Shown: positions 1 to 43,405 of the stretch, one piece after another
Layout: every line of letters starts with the position of its first letter
How positions within the stretch are numbered: the first letter of the stretch is position 1
Translations under genes and position numbers: made by a program
Source of the DNA: Actinomycetota bacterium
GTDB lineage: Bacteria; Actinomycetota; UBA4738; HRBIN12
NCBI GenBank assembly: GCA_035697485.1
Contig: DASSCU010000053.1
Coordinates: forward strand, 1 to 43,405
Reading direction: 5' to 3'
Length of the DNA: 43,405 nucleotides
Notes under the pieces: generated by a model
Databases searched by the model: none
Seen by the model: only the letters and a program-made list of their open reading frames with translations
Told to the model about the DNA's origin: nothing

Positions 1-222
1 GCCGAAGCGGCGCCGCACCCGTGCGTCGACCGGCTCGTCCCGCCACCGAACGCTGCCGGCATCGGGGGTGAGGACCCCCAGGGCGATGCGCATCGCGGTG
101 GTCTTGCCGGCACCGTTCGGACCCACGAACCCGACGATGCGTCCCTCGGGGACGGTGAACGAGACATCGTCGAGCGCCACGAGGTCGCCGAACGTGCGGC
201 GCAGACCCGTCAGCTCGAGCAT
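1..222 (-). CDS. ABC transporter ATP-binding protein, N-terminal part (runs off the window)
   Basis: Only the first 74 codons are inside the window; the 3' end lies before position 1. The ATG at 222 opens a typical ABC ATPase N-terminus (MLELTGLRRTFGD) followed by a Walker A motif GPNGAGKTTAMRIALG, so the protein binds ATP and should power an ABC transporter. The wording of the Walker region (FVGPNGAGKTTAMR, then a GVLTPDAG turn) is that of the drug/antibiotic-exporter subclass, but substrate and partner permease are outside the window. It follows the NAD(P)-binding gene by 71 bases on the same strand and could be co-transcribed with it and lon. Family certain, role unknown. Confidence 0.85.
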   Translation of the reverse strand, partial: MLELTGLRRTFGDLVALDDVSFTVPEGRIVGFVGPNGAGKTTAMRIALGVLTPDAGSVRWRDEPVDARVRRRFG

Positions 223-293
223 GCGGACATCATCGGCACGGGCACGCACGCCAGCTTAGGGACGCAGCCCGTGAACGTCGGGATGCCGCCGGG

Positions 294-893
294 TCAGTCG
301 GTGTCCGACACGTCGACGATGTGGCGGATCCAGTCCGCGCGGGCAACGGCGTCGAGCAGGGCCGACGCGAAGTTCCCGCGGGCGATCGATCCCCCTGGGG
401 CCCTGGCATCCACGACGACTTCGTAGGAGCTCACCGGGGGCGTCTCCGTGAGCAGCGGGGTCGACACCACGGTCCACTCCAGATCGCTCGCCCCGAGCGT
501 GGCCAACGCCTCGCGGTGCTCCAGGGAAACGGCGGCGTACGGTCCTTCGAGCTCGTCATCGTCGAGGACCCGCGAGTTCGCCGAGATCACAAGGCGGCGC
601 AGCTCTGCCCGGCGCATCGAGCGGACGAGGCTGCCGATCGCCTCGGAGTACACCGATCCGGGGGCGGGACCGTTCGGCCCCATGGCAGAGATCGCCGCCT
701 CGACGTCGCGGAGCGCCGAGGCCACGGCGGCCTCGTTCCGCGCGTCGCCGGTGACCACCCGGTCCACAGGGCCGAGCGAGCCCCCGGCGGGGGTGGAACG
801 GGCGAACGCGGTCACGGAGTGACCGCGTTCGAGCGCCCGTGCCACGAGGAGGCGACCGGTCCGACCGGTCGCCCCGAACACCGCGAGCTTCAC
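294..893 (-). CDS. NAD(P)-binding protein, atypical short-chain dehydrogenase (NmrA/YwnB-like)
   Basis: A 199-residue Rossmann-fold protein. The N-terminus MKLAVFGATGRTGRLLV carries the GxxGxxG dinucleotide loop (GATGRTG, residues 7-13) and a basic residue (FARS) after the second strand, which favours NADP(H). The classical YxxxK pair is not obvious, so this belongs with atypical SDRs of the NAD(P)H-binding/NmrA type, many of which act as redox sensors or as flavin/biliverdin reductases. The GTG start at 893 overlaps the lon stop by four bases (GTGA), so translation is probably coupled to lon. Fold is secure; substrate cannot be told. Confidence 0.85.
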   Translation of the reverse strand: MKLAVFGATGRTGRLLVARALERGHSVTAFARSTPAGGSLGPVDRVVTGDARNEAAVASALRDVEAAISAMGPNGPAPGSVYSEAIGSLVRSMRRAELRRLVISANSRVLDDDELEGPYAAVSLEHREALATLGASDLEWTVVSTPLLTETPPVSSYEVVVDARAPGGSIARGNFASALLDAVARADWIRHIVDVSDTD

Positions 894-3262
894 GCGGCGG
901 ACACTCCCGCTTCCTCGGGCGCCGCCTCACGGCGCAACGCCACCGCGAGCACCCGGTCGATGCTCTCCGCGACGTGGAACGTCATCAGCTCCCGCACTGC
1001 TTCGGGCACGTCGTCGAGGTCGCCCTCGTTGCGCTTCGGCACGATCACCTCGGTGAGTCCGGCACGGTGGGCCGCCAGCACCTTCTGCTTCAGCCCGCCG
1101 ATCGGGAGCACCCGTCCCTGCAGGGTGACCTCGCCGGTCATGCCGACCTCGGCGCGCACCGGGGTGTCGGTGAGCAGCGACACCAACGCGGTGGTCATCG
1201 TGACGCCTGCGCTCGGACCGTCCTTGGGGACGGCGCCGGCGGGCACGTGCACGTGGAAGCGCCCACGCAGGCGCTCCGGCGCGATGCCGAGCCCCTCGGC
1301 GTGCGATCGCACGTAGCTGAGCGCGATCTGCGCCGACTCTTTCATCACGTCGCCGAGCTGGCCGGTGAGGGTCAAGCCGTCCGGCGCGTCACCATCGGCC
1401 TCACGCGATGCCTCGATGAACAGCACGTCGCCGCCGACCCCGGTGACCGCGAGACCCGTCGCGACGCCCGGAACCGCCGTGCGCTCGGCCGCTTCGAAGA
1501 AGAACTTCTGACGGCCGAGGTACTCCCGCACATCGGCGGCGTCGATCGTGATCGGCGCCCTGGCGTCACCCGCCGCGATCCTCGTCGCGATCTTCCGAAG
1601 CGCCTTGCCGAGCTCGCGCTCGAGGTTGCGTACGCCGGCTTCCCGCGTGTAGTCGCCCACGATCGTGCGCAGGGCGTCGTCGGTGAAGACGACCTCGTCC
1701 TCGCGCAGGCCGTTGCGCTCGCGTTGACGGCCGACGAGGTGGTGCTTCGCGATCGCGACCTTCTCGTCCTCGGTGTAGCCGTCGATGCGGATCACCTCCA
1801 TGCGGTCGAACAGCGGGCCGGGGATCGTCTCCGCCACGTTGGCCGTCGTGATGAACAGCACCTCCGACAGGTCGAGATCGACGTCGAGGTAGTGGTCGCG
1901 GAACGTGTGGTTCTGCGCCGGGTCGAGCACCTCGAGCAGCGCGCTCGACGGGTCGCCGCGCCAGTCGGCGCCGACCTTGTCGATCTCGTCGAGCATCATC
2001 ACCGGGTTCTTCGAACCCGCGTCCTTCAGCGCCCGGACGATGCGGCCCGGCAACGCGCCGACGTACGTGCGCCGGTGCCCCCTGATCTCGGCCTCGTCGT
2101 GGATGCCGCCGAGCGAGACCCTCACGAACTCACGTCCGAGAGCGCGCGCGACGGACTCGCCGAGCGAGGTCTTGCCGACGCCGGGAGGCCCCACCAACGT
2201 GAGGATCGCCCCGGAGCCGCGCCCGGTCGCCTCGCCGAGTCCGCGATCGGCACGCAGCTTCCGCACGGCCAGGTACTCGAGGATCCGATCCTTCACGTCC
2301 TCGAGGCCCTCATGGTCGGCGTCGAGCACCACACGCGCCTCGACGATCTCCAAGTTGTCGTCGGTGCGCACGCTCCAGGGCACATCGATGAGCCAGTCGA
2401 GGTAGGTGCGGATCCAGCCGTACTCGGGCGACTGCTCGCTGGTGCGCTCGAGGCGCCCGAGCTCTTTCTCGGCCTGCGCTCGCACATCGTCCGGCATCCC
2501 GGCCTCGTCGATCTTCGCGCGGTAGTCCTCGACGACGTCCTCCTCGCCGTCCTCACCCAGCTCCTTACGGATCGCGCTCATCTGCTCGCGCAGCAGGAAC
2601 TCGCGCTGGCGCCTCTCCATGCCCTCGCTCACGTCGGAGCGGATCTTGTCCTTCAGCTCGATCTCGGCGAGCGTGTCCTTGGCCCACCCGGTGACGAGCT
2701 CGAGCCGCGCCTCGACGTCGACCGTCTCGAGCACCTCGACCTTGCGCTCGAAGCTCAGGTCGGGCGAGTAGCCGCTCGTGTCGGCGATCTGGCCGGGGTC
2801 GTCGATGCCTCGTAGGAACTCCGCCACCTGCGGCACGCCGCGCGCCTCGACGATGTTCTGGATCACGGCCCGGTACTCACGGGCGAGCTCGCGAGCGCGG
2901 GGGGTGGGCTCGGGTTCCTCGACAGGCTCGGCCTGCACCCACACCGCCTCGCCGGTGCCGGGCACGCCGACCCCGACGACGGCGCGCGACAGCCCTCGGA
3001 TCACGAGCGCCTCGACGCCACCTCTCGTCTGGCCGAGCTCCTCGATCTTGGCGACCGTGCCCACGCGGGCGTAACGACCGTCGACCCTGGGCACCAGCAA
3101 CAACAGTGCGTCGTCGGTCGAGGCCGCGGCCTCGGATGCCGCGTGCGCCTCGCCGGTCTCGAGGGTGAGCGTCACGACCATGCCGGGCAGCACGACCCCG
3201 GTGGTCAGGGGAAGGAGCGGTAGGACGTGCTGGTCGATCTCTGGGGTGTCGATATCGGGCAT
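890..3262 (-). CDS. lon: Endopeptidase La (ATP-dependent Lon protease)
   Basis: A 790-residue LonA-type protease that degrades misfolded and regulatory proteins in the cytosol. Order of domains: N-terminal LON substrate-binding domain (about 1-190), coiled-coil/helical region, AAA+ module with Walker A GPPGVGKT (358-365) and Walker B MLDEID (423-428), and C-terminal Ser/Lys protease domain with catalytic Ser684 in DGPSAGVT and Lys727 in GGLKQK. The 43-residue Ser-Lys spacing matches E. coli Lon (Ser679/Lys722). The ATG at 3262 is chosen over an in-frame start at 3316 because GGAG lies 8 bases upstream and the family N-terminus (LPLLPL...) follows directly. The last bases overlap the NAD(P)-binding gene. 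All catalytic residues are present. Confidence 0.97.
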   Translation of the reverse strand: MPDIDTPEIDQHVLPLLPLTTGVVLPGMVVTLTLETGEAHAASEAAASTDDALLLLVPRVDGRYARVGTVAKIEELGQTRGGVEALVIRGLSRAVVGVGVPGTGEAVWVQAEPVEEPEPTPRARELAREYRAVIQNIVEARGVPQVAEFLRGIDDPGQIADTSGYSPDLSFERKVEVLETVDVEARLELVTGWAKDTLAEIELKDKIRSDVSEGMERRQREFLLREQMSAIRKELGEDGEEDVVEDYRAKIDEAGMPDDVRAQAEKELGRLERTSEQSPEYGWIRTYLDWLIDVPWSVRTDDNLEIVEARVVLDADHEGLEDVKDRILEYLAVRKLRADRGLGEATGRGSGAILTLVGPPGVGKTSLGESVARALGREFVRVSLGGIHDEAEIRGHRRTYVGALPGRIVRALKDAGSKNPVMMLDEIDKVGADWRGDPSSALLEVLDPAQNHTFRDHYLDVDLDLSEVLFITTANVAETIPGPLFDRMEVIRIDGYTEDEKVAIAKHHLVGRQRERNGLREDEVVFTDDALRTIVGDYTREAGVRNLERELGKALRKIATRIAAGDARAPITIDAADVREYLGRQKFFFEAAERTAVPGVATGLAVTGVGGDVLFIEASREADGDAPDGLTLTGQLGDVMKESAQIALSYVRSHAEGLGIAPERLRGRFHVHVPAGAVPKDGPSAGVTMTTALVSLLTDTPVRAEVGMTGEVTLQGRVLPIGGLKQKVLAAHRAGLTEVIVPKRNEGDLDDVPEAVRELMTFHVAESIDRVLAVALRREAAPEEAGVSAA

Positions 3263-3303
3263 CTCGTGTCTCCGTCGGTTCGCGAGGAAGCGGCCGGAGC
3301 CGC

Positions 3304-3317
3304 CTTGCAGGTGCAAG
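3304..3317. promoter_or_regulatory. Palindrome CTTGCA-GG-TGCAAG upstream of lon
   Basis: A perfect 6-bp inverted repeat with a 2-base spacer lies 42 bases upstream of the lon start, in the only gap between lon and the membrane-protein gene. Actinobacterial lon genes can be under heat-shock repressor HspR, whose HAIR site also has CTTG...CAAG outer arms, but this element is much shorter than HAIR, so the match is only suggestive. A second small inverted repeat (GTAAT-CCGA-ATTAC, 3350-3363) overlaps the stop of the upstream gene. Operator function is inferred. Confidence 0.3.
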
Positions 3318-3359
3318 AACGACCGGCGTCCGGAGGCTATTCCCGAGATGTAATCCGAA

Positions 3360-4289
3360 TTACCCGACGGTCCCGCGCGAGGCGGAGCCCTCCTCCGCCT
3401 CGGGTTCGAGCCGTTCCGCCTCCACCCGAACCCGATCGAGCGTCACGTCGTTCAGGCATCCGAGGAAACGGCGCTCGTCGTTGCTCCCGGGGCTCGGGCT
3501 GACACGCATGACGACTGTCTCCCCGTTCCCGGTGATCCTGATCTCGCTCGCCTCGTCGATGAGTGCCCGGCACGACGACGTGAGCGTCTCGGTCGCCGCG
3601 ACCGGATCGCCATCGTCGCGGAACTCCACCGTCAGCAGGTAGGTGGAGGCGCTCCCGGGCACCGCGGGCGCGTCCGCTCGATACTCGGTCAGCGCGGCAA
3701 GACCGAGCACCGACGCGCCGAGCACGACGAGCGCCGTGAGGACGACCACTGCCGTCTTCATGCGATCGGATCGTTGGGGCACGGTCGCGGACGAGGGCTC
3801 GCGGAGCGTGGCGGCCGGTCCCGGCGCTCCGGCGAGGCCGCCGACGAACGCGAGCCGGCGCTCGGTGTCGCGGCCGCTCGTCCAGGTTCCCGAGAGCGCG
3901 GCGACCCGCTCCACCACGTAGGCGATCGCCGACAGGATGACGCCGATGCCCAGTAGCACCGGCACGAAGACGCCGAGCCCGTCCGGTTCGAGCCACGCGA
4001 AGGGATGATCCCGTGCCGCGGTCTCGTCATCCTCGGACGGCCGGCCCGCGGCGACGCCGGTGGGCAGGCCGCCGTCGAGGTCGTCGATGCGGTGCTCGAG
4101 ACGATCGAGCCGCTGCATCAGCGCGCCGGTCGCCAGTGCGATCTCAGCCGCGACGAAGAAGAGCCCGGAGATCAGCGCTCGGTTCCACTCCCACCGGTAG
4201 AGGTAGACCAGCAGGTAGACGCCCGACGTCGCGAGCACGACCAGGCCGAGCAGCCGAGCCGCGAGCGAGACGAGGCGACGGAGCGTCAT
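3360..4289 (-). CDS. Four-helix membrane protein of unknown function, translationally coupled to the PEP-synthase-like gene
   Basis: A 309-residue protein starting MTLRRLVSLAARLLG. Hydrophobic segments are visible at about residues 10-30, 37-58, 107-127 and 178-198. A short amphipathic heptad-like stretch (LMQRLDRLEHRIDDLDGG) follows helix 2, and the C-terminal 110 residues form a soluble domain with two cysteines (SSCRAL and LGCLND) that could form a disulfide outside the cell. The ATG at 4289 overlaps the stop of the phosphotransferase-like gene by four bases (ATGA), which fixes the start and implies co-translation. I do not recognise a named family. A functional link with the phosphotransferase is inferred from the overlap alone. 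Confidence 0.8.
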   Translation of the reverse strand: MTLRRLVSLAARLLGLVVLATSGVYLLVYLYRWEWNRALISGLFFVAAEIALATGALMQRLDRLEHRIDDLDGGLPTGVAAGRPSEDDETAARDHPFAWLEPDGLGVFVPVLLGIGVILSAIAYVVERVAALSGTWTSGRDTERRLAFVGGLAGAPGPAATLREPSSATVPQRSDRMKTAVVVLTALVVLGASVLGLAALTEYRADAPAVPGSASTYLLTVEFRDDGDPVAATETLTSSCRALIDEASEIRITGNGETVVMRVSPSPGSNDERRFLGCLNDVTLDRVRVEAERLEPEAEEGSASRGTVG

Positions 4290-6352
4290 GTCGACGCCCC
4301 CTCGTCCGCGACGGCGACCTCGCCCGTGAGGCCGTCCACGACGACTCGACTGCCGACGGGGAAACGCTCGATCGCGCCGGGAACGGCGACCACCGTGGGC
4401 ACGTGGAGCTCCCTCGCGAGGATCGCGAGGTGGGACAGGGTGCTGCCCGTCTCGGAGACGAGACCGGCGAGCCCCGGCAGCCGTGGCGCCAGCGACGGCG
4501 CCAGCACGTCGACCACGAGCACGTCGCCCGGCTCCGCACGGTCGATGTGGCGGACCACACCGGCCCCGCGCCCGCCGCCCGCGGCGACGCCGGCGGCGTC
4601 CGACCGTCCATCGAGCTCGGGCACGACCGATCCATCCACCGCGAGCCGGAACGACGCGGGCAGCGGTGGGCCGGGTTCGGCCCCCGCTCGAACGTCGAGG
4701 TCGGCTGGCGCGGGTCCCCCGCGCACCATCTCCGCGAGCTCCTGCCGGGAGAGGGAGCGCACGTCGCCGGCCGACGGCAGTCGGCCCGCCCGCTCGAGGC
4801 GGGTGGCGAGGGTCCAGGTGGCGCGCGCCGCCAGCTCGTCGACCCATCGAGCCCGGAGCCGCAGCGCCTCGCGGGGACCGAGCGACGATACGCTCCCCTC
4901 GCTGCACGGCGGCGACGTCGATGTCCTCGCTGCCGTGGCCGGGAGCGGCGTCACCTCGCCGATGGCCGGAGGTACGACGGCGAGCGTCGAGGGCGTCCGA
5001 GCGACGATCTCCTCGTCCCTCATCCCCGCCGCTCGTCCTGCAGCGATCGCGTCGATCGCGAGCGCGCTCGCGCCCGGCCCGTGTTCCGAGGCGGGCACGA
5101 GCATCCCCGCCAACACCTGGTGACCGTGGAGGCCGCACAGCCGTTCCACCGCCTCGTCGAGCAGCGCGAGCAGAGCGCCGTCGTCGAGGGAACTGAGCGC
5201 GGGGAGGGAGGCGAGCCACTCGTCGATCCACCGCAGCAGGTCGCGGGTCACCTGTGGCATCGCGAGCCGCAGGCGCCCCGTGTGCCAGGCGGCCCCCAGC
5301 CGCCGGGCCCCGCGGCGAGGATCGACCGCCCGCCACACCGTGTGACGACGGGGCGCGACGCCGAGGAGCTCGAGATCGGCCGCTACGCGACCGCCCACCG
5401 TGAGGGCGACCGGCGACACAGCGATCCGTGAGGGCGACACCACGCCGACCGCGCGGAGGGCGCCGACGATACCGTCGCGCAGCGGCTCCAGGAACAGCTC
5501 CTGCTCGAGCGGCGAGAGGGGCTCCGGGAACGTCTCCGCGATCGGACCGGGGCCGAGCACCGGACCGCGGGCCGCGGCCTGCCCGATCGCGGTCACCGGG
5601 CGGCTCTGCAGGAGCCAGAGACGGCTCGCCGCATCGACCGCCCATTCGATGTCCTGCGGGAACCCGAAGACACGCTCGGCCCTCCGTGTGAGTGCTGCGA
5701 TCCGGATCAGGTCGCGGCGCGTCAGGCGCTCGGCGCCTCGGCCCTTCCCCGAAGGGCGCAGGCGGAGGCCGGATCGCCGGACGGCGACATGGGTCGCCGT
5801 CTCCACCCCGTCCACGAGCCGCTTGGGCGATCCCGCGACGCACTCGACCACGAAACGACCTCGGTCGCCCGTCACCGGGTCGACCCCGAAGACGACTCCC
5901 CCCCTGACGGCATCCAGCATCGGTTGCACGAGCACGGCCATCGGCGCCTCGATGCCGCACCCGTCCGAGGCCGAGGCCCGCACAAGGTCCACGGCATCGA
6001 GGAACGCCGACCACCCCGTCACCCCGCCCACGGAGCGGAAACGGCCCGCCATCGACGAGCGTTCGGCGTCCTCGACGGTCGACGACGACCGCACGATCAG
6101 CGGCCGGCCCCCCGCGCCCAACCGCTCCCACGCACGTTCGACGTCGAGGCGGTCGCGCTCGAGGTCTGCCCACGTCGCCACGACGTACCCGGGCAGCACC
6201 GGGAATCCGGCCGACGTCGCTCGGGCGAGGGAGGCGGCCTTGGCTCCCGCGAACATCGCATCGCGCGCCCGAGGGTCGCCGAGCTCGACCACGGCGGCCC
6301 TGCCCGTCGCGCGTTCCAGTTCGCTCTCGGCACGCATCGCGTTGTTGCCCAC
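4286..6352 (-). CDS. PEP/pyruvate-binding phosphotransferase: PEP-synthase/rifampicin-phosphotransferase-like, lacking the PEP-binding barrel
   Basis: A 688-residue protein. Residues about 35-285 form the PPDK/PEP-synthase ATP-binding domain: the start AGAKAASLARATSAGFPVLPG, the Arg-containing loop IVRSSSTVEDAERSSMAG, and the closing DIEWAVDAASRLWLLQSRPV. The C-terminus is a swivelling phosphohistidine domain, ETGSTLSHLAILARE with the catalytic His at about 641, ending PTVVAVPGAIERFPVG. The C-terminal PEP-binding TIM barrel of real PEP synthases is absent. This layout (ATP grasp, middle domain, His domain) is that of rifampicin phosphotransferases and uncharacterised relatives, which usually exceed 800 residues. 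The middle region (about 300-560) probably recognises the acceptor. The GTG start at 6352 has AGGGGA seven bases upstream; an internal ATG at 6337 has no such site. Substrate unknown. Confidence 0.85.
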   Translation of the reverse strand: MGNNAMRAESELERATGRAAVVELGDPRARDAMFAGAKAASLARATSAGFPVLPGYVVATWADLERDRLDVERAWERLGAGGRPLIVRSSSTVEDAERSSMAGRFRSVGGVTGWSAFLDAVDLVRASASDGCGIEAPMAVLVQPMLDAVRGGVVFGVDPVTGDRGRFVVECVAGSPKRLVDGVETATHVAVRRSGLRLRPSGKGRGAERLTRRDLIRIAALTRRAERVFGFPQDIEWAVDAASRLWLLQSRPVTAIGQAAARGPVLGPGPIAETFPEPLSPLEQELFLEPLRDGIVGALRAVGVVSPSRIAVSPVALTVGGRVAADLELLGVAPRRHTVWRAVDPRRGARRLGAAWHTGRLRLAMPQVTRDLLRWIDEWLASLPALSSLDDGALLALLDEAVERLCGLHGHQVLAGMLVPASEHGPGASALAIDAIAAGRAAGMRDEEIVARTPSTLAVVPPAIGEVTPLPATAARTSTSPPCSEGSVSSLGPREALRLRARWVDELAARATWTLATRLERAGRLPSAGDVRSLSRQELAEMVRGGPAPADLDVRAGAEPGPPLPASFRLAVDGSVVPELDGRSDAAGVAAGGGRGAGVVRHIDRAEPGDVLVVDVLAPSLAPRLPGLAGLVSETGSTLSHLAILARELHVPTVVAVPGAIERFPVGSRVVVDGLTGEVAVADEGAST

Positions 6353-6395
6353 GGTCGTCCCCTACGCCTCCATCGTCGCGGGCCTGATCCTCGGT

Positions 6396-6429
6396 GGGTC
6401 GTGCTGCGCGACCCGACACCGAAGGGTCG
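6396..6429. promoter_or_regulatory. Three-part repeat GGGTCG / CGACCC / GGGTCG in a divergent promoter region
   Basis: The 129-base gap between the divergent phosphotransferase-like and metallophosphoesterase genes holds GGGTCG (6396-6401), its complement CGACCC (6409-6414) and GGGTCG again (6424-6429). The central arm can pair with either side, giving either two mutually exclusive hairpins or two overlapping operator half-site pairs. A separate perfect hairpin CCGCTGC-gcg-GCAGCGG follows at 6441-6457, just upstream of the plus-strand gene. A regulatory role is inferred from position. Confidence 0.3.
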
Positions 6430-6481
6430 TTCGGCGTGATCCGCTGCGCGGCAGCGGCGCACGATAGAGATGGAGGGCGCG

Positions 6482-7474
6482 ATGCACGCCAGTACGAGCG
6501 CATCCGATGCGGCGCTGCGAGGATCGACCGCGCGGCCGTCACGTCGTCCCTGGTGGGTATGGGTGCTCGTGGTCATGTTCTCGCTGACCGCCGCGGTCGG
6601 GCTGTACTACCGCCGGCAGATCGCTGCGCTACTCACCCACCGCAAAGGCCCGCCCTCGACCAGCGTGGTCGTGGCCCCCTTCCCGCCCGGGGAGCGGCCC
6701 GATGTTCGGATCGCTGCGGTGGGCGACGTCGGCGAGGGCGAGGAGGAAGAGTGGCGGACCGCGTACTCGATGACGATGTTGGAACGCGGGAACCCCGGAT
6801 ACGATGCGCTCCTGCTGCTGGGCGACAACGTCTACCCGAGCGGCGACCCCGAGCGCCTGCCGTACACCGTCTTCCAGCCGTTCGGCATCCTGCTCGACCG
6901 AGGCGTGCCGCTCTACGCGATCCTCGGCAACCACGACGTCGCCGGCGGATGGGGCGACGAGCAGATGTCCGACCTCGGCATGCCGGGACGGTGGTGGACC
7001 GACGTGATCGGCGACGTCCGGCTGGTCGGGCTCGACGCCGACTCGCTCGGCGATCCCGCGCAGACGGCGTTCCTCGAGCGGACCCTCCGCGAGGCGGCCG
7101 AACCCTGGAAGATCGTGGCGATCCACGAGTCGCCGTACTCGGCCGGCTACCAGGGTTCAAACCTCGAGGTGCGTCGACGATACGCGCCGATCTTCGCTCG
7201 CTTCGGCGCGCAACTCGTGCTGTCGGGCCACGACCACGACTACCAGCGCAGCCGGCCGATCGACGGCGTGACCTACATCGTCACAGGAGCAGGCGGGCTC
7301 ACGAGGGGGACCGGCGAGGAGTGGTTCACCGAGGTCTCGTGGGCAGTGCTGCATTTCCTCGACGTCAACGTCTTCGAGGACCACATGCTCGTGCGTGCGA
7401 TCGACCAGGACGGCATGGCGTTCGACGAGGTGGAGATCCCTCTCGACGTGAGGATCCCCCTCAGCCCGTCCTAA
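6482..7474 (+). CDS. Membrane-anchored metallophosphoesterase (calcineurin-like, acid-phosphatase type)
   Basis: A 330-residue protein with one N-terminal membrane helix (about 24-42) after a basic stretch, then a calcineurin-like phosphoesterase domain facing outside. The metal-binding series is visible in order: GDVGEG (81-86), GDNVYPSGD (114-122), GNHD (149-152), IHESPYS, and GHDHDYQR near residue 235. This set matches the purple-acid-phosphatase-like bacterial family that hydrolyses phosphomonoesters or diesters with two metal ions. The ATG at 6482 is preferred to one at 6470 because GGAGGG sits four bases before it and inside the longer version. Its stop TAA overlaps the TAG of the convergent sulfur gene by three bases. 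Substrate unknown. Confidence 0.88.
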   Translation: MHASTSASDAALRGSTARPSRRPWWVWVLVVMFSLTAAVGLYYRRQIAALLTHRKGPPSTSVVVAPFPPGERPDVRIAAVGDVGEGEEEEWRTAYSMTMLERGNPGYDALLLLGDNVYPSGDPERLPYTVFQPFGILLDRGVPLYAILGNHDVAGGWGDEQMSDLGMPGRWWTDVIGDVRLVGLDADSLGDPAQTAFLERTLREAAEPWKIVAIHESPYSAGYQGSNLEVRRRYAPIFARFGAQLVLSGHDHDYQRSRPIDGVTYIVTGAGGLTRGTGEEWFTEVSWAVLHFLDVNVFEDHMLVRAIDQDGMAFDEVEIPLDVRIPLSPS

Positions 7475-8877
7475 GCGCTCACCGGGTCGGAGATCTCCGG
7501 CAGGCTCGCCGCCCGCCACGCCGTCATGCCGCCGACGACCGTGGTCGCCTCGCGCCCGTGGGCAACCAGCAGGCTCGCCGCCACCGACGAGCGGAATCCG
7601 CTGCCGCAGATCACCGCCACCGGCCGTTCCCGTGCGACCTCGTCGAGGCGCTCGGGAAGCTCGCCGGCCGTGAGGAACGTCGCCCCCTCGGCGTGACCCT
7701 CTCGCCACTCCCCGGGCTGGCGCACGTCGAGCAGGTCGATCTCGCCTCGCACGACGTGGTCGTGGGCCTCGCGCACCGAGAGCTGGTCGAGGGTCACGAT
7801 CTGCTGGCCCGACGTGCGCCAGTCGGCCATGCCCCCGCCGAGCCATCCGACGGGCGGGGCGTACCCCGTACGCAACAGTTGCCAGGTCGCCTCCCAGAGG
7901 TCGTCCGCCCGGTCGAGCACCAGCACCACCTCGGCGCCCTCGGGGACCACGGTGCCGGCCCACGTCGAGAACGAGCTGCCGAGGGCGACGTTCAGCGCGC
8001 CAGGCACGTGCCCGCCGGCGAACGATTCCGGCTGGCGCGCGTCGAGAACGACCGCGCCCCCCGCGTGCAGCTTCGCGACCTGCTCGACGTCGAGGGCCGG
8101 CGGCTCCGCCAGCGTGCCCAGCAGGGCCGGACCTGCCATGTTCTGGCCCCGCATGCGCTTCCAGTACGGGGGGACGGCGGGCAGGTCGTGCAGGTCCATG
8201 CACTCGCGCACGAACACGTCCTCGCTCGTCAGCCGACGCAGCATCGGATTCGTTCGTCGCTCGTAGCCGATCGTGGTCGACAGCCGCGCGCCGATGTTGC
8301 CGCCGCACAGGGAGCCGGCCACATGCGTCGGGAACACCTCGACGTGGTCGGGCAGCTCGAGGATCTTGGTCTGCAGCATCTCGCACATCGCAGCCGCGCT
8401 CTCCCGCGTCTGCGCCGCTCCCCCGAGGAGGTCGGGCCTGGCCACGTCGCCGACCAGCAGCGCGCCGCCCGACAGCAGCACGGCCGGATCCTCGCCGACG
8501 GCACGGTCGTGCACGAGCAGGCTCACGTGCTCGGGGGTGTGCCCCGGGGTGTGCAGCACCTGGAACGCGACCTCGCCCATCTCGACGAACTCCCCGTCAC
8601 GGATGGGGCGATGCTCGTACCCGTACTCGCCGAGCGCCGACGCCAGCACCGTGATACCGGGCGCCCGCGCGACCACCTCGGAGATACCCGACAGGTAGTC
8701 GTTGTGGCCGTGCGTGTCGATCGCGTACGCGATGCGGAACCCGTGCTCGCGCGCGGCCTCGAAGTAGTCGCGGACGTCACGCTGCGGGTCGAGCACGAGG
8801 GCATCGCCCGTCGACTCGTCGCCGACCAGGTACGACGCGTGTCCGAGGCTCTCGAGGTGGAACTGCTGCAGGAACAT
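7471..8877 (-). CDS. Persulfide dioxygenase-rhodanese fusion (MBL fold plus two rhodanese domains)
   Basis: A 468-residue CstB/ETHE1-type protein. The N-terminal metallo-beta-lactamase domain (1-250) has the ETHE1 iron ligands: His56 in THGHNDY, His113 in TPGHT and Asp144 in GDVARPDL. Tyr61 replaces the last His of HxHxDH, a residue not needed for mononuclear iron. A first rhodanese domain (about 260-360) has lost its active Cys (loop reads LVLDRADD). A second (about 375-468) keeps Cys424 in ICGSGFRSS. It should oxidise glutathione- or thiol-persulfide to sulfite and move sulfane sulfur. The ATG at 8877 shares one base with the preceding stop (TGATG). Last gene of the operon from 10290. Confidence 0.9.
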   Translation of the reverse strand: MFLQQFHLESLGHASYLVGDESTGDALVLDPQRDVRDYFEAAREHGFRIAYAIDTHGHNDYLSGISEVVARAPGITVLASALGEYGYEHRPIRDGEFVEMGEVAFQVLHTPGHTPEHVSLLVHDRAVGEDPAVLLSGGALLVGDVARPDLLGGAAQTRESAAAMCEMLQTKILELPDHVEVFPTHVAGSLCGGNIGARLSTTIGYERRTNPMLRRLTSEDVFVRECMDLHDLPAVPPYWKRMRGQNMAGPALLGTLAEPPALDVEQVAKLHAGGAVVLDARQPESFAGGHVPGALNVALGSSFSTWAGTVVPEGAEVVLVLDRADDLWEATWQLLRTGYAPPVGWLGGGMADWRTSGQQIVTLDQLSVREAHDHVVRGEIDLLDVRQPGEWREGHAEGATFLTAGELPERLDEVARERPVAVICGSGFRSSVAASLLVAHGREATTVVGGMTAWRAASLPEISDPVSA

Positions 8878-9215
8878 CAGACGACCCTCCCTGGGCGGCC
8901 GGTCTCGGTCGCGATCGGCAGCCCGTGGCGCTCCCACGCGACCATACCGCCGGAGACGTTGATCGCGTCCACCCCGTGCTTGCGCAGGAATCGCGTGGCC
9001 GCAGCGCTGCGGTTCCCGCTGCGGCAGATCACCGCGACGGGCCGACCGCGATCGATCTCGCCGATCCTCGCCGGGAGGCTCGCCAGCGGCAGGTGCGTCG
9101 CGCCCGACACATGTCCTTCCTGCCACTCGTGGTGGTCGCGCACGTCGAGCACGGTCATCTCGTCCGTCTGGTCGTGCACCGCCACAGGTGCCACCTCGTG
9201 TCGTCCGAACATCAT
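8877..9215 (-). CDS. Single-domain rhodanese sulfurtransferase
   Basis: A 112-residue rhodanese. The active loop CRSGNRS holds catalytic Cys64, preceded by the domain marker DVRDHHEWQEGHVSGATHLPL, so it can carry sulfane sulfur as a Cys-persulfide and pass it to an acceptor. No signal peptide, so cytosolic. The ATG at 9215 follows the TauE stop by 13 bases, and its TGA overlaps the dioxygenase ATG by one base. In this operon it most likely shuttles persulfide between low-molecular-weight thiols, sulfite and the dioxygenase, as CstA-type proteins do, though it lacks the extra domains of CstA. Confidence 0.92.
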   Translation of the reverse strand: MMFGRHEVAPVAVHDQTDEMTVLDVRDHHEWQEGHVSGATHLPLASLPARIGEIDRGRPVAVICRSGNRSAAATRFLRKHGVDAINVSGGMVAWERHGLPIATETGRPGRVV

Positions 9216-9228
9216 GTTCCTCCGTTCC

Positions 9229-10014
9229 TCAGGTCGTCATCACGTCGACGAGCGTCAGCCCACCGACCAGCATCACGAACACGGCGAACGCCCGCCCCAG
9301 CGCCCCCGAGCTCAGCCGGGACGCGAGGCACTGGCCGCCGAGCGCGCCGAGCAGCCCGCCGGCGGCGAACGCCAGCGCCACCGGCACGTCGATCGGGCCG
9401 AGACCGAGGTGTGCCACGAGGCCCGCGGACGCGTTCACCGCGATCACCACGAGCGACGTGCCGATCGCCACGGGCGTCGGCAGGTCGAGCACGAGGGCCA
9501 TGACCGGCACCGCGAGGAACCCGCCCCCGACACCGAACAGGCCGGTCATCACGCCCAGGCCGAGCCCGGCCACGATCACCTTCGGCGCCGTGTGGGCCGT
9601 CACCCGGTCGACCGCGCGGGTCACTGCGCCCGGTGTCGGGTCAGGCTCCGGCCGGCCGGACCGGCGCCACATGCCGATCGAGGCCACGACCATCACGACG
9701 GCGAGCCCACCCAGCACGAGGCCCTCGTCGAGGCGATGGTTCACCCACGCGCCGACGAACGAACCCACGATGCCGGCCGCTGCGAAGACGGCCGCCGTGC
9801 GGAACCACACGGTGCCGGCTCGCACGTGGGCGGCGGCCGCGCCCGCCGCCGTGAGGCCGACGACCAGCAGCGACGTGGGGATCGCCTGGCGCACGGGCAT
9901 GCCCAGGCCGTAGACGAGCGCGGGCACCGCCAGGATCGATCCCCCGCCGCCGAGGGCTCCCAGGGCGCCGCCGATCGCGAGGCCGAACAGCGCGGCCAAG
10001 GCCAGGTCGTCCAT
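9229..10014 (-). CDS. TauE/SafE-family sulfite or sulfur-anion exporter
   Basis: A 261-residue integral membrane protein with about eight hydrophobic helices arranged as two halves. Both halves carry the family's glycine-rich turns: GALGALGGGGSILAVPAL near the N-terminus and GLFGVGGGFLAVPVMAL near the middle. Both are followed by an AIPTSLLVV / AIGTSLVVI segment, the internal repeat typical of TauE/SafE (DUF81). These proteins move small sulfur compounds such as sulfite, sulfoacetate or taurine. Placed six bases after the CsoR-type regulator and followed by rhodanese and persulfide dioxygenase, it probably expels the sulfite made by the dioxygenase. Direction and substrate are inferred. Confidence 0.9.
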   Translation of the reverse strand: MDDLALAALFGLAIGGALGALGGGGSILAVPALVYGLGMPVRQAIPTSLLVVGLTAAGAAAAHVRAGTVWFRTAAVFAAAGIVGSFVGAWVNHRLDEGLVLGGLAVVMVVASIGMWRRSGRPEPDPTPGAVTRAVDRVTAHTAPKVIVAGLGLGVMTGLFGVGGGFLAVPVMALVLDLPTPVAIGTSLVVIAVNASAGLVAHLGLGPIDVPVALAFAAGGLLGALGGQCLASRLSSGALGRAFAVFVMLVGGLTLVDVMTT

Positions 10015-10020
10015 CGGTGC

Positions 10021-10290
10021 TCAGGCGAGTTGCAGGAACAGCCGTTGCAGCTCCTCGGGGTCGTACCCCTCGGCCGCGGCCGCCTCTTCGTCGCGAAGGC
10101 ATGCGGTGAGGTTCGCCACGAGGTAGCGCGCCCCCGCTCGCTCGAGCGCGCGTGTCGCGGCGGCGAACTGCCGCACCACGTCGCGGCAGTCCCGGCCTTC
10201 CTCGATCATCGTCCCGAGGCCGTCGACCTGACCCTGCACCCGGTGCAGGCGGTTCACGACCTCGCGAAGTTCGGTGACATCGACGTTCAT
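10021..10290 (-). CDS. CsoR/FrmR-family repressor, CstR-like (persulfide-sensing type)
   Basis: An 89-residue all-helical DUF156 repressor. The family core LHRVQGQVDGLGTMIEEGRDC is clear. Sensor positions are Cys35 and Cys64, with Asn60 where copper-sensing CsoR has His (M. tuberculosis Cys36-His61-Cys65). Loss of that His argues against Cu(I) sensing and for a CstR-like protein whose two Cys form a di- or trisulfide with persulfides. The ATG at 10290 has AAGGAG eight bases upstream. It heads the operon that removes persulfides, and the inverted repeat at 10328-10347, 38 bases upstream, is its likely own operator. Sensor identity is inferred from residues and context. Confidence 0.88.
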   Translation of the reverse strand: MNVDVTELREVVNRLHRVQGQVDGLGTMIEEGRDCRDVVRQFAAATRALERAGARYLVANLTACLRDEEAAAAEGYDPEELQRLFLQLA

Positions 10291-10327
10291 CGGCGGCTCC
10301 TTCCCACGTCCACGTGGTCATGCAACC

Positions 10328-10347
10328 ATATACCCCCAGGGGTATAT
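10328..10347 (-). promoter_or_regulatory. CsoR/CstR-type operator: 9-bp perfect inverted repeat in the sulfur-operon promoter
   Basis: ATATACCCC-CA-GGGGTATAT is a perfect 9-bp inverted repeat with a two-base spacer. The A/T flank plus G-tract/C-tract core is the signature of CsoR-family operators. On the minus strand a TATATG box (10332-10327) overlaps one arm, about 37 bases before the regulator ATG, so a bound repressor would block RNA polymerase. The rest of the upstream gap (10348-10473) shows no other clear element. Confidence 0.75.
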
Positions 10348-10473
10348 TCCCGACAGCCCGCGGGTACCATGGCCACTCCGAGGCACAGTCGCTCGCGAAG
10401 CCGGCCGATCACCTGCCGATGAGTTCCGGGTTGGATGTTCGTCCTACGTGGGGAGGACCACCGAGGAGGAGCG

Positions 10474-10569
10474 ATGGGCGACGACGCGGCCGGACCACAC
10501 GCAACGCAGGGCAAGGGATCCAAAGCCGTTGACGGAACCGGCGACTCGTTCGTCGCCCTTCATCGGTAA
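10474..10569 (+). CDS. Possible 31-residue leader peptide before the ABC exporter genes
   Basis: ATG at 10474 is preceded by GAGGAGGAG, a strong ribosome-binding site three to four bases away, and the frame runs 31 codons (MGDDAAGPHATQGKGSK..., ending VALHR) to TAA at 10567-10569, 11 bases before the ABC ATPase start. The peptide is hydrophilic with no recognisable domain. Third-position G/C is about 70%, lower than real genes here, so coding is uncertain. It may be a leader peptide coupling translation of the exporter, or chance. Confidence 0.3.
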   Translation: MGDDAAGPHATQGKGSKAVDGTGDSFVALHR

Positions 10570-10580
10570 GGTTGAGGGTC

Positions 10581-11603
10581 ATGTCCTCTCCCATCATCAG
10601 GACCGAACAGCTCGTCAAGCACTTCGGTGAGGTCCAGGCTCTCAAGGGAGTCGATCTCGAGGTCGAGAAGGGGACCGTGCTTGGCATGCTCGGCCCCAAC
10701 GGGGCGGGCAAGACGACCGCGGTACGCATCCTGGCGACCCTGCTCGCGCCCACGAGCGGCCGGGCCGAGGTCGACGGGCTCGACGTCGTGCGCGACGCCG
10801 AGGAGCTCCGGTTCCGCATCGGCCTTGCCGGGCAGAGTGCGGCGGTCGACGAGAACCTCACGGGACTCGAGAACCTCGAGCTGGTCGGGCGCCTCTATCA
10901 CCTGCCCAAGACCGAGGCGCGGCGACGGGCCGGCGAGGTCCTCGAGCGCTTCGGGCTGACCGAGGCCGCCGGTCGGCCCTCGAAGACCTACTCGGGCGGC
11001 ATGCGCCGGCGCCTCGACCTGGCGGCGAGCCTCGTGGGGCGACCCGAGATCCTGTTCCTCGACGAGCCCACGACCGGGCTCGACCCACGCAGCCGGATCG
11101 ACGTGTGGGACTTCGTGCGCGAGCTCCAGGCTGAGGGCACGACGCTGCTGCTCACGACGCAGTACCTCGACGAAGCCGACCGTCTCGCCGACCGCATCGC
11201 GGTGATCGACTTGGGAACGGTGATCGCCGAGGGCACGAGCGACGAGCTGAAGGATCGCATCGGCGGGGAGGTGCTCGAGCTCCACGTCGAGGACGGCGTC
11301 AACATCACCCGCGTCGCCGAGACCCTGACCGGCGTCGGCGCCGGACCGCCATCGGTCGACGACGATGCGGGACTCGTGCGCATCCCGGTCGGCAACGACG
11401 GGTTCGACGCGCTCCGCGACAGCGTGCGTCGACTTGACGAGAACAAGATCTGGGTCGCCGACATCGCCCTGCACCGACCGACGCTCGACGATGTGTTCCT
11501 GTCGCTCACGGGCCGGACGACTGAGGACGGTGCGGAACCCGACGGCGAGCCGGCGAGTCGCGGTCGCGGGAAGCGCCGCCGAGCCTCGGAGGAGAACGTA
11601 TGA
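10581..11603 (+). CDS. ABC exporter ATP-binding protein, DrrA family (drug/antibiotic resistance)
   Basis: A 340-residue cytosolic ATPase with Walker A GPNGAGKT (38-45), Q-loop region GLAGQSAAVDENLTG, signature SGGMRRR (138-144), Walker B ILFLDEP (157-163) and the H-loop replaced by TTQYLDEADRLADR. That Gln form, the C-terminal DUF4162-like extension, and the phrase TTGLDPRSR are marks of the daunorubicin-resistance DrrA type. It energises the membrane protein encoded next, whose ATG overlaps its TGA (ATGA). The ATG at 10581 is used; AAGG lies nine bases upstream. Substrate is likely a hydrophobic compound or lipid, but is not shown. Confidence 0.92.
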   Translation: MSSPIIRTEQLVKHFGEVQALKGVDLEVEKGTVLGMLGPNGAGKTTAVRILATLLAPTSGRAEVDGLDVVRDAEELRFRIGLAGQSAAVDENLTGLENLELVGRLYHLPKTEARRRAGEVLERFGLTEAAGRPSKTYSGGMRRRLDLAASLVGRPEILFLDEPTTGLDPRSRIDVWDFVRELQAEGTTLLLTTQYLDEADRLADRIAVIDLGTVIAEGTSDELKDRIGGEVLELHVEDGVNITRVAETLTGVGAGPPSVDDDAGLVRIPVGNDGFDALRDSVRRLDENKIWVADIALHRPTLDDVFLSLTGRTTEDGAEPDGEPASRGRGKRRRASEENV

Positions 11604-12463
11604 GCGCGATCGTGCAGACCCCGATCGACCGACGGGCTCCGTCGAGTCTCGGCGGGCGCGTGGCCCTCGCGTTCGCCGACGGTCTGCTGGTGGCGAGGCG
11701 GAACCTGGTCACGCTGACGCGCGTGCCGACCGTCTTCATCTTCGAGCTCGTGCAGCCGATCATGTTCGTGTTGCTGTTCCGCTACATCTACGCGAACCAG
11801 TTCGCGACCTTGCCCCCCGGCTTCGAGTACGTGCAGTTCCTGATGCCGGGCATCTTCGTGCAGAACGCGATCTTCGGCGCGACCACCACCGCCGTGGGCC
11901 TGGCCGAGGACCTCAAGACCGGCATCATCGACCGATTCCGATCTCTCCCGATGGCTCGGTCGGCGGTGTTGGCGGGCCGCACCACGTCCGACCTCTTGAA
12001 GAACCTGCTGCTGGTCGTGCTCGTCATCGGCATCGGGTATCTGGTGGGCTTCCGCTTCGAGAACGGGCCGGTGCAGGCGCTCGGTGTCGTGCTGCTGGTG
12101 CTCGCCGTCGGATTCACGTTCTCCTGGATATTCGCCTGCATCGGCCTCGCGTTGAAGAAGGTCGAAGCGGTGCAGGCTGCCTCGTTCACGGTGATCTTCC
12201 CGATCGTCTTCGTGAGCGCGGCCTTCGTGCCGGTTGCCGGCATGTCGAGCTGGCTGCAGCCGATCGCCCGTGCCAACCCGGTCACGGTTTGGTGCAACCT
12301 CGCCCGCTACCTGTCGAACGGCGACATCGGGATCATCGACATCGAGACGGGTCTTCCCGTCGACACGTTCGAGGCGTTGGTGCTCAAGTCCGTGGTCTGG
12401 ATCGTGGCGTTGCTCGTGATCTTCGTGCCGCTCGCGATCCGGCTCTACCGCCGCCTCGACTGA
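11600..12463 (+). CDS. ABC-2 type permease, DrrB family
   Basis: A 287-residue membrane protein with about six helices, the membrane half of the exporter energised by the preceding ATPase. Family marks: RRNLVTLTRVPTVFIFELVQPIMFVLLF at helix 1, LMPGIFVQNAIFGATTTAVGLAEDLKTGIIDRFRSLPM (the ABC-2 coupling region), and FVSAAFVPVAGMSSWLQPIARANPVT before the last helices. The start overlaps the ATPase stop by four bases, so the two proteins are made together. The 66-base gap to the MFS gene holds a small GNRA hairpin (CGCCG-GCAA-CGGCG, 12476-12489) but no clear promoter. Confidence 0.92.
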   Translation: MSAIVQTPIDRRAPSSLGGRVALAFADGLLVARRNLVTLTRVPTVFIFELVQPIMFVLLFRYIYANQFATLPPGFEYVQFLMPGIFVQNAIFGATTTAVGLAEDLKTGIIDRFRSLPMARSAVLAGRTTSDLLKNLLLVVLVIGIGYLVGFRFENGPVQALGVVLLVLAVGFTFSWIFACIGLALKKVEAVQAASFTVIFPIVFVSAAFVPVAGMSSWLQPIARANPVTVWCNLARYLSNGDIGIIDIETGLPVDTFEALVLKSVVWIVALLVIFVPLAIRLYRRLD

Positions 12464-12529
12464 GCATCGGAACATCGCCGGCAACGGCGGCGTTGCGAGG
12501 CTGAGCAACCCATTCGAAGAAGGAGTGCC

Positions 12530-14107
12530 GTGGGTCTGTTCGGTTTCTCAGGTGACGACGCGCGCGAGAAGGTCATCGTGCTGCTCACGATGTGCTTCGC
12601 CCTCGCCATGGTGATGATCGACAACACCGTCGTGAACGTGGCGCTGCCCACGCTCAACCAGGAGCTCGGCGCGAGCATCAGTGACCTGCAGTGGATCGTC
12701 GACGGGTACGTGCTCGCATTCGCCTCGTTCCTGTTGACCGGCGGCATCCTCGGCGACCGATACGGGCGCAAGCGGATGTTCCTGCTCGGCCTCGCGATCT
12801 TCACCCTGTCCTCGCTCGCGTGCGGGCTCGCTTCGACGAGCATGCAGCTGATCGGCGCGCGAGCCGTGCAGGGCGTCGGCGCCGCCATGCTGATGCCCGG
12901 CACCCTGTCGATCCTCACCGTGACGTTCCCTCCGAAGGAGCGGGCCAAGGCGATCGGGTTGTGGGCGGGGGTCTCGGGCCTGGCCCTCGCCCTCGGCCCC
13001 ACCCTCGGCGGTTACATGGTCGAGCACCTCGGTTGGGAATCGGTGTTCTTCCTCAACGTGCCGATCGGCGTCGTCGCGTACGCGGTGGCGATGCGCACCG
13101 TGCGCGAGTCGCGCTCCGACGAGGCGCGGAGCCTCGACGTCGTTGGGCTCGCGATCGGCACCGGCGCGCTCTTCGCGATCACGTTCGCCCTGATCGAGGC
13201 GAACCAGCGAGGCTGGGCCGACCCCCTGATCGTTGCGGGCCTCGTGGCCGGCGCGGCCCTCGGGGTGGCGTTCCTGGTGTGGGAGGGGCACAACCCCCAC
13301 GCGATGATGCCGCTCGCCTTCTTCCGCATCCCGGCATTCACGGCCGGCAACGTCGTGGCGTTCTCGGTCTCGCTCGGCATGTTCGCCACGTTCTTCTTCC
13401 TGAGCCTGTTCATGCAGAACCCGTTCCTCCGCGGCTACACCGCGTTCGAGACCGGGCTGCGGTTCCTGCCGATGACGTTGATGATCGTCGTGACGGCTCC
13501 GAACGCAGGACGCTACGCCTCGAAACACGGGTCGAGGGCGCCGATGACCTACGGGCTGCTTCTGGCGGGCGGCGGGCTGATCGCGCTCTCGCGCCTCACG
13601 CCCGACACGCCGTACTGGGTCATGGGCGTGCTCTTCGCGATCATGGGCCACGGCATGGGCTCCACGATGGCGCCCATGACGGCCGCGGTGATGAACTCGG
13701 TGGGGCCGCAGCGCGCGGGGCTCGGCTCGGCGATGACGAACACGAGTCGCGAGGTCGGCGGCGTGTTCGGCATCGCGCTGCTCGGCACGATCCTGTTCAC
13801 TCGGCTCGAGGCGGTCCTGGCGCCGAGCATCGCGGGGCTCGGACTCTCACCGGCGCAGCAGGAGACGATCACGGCCGCCGCCGGCCACGGCCAACTCGAT
13901 GTCGGCGCGCTCGGGCTCACCCCCGACCAGGCGGCGGCGGTCGGCCGGGCGTTCGGTGAGGCGTTCCTGAGCGGGTTCCGGCTCGCGCTCGTCGTGGCGG
14001 GGTTCGCGCTGCTCGCGGCGGCGCTGGTGGCCAACCGCTTCATCCCCGGCCGCGACGCCGAGGTCGTGCGGGCTCCGGGCGAGCTCCCGGTCGCCGCCGA
14101 GGCCTAG
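12530..14107 (+). CDS. MFS drug:proton antiporter, DHA2 family (EmrB/QacA-like, 14 TM)
   Basis: A 525-residue transporter with 14 predicted helices. Diagnostic stretches: DNTVVNVALPTLNQELGAS (motif D1, helix 1), LQWIVDGYVLAFASFLLTGG (helix 2), GILGDRYGRKRMFLLG (motif A) and LGPTLGGYMVEHLGWESVFFLNVPIG (motif C and following). These place it in the DHA2 multidrug exporters, which expel cationic or amphipathic compounds using the proton gradient. The GTG at 12530 has AAGGAG just upstream. It follows the DrrAB-type pair by 66 bases and may form a three-gene efflux operon. Its TAG overlaps the convergent sulfotransferase stop within a shared CTAG. Confidence 0.93.
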   Translation: MGLFGFSGDDAREKVIVLLTMCFALAMVMIDNTVVNVALPTLNQELGASISDLQWIVDGYVLAFASFLLTGGILGDRYGRKRMFLLGLAIFTLSSLACGLASTSMQLIGARAVQGVGAAMLMPGTLSILTVTFPPKERAKAIGLWAGVSGLALALGPTLGGYMVEHLGWESVFFLNVPIGVVAYAVAMRTVRESRSDEARSLDVVGLAIGTGALFAITFALIEANQRGWADPLIVAGLVAGAALGVAFLVWEGHNPHAMMPLAFFRIPAFTAGNVVAFSVSLGMFATFFFLSLFMQNPFLRGYTAFETGLRFLPMTLMIVVTAPNAGRYASKHGSRAPMTYGLLLAGGGLIALSRLTPDTPYWVMGVLFAIMGHGMGSTMAPMTAAVMNSVGPQRAGLGSAMTNTSREVGGVFGIALLGTILFTRLEAVLAPSIAGLGLSPAQQETITAAAGHGQLDVGALGLTPDQAAAVGRAFGEAFLSGFRLALVVAGFALLAAALVANRFIPGRDAEVVRAPGELPVAAEA

Positions 14108-15129
14108 CGTTGGGTCGAGGGCAGGTGCCCGTAGTGACGGAGCAGCGGCCAGGTCAGCCCCGTGACGACTCGCCGTGACGTGGGTGGAAGGTTCCGACGC
14201 CAGGCATCGTCTTCCCTGATCACGATCGGGCCGGACTGCAGGCGCATACGGTTGCCCGCGACGAGATGGCCTGGCGACAGGCTCGCCTCACGGCCGTGCA
14301 GGAAGGCCACGTCGTCGATCGACTCACCCATGAACGCGGCCATCTGCTTGAGCGCCACGGCCGGATCGTGGACGAACGTCTCGTAGCGGATCCTCATCAT
14401 CGGGACCCGCCGCACGAGGGAGAGAACCTCCGAGGACAGGTTGAACCAGGTCCACCTGACCGCGCTCTTCGCCGGTCCGCGTTGGCCGCGATACGGCTGT
14501 TCCGCGAGCGACCCCTGTCGCGGCACGACCTTGGCGTTGGAGTTGGCCACCCCGCGGCTATCGCGAACGAGGTGAACGAAGCGCACGTCGAATTCGGGGA
14601 TCAAGCCGCTGAGCATGAACACGTGGGCCGGGATCTTCATGCCATCCACGATGATCCGGTCGGGGTTCACCTCATGGATGCCGCGGTACAACGTCGACAT
14701 CAGCTCCTGGTAGGCGACGAGGCGATCCCGGTACGCGGGCCAGAGCCCAGGGGCAAGCAGGAACGGCAGGGCGAAGGGGTGCTGCAGTCGGCTCTCCTTG
14801 AGGACCAGGGAGTCGCGCAGCCGAACGATGTCGGCGGCATCCAGGCGGTCCCAGCCGCCGTAGGCGACACGGCCGATCTCGGTCCAGAACGGACACGCAT
14901 CGAAGACGGCGCCGCAGCTGCACTCGACGTGTTCGATCAGCCCCTTGTCCCAGAGCCGACCGACCTCGCCGATCGCCAGGAACCCTGGGAGTTCACCGAG
15001 CATCCTCGACACCAGGGTCGCGCCGTTCTGGCCGGTTCCCGCGATCGCGAGGATCTTGATCGGCGGGGCCCGCCCGCCGGCTGACACCGACCGAGCCTGC
15101 TCCAGCCCGACCCGCTCGGCCGCGTCCAT
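14104..15129 (-). CDS. PAPS-dependent sulfotransferase family protein
   Basis: A 341-residue protein of the Sulfotransfer_1/3 family, which moves sulfate from PAPS to hydroxyl groups of carbohydrates or lipids. The 5'-phosphosulfate-binding loop is IAGTGQNGATLVSRML (residues 29-44), here with GQNGATL rather than the usual RSGTT. The 3'-phosphate region FVHLVRDSRGVANSNAKV (Arg and Ser) is well conserved, and YETFVHDPAVALKQMAAFMG is typical of the C-terminal half. Cys-rich CSCGAVFDACPFW after residue 70 is common in actinobacterial members. The ATG at 15129 follows GGGGGAGGGG; a longer frame upstream is discarded. A degraded copy of its 5' end lies at 16492-16622. Confidence 0.88.
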   Translation of the reverse strand: MDAAERVGLEQARSVSAGGRAPPIKILAIAGTGQNGATLVSRMLGELPGFLAIGEVGRLWDKGLIEHVECSCGAVFDACPFWTEIGRVAYGGWDRLDAADIVRLRDSLVLKESRLQHPFALPFLLAPGLWPAYRDRLVAYQELMSTLYRGIHEVNPDRIIVDGMKIPAHVFMLSGLIPEFDVRFVHLVRDSRGVANSNAKVVPRQGSLAEQPYRGQRGPAKSAVRWTWFNLSSEVLSLVRRVPMMRIRYETFVHDPAVALKQMAAFMGESIDDVAFLHGREASLSPGHLVAGNRMRLQSGPIVIREDDAWRRNLPPTSRRVVTGLTWPLLRHYGHLPSTQR

Positions 15130-15164
15130 CTGCGCCCCTCCCCCGTCGTCCACGCTCGCCGGGG

Positions 15165-15194
15165 TTGACTCTCGGGTCACATCCCCTCTTGTAT
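15165..15194 (+). promoter_or_regulatory. Promoter of the first beta-propeller gene
   Basis: TTGACT (15165-15170), an 18-base spacer and TTGTAT (15189-15194) lie 32 bases before the GTG. The same two boxes with the same spacing occur before the second propeller gene at 16668-16697 although the spacer bases differ, which supports function. Box assignment is by consensus only. Confidence 0.5.
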
Positions 15195-15226
15195 CCGAAG
15201 CATAGTGGCACGAGGAGGCGGTTCCG

Positions 15227-16429
15227 GTGACGATCACAGCTCGACGGAGACGGGTGACCCGGTTCGGAGTCTGCGCGATCGTGTCGTCGATCGCGATCGT
15301 GGGAGCGACCGTCGCTCCCGCCATCGCCCTTCCGGGGGAGCAACCCGCAGACACGTGGATGGTGAACGGCCCGGTGTGGTCGCTCGGCACCAGGCGCGGG
15401 GTCCTCTGGATCGTCGGCCGCTTCGATCAGTTCCGCTCCGCTGCGAGCGGCGGCAAGATCGTCGACGTGCACAACGTCGCCGCCGTCGACATCGACACCG
15501 GGCTTCCGGTCGACGGCTTGCACCTGCCGAGCGTCACCGGCGGCACCAACCCGATCGTGTACGACCTCAGCTTCGGTGGACGGCGCCTCTTCATCGGTGG
15601 GAAGTTCACGAGCGTCGACGGCAAGGCCAGGAAGAACATCGCGGCGCTGGATCCTGCCACGGGTGAGCTCCTGCCGTTCACGGCGAACGCCCCGGGACTG
15701 CGGACGGTGCTGGGGGCGCCCGACGGCAGCGTGTACGCGGGCGGCAGGACCGATCTGCGTCACTACACGGCATCGGGCGCGCTCGACGGCGCCTTCACAC
15801 TGCAGGTTCCCGACACGAACAGCGTGAACGGGCCGACGATCCGCGACTTGACCTTCGCGCCCAACGGCGACGTGCTGACGTCCGGTGCGTTCGACACGCT
15901 CAACGGGGCGAACCAGCGTGTCGCTGCGAAGCTGGACCCGGTCACGGGACAGCGGCGCTCGTGGTCGCTCGGCGGATTCCTCGGCGACAAGGCAGTCGGC
16001 GTCGACATGTACGTCGACGGGGGCCTGGATGCCCTGTTCCTCGCGGTGGGAGGATCCGACTACGCGGCCCGCTACCGGCTGTCCAACGGCGCCCTGATCT
16101 GGAAGACCGACACGTCCGGCGCTGCGCAGGCGGTCGCGGGCTTCGGCGACGGCTCCGTCGTCTTCGGAGGGCACTATAAGGCGGTCGGCGCGAAGCCGGG
16201 CATCGCCTGCGGGAGCAACAAACACCCGACCGGGAACTGCACCAGGCGGCTGCGGCTCGCCGCCTTCGACGTCGACGACGGGTTCCTCGTCGGCGACTGG
16301 GCTCCCGACATCGAGCCATTGTACTTCGGCATCCGTGCGGTCCTCGTGAACGAACGTGCGCTCCATCTCGGTGGCGAGTTCAGGACGATCGAGGGAACAC
16401 CGCAGACCTACTACGGCATGCTCGTCTGA
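15227..16429 (+). CDS. Secreted beta-propeller (delta-60/DUF5122-like repeat) protein, copy 1
   Basis: A 400-residue exported protein. The N-terminus has a basic start (TARRRRVTR), a hydrophobic core and a signal-peptidase site at APAIA|LPGEQ near residue 35. The mature part is made of repeats of the form GGxFxxVxG...NxAAxDxxTG: GRFDQF, GGKFTSVDG, SGAFDTLNG, GGHYKAVG and GGEFRTIEG, each followed by an AALD/AKLD/AAFD strand. This is the pattern of delta-60 propeller blades. Two cysteines (CGSNK and NCTRR) probably form a disulfide within one blade. No catalytic motif was found. The GTG at 15227 follows GAGGAGG by eight bases. Function unknown; binding or surface role is a guess. Confidence 0.85.
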   Translation: MTITARRRRVTRFGVCAIVSSIAIVGATVAPAIALPGEQPADTWMVNGPVWSLGTRRGVLWIVGRFDQFRSAASGGKIVDVHNVAAVDIDTGLPVDGLHLPSVTGGTNPIVYDLSFGGRRLFIGGKFTSVDGKARKNIAALDPATGELLPFTANAPGLRTVLGAPDGSVYAGGRTDLRHYTASGALDGAFTLQVPDTNSVNGPTIRDLTFAPNGDVLTSGAFDTLNGANQRVAAKLDPVTGQRRSWSLGGFLGDKAVGVDMYVDGGLDALFLAVGGSDYAARYRLSNGALIWKTDTSGAAQAVAGFGDGSVVFGGHYKAVGAKPGIACGSNKHPTGNCTRRLRLAAFDVDDGFLVGDWAPDIEPLYFGIRAVLVNERALHLGGEFRTIEGTPQTYYGMLV

Positions 16430-16491
16430 CCGAGCCGCTGAACAGGGTCCGCCGCTGGCTGTGGGAGCATCCCGTGTGGAGATGGCGCTAC

Positions 16492-16622
16492 CCAGCATCG
16501 TCGAGACCAGGGTGGCGCCGTTCTGACCGATGCCCGCTATCGCGAGGATCCGGATCGGCCGCACCGTCTCGTCAGCAGACGCCGATCGTGCGCTCCGAGT
16601 CGACCCGCTCGGCCCACTCCAT
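16492..16622 (-). pseudogene. Remnant of the sulfotransferase 5' end
   Basis: Reading the minus strand from an ATG at 16622 gives MEWAERVDSERTIGVC then a stop, matching MDAAERVGLEQARSVS of the intact gene at 15129. After a frameshift the sequence continues as IRILAIAGIGQNGATLVSTMLG, matching IKILAIAGTGQNGATLVSRMLG. Homology then ends abruptly at the duplication junction. It cannot make a functional enzyme and is a by-product of the tandem duplication. This fills most of the 297-base gap between the two propeller genes. Confidence 0.85.
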
Positions 16623-16667
16623 CTACATCCCTATCCATCCCTATCGTGACTTTGACGCTCCCCGGGG

Positions 16668-16697
16668 TTGACTCCTGGGTCCACTTCCCGGTTGTAT
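16668..16697 (+). promoter_or_regulatory. Promoter of the second beta-propeller gene
   Basis: TTGACT (16668-16673), 18-base spacer, TTGTAT (16692-16697), 29 bases before the GTG at 16727; conserved with copy 1 in both boxes and spacing. Confidence 0.5.
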
Positions 16698-16726
16698 CGG
16701 ATGACTACCCTCAGAGGAGGCGGCCC

Positions 16727-17938
16727 GTGACGAGCAGTAATCTTCGGCGGGCACTCAGGATGCGGGTCGCGGCATGCGCCATCGTGTCGTCGGTGGCGAT
16801 CATGGCTGCGACCGTCACTCCCGCCGTGGCCCTTCCCGGGGAGCAACCCGCAGACACATGGATGGTCAACGGCCCCGTCTGGTCGCTCGAGTCGGCCGAC
16901 GGCGTGCTCTGGATCGTCGGTCGTTTCACTCAGTTCCGCTCCGATGCCAGCGGCGGCACGGTCGTGAACGTGAACAACGTCGCCGCGGTCGACATCGACA
17001 CCGGTCTTCCGGTCGCCGGACTCCACCTGCCGAAGGTGACCGGAGGAACGTCTCCGATCGTGTATGACGTGAGCTTCGGCGGTGGACGGCTCTTCATCGG
17101 CGGGAAGTTCACGAGCGTCGACGGCAGCGCGCGGAAGAACATCGCGGCGTTGAACCCGAACACCGGACAGCTCCTCTCGGCCTTCACGGCGAACGCTCCG
17201 GGGCTGCGGACGGTCCTCGCGGCACCCGACGGCAGTGTCTACGCCGGTGGCCGGACCGACCTGCGTCACTACACGGCCTCGGGGGCCCTCGACGGCGCGT
17301 TCACACGCCAGGTCCCCGACACCACTAAGAGCTCCAACGGACCAACGATCCGCGACCTCGCCTTCGTCCCCGACGGCGACGTGTTCACGTCGGGAGCGTT
17401 CGACACGCTGAACGGCGCGAACCAGCGAGTGGTGGCGAAGCTGGACCCGGTCACGGGACAGCGGCGCTCGTGGTCGCTCGGCGGCTTCCTCGGCGACAAG
17501 GCGGTCGGGGTGGACATGTACGTCGACCCAGGCCTGGACGCCCTGTTCCTGGCGGTGGGGGGATCCGACTACGCGGCCCGCTATCGGCTGTCCAACGGCG
17601 CCCTGATCTGGAAGACCGACACGTCCGGCGCTGCGCAGGCGGTCGCGGGCTTCGGTGACGGTTCGGTGGTCTTCGGAGGGCACTATAAGGCGGTCGGCGC
17701 GAAGCCCGGCATCGCGTGCGGCAGCAACAAGAACCCGACAGGCAAGTGCACGAAGCGGCTCCGCCTCGCCGCCTTCGATGTGTCCAACGGGTTCCTGGTG
17801 ACTGATTGGGCGCCCGACATCGAGCCCCTCTACTTCGGGGTCCGCGCGGTCTTCGTCCACGACGGCCGCCTGCATCTCGGCGGCGAGTTCAAGACGATCG
17901 ACGGCACATCTCAGACCTACTACGGCATGCTCGACTGA
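16727..17938 (+). CDS. Secreted beta-propeller (delta-60/DUF5122-like repeat) protein, copy 2
   Basis: A 403-residue paralogue of the preceding protein, the same along almost its whole length, with the same signal peptide plan (cleavage at TPAVA|LPGEQ), the same GGxFxxVxG blade repeats and the same Cys pair (CGSNK and GKCTKR). The N-terminal region and the blade around TTKSSNGPT differ most. The GTG at 16727 is chosen because GAGGAGG is six bases upstream, exactly as in copy 1; an in-frame ATG at 16646 would add 27 unrelated residues and lies upstream of the promoter. A 71-base stretch (17585-17655) is identical to 16076-16146. Probably exported; role unknown. Confidence 0.85.
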   Translation: MTSSNLRRALRMRVAACAIVSSVAIMAATVTPAVALPGEQPADTWMVNGPVWSLESADGVLWIVGRFTQFRSDASGGTVVNVNNVAAVDIDTGLPVAGLHLPKVTGGTSPIVYDVSFGGGRLFIGGKFTSVDGSARKNIAALNPNTGQLLSAFTANAPGLRTVLAAPDGSVYAGGRTDLRHYTASGALDGAFTRQVPDTTKSSNGPTIRDLAFVPDGDVFTSGAFDTLNGANQRVVAKLDPVTGQRRSWSLGGFLGDKAVGVDMYVDPGLDALFLAVGGSDYAARYRLSNGALIWKTDTSGAAQAVAGFGDGSVVFGGHYKAVGAKPGIACGSNKNPTGKCTKRLRLAAFDVSNGFLVTDWAPDIEPLYFGVRAVFVHDGRLHLGGEFKTIDGTSQTYYGMLD

Positions 17939-17999
17939 CCCGGAGGGAACCCAGCCGCCCGCGCTTCGGGGTCCGGCACCGCTGTGGGAGCATCTGCCC

Positions 18000-19073
18000 G
18001 TGGGACTCGCGCTGCGCATCCTGTCTGTCGGCGCCGGGGTGGCACTGGTCGCGGCGGCCGTGGTCTCGGCGGTGAAGACCGTGGTGATCCCCCGCCAGGC
18101 CGCCTCGATCATCACGCGCACCGTCTTCACGGTGCTGCGCCGCGTCTACCACGTAGCGACCCCCGCCTCGATGTCCTTCGAGCGGCGCGATCGCGTGCTC
18201 GCGACGTACGCGCCCCTCGGCATGCTCGGGCTGCTGGTCGCGTGGATCGGTCTGACGTTCCTCGGCTACGCGGCGATCTTCTGGGGACTCGACGGCGCCA
18301 CCAGCTCCACGGTGGCGCTCGAGCTGAGCGGCTCCTCGCTGTTCACGCTCGGCTTCCTGCGACCGGGCGAGTTCTGGCTGATGATGGTCTCGTTCACCGA
18401 GGCCGCGATCGGCCTGTTCCTGCTGGCGCTGCTGATCACCTATCTGCCGAGCATCAACGGCGCGTTCTCGCGACGGGAACGGGGCGTCACGGCGCTCGCC
18501 GTGCGGGCGGGCGAGCCGCCGTCGGGTGTCGAGATGGTCCTGCGCTTCTGGCGGCTCGAGCGCATGTCTGAGCTGCACGAGGTCTGGGTCGAGTGGGAAC
18601 GCTGGTTCGTCGACGTCGAGGAGACGCATACCTCGTTCTCGGCGCTGGTCTTCTTCCGTTCGCCGCAGACCGATCACTCGTGGGTCACGGCCGCGGGCGC
18701 GGTGCTGGACGGCGCCGCGCTCACGATCTCGAGCATCGATGTGCCGCACGACGTGCAGGCCGACATCTGCATCCGCGCCGGCTACCTGTCGCTGCGCCGC
18801 ATCGCGGAAGGGTTCGGCATGCCGTTCGAACGACAACCCACCCCCGAGGACCCGATCTCGATCACCCGGCAGGAGTGGGGAGACGCGATCGACGACCTCG
18901 CGGCGGCGGGCGTCGCGGTCAAAGCCGATCGCGACCAGGCGTGGCGCGACTTCGCCGGATGGCGCGTGAACTACGACACCGTGCTGCTCGAGCTGGCGGA
19001 GCTCACCGACGCGCCCTACGCGATGTGGTCCTCGGACCGTGGGGTACTGCGAGGGGCTAGGCGCCAGGCTTGA
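18000..19073 (+). CDS. Three-helix membrane protein with a potassium-channel-like pore segment
   Basis: A 357-residue protein: helix 1 at about 8-28, helix 2 at 72-96, then a re-entrant-looking loop LELSGSSLFTLGFLRPGEF (108-125), helix 3 at 127-149, and a cytosolic domain of about 200 residues. A helix, a loop of the form SxxTxGF and a helix is the layout of the two-TM potassium-channel pore, but the filter reads TLGFL rather than TVGYGD, so selectivity is doubtful. The cytosolic part (FWRLERMSELHEVWVEWERWF) matches no domain I know. The GTG at 18000 has GGGAG nine bases upstream. Its end overlaps the convergent MFS fusion by 17 bases. A truncated copy of its start lies at 16474. Confidence 0.75.
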   Translation: MGLALRILSVGAGVALVAAAVVSAVKTVVIPRQAASIITRTVFTVLRRVYHVATPASMSFERRDRVLATYAPLGMLGLLVAWIGLTFLGYAAIFWGLDGATSSTVALELSGSSLFTLGFLRPGEFWLMMVSFTEAAIGLFLLALLITYLPSINGAFSRRERGVTALAVRAGEPPSGVEMVLRFWRLERMSELHEVWVEWERWFVDVEETHTSFSALVFFRSPQTDHSWVTAAGAVLDGAALTISSIDVPHDVQADICIRAGYLSLRRIAEGFGMPFERQPTPEDPISITRQEWGDAIDDLAAAGVAVKADRDQAWRDFAGWRVNYDTVLLELAELTDAPYAMWSSDRGVLRGARRQA

Positions 19074-19536
19074 ACACCATGTCGAGCACGACCAGCGCCA
19101 GCACGGCGTAGTCGAGGCGCGAGACGACGATCAGCCGATCGCGCATCGCGGTCACGCCCGGATCGTCGAACCCCTCGTCCTGCGCGAGCTTCGCGAGCTT
19201 CCCGCCGGTCGGCCCGAGGTAGAGCGAGCCCGTGAGGGCCGTCGCCACGATGCCCACCAGCGCGAGCGCGATCCACAGCTCGAAGGAGTACGGGCCGTAC
19301 CAGACCATGGCGATGCCGGCGAGCAGCACGACGATCGACATCGGCATGAAGAGGCGCTGGCCGATGTGCTCGGCGTCCTTCCCGAGCTGCAGGAACCCCT
19401 CGTTGTCGTTCGCCCGCTTGAATTGGGCGATCTTCACCTGGAAGAAGAACGCTCCTCCCACCCAGATGATCGCCGCGAAGACGTGCACGAAGGCGATCGC
19501 CTCGTACAGGGTCGTGTTGTACGCGAGCAGTTCCAT
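19057..19536 (-). other. Possible independent start of the 159-residue DUF2269-like protein inside the fusion frame
   Basis: The ATG at 19536 begins MELLAYNTTLYEAIAFVHV, the usual N-terminus of a free-standing DUF2269-like integral membrane protein, and is preceded by GGGAGGG. The upstream linker looks like translated spacer. Either the stop of the MFS gene was lost, or both a fusion and a free protein are made. Confidence 0.4.
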
Positions 19537-20910
19537 CGCCGAGCATCCCTCCCGTGTCGGTCCGGCGCCGCGCACGATACCCGTGGGGCGAGGTCGAGGG
19601 AAGCGCGTCAGGGGCTCGGATCCCGAGCGTCGTAGCGACAGAAGCCGGGTGCGAACCCACCGCAGCATCCCCACGCCGACGATCGTGAGCAGCCCGCCCG
19701 ACACGATCGAGAAGGGCACGCTCGTGAGCGAGGCGACCGCACCCGACTCGACGTTGCCGAGCGACGGGCCCGTCGCCCAGACGGCCATGTCGATGCCGTC
19801 GAGCCGACCGCGCAGCCGGTCTTCGACCGCCGTCTGCAGGATCGTGGAGCGGTAGATGCCGCTCACCATGTCGCCGGCCCCGGCGACGGCGAGCATCGCG
19901 AGCGAGAGCCACAGCACGTCGGACAGGCCGAAGACGACGATCGCCGCGCCCCAGACCGTGATCGCGAGCAGGATCGCCCGCCCCTGGCGGTGCACGTGCT
20001 TCGCGCGCCCCGAGAACAGGGTCGCGAGGAACGCCCCGGCCGCCGGCGCGGCGTACAGCAGGCCGAGCGCCAGCTCCGCGCTCATCCCGTCACCGCCGAG
20101 CCGGTCGGCAACCGCCGGGAACAGCGCGATCGGAAACCCGAACACCATCGCGTTCAGGTCGGCCAGGAACACCGACTGCAGCGTGCGCTTGCCCCGCAGG
20201 AACCGGAAGCCGTCCTTGATCGCCTCCCAGCTCACGTCGATCTCCTCGTCGCTCGGGGGCGACGGGTGCATGCGCGCGATCTGCACGATCACGGCGACGA
20301 ACGTCGCCGCGTCGAAGACGAACGCGCCAGCGGGCTCGATCGTGGCGAGCAGCACGCCGGCAGCGACGGGTCCGAGCATCGAGTCGAGCGTGCCGAACCC
20401 GGCTTCCAGCGCGTTGGCCGATGGCAGGAGTCCGGGCTCGAGCAGCCGCGCCGGCCACGTCGACAGGGCGGGTCGGTTGAACGTGTACAGGCCCGCCGAG
20501 ACGAACGCGAACACGTACAGCGGCCACAGCAGGGGCTCGTCGAGCAGCGCGTTCACGGCCATCAGGGCGGACATCACGGCGAGGATCGCGTGGGTCGCGA
20601 TCGTGAGCCGCCGCCGCTCGAGCGCGTCGGCGAAGGCGCCGCCGACGATCGGGAAGACGAAGACCGGCACGAGCTCCACGAGCCCGAGCAGCCCCACGGC
20701 GAGCGTCGACCCCGTGAGGTCGTAGACCTGGAACGGGATCACGACCGCGACGATCTCGTCGCCGAAGTCCGAGACCGACCGCCCGACGAACAGGTGCCGG
20801 AAGTCCCGTGAGACGCGCAGCGGCGTGACGTCGACCAGGTGCCCACGAGCCCGCGCGAGGACGCCCTTGGGCTGCGGGTCGTGCGGGGGCGATCCCAGAT
20901 GGTCGGCCAC
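19057..20910 (-). CDS. MFS transporter fused in frame to a DUF2269-like membrane protein
   Basis: A single 617-codon frame. Residues 1-425 are an MFS exporter of the EntS/TMR type (LFVGRSVSDFGDEIVAVVIPFQVYDLTGSTLAVG; FADALERRRLTIATH, motif A; FNRPALSTWPARLLEP). A proline/arginine-rich linker (about 426-458) with no helix follows. Residues 459-617 are a four-helix DUF2269-like protein (FVHVFAAIIWVGGAFFFQVKIAQF at its start). No stop separates them. An internal ATG at 19536 with GGGAGGG ten bases upstream may also start the small protein alone. The GTG at 20910 has only a weak ribosome site and follows the glycosylase stop by 15 bases. Substrate unknown. Confidence 0.8.
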   Translation of the reverse strand: MADHLGSPPHDPQPKGVLARARGHLVDVTPLRVSRDFRHLFVGRSVSDFGDEIVAVVIPFQVYDLTGSTLAVGLLGLVELVPVFVFPIVGGAFADALERRRLTIATHAILAVMSALMAVNALLDEPLLWPLYVFAFVSAGLYTFNRPALSTWPARLLEPGLLPSANALEAGFGTLDSMLGPVAAGVLLATIEPAGAFVFDAATFVAVIVQIARMHPSPPSDEEIDVSWEAIKDGFRFLRGKRTLQSVFLADLNAMVFGFPIALFPAVADRLGGDGMSAELALGLLYAAPAAGAFLATLFSGRAKHVHRQGRAILLAITVWGAAIVVFGLSDVLWLSLAMLAVAGAGDMVSGIYRSTILQTAVEDRLRGRLDGIDMAVWATGPSLGNVESGAVASLTSVPFSIVSGGLLTIVGVGMLRWVRTRLLSLRRSGSEPLTRFPRPRPTGIVRGAGPTREGCSAMELLAYNTTLYEAIAFVHVFAAIIWVGGAFFFQVKIAQFKRANDNEGFLQLGKDAEHIGQRLFMPMSIVVLLAGIAMVWYGPYSFELWIALALVGIVATALTGSLYLGPTGGKLAKLAQDEGFDDPGVTAMRDRLIVVSRLDYAVLALVVLDMVFKPGA

Positions 20911-20925
20911 GATGGCCGACCACCG

Positions 20926-21762
20926 CTACCGAAGGAGCCGGCTCATGCGGCGGTCGGCCAGCACCTTCCCGCCCGTCTGGCAGTCGGGGCAGTACGTCAC
21001 CTCGTGCGACTCGTAGCTCACCCGGCGCAGGTCGGCGCCGCACACCGGACACTCCTCCCCTGCCCGGTTGTGCACCGTGAAGTGGTCGCCGATCTTCGTC
21101 GGGAGACCGCCTCGTCGCTGTCGCTCGACCCCGAGCGCCTCGTCGAGGATCGCGTGCACAGCCTCGATCAGCCGTTCCCGCTCGTCGGCCTCGAGCTTCG
21201 CCAGGCTCGCGTAGGGAGAGAGCTTCGCCCGGTGCAGGATGTCGTCGCTGTAGCCCCTGCCCACCCCGGCCACCGTGCGTTGATCTCGCAGGATCGTGTG
21301 CACGCGCCGTGCGTCGTCGCCCGAGAGGAACAGCTCGTCGGCCTCGGGGCTCGCGACCTCGGGCCCGAGCCTCTCGAGCGGACCGTCGTCGCCGTCGGCC
21401 AGCACCCACCAGCCGGCTTTGCGCTCCTTGCCGAACTCCTTCACGAGCACGCCGGGCCGGTCGTGCGCACGGATGCGCAGCACCGCGCCCCTGGGCTTCG
21501 TCGACTTCGGCGGCGCCTCGACGTCGACGCGCCCGCCCTGCGAGAGGTGCACGAGCACTCGCAGACCGCCCTCGAGCTCGAGCACCAGGTACTTCCCGCG
21601 ACGGGTCACTCGCTCGACCGTGCGGCCGAGCGCCTCGGCCGGCCGCGGCGCGAAGGTCTTGAGCGACGAGAACTGCAGCATGTCGAGGGCGTCGAGCGGC
21701 GCACCCGAGAGCACCTCGTCGAGCCGCTCGGCGAGTGCCTGCACCTCCGGCATCTCGGGCAT
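20926..21762 (-). CDS. Fpg/Nei-family DNA glycosylase/AP lyase (base-excision repair)
   Basis: A 278-residue enzyme that removes oxidised bases and cuts the DNA backbone. The N-terminus MPEMPEV supplies catalytic Pro (after Met removal) and Glu3; Lys57 in [10 protein letters not shown] is the conserved beta-hairpin lysine. The H2TH motif is [18 protein letters not shown]. In classical Fpg the third position after GVG is Asn; here it is Arg, as in a separate actinobacterial branch. The C-terminal zinc finger has Cys238, 241, 258 and 261. Start chosen because Pro must follow Met. It sits nine bases after the decarboxylase stop. Exact base specificity cannot be assigned. Confidence 0.9.
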
Positions 21763-21771
21763 CGGGCGCCC

Positions 21772-23166
21772 TTACACCGCGAGCTCCGCGGCCGCCTTCG
21801 CCACGATCTCGATGCACTCGTCGATGCGGTCGCGGTGCGTTCGATGCGACACGATGCAGATGCGAAGCACGTACCGGCCGTGGATGCGCGTCGACGAGAG
21901 GAACACCCGTTTCGACGCATTGATGCGACGCAGGAACTCGGCCTGGCGGTCGTCGTCGGCGTCACCGCCGAGCCGGAACGCCACCGTGCTCAGCTGCGGG
22001 CGCCAGCACACCTCGACGTTCGGGTCGGCCTCGAGCGCCTCGACGACCACATGCGCGAGGTCGAGCTTCTCATCGAGCGCCTCGCGGAACGCCGCGACGC
22101 CGTGCAGCCGCAGCGGGAACCACACCCGCAGGCCCCGCCAGTCGCGCGAGAGCTCGGCCGAGTACTCGCTGTAGTTCGGCAGCTCTCCGGTGGGCGGCAG
22201 GTCCTGCAGGTAGGCCGCACCCTCGAAATGCGCATCGCGCAGCGCCCGTCCGTCGCGGACGACCAGCCCTCCCGTCCCGTAGGGCAGGAACATGCCCTTG
22301 TGGGGGTCGAGCGTGACGGAGTCGCTGCGCTCGATGCCGCGGAACGCGGCACGCCCGCGCTCGGTGAGCTGGAAGAACCCTCCGTAGGCGCCGTCGACGT
22401 GCATCCAGAGGACCTCGTCGGCGGCGATGTCGGCGATCGCGTCGAGCGGATCGATCGCGCCGGTGTTCGTCGTGCCCGCGCTCGGAACGACGAGGAACGG
22501 CCGGAGTCCGGCCTCGCGGTCCTCACGCACGAGGGCCCGGAGCGCCTCGGGGTCCATCCGCAGCTCCGCGTCGGTCGGCACGACGCGCAGGTTCCGTTTC
22601 GAGAAGCCGGCGATCGTCGCGGCCTTCGTCACGCTCGCGTGCGCCTGCTCGCTCACGTAGTACGTGCCGTCGAGGAAGTCCTCCCCGAGCTTCGTGTGAC
22701 GGGCCGTGACCATCGCCGACAGGTTCGCCATCGAGCCGCCGGTGAGCAGCAGCCCCTGCGACGTCGCCGGGTAGTCGAAGACGCCGCAGAGCCAGCGCGT
22801 GACGTTCTCCTCGATCTGGACGACGGCCGGGCTCGGCTGCCACAGCCCCACGTATCGGTTCACGCCCTGCGCCAGGAAGTCGGCCAGCGCCGCGGTGTAG
22901 AGCCCGCCCCCCGGGATGTACGCGAGGTAGCCGGGACCGGCGTACTCGAACGTCTTCTCGATCGCGCGCCGCGCCTCGTCGAACAGCGGCGCGAAGTCGC
23001 CGCCTCGCTCGGGCGGCGCCGCCCGCAACTCCCGCGCGAGCTCGATCGCGCCCTCGGTGGCTTCGGCGGGCGCGTCGTCGAGACCGTCGATGAAGCCGAT
23101 CAGGTACTCGAGCGCGGACTCCCCCATCGCGCGCATGTCCTGAGGAGCGGGGTCGAGCGGCAGCAT
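21772..23166 (-). CDS. PLP-dependent group II decarboxylase (aromatic amino acid/glutamate decarboxylase family)
   Basis: A 464-residue PLP enzyme. Internal aldimine Lys290 is in TLDPHKGMFLPYG, the pyridine-nitrogen Asp258 in HVDGAYGG, and the ring-stacking His176 in SEQAHASV; the phosphate loop is LTGGSMANLS. The order and spacing are those of group II decarboxylases (DOPA/tryptophan/tyrosine or glutamate). Substrate determinants are not readable. The ATG at 23166 is preferred to one at 23175: a TACGAT box sits exactly seven bases upstream, the near-leaderless pattern seen elsewhere here, and the 23175 ATG lies inside that box. With the agmatinase-like gene nearby, amine metabolism is a reasonable but unproven theme. 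Confidence 0.88.
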   Translation of the reverse strand: MLPLDPAPQDMRAMGESALEYLIGFIDGLDDAPAEATEGAIELARELRAAPPERGGDFAPLFDEARRAIEKTFEYAGPGYLAYIPGGGLYTAALADFLAQGVNRYVGLWQPSPAVVQIEENVTRWLCGVFDYPATSQGLLLTGGSMANLSAMVTARHTKLGEDFLDGTYYVSEQAHASVTKAATIAGFSKRNLRVVPTDAELRMDPEALRALVREDREAGLRPFLVVPSAGTTNTGAIDPLDAIADIAADEVLWMHVDGAYGGFFQLTERGRAAFRGIERSDSVTLDPHKGMFLPYGTGGLVVRDGRALRDAHFEGAAYLQDLPPTGELPNYSEYSAELSRDWRGLRVWFPLRLHGVAAFREALDEKLDLAHVVVEALEADPNVEVCWRPQLSTVAFRLGGDADDDRQAEFLRRINASKRVFLSSTRIHGRYVLRICIVSHRTHRDRIDECIEIVAKAAAELAV

Positions 23167-23173
23167 GACGACC

Positions 23174-23179
23174 ATCGTA
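23174..23179 (-). promoter_or_regulatory. -10 box TACGAT of the decarboxylase gene
   Basis: TACGAT on the minus strand ends seven bases before the ATG at 23166, consistent with a leaderless transcript starting at or next to the start codon. Confidence 0.5.
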
Positions 23180-23209
23180 GCCGCGGGGCGAGATGCGGGA
23201 CGCTGCGCC

Positions 23210-23422
23210 TCAGCGCGTCGTGCCCGCGGGGCTGACGTCGTCGAGCAGCACCTTCGACGCCTCGGCGACGGCCTCGACCGCGCGCTCGAACGCTTCCTCG
23301 TTCTTCCGCGAGGGCTGGCGGTAGCCGCTCACCTTCCGCACGTATTGGAGCGCGGCGGCGCGGATCTCCTCATCGGTCGCAGGATCCTCGGCGCTGCGCA
23401 GGGTCTTGATGCTCCGGCACAT
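23210..23422 (-). CDS. DUF2277 family protein
   Basis: A 70-residue acidic, helical protein, MCRSIKTLRSAEDPATDEEIRAAALQYVRKVSGYRQPS..., which fits the DUF2277 family closely in length and in the MCRxIKTL start, ATDEEI and QxVRKVSG blocks. The family is widespread in Actinobacteria and has no known function; Cys2 is conserved. A TAGGCT box seven bases upstream of the ATG points to a near-leaderless mRNA. It stands 43 bases upstream of the decarboxylase. Confidence 0.88.
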   Translation of the reverse strand: MCRSIKTLRSAEDPATDEEIRAAALQYVRKVSGYRQPSRKNEEAFERAVEAVAEASKVLLDDVSPAGTTR

Positions 23423-23429
23423 GCTCCGA

Positions 23430-23435
23430 AGCCTA
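23430..23435 (-). promoter_or_regulatory. -10 box TAGGCT of the DUF2277 gene
   Basis: TAGGCT on the minus strand, seven bases before the ATG at 23422; no ribosome-binding site with normal spacing is seen. Confidence 0.5.
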
Positions 23436-23450
23436 CCTAGACCCGCTCGC

Positions 23451-24485
23451 TCACGTGACCCGCTTCCTCGCGATGGCGCTGATCGCCTCCATCACGGCTC
23501 GGTGGGCCAGGATCGCGGTCACCTCGGCGTGGTCGTAGGGCGGCGACACCTCGACGACGTCCATGCCGACGAGGTCGACCTGGCCGACGATCTGCCGGAC
23601 CGCGCGCAGGATCTCGCGCGCGAGCATGCCGCCGGACTCGGGCGTGCCGGTCGCCGGCGCCATGCCGGGGTCGACCACGTCGATGTCGAGGCTCAGGTAG
23701 ATGCAGTCCGGCCCGTCGAGCGCCTCGGCGATCGCGTCGGCGATGACGGCCTCGCTCCCACGGTCCTCGATCTCGACCATCGTGTGCCAGCGCAGACCCT
23801 GTTCGCGCATCCAGTCGAAGGTCTCCCGCTCGGGCCAATAGCCGCGCAGGCCCACCTGCACGAAGTTCGGGCCGGCGACCCACCCTTCCTCGATCAGCCG
23901 CCGCATCGGCTCGCCGTGGCCGTACAGGTTTCCCCACTGATCGGCGCCGGTGTCGGCGTGCGCGTCGAAGTGCACGACGCCGACCTTGCGCGGCCACACC
24001 GCCCGTGCGACGGCCGCCGCGCTCGGGTACGTGATCGAGTGGTCCCCGCCGAGCACGATCGGCACCGGGCCGGCGCTCGCGACCCGGAAGACCTTCTCGT
24101 GGATCACCCGCAAGGCGCGCTCGAACCGAGTGGGCACGATCGGTGCGTCGCCCGCGTCGACCACCGTGAGGCGCTCGTACGGCTCGACGTCGAGCTGGAT
24201 CGACCAGGCGTAGTCGCTGCTCCAGGCGGTGGGCGCCATGCGGATCGCGCGCGGTCCGAACCGGGCTCCCGGCCGCGACGACGTGCCCTCGTCGAGCGGC
24301 GCGCCGACGATCGCGACGTCGGCGCTCGCCGCACGCAGCGCGTCGTCGTCGGTCGCCCAGGGCAGCTTCTCGAACGACCCCCGCCAGTCCGAGTAGTAGG
24401 GCAGGTCGGTCGTCGTGAACTCCGTGAACTCGTCGTCGCCGCGCAGTTCGCTGTGTTCCAGGCGGAAGTCGGGCGCATCGCTCAT
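23451..24485 (-). CDS. speB: Agmatinase/arginase family ureohydrolase
   Basis: A 344-residue binuclear manganese enzyme. Metal ligands are all visible: GGDHSITYP, HFDAHADTG and SLDIDVVDPGMAPATGTPESGG. These are the hallmark ureohydrolase blocks, and the GTPESGG form is the agmatinase/guanidinobutyrase type rather than arginase. It should split a guanidino compound to urea and an amine. A 100-residue N-terminal region with YYSDWRGSFEKLPWA is a little longer than in E. coli SpeB. The ATG at 24485 (MSDAPDF) is taken; a GTG/ATG extension to 24506 is possible. Divergent from the EEP gene. Substrate could also be guanidinopropionate, guanidinobutyrate or guanidine. Confidence 0.88.
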   Translation of the reverse strand: MSDAPDFRLEHSELRGDDEFTEFTTTDLPYYSDWRGSFEKLPWATDDDALRAASADVAIVGAPLDEGTSSRPGARFGPRAIRMAPTAWSSDYAWSIQLDVEPYERLTVVDAGDAPIVPTRFERALRVIHEKVFRVASAGPVPIVLGGDHSITYPSAAAVARAVWPRKVGVVHFDAHADTGADQWGNLYGHGEPMRRLIEEGWVAGPNFVQVGLRGYWPERETFDWMREQGLRWHTMVEIEDRGSEAVIADAIAEALDGPDCIYLSLDIDVVDPGMAPATGTPESGGMLAREILRAVRQIVGQVDLVGMDVVEVSPPYDHAEVTAILAHRAVMEAISAIARKRVT

Positions 24486-24560
24486 GTCGCGAAGCTTCCC
24501 ACACACGATCGACGCGAGCCTCTATCGGCGACCGGGGGCCTGGCTCGCCACCGCGACGGC

Positions 24561-24566
24561 TAGGCT
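24561..24566 (+). promoter_or_regulatory. -10 box TAGGCT of the EEP-family gene
   Basis: TAGGCT ends seven bases before the GTG at 24574 and there is no ribosome-binding site between them, so the mRNA is probably leaderless. Confidence 0.5.
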
Positions 24567-24573
24567 CCGCGCT

Positions 24574-25509
24574 GTGGAACCCGCTCCCCGCGGCGGCCGC
24601 CTGCGCCGCCAGCTGCCGATCGTGATCGCGATCGCCCTGCCCTGGCTGTGGTTCGTGGTCCGCGATGCGGGCGGCACCGTCGACGCGGTCGCCGTGGGTC
24701 TGCCGCTGATCGGAGTGGCGGCGATCGTGACGGGGGCGATCATCGCCGTTGCCACGCGTCGGGCCTGGCCGGTGGTCGCAGGCACCTCGATCTTCGTGGT
24801 CTGTGCGGTCGCGGTGTTCTCGCCGCGGCTTCCGACGGCGGTCGCGCGACCCCGGCGTGCGGTCCGCCTGGTCGTGGCCAACGTCTGGGATGCCAACCCG
24901 ACCCCCGAGGCGGTCCCGTCCTCGATGCTGCAGCGCGAGCCCGACGTGATGGTTGCGGTCGAGATGCCCGACGACGCCTTCTACGCAGCGTCGACCGCGA
25001 GCGCCGCCGAGGCGGGTCTCCCCTCCACCGTCGACGAAGGTCAGCTCGGGGTCTGGTCGCGATTCCCGATGCGAGAGCTCGGTGACCTCGAGCTGAGGCC
25101 GGCTCGCGTGATGCGGGTCGGCGTCGACGCCCCCGGCATGCCCTTCGTGCTCTACGTGGTACACGCCTCGAACCCACTCGGCGACACGAGCTTCGCCGAT
25201 CAGCGTCGCTTCACCGACGAGCTCCTCGCTGCGATCGGCGACGAGGAGCGCCCGGTGGTCGTCGCCGGCGACTTCAACATGAGCGATCGGGTCGTGAGCT
25301 ACCGGATGATGGACGATGCCCTTACCGACGCGATGCGCGCAGGATCCGCGGGGCGAACCACCTACGTCGCAGGCTGGTGGACGGCCACGTTGCTGCGCAT
25401 CGACCACGTCTTCGTCGTCCCGGCGTGGTGTGCTGCCGACGGGGGCACCTTCGAGACGGCAGGCTCCGATCACCGCGGCGTGGAGGTCGCGGTCGGCCCC
25501 TGTGCCTGA
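24574..25509 (+). CDS. Membrane-anchored endonuclease/exonuclease/phosphatase (EEP) family protein
   Basis: A 311-residue protein with three N-terminal helices (about 13-30, 40-60 and 65-83) followed by an EEP (DNase I-like) domain. Visible marks: LVVANVWDAN, EPDVMVAVEMP (metal-binding Glu), VVHASNPLGD, VVAGDFNMSD (Asp/Asn pair) and the terminal GSDHRGVEVAV (Asp-His). The layout, helices plus an external EEP domain, is common in Actinobacteria; such proteins cleave phosphodiesters or phosphomonoesters in lipids or nucleic acids. The GTG at 24574 is set by the TAGGCT box seven bases upstream. Substrate unknown. Confidence 0.85.
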   Translation: MEPAPRGGRLRRQLPIVIAIALPWLWFVVRDAGGTVDAVAVGLPLIGVAAIVTGAIIAVATRRAWPVVAGTSIFVVCAVAVFSPRLPTAVARPRRAVRLVVANVWDANPTPEAVPSSMLQREPDVMVAVEMPDDAFYAASTASAAEAGLPSTVDEGQLGVWSRFPMRELGDLELRPARVMRVGVDAPGMPFVLYVVHASNPLGDTSFADQRRFTDELLAAIGDEERPVVVAGDFNMSDRVVSYRMMDDALTDAMRAGSAGRTTYVAGWWTATLLRIDHVFVVPAWCAADGGTFETAGSDHRGVEVAVGPCA

Positions 25510-25567
25510 ACCTCTGCAGCGGGCCGGATCACCGGTCGTTCGCGTCACCCCGTTGCATGCTCGAGGC

Positions 25568-26062
25568 ATGCGACGCGCGCGGATCGAACCCACGGGAGCG
25601 CAGGAGTCGGTCTGGGACTACCCGCGGCCACCCGCGCTCGTGCCCGACGCCCGTCGCGTCGTCGTGATGTTCGGCGGCGCCACGATCGCCGACACGACCC
25701 GGGCGCTCCGGATCCTCGAGACGAGCCATCCGCCGACCTTCTACCTCCCGCTCGACGACGTCCGCGGCGACCTGCTGCGAGCCGCCGAGGGCGCATCGTT
25801 CTGCGAGTGGAAGGGTGCCGCCGCCTATGTCGACGTGGTCGTCGGCGACCGAGTGGCCCAGGAAGCCGGCTGGCACTACCCGGCGCCTGCCCACCGCTAC
25901 GCCATCCTGCGTGACCACGTGGCCTTCTACGCGGGCCGGGTCGACCGGTGCACGGTTGGCGGGGTCGAGGTGACGCCGCAGCCCGGGGACTTCTACGGCG
26001 GGTGGATCACGCCCGACGTCGTCGGCCCGTTCAAGGGGGAGCCGGGCACGCGAAGCTGGTGA
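25568..26062 (+). CDS. DUF427 family protein
   Basis: A 164-residue protein. The family core is readable: VVVMFGGATIADTTRALRILET, PPTFYLPLDDVRGDLL, CEWKGAAAYVDVVVG, WHYPAPAHRY, HVAFYAGRVDRCTVGG and GDFYGGWIT. DUF427 proteins adopt a small beta fold and have no established activity. This member carries extra residues at both ends compared with the roughly 95-residue core. It follows the EEP gene by 58 bases. The ATG at 25568 has GAGGC close by; CATGCT six bases upstream may be a -10 box. Transcription ends at the hairpin 26068-26094. Confidence 0.85.
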   Translation: MRRARIEPTGAQESVWDYPRPPALVPDARRVVVMFGGATIADTTRALRILETSHPPTFYLPLDDVRGDLLRAAEGASFCEWKGAAAYVDVVVGDRVAQEAGWHYPAPAHRYAILRDHVAFYAGRVDRCTVGGVEVTPQPGDFYGGWITPDVVGPFKGEPGTRSW

Positions 26063-26067
26063 GCGCG

Positions 26068-26094
26068 GAGGGCCGGGGAGAACCCCCGGCCCTC
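26068..26094. terminator. Strong hairpin terminator between convergent genes
   Basis: GAGGGCCGGGG, loop AGAAC, then CCCCGGCCCTC: a perfect 11-bp stem with a five-base loop, placed between the DUF427 stop (26062) and the stop of the convergent substrate-binding gene (26110). There is no U-tract, as is usual for high-GC Actinobacteria, so it may work in both directions. Confidence 0.75.
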
Positions 26095-26109
26095 GCGGTC
26101 GTCGGAACG

Positions 26110-27051
26110 CTACAGGATGCCCGCCCCGGTCAGGTACTCCTCGGCGACGTCTGACACGTCGCGCTTGTCGTTCTGGATCTGCCCCACCATCTCGCGCATG
26201 TTCTCGTCGGTGAGCGTCGTGGTCACGCTGTCGAGCAGCGCCCCCAGCTCGTCGCTCGCGACCTCCTCGCGCACGACCGGGATGAAGTTCCCGTTCGCCT
26301 GCAGGTTCTCGTTGTCGGTCAGCACCACGTAGCCCTTGTCCTGGATCGTGGGATCGAGCGAGAACAGCACACCGACGTCGACCGCTCCACTGTCGACCGC
26401 GGCGACCGTCTTGGGCCCGCCGAAGTCGAGCGGCTTGAACTCCGCGAAGGTCACGCCGTACGTCTCCTCGAGGCCCGGCACGCAGAACGCGGCCTTCGGG
26501 CAGTCGGCGGGTCCTCCGAGCGACAGATCGCCGGCGACCGGCGCGAGGCTGCTCATGTCGGTGAGGGAGTTCGCCTCGGCCGTCTCGGGCGTCGTCACGA
26601 ACACGTTCGTGCTGTTGGCGGGTGAGATCGCATAGGTGACGAGGCCCTCGGGCTCGAGCGCGGCGGTCAGCGCGTCCGCGACGGCCTCAGGATCGCCGTT
26701 CGTCGGCGCTTTCTCGTCGTACAGCGGCAGGTCGAAGCCGGTGTACTCGGGCTTGAGGTCGATCTCGCCGGCCGCGAGCGCCTCGTTGCCGACCGCTCGG
26801 TCGGCGATGTCGAGTTCACGCGTCACGGTCCATCCGTTGGCCTCGAGGACCTGGGCATACATCTCGGCGACGACCTGGTTCTCGGCGAACGCGCCGGACA
26901 CACCGACGACGATCTCGCCCTTGGGCTCGGCGCTCGCCGTGTCGGTGGCGCCGTCGCCCGCGCCGTCCCCACCCGAGTCCCCGCACGCGGCCGCGAACAG
27001 CGACAGCGCCAGGAGGCCCGCCCCGAGGACGAACATGCGGTGCTTCCGCAT
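26110..27051 (-). CDS. Osmoprotectant (glycine betaine/choline) ABC transporter substrate-binding lipoprotein
   Basis: A 313-residue lipoprotein. The signal peptide ends in lipobox FAAAC (Cys near residue 23), then a Gly/Asp-rich tether. The body is an OpuAC/ProX-type binding domain: EIVVGVSGAFAENQVVAEMYAQVLEANG, then LDIADRAVGNEALAAGEIDLKPEYTG, which is the QxxExxxxxR..PEYTG block of the OpuC/OsmX/ProX branch. It captures quaternary amines outside the membrane for the permeases encoded upstream. The ATG at 27051 has GGAGGGG five bases upstream. It is the last gene of the cluster, 120 bases after the permease, with a hairpin in the gap. Confidence 0.9.
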   Translation of the reverse strand: MRKHRMFVLGAGLLALSLFAAACGDSGGDGAGDGATDTASAEPKGEIVVGVSGAFAENQVVAEMYAQVLEANGWTVTRELDIADRAVGNEALAAGEIDLKPEYTGFDLPLYDEKAPTNGDPEAVADALTAALEPEGLVTYAISPANSTNVFVTTPETAEANSLTDMSSLAPVAGDLSLGGPADCPKAAFCVPGLEETYGVTFAEFKPLDFGGPKTVAAVDSGAVDVGVLFSLDPTIQDKGYVVLTDNENLQANGNFIPVVREEVASDELGALLDSVTTTLTDENMREMVGQIQNDKRDVSDVAEEYLTGAGIL

Positions 27052-27105
27052 GGGTACCCCTCCATCCGGTCATGGGGTGTCCATCTCCCCGACGGTGGAC
27101 ATCGA

Positions 27106-27123
27106 GCACCGTATCAACGGTGC
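27106..27123 (-). other. Hairpin in the gap before the substrate-binding gene
   Basis: GCACCGT-ATCA-ACGGTGC, a perfect 7-bp stem with a 4-base loop, lies 55 bases upstream of the binding-protein ATG and 49 bases after the permease stop. Such a hairpin could stabilise the mRNA end or weaken readthrough, letting the binding protein be made at a different level from the permeases. Function inferred. Confidence 0.35.
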
Positions 27124-27171
27124 GTGTCTTCCTGCGAAGGGTGCAGGTCAGTGACGGCAAGGAACCGAACG

Positions 27172-27873
27172 TTACGCGCGAACCTTCCCGGGCTCTGAGC
27201 TGAGCTTCGGCGACGTGACCCTCGAGAGCAGCGTGAAGACGGCGTCCGTGATCAGGGAGAGCACCGCGACGAGGATCGCGCCGGCGACGATCCTGTCGTT
27301 CTCGCGCAGCGCGAACCCGTCGACGATGTAGCGACCGAGCCCTCCCCCGGCGATCAGGGCCGCGAGCCCCGCCGTCGCCACGATCTGCACGGCCGCGAGC
27401 CGCAGGCCGGTCATGATCAACGGCATCGCGAGAGGCACCTCGAGCGTCCAGAGCACCTGTCTCCCGCTCATGCCCATGCCCTTCGCTGCCTCCACCGAGT
27501 CGGGGTCGACCTGCTGGATGCCCACGTACGTGTTGATCAAGATCACCGGGATCCCCAGTAGCGTCAGAGCGACGATCGTCGGCAGGAATCCGAACGCGAG
27601 CGTCGGGAACTCCTTCACCGCGATCAGGAACATGATCGACAGGACGGCGAGCGACGGGATCGAGCGCCCGACGTTCGCGAACTGCACCGTCCAGAATCGC
27701 CCTCGCCTCGTGTGCCCGATCCACAGGCCGACCGGGACGGCGATCAGCGTCGCGAACGCCAGCGCGATCACCGAGAGCTGCACGTGCTCCCAGACCCGAG
27801 TCGGGATGCCGTCGATCCCCGACCAGTTCGCCGGGTCGACGAGCCACCGCAGGCCCTCGAGCAGCCCGTTCAC
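27172..27873 (-). CDS. Osmoprotectant ABC transporter permease (OpuCB/ProW type), second permease
   Basis: A 233-residue BPD-type permease with about five or six helices. The EAA coupling loop reads VEAAKGMGMSGRQVLWTLEVPLAMPLIMTGLR, which docks on the ATPase. GLGRYIVDGFALRENDRIVAGAILVAVLSLITD is the typical OpuCB/OpuCD ending. The GTG at 27873 overlaps the stop of the first permease by four bases (GTGA), so the start is firm. It forms the channel together with the other permease. Confidence 0.92.
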   Translation of the reverse strand: MNGLLEGLRWLVDPANWSGIDGIPTRVWEHVQLSVIALAFATLIAVPVGLWIGHTRRGRFWTVQFANVGRSIPSLAVLSIMFLIAVKEFPTLAFGFLPTIVALTLLGIPVILINTYVGIQQVDPDSVEAAKGMGMSGRQVLWTLEVPLAMPLIMTGLRLAAVQIVATAGLAALIAGGGLGRYIVDGFALRENDRIVAGAILVAVLSLITDAVFTLLSRVTSPKLSSEPGKVRA

Positions 27874-28583
27874 GTCGCCACCGCCCTCACGCCGGATGCC
27901 TGCGCCCACGGCGTCGCGAGCCGCTGCAGGCCGAGCAGCAGCAGATCGGCGGCGAACGCCAACGCGACGGAGAGCACGACGCCCACGATCAGGGGCGTCC
28001 AGAAGAACGTGTTCAGACCGTCGAGGATGAACTGTCCGAACCCGCCGCGACCGATCAACGCCGCGATCGTGATCAGCGCGATCGAACTCACCGTCGCGAT
28101 GCGCAGGCCCGCGATGATCACCGGCATCGCGAGCGGCACCTCCACCCGCCACAGCAGCTGCCGCTTCGACAGCCCCATGCCGACGGCGGCTTCCTTGACC
28201 TCCGCCTCCACGGAATCCAGCCCCGCGAGCGTGTTCCGGAAGAGGATCAGCAGGCTGTATGCGATCAGCGGGATCACCACCGTCGTGAGCGAAAGACCGG
28301 TGATCGGCAGGAGCAGGAAGATGAACGCGAACGCCGGGATCGTGTACAGGACCCCGGAGATCGATGTGATCGGCGAGACCGCCCACCGGTGTCGCGACGC
28401 GTAGACGGCTGCCGGGAACGCGATCAAGAACCCGATCACCACCGTCACCACGGTGAGGTACACGTGCTGCAATCCGCGGCTAACGATCTCGTCGACATGG
28501 TCGGAGATCCAGATCCAGCGGATCAGCGGCTCGGTGTCCTGCTGGGCGAGGGACCCCCACATGGCGGCGGCGAAGTCGTTCAC
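27870..28583 (-). CDS. Osmoprotectant ABC transporter permease (OpuCD/ProW type), first permease
   Basis: A 237-residue BPD-type permease. The EAA loop is VEAEVKEAAVGMGLSKRQLLWRVEVPLAMPVIIAGLR, and RGGFGQFILDGLNTFFWTPLIVGVVLSVALAFAAD is the family C-terminal helix pair. VLYTIPAFAFIFLLLPITGL matches the region just before the coupling loop in OpuC permeases. GTG at 28583 overlaps the ATPase stop by four bases (GTGA); the stop overlaps the next permease in the same way. Both permeases are about 30% shorter than E. coli ProW, as in OpuC. Confidence 0.92.
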   Translation of the reverse strand: MNDFAAAMWGSLAQQDTEPLIRWIWISDHVDEIVSRGLQHVYLTVVTVVIGFLIAFPAAVYASRHRWAVSPITSISGVLYTIPAFAFIFLLLPITGLSLTTVVIPLIAYSLLILFRNTLAGLDSVEAEVKEAAVGMGLSKRQLLWRVEVPLAMPVIIAGLRIATVSSIALITIAALIGRGGFGQFILDGLNTFFWTPLIVGVVLSVALAFAADLLLLGLQRLATPWAQASGVRAVAT

Positions 28584-29674
28584 GCGACGATCTCCTTCGA
28601 GATGCGCTCGAGCGTCAGGATCCCCCGGTAGTGCTGGCCCTCGGTGACGACGACGGCGACGGCGGTCCGGGAGGTGACGATCGAGTCAAGGGCCTGGCGC
28701 AAGGAATCGCGGGCCGTCACGTACGCGCTGAACCGCTTCGGCGTCGCCTCACCCACCGTGGCGCGTCCCTCCAGGGCGTGGTGGTCGACCCAACCGAGCA
28801 GCTCGCCGTCGTCGACCACGCTGACCCATCCGAAGCCGGCCGCATCGATGGCCCGCCGGGCCTCGTCGGCGCTCGCGCCGGGAGGAAGGACCGGGCCGGC
28901 CTCCACCTCGATGTCGCCGACCTTGATGAGAGCGAGTCGCTTCAGGCCCCGCTCGGCCCCCACGAACTCGCGCACGAAGTCGTTCGCGGGCTCCCGCAGG
29001 ACGGTCTCGGGCGGCGCGAACTGCTCGAGCACCCCGCCGATGTTCAGGATCGCCATGCGGTCGCTGAGCTTGATCGCCTCGTCGACGTCGTGGGTCACGA
29101 AGACGATCGTCTTCCGCAGGCGCGCCTGGATGTCGAGGAATTGGTCCTGCAGCCTCCCCCGCACGATCGGATCGACGGCGGCGAACGGCTCGTCCATCAG
29201 CATCACGGGCGGATCGGCGGCGAGCGCGCGGGCCACGCCCACCCGCTGACGCTGGCCACCTGAGAGCTCGGCCGGATATCGATCGAGCAACTCGCGGTCG
29301 AGGCCGAAGATCTCGAGCAGCTCGTCGATGCGGGCGTCGGTGCGAGCGCCGTCCCAGCCGACGAGATGCGGCACCGTCGCGATGTTCTGGCGGATCGTGC
29401 GATGTGGCAGCAATCCGGTGTGCTGGATCACGTAGCCGATGCCCCGGCGAAGCAGCACCGGGTCCTGTTCGAGCACGTTCGTGCCGTCCAGCACGATCTT
29501 CCCGCCGGTCGGCTCGATCAGCCGGTTGATCATCTTGAGCGTCGTGGTCTTGCCGCAACCGGACGGCCCGACGAGCGCGACGGTCTCGCCCTCGTCGATC
29601 TCGAGGGTGAGGTCGCCGACGGCCGGGACGGTCGTTCCGGGGTAACGCTTCTCGACGTGCTCGAGCGAGATCAT
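28580..29674 (-). CDS. Osmoprotectant ABC transporter ATP-binding protein with tandem CBS domains (OpuCA/ProV type)
   Basis: A 364-residue ATPase with Walker A GPSGCGKT (36-43), the signature LSGGQRQRVGVARAL, Walker B VMLMDEPFAAVDPI and the switch His in FVTHDVDEAIKL. The C-terminal 110 residues form a CBS pair (VEAGPVLPPGASADEARRAIDAAGFGWVSVVDDG and AVAVVVTEGQHYRGILTLERI), which in OpuA senses ionic strength and in others binds nucleotides. The ATG at 29674 (MISLEHVEK) is used; the longer frame lacks support. A TAGGGT box ends ten bases upstream with TTGGAC 18 bases before it, giving a near-leaderless promoter for the whole operon. Confidence 0.93.
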   Translation of the reverse strand: MISLEHVEKRYPGTTVPAVGDLTLEIDEGETVALVGPSGCGKTTTLKMINRLIEPTGGKIVLDGTNVLEQDPVLLRRGIGYVIQHTGLLPHRTIRQNIATVPHLVGWDGARTDARIDELLEIFGLDRELLDRYPAELSGGQRQRVGVARALAADPPVMLMDEPFAAVDPIVRGRLQDQFLDIQARLRKTIVFVTHDVDEAIKLSDRMAILNIGGVLEQFAPPETVLREPANDFVREFVGAERGLKRLALIKVGDIEVEAGPVLPPGASADEARRAIDAAGFGWVSVVDDGELLGWVDHHALEGRATVGEATPKRFSAYVTARDSLRQALDSIVTSRTAVAVVVTEGQHYRGILTLERISKEIVA

Positions 29675-29684
29675 CGTTCGATCG

Positions 29685-29690
29685 ACCCTA
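29685..29690 (-). promoter_or_regulatory. -10 box TAGGGT of the osmoprotectant operon
   Basis: TAGGGT on the minus strand, ten bases before the ATG at 29674, with a TTGGAC-like -35 element 18 bases further upstream (about 29709-29714). Confidence 0.5.
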
Positions 29691-29796
29691 GTGGCGCCGC
29701 TCGGCACCGTCCAACGAGCGGACGATCGGCACGCACGTCACGCCGGCGAATCCGTAGGTGAAAGGACGGTCGGTCGCACGCGCTACCCGCGGCGGC

Positions 29797-29812
29797 GCTC
29801 GCGACGGCGAGC
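29797..29812 (-). terminator. Possible terminator after the oxidoreductase pair
   Basis: GCTCGC-GACG-GCGAGC, a 6-bp GC stem with a 4-base loop, lies directly after the stop at 29815. It has no U-tract and is short, so the call is weak. Confidence 0.3.
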
Positions 29813-29814
29813 CC

Positions 29815-31392
29815 CTACTTCGTGTCCGCGAGGATCTGGCGGGCGGCGTTCGCCCCGGGGCCGCCGGTGATGCCGCCCCCGGGATGCGCGCCCGATCCGG
29901 CGAGGTACAGCCCGTCGATCTGCAGGCGATAGCGCGCTTCCCCGTTCAACGGACGCCAGGCGAAGTACTGGTCGAGTCCGGGCTCCGCGTGGTACACGTG
30001 GCCGCCGGTGAGCCCGTAGTCGGTCTCCATGTCCTCGGGCGTGATCACCTCTCGCGCCTCGACGAGCTCGCCGAGGCCGGGGGCGAAGCGTTCCATCGAC
30101 TTCACGGCGATGTCGGCGACGCCGTCGCGTTCGGAGGCCCAGTCCCTGTCGCGGAGCTTCCGCGGCGCCGCCTGGAACAGCACCGACATCACGTGCTTGC
30201 CCTCGGGGGCGAGCGACGGGTCGACGAGGGTGGGGATGGTCGCCTCGAGCATCGGGTCCTCGGCGACGTGCCCGTACTTGTTCGCGTCCATCGCCTGCTC
30301 GACGTGATCGATCGACAGGCCCACGACGATGCGGCCCTTCAGCCGCTCGACGTCGTCGCCGCCGTTGAACGACGGCAGGTCCGACAGCACGAGGTTGACC
30401 TTGGCGGTCGAGCCGGGCTGGCGGATGTTCTCGGCGCGCCAGACCTCGTAGGGGTTCAGCGCCACCGGATCGCACAGGCGCAGGGTGCGCTTCGGGTCGG
30501 CGGCCGACACGACGAGCGTCGCATCGAGTTCCGAGCCGTCGGCGAGCGTGACCCCGCGGACGCGGCCGTCCTTCGAGCGGATCGCGACGACTTCGGCGCC
30601 CGTGCGCACGTCGACCCCCTGCGCCTTCGCGGCAGCCTCGAGCGCGCTCGCGAGGGCGCCGGTGCCGCCGCGCGCGAACACCGTCGTGCCGGCCGCGCCC
30701 CCGTCGGTGCCGGCAGAGTCGTTCAAGAACACGGCCGCGGTGCCGGTCGCCCACGGGCCCATCGCCGTGTAGAGCACGCCACGGGTCGTGAGCGGTCCGC
30801 GCACGGCCTCGTCCTCGAAGACCTCCTGCACGAGGTCGGCGACGGCCATCGGCAACGCCCGGATCGCCTCGCGCCCGGCCTTGCCACCCAGGTCGCGGAA
30901 GGCCTTCCCGAGCTTCAGCCCCATCATCGCGTCGGCGATCGACGGCGACTTCGCGTCGGGCGGGGTGGCGACGTTGACGTAGGCGAGGAAGCTCGCGATC
31001 GCACGCACCTTGGCGTCGAACCCTCCGAACGCATCGGCGTCGTGGGTGTTGCGGTCACGCAGCTCGCTCGCGGTACGTGCCGGGTCGCCCCAGAACGTGA
31101 CGGCCGAGCCGTCGGGTTGGGGGGCGAACAACCGCACCGCGGGCGTGATCGCCTCGAACCCGAACGACGACAGCTGCAGGTCCTTCACGACCGACGCGCG
31201 CAGGCGGCCCACCGTGTGGGCGAGACCGGGCGCGGTGACGCCCTCGGCGGGCGAGGTGGTCCGCAGGACGCCTCCGACCTCGGGCGCCGCCTCGAGCAGC
31301 GTAACCGTCCTGCCCGCCTTCGCCAGGTAGGCGGCGGCGACCAAGCCGTTGTGGCCTCCCCCGATCACGACGACGTCGGTGCGGGCCATCAT
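29815..31392 (-). CDS. FAD-dependent oxidoreductase, phytoene-desaturase/PYROXD2-like, second of a pair
   Basis: A 525-residue flavoprotein. The N-terminus MARTDVVVIGGGHNGLVAAAYLAKAG is the FAD dinucleotide fold (GGGHNG) and the C-terminus LAGSGAHPGGGITGGPGANAARQIL is the second FAD block of CrtI-like enzymes. DGSELDATLVVSAADPKRTL is the usual mid-protein strand. The family includes carotenoid desaturases and human PYROXD2, but this pair is not next to carotenoid genes, so a carotenoid role is not supported. The ATG at 31392 (MMART) has GGGGGAG seven bases upstream. It follows its relative by 31 bases. Confidence 0.88.
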   Translation of the reverse strand: MMARTDVVVIGGGHNGLVAAAYLAKAGRTVTLLEAAPEVGGVLRTTSPAEGVTAPGLAHTVGRLRASVVKDLQLSSFGFEAITPAVRLFAPQPDGSAVTFWGDPARTASELRDRNTHDADAFGGFDAKVRAIASFLAYVNVATPPDAKSPSIADAMMGLKLGKAFRDLGGKAGREAIRALPMAVADLVQEVFEDEAVRGPLTTRGVLYTAMGPWATGTAAVFLNDSAGTDGGAAGTTVFARGGTGALASALEAAAKAQGVDVRTGAEVVAIRSKDGRVRGVTLADGSELDATLVVSAADPKRTLRLCDPVALNPYEVWRAENIRQPGSTAKVNLVLSDLPSFNGGDDVERLKGRIVVGLSIDHVEQAMDANKYGHVAEDPMLEATIPTLVDPSLAPEGKHVMSVLFQAAPRKLRDRDWASERDGVADIAVKSMERFAPGLGELVEAREVITPEDMETDYGLTGGHVYHAEPGLDQYFAWRPLNGEARYRLQIDGLYLAGSGAHPGGGITGGPGANAARQILADTK

Positions 31393-31423
31393 CCTGCGCT
31401 CCCCCTTCGGTGCGTGAGCGCCA

Positions 31424-33025
31424 CTACGCCGCCCTCCTTCCGCGCTTGCGCTGCTTCAGGTACTCGCGCGCCGCGATCATGCCCGGCGCACCCATGATGC
31501 CCCCGCCCGGGTGCGTCGCAGACCCACACATCCACAGGTCCTTCACGGGCGTCTCGTACCGCGCCCAGCCGGGCACGGGCCGGTTGAAGAACAGCTGCTC
31601 GAGCGAGAGTTCGCCGGCGAAGATGTTTCCCTCGGAGAGCCCCGTGATGTCCTCGATGTCCTTGGGCGTCACGAACTGGGAGCCCTCGATCAGCGACCGG
31701 ATGTTCGGGAACCGCTCCTCGAGCGTGTCGATCACGTTCTGGCCGAACGCTTCGCGCTTCTCGTCGTCCCACCGCTCGCCGTTCTCGAGGTGGTAGGGCG
31801 CGTACTGCACGAAGCAGCTCATCACGTGTTTGCCGGGGGGCGCCATCGTCGGGTCGACGAGCGTCGGCATGATGCAGTCGATGTAGGGGCGCTTCGACGG
31901 ACGGCCGTACTTCGCGTCGTCGTAGGCGCGCTCCATGTAGTCGAGCGAGGGCGAGAACGAGATCGCGCCGCGCAGCCACGGGCCGACGCCCGGCTTGCAG
32001 GCGAGCTCTGGCAGCCCGCTCAGCGCGAGGTTCACCTTCCCGCTGGAGCCGCGGTACTTGTAACGCATCACCTCGTCGCGGAACGACGGCTCGAGGTCGT
32101 GCTCGTCGAGCAGGTTGATGAACGTCTGCCGGGAGTCGAGTGAGCTCATCACGACGTCGGCCTCGATCTCCTCGCCAGACTCGAGCACGACGCCGGTGGT
32201 GCGCTCGCCCGCGGTCTTGATGTGCGAGACGCCCGCCTCGGTGCGGATCTCCACGCCGAGCGAGAGCGCGCTGTTCGCGATCGCGTAAGCCACCGACCCG
32301 GTGCCGCCTCGCGGCACACCCCACGCACGGAACGCGCCGTCGATCTCGCCCATGTAGTGGTGCAGCAGCACGTAGGCCGTGCCGGGTGACCGAGGCCCCT
32401 GGAACGTGCCGATGATGCCCGAGGCGCTCATCGTGGCCTTCAGCGGCTCGGTCTCGAACCACTGGTCGAGGAAGTCGGCCGCGCTCATCGTCATCAGCTG
32501 GATGAACGTGGACTGCATCTTCTTCGGGAGGTCCTTGAACGCCTTCGCGAGCGGACCGAGCGGCAGCCAGTGGCCCGGTGTGATCTTCCCGGGGTCGGGC
32601 GGCGCGATCGACAGGATCGGCTTGATGAACCGGCCCATCTCGGCCATCAGCTGGCCGTACTCCTCGTAGACCTCGGCATCGTTCAGGCTCCAGCGCCGCA
32701 GCTCGCGCACGTTCTTGCCATGGTCGTTCACGCGCCAGAGGTAGTCGTCCTCGAGCGGCGTGATCGTGCCGTCGAGCGGCAGGATCTCGAGCCCGTGCTT
32801 GGGAAGCTGCAGGTCGCGAATGATCTCGGGCCGCAGCAGCGACACGACGTAGCTGAAGACCGAGAACTTGAACCCGGGCACGATCTCCTCGGTGAGGGTG
32901 GCCCCGCCCAGGATGTGCCGGCGTTCGAGCACGAGCACGTTCAGCCCGCCCTTCGCGAGGTAGGCGGCGTTGACGAGGCCGTTGTGCCCGCCTCCGATCA
33001 CGACCGCGTCGTACCGCTTCGCCAT
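31424..33025 (-). CDS. FAD-dependent oxidoreductase, phytoene-desaturase/PYROXD2-like, first of a pair
   Basis: A 533-residue relative of the next protein. It has MAKRYDAVVIGGGHNGLVNAAYLAKGG for FAD binding, LERRHILGGATLTEEIVPGF after it, and WMCGSATHPGGGIMGAPGMIAAREYL near the end. A GGTGSVAYAIANSALSLGVEIRTEAGVSHI segment matches the substrate-domain junction of the family. The ATG at 33025 is preceded by AGGAGG at seven bases. The pair may form a heteromer or act on successive substrates. The gene is divergent from a folate-enzyme gene. Reaction unknown. Confidence 0.88.
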   Translation of the reverse strand: MAKRYDAVVIGGGHNGLVNAAYLAKGGLNVLVLERRHILGGATLTEEIVPGFKFSVFSYVVSLLRPEIIRDLQLPKHGLEILPLDGTITPLEDDYLWRVNDHGKNVRELRRWSLNDAEVYEEYGQLMAEMGRFIKPILSIAPPDPGKITPGHWLPLGPLAKAFKDLPKKMQSTFIQLMTMSAADFLDQWFETEPLKATMSASGIIGTFQGPRSPGTAYVLLHHYMGEIDGAFRAWGVPRGGTGSVAYAIANSALSLGVEIRTEAGVSHIKTAGERTTGVVLESGEEIEADVVMSSLDSRQTFINLLDEHDLEPSFRDEVMRYKYRGSSGKVNLALSGLPELACKPGVGPWLRGAISFSPSLDYMERAYDDAKYGRPSKRPYIDCIMPTLVDPTMAPPGKHVMSCFVQYAPYHLENGERWDDEKREAFGQNVIDTLEERFPNIRSLIEGSQFVTPKDIEDITGLSEGNIFAGELSLEQLFFNRPVPGWARYETPVKDLWMCGSATHPGGGIMGAPGMIAAREYLKQRKRGRRAA

Positions 33026-33131
33026 GGGGTGCCTCCTGGGTGACTCGAAGTCAACGGGGCGTCCCCGAACACGGCCCGGGTCGCCGGTCGCCAATGCTAG
33101 TCGGGGGTCAGAACGCACACCAACGGCCCTT

Positions 33132-33144
33132 TGACCTCAGGTCA
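33132..33144. promoter_or_regulatory. Palindromic operator candidate TGACCT-C-AGGTCA
   Basis: A perfect 6-bp inverted repeat with a one-base centre lies midway in the 211-base gap between the divergent oxidoreductase and GcvT-like genes. The size suits a dimeric repressor. A TACCCT box at 33179-33184 could be a -10 for the plus-strand gene. No other clear element is seen in this gap. Confidence 0.4.
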
Positions 33145-33236
33145 GTCCGGTCCGTGCCGGGGCTCGGCGACGGTCGGCTACCCTACCCGCTGTCGAGCGT
33201 CTCCCGTGCGCCCGAGAACACCGAGGAGGTCCACCC

Positions 33237-34433
33237 GTGAGCGTGCCCACCGCGTTCTTCCCGCGCCAGGAGGCGCTGAACTCGAAGATGGCCTGGGGCG
33301 AGTGGTCCGGGTACTTCTCGGTGCCCGTCTACGCCGACTTCCACGACATCGAGTACAGCGCGATCCGCGAGGCGGCGGCGGTAATCGACATCAGCCCGCT
33401 CTACAAGTACGAGATCTCCGGCTCCGACGCGCAGCGCCTGCTCGACCGGGTGATGACCCGCGACATGACGAAGCTGCGGGTCGACCGCGTCGTCTACTCC
33501 CCGTGGTGCGACGAGGAGGGAAAGGTGCTCGACGACGGCACGATCACCCGCCTCGACGACACCACGTACCGCATCACCGCCGCCGACCCTTGCTACCGCT
33601 GGTTCATGCTGAACGCGACCGGGCTCGACGTCGAGATCGGCGACATCAGCGACCGCACCGCCGCCCTCGCCCTGCAGGGACGGCTGAGCCGCGAGGTGCT
33701 GCAGGACGCGACCGGGGCCGACTGGACCGATCTGAAGTACTTCGGCCGCCGCACGACCGAGATCGCCGGCGTCGCGGTCGACGTCACCCGCACCGGCTAC
33801 ACCGGCGACCGCGGATACGAGCTCTGGATCGCTGCCGACCAGGCGCTGCCCGTCTGGGACCGCATCTTCGAGGTGGGCGAGCGCTCCGGCATCTTCCCCG
33901 TCGGCATCAACGCGATGGACGTCGCGCGCGTGGAAGCCGGCCTGATCCTGATCGAGGCTGAGTACACCAGCGCACGCCACGCCGTCGCCCTCGAGCAGCA
34001 GTACTCGCCCTACGAGCTCGGCTTCGAGCCGCTCGTCGACCTCGGCAAGGCCACCGACTTCACCGGTCGCCGGGCCCTGCGTGCCGAGCACGCGGCCGGT
34101 GGTCCCGCCCGGCGGCTCGTCGGCGTCGAGCTCGACTGGCTCGGCATCGAGGCCATGTACGCGAAGCACGGCCTCGCCCCCGCGATCAGCCCCTTCGTGC
34201 ACCGCGACCCGGTGCCGGTCTACAACAAGGAGGGGAAGCAGGTCGGTCGCGCCACCTCGGTCACGTGGGGCACGACGATCAAGAAGATGGTGGGGTTCGG
34301 CTCGGTCGACAAGGGCCACGCGAAGCCCGGCACACGCCTCAGCGTCGAGTGGAGCGTCGAGGGCGAGCGCGGCAAGGTCGCCGCGACCGTCGTGCCGCTG
34401 CCCTTCCTCGAGCTGGATCGCAAGCGCACCTAG
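33237..34433 (+). CDS. GcvT-family aminomethyltransferase-like, tetrahydrofolate-dependent enzyme
   Basis: A 398-residue protein of the T-protein fold. Visible blocks: AAVIDISPLYKYEISGSDAQRLLDRVMTRDM, YSPWCDEEGKVLDDGTITRL, DVTRTGYTGDRGYELWI, and VGINAMDVARVEAGLILIEAEY (the last is the folate/substrate block GxxAxDxxRxEAG). The C-terminal half ends with the barrel domain QVGRATSVTWGTTIKKMVGFG. No glycine-cleavage P, H or L gene is nearby, so a demethylase or dehydrogenase role like DmdA, sarcosine or choline-degrading relatives is possible. The GTG at 33237 follows GAGGAGG. Substrate unknown. Confidence 0.85.
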   Translation: MSVPTAFFPRQEALNSKMAWGEWSGYFSVPVYADFHDIEYSAIREAAAVIDISPLYKYEISGSDAQRLLDRVMTRDMTKLRVDRVVYSPWCDEEGKVLDDGTITRLDDTTYRITAADPCYRWFMLNATGLDVEIGDISDRTAALALQGRLSREVLQDATGADWTDLKYFGRRTTEIAGVAVDVTRTGYTGDRGYELWIAADQALPVWDRIFEVGERSGIFPVGINAMDVARVEAGLILIEAEYTSARHAVALEQQYSPYELGFEPLVDLGKATDFTGRRALRAEHAAGGPARRLVGVELDWLGIEAMYAKHGLAPAISPFVHRDPVPVYNKEGKQVGRATSVTWGTTIKKMVGFGSVDKGHAKPGTRLSVEWSVEGERGKVAATVVPLPFLELDRKRT

Positions 34434-34512
34434 CCGCACCTTCCGTCGCAACGGGAACGCCATACGCGCCTCCTGCGCCGCCCGTCACGCCTCTGGGAAC
34501 ATGGAGTCGCCG

Positions 34513-36408
34513 ATGGAACGACGCTCTGACACCCGTGCCCTGATCGTGTTCGCGGCCCTCGCCGGCCTCGTCGGGCTCGTCGTCGGCATCGCCGGATCGT
34601 GGGTGCTCGGCGTCATCGTCGGCCTGATCACGCTGGGGATGGGGCTCGCGATCACCGTCTTGGGCCACGGCCGTGGGGGCGGAGCCGAGGCCGACCCCGG
34701 CAGGCGCCACCTGCTCGTCGCCGCCGGCCTGGGCGGGCTCGCCTGGGCGGTCGCCGGTCCCTCGATCGGCTGGGCGGCGCGCAAGCTCGGGCGCCCCGAC
34801 CCGCGTCCGATCCAGGAGGCGATGGCGACCGACCTCGGCTCGGAGTACTTGGAGCTCGTGCGGCGCACGTTCATCCCGCGACGCTCCGGTGACCTTCAGT
34901 TGCTGCTCGCTCCTTACAACAGCTCCAACTACCCGCAGGAGTCGCTCTCGCTCGTGCCGCAGGATCCGCGCACGAGCCACGCCAGCGTGTGGATGTACCT
35001 CGAACGCATCCCGCTGCTCATGCACGCACCCGGCCTCGTGGCCGCGAGCGACTCCGACGCACGGGTCACGCTCGCCGACCTCGCCCCGACGACCGCGCAG
35101 CTGATCGGGTTCGACGGCTGGCCCGACGACCGCGACGGCTCGCCGCTGCCGCTGAGCGCCACGGGATCGACGAGGCCCCCGCGGGTCGTCGTGACGTTCG
35201 TGATCGACGGAGGCGGCTGGAACGTGCTGAAGGCCTTCCCGGACGATTGGCCGAACCTGCGAGCGCTGATGGACGAGAGCGCGAACTTCCGCAACGCGAT
35301 CGTGGGTTCGTTCCCCGCGGTGACCGCGTGCGCCCACGGCACGATCGGCACGGGCGCCTTCCCGAACCGTCACGGTGTGACCGGGCACAATATCCGCGAC
35401 GAGCAGGGCGTCGTTCGCAAGGCCTACGACACCCCGGGGAAGGCGCGGCCCGGCGACATCTGGATCCCTACCCTGTCCGACCTCTGGCACGAGGAAACGA
35501 ACGCGTGGGTCGGGCAGATCGGGTATCAGGTCTGGCACCTCGGCATGATGGGGTACGGCGGACGCGACCGTCCCGCTGACGACCTGCCGGTCGGCGTCTT
35601 CTGGGACGAGGACGGCACGGCGACCTGGCAACCCCACAACCCCGAGCTGTTCCGGCTCCCTGCGTCGATGCCGACCCCCGACGACTACCAGCGCTATCTC
35701 GACGAGTTCGACGACCCGGGCTGGGACTCCGACTTCACGCCCGTCGGGCGACAGTCGCCGTGCTGCCGCCCGCCGATCGTGCGGTATCAGGGCGACGTGA
35801 TCGAAGCGGCCTTCGATTCCGAGCCGATCGGGGACGGCGCGACCGGCCTGCTCTCCACGACCTACAAGTCGCCGGACTACACGGGCCACGTCTACGGCAT
35901 GGGCTCGAAATGGACCGGTCTGCAGCTGCGCGCGGTCGACGAAGAATTGGGGCGGCTGAGGATGATGCTCGACGAACGCTTCCCCGACGAGTACGCGTTG
36001 ATCGTGACCGCCGACCACGGACAGTGCCCGCTGCCGGACTCGGTGGGCGGCGTGCGGCTCGACCCGATCCAGCTCGAGCGCTTCGTCGAGTCACGGTTCT
36101 CGGGCGTGACCGGCGTGGTCGAGAGCGTCGTACCCTCGGAGGTCTTCCTGAACGTCGACCGGCTCCGCGACAATGGCGGCGCCACGATCGAGGACGTCGC
36201 TGCCTCGCTCGCCGACTACCGATACCGGCAGAACATCGGCGCCTACGTGCCGCGCAGCGCCGTCGAGCAGGACCTGCTCGACCAGAAGGAGTTCGCGGCC
36301 GTCTTCGGCACGACGTTCCTCGAGTCGCTCGCCGATCGCGACCTCGCGAGGTACGGCGACACCGTCTACGCGGACGGCGACCCGGACGGTTTGCCCGGCC
36401 TCATCTAG
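34513..36408 (+). CDS. Membrane-anchored type I phosphodiesterase/alkaline-phosphatase superfamily protein with permuted lobes
   Basis: A 631-residue protein. Helices at about 9-28, 29-50 and 66-84 anchor it. Residues 127-215 (THASVWMYLERIPLLMHAPG-like strand with His156, then LADLAPTTAQLIGFDGW and DGSPLPL) match the C-terminal part of type I phosphodiesterases. The catalytic lobe comes after it: VTFVIDGGGW with metal Asp232, AVTACAHGTIGTGAFPNRHG with candidate nucleophile Thr271, SPDYTGH, and VTADHGQCP. In known members these come first. The ATG at 34513 is preferred to 34501 because GGAG lies six bases upstream. It is 79 bases after the GcvT-like gene. Substrate likely a phosphodiester or phosphonate, not shown. 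Confidence 0.82.
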   Translation: MERRSDTRALIVFAALAGLVGLVVGIAGSWVLGVIVGLITLGMGLAITVLGHGRGGGAEADPGRRHLLVAAGLGGLAWAVAGPSIGWAARKLGRPDPRPIQEAMATDLGSEYLELVRRTFIPRRSGDLQLLLAPYNSSNYPQESLSLVPQDPRTSHASVWMYLERIPLLMHAPGLVAASDSDARVTLADLAPTTAQLIGFDGWPDDRDGSPLPLSATGSTRPPRVVVTFVIDGGGWNVLKAFPDDWPNLRALMDESANFRNAIVGSFPAVTACAHGTIGTGAFPNRHGVTGHNIRDEQGVVRKAYDTPGKARPGDIWIPTLSDLWHEETNAWVGQIGYQVWHLGMMGYGGRDRPADDLPVGVFWDEDGTATWQPHNPELFRLPASMPTPDDYQRYLDEFDDPGWDSDFTPVGRQSPCCRPPIVRYQGDVIEAAFDSEPIGDGATGLLSTTYKSPDYTGHVYGMGSKWTGLQLRAVDEELGRLRMMLDERFPDEYALIVTADHGQCPLPDSVGGVRLDPIQLERFVESRFSGVTGVVESVVPSEVFLNVDRLRDNGGATIEDVAASLADYRYRQNIGAYVPRSAVEQDLLDQKEFAAVFGTTFLESLADRDLARYGDTVYADGDPDGLPGLI

Positions 36409-36419
36409 TCTACGCTGGA

Positions 36420-37052
36420 CTACCAGCCGCGTGCGATCCATTCGGGCAGGTGCGGGGCCTCCGCGCCCACCGTCGTGGGATCGCCGTGTCCCGGGTGCAC
36501 GGCGGTCTCGGGCGGCATGATGAGGATGCGCTCGCGGATCGACGCGATGATCACCTCGAAATCGCCGAGCTCGTCACCCGTGGAACCCGGGCCGCCCGGG
36601 AACAACGTGTCGCCGTCGAACAGATCGTGGCTCGCGGTGTGGTGGAAGCTGACGCTCCCAGGGGTGTGTCCCGGGGTGTGGAGTACCCGGAGCTCGACGC
36701 CGTCGGCCACGAGCAGGTCTCCCTCCGAGAGGTCACGGTCGGGTGCGCGATCCGGCCAGGTGCGCTTCCAGACGGGCGCGTCGGCGGGATGCAGCAGGAT
36801 CGGGGCATCGACGGCGTCACGGAGATCGAACGCGGCGTCGACGTGGTCCCAGTGCCCATGCGTGCAGGCGATCGCCGTCACACGCCGCCCGGCGACCGCG
36901 TCAACGATCGGACCGGCGTCGTGCGAGGCGTCCACCACGACGACCTCGTTGGCGCCACCCACGACCCAGACGTTGTTCTGGACCTCGGTCGGACCCTGCC
37001 CCGGGTCGTCACGGGTGACGATCGTGCTGACGACATCGATCCGGAGGGTCAC
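36420..37052 (-). CDS. Metallo-beta-lactamase-fold hydrolase (glyoxalase II-like)
   Basis: A 210-residue protein with the full metal set: HGHWDHVD (HxHxDH), LHTPGHTPGSVSFH, and DGDTLFPGG, followed by the terminal VHPGHGDPTTVG. Length and blocks fit glyoxalase II-like MBL hydrolases, which cleave thioesters or related compounds. The GTG at 37052 is set by a TACGAT box six bases upstream (no ribosome-binding site); an upstream frame extension is discarded. Its stop faces the phosphodiesterase stop across 11 bases. Substrate unknown. Confidence 0.88.
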   Translation of the reverse strand: MTLRIDVVSTIVTRDDPGQGPTEVQNNVWVVGGANEVVVVDASHDAGPIVDAVAGRRVTAIACTHGHWDHVDAAFDLRDAVDAPILLHPADAPVWKRTWPDRAPDRDLSEGDLLVADGVELRVLHTPGHTPGSVSFHHTASHDLFDGDTLFPGGPGSTGDELGDFEVIIASIRERILIMPPETAVHPGHGDPTTVGAEAPHLPEWIARGW

Positions 37053-37058
37053 GTTGCC

Positions 37059-37064
37059 ATCGTA
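37059..37064 (-). promoter_or_regulatory. -10 box TACGAT of the MBL hydrolase gene
   Basis: TACGAT on the minus strand ends six bases before the GTG at 37052, consistent with leaderless transcription. Confidence 0.5.
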
Positions 37065-37078
37065 CCCGCGCCGGTCGG

Positions 37079-37738
37079 CTACCCGTTGTGCATCGGACCG
37101 TGATCGGTCTCCTCGTCGAACGTGTTCCCCTCGGCCGGGATCGGCGTGCCTCTCAGGATGCGCGCGAGGTGCACGGTGTTGTGCGCCATCCACCGCGTCG
37201 TGCGCTGCGTGTACGCGTGGTGCTCCCCGCCCGCCTCGATATAGCTCGGACCGGGCCCGGCGTCACCGACCCAATAGGTGTCGGCGTTCGGCGGGATCGC
37301 GCAGCCCAGGTGCGACAGGTTGAACAGGGTCGTCTCGGCGGCAGCGTGGGCGCCGTCCTCGTTCCCGGTGACCACGACACAACCGACCTTGTTGTAGAGC
37401 GGGTACTGTCCGGCCTCGTTGCGCTCGTTGTAGGTGCCGTCGAGTCGCTCGATCACCAACTGGGCCACCGATCCACGCACCCCGAACCAGATCGGCGTGC
37501 CGATACAGATGATGTCGGCGGCCTTCACCTTCTCGAGGATGCGCGGCCACTCATCGCCGTTCCCCTCGTCGGAGCTGACCCCGAAGCGGACGTCGTAGTC
37601 GGTGACGCGGACGATCTCGGTCTGCACGTCCATCGTGTCCCACCACTCCTTCACCTTCAGCATCAGCGCCTCGGTGTTGGAGACCTCGGGGGCGTACTTC
37701 AGCGTGCAGTTCAGCATCACAGCTCGCAGGTCGGTCAC
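37079..37738 (-). CDS. Flavodoxin-like NAD(P)H-dependent oxidoreductase
   Basis: A 219-residue protein of the FMN-binding flavodoxin-like fold: MTDLRAVMLNCTLKYAPEVSNTEALMLKV at the phosphate loop, DIICIGTPIWFGVRGSVAQLVIERLD as the WxF ring region, and GCVVVTGNEDGAHAAAETTLFNL before the last strand. These are typical of the NADPH-dependent FMN reductase/WrbA-like flavodoxin family, which reduces quinones, flavins or metals. The GTG at 37738 follows GGGAGGGG. It is followed by the MBL hydrolase after 26 bases on the same strand. Electron acceptor unknown. Confidence 0.85.
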   Translation of the reverse strand: MTDLRAVMLNCTLKYAPEVSNTEALMLKVKEWWDTMDVQTEIVRVTDYDVRFGVSSDEGNGDEWPRILEKVKAADIICIGTPIWFGVRGSVAQLVIERLDGTYNERNEAGQYPLYNKVGCVVVTGNEDGAHAAAETTLFNLSHLGCAIPPNADTYWVGDAGPGPSYIEAGGEHHAYTQRTTRWMAHNTVHLARILRGTPIPAEGNTFDEETDHGPMHNG

Positions 37739-37827
37739 GGCCCCTCCCTCGCTCGGTCCGATACGGCGCCGTCGCACCCGGGAGCCTCAGCGTTACACAC
37801 GGGCCGTTCGCGTGACAGGATGCGCGC

Positions 37828-39093
37828 GTGCCCGGCTCGCTCTCCCTCTCCGACGACGATCTCGCGGCGCTCGACGGTGAGCGCGGTGCCGCTGCGCAGC
37901 TCGCGATGCGCATCCTCGCCCGCACGGCCGAGGCGATGGACGCCCCGCACCTGCTCGAGGTGTCCTCGGCGCACATCGACGGCTGCTTGTACCACGGCCG
38001 TGCTGGGCTGGACTTCGCCAGGCGCCTCGCCGACGGCGGTGCCCGCGTCGCGATCCCCACGACCCTCAACGTCTCCTCGCTCGACCTGCTCCACCCCGAG
38101 CTCGTGCACCTCGACCGCGAGACGGTGGCGGACGCCCGGGCCTTGATGGACGCATACCTGGCGATGGGGTGCCGTCCCACCTGGACGTGCGCCCCCTACC
38201 AGCTGGCAGTGCGGCCGGCCCTCGGCGAGCACGTCGCCTGGGCCGAGTCGAACGCGATCGTCTTCGCCAACTCCGTGCTCGGAGCCCGCACCGGCCGCTA
38301 CGGCGACTTCATCGACATCTGCTGCGCGATCACCGGGCGAGCACCCGCGGCCGGCCTGCATCTGGACGGGGAACGACTCGCGAGGACGGTGTTCCGCCTC
38401 GGAACGCTCCCCGCACCGTTGCTCGCCGACGAGGCGGCGTTCGCGGCGATCGGCCACCTGGTGGGTCGTCGCACGGGGAACGCGGTGCCGGCGATCGTGG
38501 GATTGCCGCTGTCGACCACGGAAGACCACTTGAAGGCCTTCGGCGCAGCGGCGGCGTCGTCGGGCGCCGTCGCGATGTTCCACGCGACCGGTGTGACGCC
38601 CGAGGCGCCGACGCTGGAGGCGGCGACCGGGGGCGCGGAGCCGGTGCTCGATCTCGAGATCGGACCCGCCGACGTGCGGGCGGCGCGCGACGAGCTGTCG
38701 ACCGTGGAGGTCGGCGCCGCCGTCGGGAGCGTGAGCCTGGGAACGCCGCACTGCTCGGTGGCCGAACTCCGGCGCCTCGCCGGACTCGTCGAAGGGCGCA
38801 GGCTCGCGGTGCCGTGCTACGTGAACACCGGCCGCGACGTGCTGGCTGCTGTTCCGGCGGTCGCCGACGCCCTGTCGGCGGCCGGCGTCACGATCGTGAC
38901 CGACACGTGCACCTACATCACGCCGATCATCGAGCGGGCCGCCACACCGGTCGTCACGAACTCCGGCAAGTGGGCGTGGTACGCACCAGGCAACCTCGGC
39001 TTCGACGTCGCCATCGCCACACTCGATGAGTGTGTCGACTCGGCGGAAGCGGGCCACCTCGTCCGCGACCGGAAGGTGTGGGGCGATGAGTGA
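37828..39093 (+). CDS. Aconitase X catalytic (large) subunit, DUF521
   Basis: A 421-residue AcnX large subunit. Family blocks include LEVSSAHIDGCLYHGRAGLDFA, ESNAIVFANSVLGARTGRYGDFIDICCAITGRAP, GTPHCSVAELRRLAGLVEGR, DTCTYITP and VVTNSGKWAWYAPG; the conserved Cys residues (in DICCAI, GTPHCS and DTCTY) probably ligate an iron-sulfur cluster. Bacterial AcnX dehydrates cis-3-hydroxy-L-proline; the archaeal form dehydrates phosphomevalonate. Here the swivel domain is a separate protein, encoded in an overlapping frame (8 bases). GTG at 37828 has CAGGAT just upstream, usable as -10 or ribosome site. Which substrate applies is not decided. Confidence 0.88.
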   Translation: MPGSLSLSDDDLAALDGERGAAAQLAMRILARTAEAMDAPHLLEVSSAHIDGCLYHGRAGLDFARRLADGGARVAIPTTLNVSSLDLLHPELVHLDRETVADARALMDAYLAMGCRPTWTCAPYQLAVRPALGEHVAWAESNAIVFANSVLGARTGRYGDFIDICCAITGRAPAAGLHLDGERLARTVFRLGTLPAPLLADEAAFAAIGHLVGRRTGNAVPAIVGLPLSTTEDHLKAFGAAAASSGAVAMFHATGVTPEAPTLEAATGGAEPVLDLEIGPADVRAARDELSTVEVGAAVGSVSLGTPHCSVAELRRLAGLVEGRRLAVPCYVNTGRDVLAAVPAVADALSAAGVTIVTDTCTYITPIIERAATPVVTNSGKWAWYAPGNLGFDVAIATLDECVDSAEAGHLVRDRKVWGDE

Positions 39094-39511
39094 GTCGTCG
39101 ACGACCGGCGCCCGGACGCTCGTGCCCGGTATGGCCACGGGCGAGGTGCTTGTCCTCGACGAACCGCTCAGCTTCTGGGGGGGCCTCGACCCGGAGTCGG
39201 GGGCGCTGATCGACGCCCACCATCCCCAGGTCGGCGCGTCGCTCGCCGGGAGGGTGCTCGTGATGCCCTCGGGCAGGGGATCGAGCTCGAGCTCGTACGT
39301 GCTGGCCGAGGCGATCCGCGCCGGCACCGCGCCCGTCGCTGTGGTGCTCGGCGAGGCCGATGCGATCGTGGCCCTCGGCGCGATCGTCGCCGCGGAGCTG
39401 TACGGCATCGCGGTCCCCGTCGTGGTCTCGGCCGATCCGGCCCTCGTGACGGGCTCGACGGTGACGGTGAACGCGGAGGCCGGAGGCCGCGTCGACATCT
39501 CGCCCAGCTGA
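39086..39511 (+). CDS. Aconitase X swivel-domain (small) subunit, DUF126
   Basis: A 141-residue AcnX small subunit: GMATGEVLVLDEPLSFWGGLDPESG, then the swivel-domain core LAGRVLVMPSGRGSSSSSYVLAEAI and IVAAELYGIAVPVVV. The GRGSSSSS loop normally contacts the substrate and contains the conserved Ser. It starts inside the last codons of the large subunit (ATGAGTGA, 8-base overlap), so the two chains are made together and should assemble into one enzyme. No signal peptide; cytosolic. Confidence 0.9.
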   Translation: MSESSTTGARTLVPGMATGEVLVLDEPLSFWGGLDPESGALIDAHHPQVGASLAGRVLVMPSGRGSSSSSYVLAEAIRAGTAPVAVVLGEADAIVALGAIVAAELYGIAVPVVVSADPALVTGSTVTVNAEAGGRVDISPS

Positions 39512-39548
39512 GCTCGCCACGCCCATCCGGCGATCGAGACGCCGCGGC

Positions 39549-39554
39549 TACACT
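39549..39554 (+). promoter_or_regulatory. -10 box TACACT of the cyclase/ATPase gene
   Basis: TACACT ends six bases before the GTG at 39561; no ribosome-binding site is present, so the mRNA is probably leaderless. Confidence 0.5.
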
Positions 39555-39560
39555 CGCCGC

Positions 39561-42500
39561 GTGGCGATCCCCTGTCCGAGCTGCCGAGCGTCGAACGACG
39601 ACGACGCACGCTTCTGCGCCAGCTGCGGCACTCCGCTCGGCCTGCGTTGCACGGCGTGCGGGGCGGAGGTGCCAACGCAGGCCCGCTTCTGCCCGACCTG
39701 TGGCTCGCCGCTCGGTGGCCCCACCGCGGCCGGCCAGCCCCTCGAGGAGCGCCGGCTCGTGACGATCGTCTTCGCCGACCTCGCCGGCTTCACCGAGCAC
39801 AGCGATCAGGCTGACCCGGAGGACGTGCGGCGCATCCTGGTGCCGTTCCACGCGGTCGCGAAGGAGGAGATCGAGCGGTTCGGCGGCACGCTCGACAAGT
39901 TCATCGGCGACGCCGCGATGGGCGTGTTCGGCGCCCCGATGGCCCACGAGGACGATCCCGAGCGAGCGGTCCGGGCCGCCCTCGCGATCCGCGACCGCGT
40001 GCGTGAGGGCAACCTGCCCGTGCGCATCGCGGTGCACACGGGCGAGGCGCTGGTCACGTTCGGGCAAGGCCCCACCGTCGGGGAACGCGTGGCCGGCGAC
40101 GTCGTCAACACCGCCTCGAGGCTGCAGTCGTTCGCGCCACAGGGCTCGGTGATCGTCGGGGAACCGACGGAGCGGGCGACCCGTCACGTGGTCGGCTACG
40201 AGCCGTTGCCGGCGACCCGGGTGAAGGGCAAGGCCGAGCCACTCACGGCGTTCGTGGCGACCGCCGTGCGCGCCGACACGCCCGAGCGGGAGGAGGACGA
40301 CCCTCCCCCGTTCGTCGGCCGCGTCCGCGAGCGGGAGCTGCTGCACGACCTGCTCGAGCGCACGGTCGGCGACCGGACCCCACGGCTCGTCACGGTCGTG
40401 GGCGAGCCGGGCATCGGCAAGACGCGCCTGGTGCTCGACCTGAACGATCACTTGCGGGCCCACGACGGCGTCAGCTGGCATCGTGGCCGGTGCCGGCCGT
40501 TCGGGGAGTCGATCACCTACGCCGCGCTCGATGAGGTGGTGCGCTCGATCGCCGGTATCCAGCCGAGCGCCGCGGGCGGGGCGCTGAGGGCCGGTCTCGA
40601 CGCCGAGCTCGCCGGTCTCGATCTGAACGCCGAGGATCGGGACTGGCTCGCCGCTCGCCTCCGCCCGCTCGTCGGCTTGCCGAGCGAAGACGACACACCG
40701 GCCGACGTCGATGAGACGTTCACCGCGTGGGCGCGCTACCTGGAGACGGCGTCGGAACGCGCGCCCCTCACGATCGTCGTCGAAGACCTGCACTGGGCCG
40801 ACGACGCCTTGCTCGAGTTCCTCGAGCGGCTCATGGAACGCGCTCCCGACGTTCCGTTGTTCCTGGTGTGTACGGCCAGGCCAGAGCTGTTCGCGCGTCG
40901 TCCGGGCTGGGCCGCGGGCGTCGCGAACGCGACGACGATCTCCCTCTCGCCGCTCACCGACCCCGAGATGTCCGAGCTGCTCAGCTCGCTGCTGCTGCGA
41001 TCGGTGATGTCGACCGATGAGAGCGGCGCGCTCCTGCGTCGCGCGGGGGGCAACCCCCTCTACGCCCGGGAGTTCGTGCACATGCTGGAGGACCGCGGGG
41101 AGGAAGGTCGGTCGATCGGCGCCGATCCTGCGGGCCCGGGGGGCGTGGGGGTGCCGGACACGGTGCAAGCGTTGATCGCGGCACGCCTCGACGCGCTCGA
41201 GGCCCCCGAGCGTGTGCTGCTCCAGGCCGCCTCGGTGATCGGCGACCGCTTCTGGCGGGGGGCGCTCGTCGCGCTCGAGCCCGACCCCTCGGATCTGGAC
41301 GCGTCGGTGCACGTCCTCCAACGGCGGGGTCTGATCAGGCGCTCCTCGACGAGCGCGATCGAAGGGGAAGCCGAGTTCTCGTTCGCGCACGCGTTGATCC
41401 GCGACGTGGCGTACGGCCGCCTCCCCAGGGCAGCCCGGTCGCGGCTGCATCGGGCCGTGACGACGTGGCTCGCCACCGTGCAGGACGCGGGGCTGACCTC
41501 GAGATCGGACCTGCTCGCGTCGCATGCCACCCGAGCCCTCGAACTGGCTCGGGCCGCAGGCCTCGACGATGAGCTGCCCGAGCTCGAGGCAACCGCCCTG
41601 CGCTACCTCGTGCTCGCCGGCGATCGGCAGCAGTCGCTCGACGCGGCCCGTGCCGCCGGGTACTACCGGCAGGCGCTCGCGTTGGCGCCCCCCGGCACCG
41701 AGCGCGCCGACATCCGCCGCACGGCGACGAGCCTCGGATGGCGCTCCGGTGGCATGACGAGCGAAGCCGCGCTCGAGGAGTACCGGGCGGCCCAGCGGGA
41801 GGCGATGGAGGCGGGCGATCCCCGTCTCGCCGCCCGCGTGCTTCGGAGGATCTACTTCCAGCTCGGCCTGCGTGGCGAGACCGGGGCCGCGCACCGCGCC
41901 CTCGAGGAGGGCATCGCCCTCGTCGAGGACGACCCCGACGGCCGGGAGGTGCTGTCGGAGCTCTACGCCTGCCGAGCGGAGGCCGAGATGTTCGCCGGTC
42001 GATCCCGAGAGTCCCTGCGCTGGGCCGAGCGCGCCCTCGAGCTCCCGCGAAGTGAGTCGGTGACCCTGATGGCGCTGCATCTGCGTGGGAACGCTCGGTG
42101 CGAGGCCGGTGACCTCGGGGGGGTCGAAGACCTCCGGAAGGCGCTCGAGGTCGCCGAGGCGTCCGGCGTGGCGATCGACATCGTCACGTCGCACTCCTAT
42201 CTGCTCGAATGGGTCGGCCTCGAGGACGGACCCGCGACCGGCCTGCCGATGAACCGCGCCACGGTCGATCTCTGCCGGCGCCGAGGCATCGAGGGGCAGG
42301 GCATGTGGACGCGCGCCGAGGGGTTCTGGCTGCGGTTCGACGCGGGGCTCTGGGACGACCTGCTCGATGAGACGAGCGACCTCGCCGAATGGGCGGCTGC
42401 ACACGGGGACACGCAGCTCGCCACCGTGACCGACCTCTACAAGGCGCGGGTGCTCGCTCACCGCGGCGATGCGGAGGCCGCGGTGGAGCTCGCCGAGACC

Positions 42501-43007
42501 TTCACGCCGGTCGCCCGCCAGATCGAGGACCTGCAGGTGCTGGCGCCCGCACTGGTCGTGGCCGTCGACGCGCACGCCGCGGCGGGCGACGTCGTGCGGT
42601 CGGTGGCCTTCGCCGAGGAGTTCGACGTGGCGACGAGCCGGGGGCCGACGGAGTACCGGGAGCTGTACCTCCCCGAGGTCGTCCGCGCATTGTTGACGGC
42701 GAGCAGGCTCGACCTGGCGACGAGCATCGTGGGCGACCGACCCGTGCACGTGCGACGCACGCGACTCGCCGTGGCATCGTCGCACGCCCTGCTCACCGAG
42801 GCTCGCGGGGACGCGAAGACGGCCGCCGTGAGCTTCGGCTCGCTCGCCCCGGACTGGGAGGCCTGGGGCGGTCGATTCGAGCAGGCGCACGCCCTCGCCG
42901 GACTCGCCCGCTCGCTCGATGCGACCGGCCGGGCCGAGGAAGCGGCCACCGCCGCGACGAAGGCCGACGTGATCTTCGACCACCTCGGGGTCCCTCGGCG
43001 AGCGTGA
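39561..43007 (+). CDS. Zinc-ribbon / class III adenylate cyclase / STAND ATPase / TPR regulatory protein
   Basis: An 1148-residue signalling protein. Two zinc ribbons come first (Cys5/8/19/22 and Cys30/33/44/47). A class III nucleotide cyclase follows (about 63-235) with all key residues: metal Asp73 and Asp117, Lys113 and Asp180 for adenine, Asn183 and Arg187 for catalysis, so it should make cAMP. A STAND/AAA ATPase starts at about 250 with Walker A GEPGIGKT (281-288) and the HWADDALLEFL Walker B region. The last 550 residues look like TPR repeats (RAAGYYRQALALAPPG and similar). No DNA-binding domain is seen at the end. Ligand probably binds the TPR part. Leaderless GTG at 39561. Confidence 0.9.
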   Translation: MAIPCPSCRASNDDDARFCASCGTPLGLRCTACGAEVPTQARFCPTCGSPLGGPTAAGQPLEERRLVTIVFADLAGFTEHSDQADPEDVRRILVPFHAVAKEEIERFGGTLDKFIGDAAMGVFGAPMAHEDDPERAVRAALAIRDRVREGNLPVRIAVHTGEALVTFGQGPTVGERVAGDVVNTASRLQSFAPQGSVIVGEPTERATRHVVGYEPLPATRVKGKAEPLTAFVATAVRADTPEREEDDPPPFVGRVRERELLHDLLERTVGDRTPRLVTVVGEPGIGKTRLVLDLNDHLRAHDGVSWHRGRCRPFGESITYAALDEVVRSIAGIQPSAAGGALRAGLDAELAGLDLNAEDRDWLAARLRPLVGLPSEDDTPADVDETFTAWARYLETASERAPLTIVVEDLHWADDALLEFLERLMERAPDVPLFLVCTARPELFARRPGWAAGVANATTISLSPLTDPEMSELLSSLLLRSVMSTDESGALLRRAGGNPLYAREFVHMLEDRGEEGRSIGADPAGPGGVGVPDTVQALIAARLDALEAPERVLLQAASVIGDRFWRGALVALEPDPSDLDASVHVLQRRGLIRRSSTSAIEGEAEFSFAHALIRDVAYGRLPRAARSRLHRAVTTWLATVQDAGLTSRSDLLASHATRALELARAAGLDDELPELEATALRYLVLAGDRQQSLDAARAAGYYRQALALAPPGTERADIRRTATSLGWRSGGMTSEAALEEYRAAQREAMEAGDPRLAARVLRRIYFQLGLRGETGAAHRALEEGIALVEDDPDGREVLSELYACRAEAEMFAGRSRESLRWAERALELPRSESVTLMALHLRGNARCEAGDLGGVEDLRKALEVAEASGVAIDIVTSHSYLLEWVGLEDGPATGLPMNRATVDLCRRRGIEGQGMWTRAEGFWLRFDAGLWDDLLDETSDLAEWAAAHGDTQLATVTDLYKARVLAHRGDAEAAVELAETFTPVARQIEDLQVLAPALVVAVDAHAAAGDVVRSVAFAEEFDVATSRGPTEYRELYLPEVVRALLTASRLDLATSIVGDRPVHVRRTRLAVASSHALLTEARGDAKTAAVSFGSLAPDWEAWGGRFEQAHALAGLARSLDATGRAEEAATAATKADVIFDHLGVPRRA

Positions 43008-43043
43008 GACGAGTCGCGGACGAGATGGATCGTCGCGCGTCGA

Positions 43044-43392
43044 TGGTGGAGGTGAGGGGATTCGAACCCCTGTCTCTCGGCGACCACTCGGGTCTTCTCC
43101 GGGCGCAGCCAGGCGGTGAGATCTCGCCTCTGGGCTCCCACCGGCAGAGTTCCCATCGGCCAGCCTCGGTGCGATGTCCCCCGCCGGCCCCGAGGCCGAA
43201 CCGGCGGAGTGAGTCTGCTCACGACGCCCATCCCCCGGTCGCAGACGTCCCGGGGGGGACGGCTACCGCTTAGGCAGCGAGCGCGTACTCTTCGTTGGCG
43301 CTTGTGTGTTGTCCGGCGTTTAACGTGACATCCGGGATCACGGCCCGCTTCTCCCGAGCGATGAACGCCCAGATCGAAGCCAGTACACCCCC
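43044..43392 (-). ncRNA. ssrA: Transfer-messenger RNA (tmRNA)
   Basis: A complete 349-base tmRNA. The 5' end (43392) is GGGGGTG and pairs with CACCTCC at the 3' end, followed by A and an encoded CCA (43046-43044). The T-arm AGGGG-TTCGAAT-CCCCT is intact near the 3' end, and TACTGGCTTCGA near the 5' end is the D-loop-like start. The tag frame ends at TAA (43272-43270) and reads ...SANEEYALAA; reading back to the first GCC (43317) gives a 15-residue tag, AGQHTSANEEYALAA, with the usual ALAA degron. The resume codon is inferred. It rescues stalled ribosomes with SmpB. Its 3' end faces the cyclase gene stop across 36 bases. Confidence 0.92.
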
Positions 43393-43405
43393 ATATGCAG
43401 TTGTC

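Follow-up and report, generated by a model that had tools for sequence, protein, structure and literature searches.

A probable natural circular permutation in a family of PafA/PhoK-type phosphoesterases of the alkaline phosphatase superfamily

Overview

The open frame that runs from the ATG at position 34513 to position 36408 on the forward strand of the window (the whole 43,405-nucleotide stretch of Actinomycetota DNA analysed here) encodes a protein of 631 amino acids, P0001, that very probably arose in nature by circular permutation of a two-metal phosphoesterase of the PafA/PhoK type, within the alkaline phosphatase superfamily. The gene was delineated by the frame itself, Pfam, phmmer and a family profile. 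The canonical chain of these enzymes consists of the nucleophile lobe, the DxxxH/ADHG lobe and a block that carries the third metal-binding His. In the scenario that we propose, the break fell in the loop that leads into the third-His block, and a linker of some twelve residues came to join the old chain ends. The composition of the active site would be preserved, with T271 as the nucleophile, D232, D501, H502 and T271 on one metal, and D455, H459 and the relocated H156 on the other. The rotated order, the conserved ligands, the absence of another conserved His, the inheritance across a large family and the position of the cut are established at the level of sequence.

Rotated order of the conserved segments

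P0001 starts, behind its membrane anchor, with the block H156...IPLL...DLAPTTAQLIG...DGSPL, followed by the lobe with VIDGGG, D232 and T271, and then by D455xxxH459 and D501-H502. The moved block (residues 104-216, positions 34822-35160) is the homologue of PafA 435-533 and PhoK 453-550 according to phmmer, the rotated alignment and the family profile. A short linker (residues 213-224, positions 35149-35184), located by the rotated alignment, forms the new joint between the old C-terminus and the old N-terminus. The nucleophile lobe, with the metal ligand D232, the nucleophile T271 and H275 (positions 35185-35547; Pfam and conservation), comes next, followed by the second catalytic lobe with the invariant K452 and the metal ligands D455, H459, D501 and H502 (positions 35806-36048; phmmer, profile and conservation).

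Three comparisons recover this order. When the single sequence is compared with the PDB using phmmer, residues 209-297 match PhoK 26-115, residues 432-510 match PhoK 276-354, and residues 113-216 match PhoK 453-550. A profile built from 41 relatives matches PafA in the same manner (168-285 to PafA 13-149, 380-523 to 265-414, and 64-163 to 435-533), with a whole-sequence E-value of 2e-50 and an i-E-value of 2.8e-13 for the block. The Pfam Sulfatase match pairs residues 163-199, in the front part of P0001, with the final positions of the profile (264-300 of 301), and the Phosphodiest match (PF01663; 107.7 bits, cut-off 23) covers residues 226-522 and stops at profile position 238 of 342, starting from 1, because the end of the domain stands at the front of P0001. 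Each of the parental segments is present once, in rotated order, within a single chain, as is the case in natural permutants. A first, sequence-only reading of the window had placed the block ahead of the nucleophile lobe and suggested a natural circular permutant. The placement is borne out by all three comparisons, and the permutation is supported by the rotated three-segment match to PafA jointly with the conserved ligands. The limits originally given for the block, 127-215, were too narrow, its homologous start being nearer residue 104, and PafA and PhoK are a better yardstick than the nucleotide pyrophosphatase (NPP) or PhoV-type enzymes that had been proposed.

Across the family, the profile matches permuted proteins in one collinear stretch and canonical proteins in pieces that appear in rotated order. 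Rotation of the canonical proteins in silico, 110-150 residues from the C-terminal end, yields a single collinear match, with the score rising, for example, from 122 to 181 or from 126 to 187 bits. The gain is 50-80 bits in the clearest cases and small in about half of the 42 canonical frames, on which the family profile is weak. By alignment, the cut is in the loop equivalent to PafA ~415-434, residues 415-434 of which are left uncovered by the 41-relative profile. In the rotated alignment, the new C-terminus (..VYSATTM-like in canonical proteins) and the new N-terminus (..IEELLQNGYxxxRSGD-like) flank a loop of roughly ten residues. Residues 594-631 (positions 36292-36405), the new C-terminus, lie on the other side of the cut, as indicated by the rotated alignment and conservation.

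Active site and substrate

The zinc ligands of PhoK are H491, H304 and D300 for M1, and H346, D345, T89 and D49 for M2 (PMC3145672). The equivalents in P0001 are H156, H459 and D455 (M1), and H502, D501, T271 and D232 (M2). Among 96 non-identical full-length permuted proteins, D232, D455, H459, D501, H502 and H156 are invariant (96/96), as are H275 and K452, and the position of T271 is occupied by Thr in 94 and by Ser in 2. His156 (positions 34978-34980), suggested earlier to supply the third metal His, aligns with PhoK H491 (PMC3145672) and, given its invariance, is the predicted third ligand of M1. P0001 possesses the ligand set of the type I phosphodiesterase/nucleotide pyrophosphatase family (PF01663), namely, D, D, H, D, H and H, along with the Thr/Ser nucleophile, and would be expected to bind metals and to be catalytically active. 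It differs from that branch in the order of its segments, in that the third-His block comes last in the type I phosphodiesterases.

The closest known systems are PafA (PDB 5tj3/5too) and PhoK/SPAP of Sphingomonas (PDB 3q3q/5xwi), which are homologous to P0001 over the whole catalytic domain, share the metal and nucleophile positions with it, and are its best sequence and fold matches. P0001 differs from both in the rotated order, in the membrane anchor in front, in the N110/K171/R173 site, which is not kept as a set, and in the new invariant lysine, K452. This lysine, part of the motif K-x-x-D455, is missing from the aligned canonical sequences and seems to be a hallmark of the permuted family. 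Against the NCBIfam PafA equivalog model NF042991, P0001 scores 79.9 bits, far below the cut-off of 650.

The substrate is probably an organophosphate ester outside the cell. The signature of the PhoK/PafA class includes the Thr along with Asn110, Lys171 and Arg173, the last three of which bind the phosphate (PMC3145672). Of this signature, the permuted family keeps the Thr; the column of Asn110 contains N in 11 of the 96 proteins and His in P0001, with N293 adjacent, and no conserved Lys/Arg pair corresponding to K171/R173 is found in the family (P0001 has RDR in this region, where the alignment is uncertain). The incomplete phosphate clamp, together with the new invariant K452, could point to sulfate or phosphonate esters as the main substrates of a permuted enzyme, and the alkaline phosphatase superfamily is catalytically promiscuous. 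Nevertheless, we consider such a preference unlikely: a Thr nucleophile with the full two-metal set is of the phosphoesterase kind rather than of the formylglycine sulfatase kind, and the Phosphodiest family of Pfam matches all 41 members of the alignment.

Predicted structure

The AlphaFold2 model of P0001 (pLDDT 90.6, pTM 0.87; ten-residue means of 79-98 across the block) and that of a paralogue (pLDDT 89.6, pTM 0.86) are both confident in the block as well as in the catalytic lobes. Foldseek, with a probability of 1.00, retrieves PafA as the top match for both P0001 and the paralogue, and PhoK as the second match for the paralogue. The TM-scores to PafA and PhoK are 0.42-0.55 and stay low because Foldseek aligns sequentially; such values are expected of a permutant and are not proof of one. 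H156 is predicted to lie at the metal pair, and covariation over the 96 related sequences, which is confounded by ancestry, connects the loop of H156 with the nucleophile turn through the pairs 157-272, 158-267 and 139-274.

The linker between the block and the nucleophile lobe is short, but it is sterically conceivable that the chain is permuted and that the block completes the active site of the neighbouring monomer in a domain-swapped dimer. We regard such a swap as quite improbable: both monomer models are confident (pTM 0.86-0.87), and the Cys pair that is located at the two chain termini in most relatives (see below) is most simply read as a bond within one chain.

The contiguity of the block also means that it could, in principle, be a duplicated fragment, in which case residues 104-216 would form a separate accessory domain that resembles a C-terminal lobe, with a normal third His contributed by the C-terminus. 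No column after H502 contains His in more than 50% of the 96 permuted proteins, whereas H156 is conserved in all, so that the third His can come only from the moved block; furthermore, the canonical sequence to which the C-terminal part of P0001 aligns lies entirely upstream of the cut. Conservation across the 96 relatives leads us to reject the separate domain as extremely unlikely, and the invariance of H156 and the lack of a later conserved His exclude, by sequence, the normal C-terminal His block that the sequence-only reading had set against its own proposal.

Membrane anchor and export

Three N-terminal helices are predicted in P0001 (residues 5-26, 30-51 and 62-93) by AlphaFold2 secondary structure and hydropathy, in agreement with the earlier description of a block preceded by three membrane helices. 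Helices 1 and 2 are encoded at positions 34525-34665, and helix 3, taken here as about residues 68-93, at positions 34714-34791. Comparison of the clade sequences shows a twin-arginine motif, R64-R65-H-L-L (positions 34702-34716), before helix 3. This motif, of the type RRx(F/L/V)(L) and represented by RRHLL, RRNFL, RRRFL, RRRLL and RRRVL, precedes the block by exactly 49 residues in each of the 12 P0001-clade members that were listed. Helix 3 of this clade is weakly hydrophobic and is followed by basic residues, and a tatC gene was found in the P0001 genome. Most of the paralogues have a single signal or anchor helix instead, often with a lipobox-like motif.

The actinobacterial Rieske protein, in which helices 1 and 2 are inserted via Sec and helix 3 via Tat, likewise has three helices before its extracytoplasmic domain, a twin-arginine between helices 2 and 3, and a weak helix 3 followed by basic residues, although its globular domain is different (PMC5449189). 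By analogy, and because the twin-arginine precedes the last helix, we propose that Sec inserts helices 1 and 2 of P0001 and Tat exports the folded domain, so that the enzyme would reside outside the membrane, behind the three helices.

The terminal cysteine pair

Two alignment columns, 106 and 610 in the numbering of P0001, lie on either side of the cut and are both occupied by Cys in 70 of the 96 permuted proteins and by no Cys in 26, with no case of a single Cys; P0001 itself has Thr and Asp, respectively, at these positions. Exactly two Cys residues after residue 105 are present in 73 of the 96 proteins. The pair 106-610 is the strongest covarying one among about 110,000 long-range pairs in the 96 proteins. 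In the tree, only two changes explain the trait, and the co-occurrence accordingly weighs as two events, but divergent paralogues have strongly retained the pair. Most simply, the two cysteines probably form an extracellular disulfide that bridges the cut.

The only member of the Cys-pair clade that lacks both cysteines (L039:4830-6527) has a clean twin-arginine lipoprotein-like signal (SRRSFLRLS...LGAC). The P0001 clade is likewise unstapled and carries a twin-arginine motif. Tat substrates fold in the reducing cytoplasm, where the Cys pair would therefore be useless. The association between Tat export and the loss of the pair is only suggestive because other unstapled clades do not have the twin-arginine motif. 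On balance, we lean slightly toward an evolutionary scenario in which an old, multi-phylum class of permuted enzymes includes one lineage that later gained a disulfide between the new chain ends and another that became a Tat-exported membrane form without the disulfide.

Distribution, origin and genomic context

The genome of P0001 encodes five more intact copies with the same order, at 30-34% identity, and one degenerate copy. The scan of species genomes for relatives yielded 79 loci. Every Actinomycetota relative with a readable order has the block, the nucleophile lobe and the second catalytic lobe (block-N-C) in one frame. Outside this phylum, about 40 distant relatives with a detected block (from Acidobacteria, Bacteroidetes, Burkholderiales, Planctomycetes, Chloroflexi and others) have the order N-C-block. 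Genome coordinates again gave the same two orders. Permuted matches were found in 35 of the 396 sampled Actinomycetota genomes, in the order to which the window belongs (families f1-f3, not f4) and in one further family. Full-length permuted matches were likewise found in 6 of 199 genomes sampled from Acidobacteriota, the phylum of a Blastocatellia locus, and in 1 of 189 sampled from Myxococcota, the phylum of a Myxococcales locus. Homologues with the same order, as sought after the first reading, are thus present in at least three phyla, with the canonical order in several others. The proteins from the Acidobacteriota and Myxococcales phylum samples (L164-L170) are without the terminal Cys pair, have the same end at the cut site, and keep K452. 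No permuted matches at E<=1e-40 were found in 301 genomes from the phylum of a Chloroflexi locus, 299 from that of a Rubrivivax locus and 199 from that of a Planctomycetes locus, an absence that is weak because none of these sets contains a positive control of its own.

The frequent tandem arrangement of the relatives might suggest a frameshift, an assembly error or two adjacent canonical genes called as one, but each frame alone reads block-N-C with nothing left over and the order recurs in dozens of independent assemblies, at single-copy loci and in three phyla, so the homologues and the single frames lead us to reject an artefact as scarcely credible.

In the tree of the N-C part, a branch with full support sets all permuted proteins apart from the canonical ones, except that L076, a canonical protein on a very long branch, falls on the permuted side; this topology fits a single origin of the permutation. 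Permuted genes commonly stand in tandem, as at L029, L033, L139 and L010, where two to five of them share a strand. Such arrays suit, and are consistent with, permutation via duplication and partial deletion, without proving it; no intermediate of this process was seen.

Many arrays are adjoined, often in divergent transcription, by a permuted paralogue of about 450 amino acids (e.g., L007:1039-2391; the copy in the P0001 genome, on the minus strand, is near G000:C58, 59514-60308). The catalytic residues are lost in all 15 copies examined and both terminal cysteines are kept in the complete copies, so that this paralogue looks like a conserved pseudoenzyme. A few permuted frames from other genomes (G018:C150:6402-8021, G101:C4:351413-353047 and G131:C15:165855-167405) contain one in-frame stop (TGA or TAG) each and may be pseudogenes or assembly errors.

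The orthologues of P0001 are located directly downstream of a GcvT-family gene and beside a divergent pair of FAD oxidoreductase genes in nearly every locus that is long enough to tell, and locus comparison identifies this gene at positions 33237-34433 (forward strand) of the window. Within positions 29815-34433, as well as in loci L011-L023, two genes for FAD-dependent oxidoreductases are divergent from the GcvT-family gene, with the permuted enzyme gene next. A two-gene aconitase X (catalytic part, 37828-39093; swivel domain, 39026-39511) is also present in the window and, in L013 and L014, immediately follows the permuted gene.

Other permutants and implications

Few natural circular permutations relocate part of an active site to the opposite chain end. 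In AlgX/AlgJ and PatB1, the SGNH hydrolase fold is naturally permuted in a circular manner, with the order H-S-G-N instead of S-G-N-H (PMC9487903). As in P0001, the permutation brings the block with the catalytic His to the front; the fold and the chemistry are unrelated. Judging from its title, Kojima 2005 (cited in PMC2395249) engineered highly active circular permutants of E. coli alkaline phosphatase, which suggests that the superfamily fold tolerates permutation; those permutants, unlike P0001, are man-made. The open-licence literature searched contained no description of a natural permutation for the alkaline phosphatase superfamily. Compared with the initial proposal, the family, the cysteine pair, the twin-arginine anchor and the wider distribution are new.

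Pfam and sequential fold searches recognise these proteins only in part, and members of the family therefore resemble truncated phosphodiesterases in annotation. Permuted and canonical relatives coexist, the cut site is clear and a disulfide is a candidate for compensation, which makes folding, stability and activity directly comparable between the two orders. If the proposed succession of events is true, the disulfide would covalently restore the connection that was cut by the permutation, and the family would be a record of evolution repairing a permutation.
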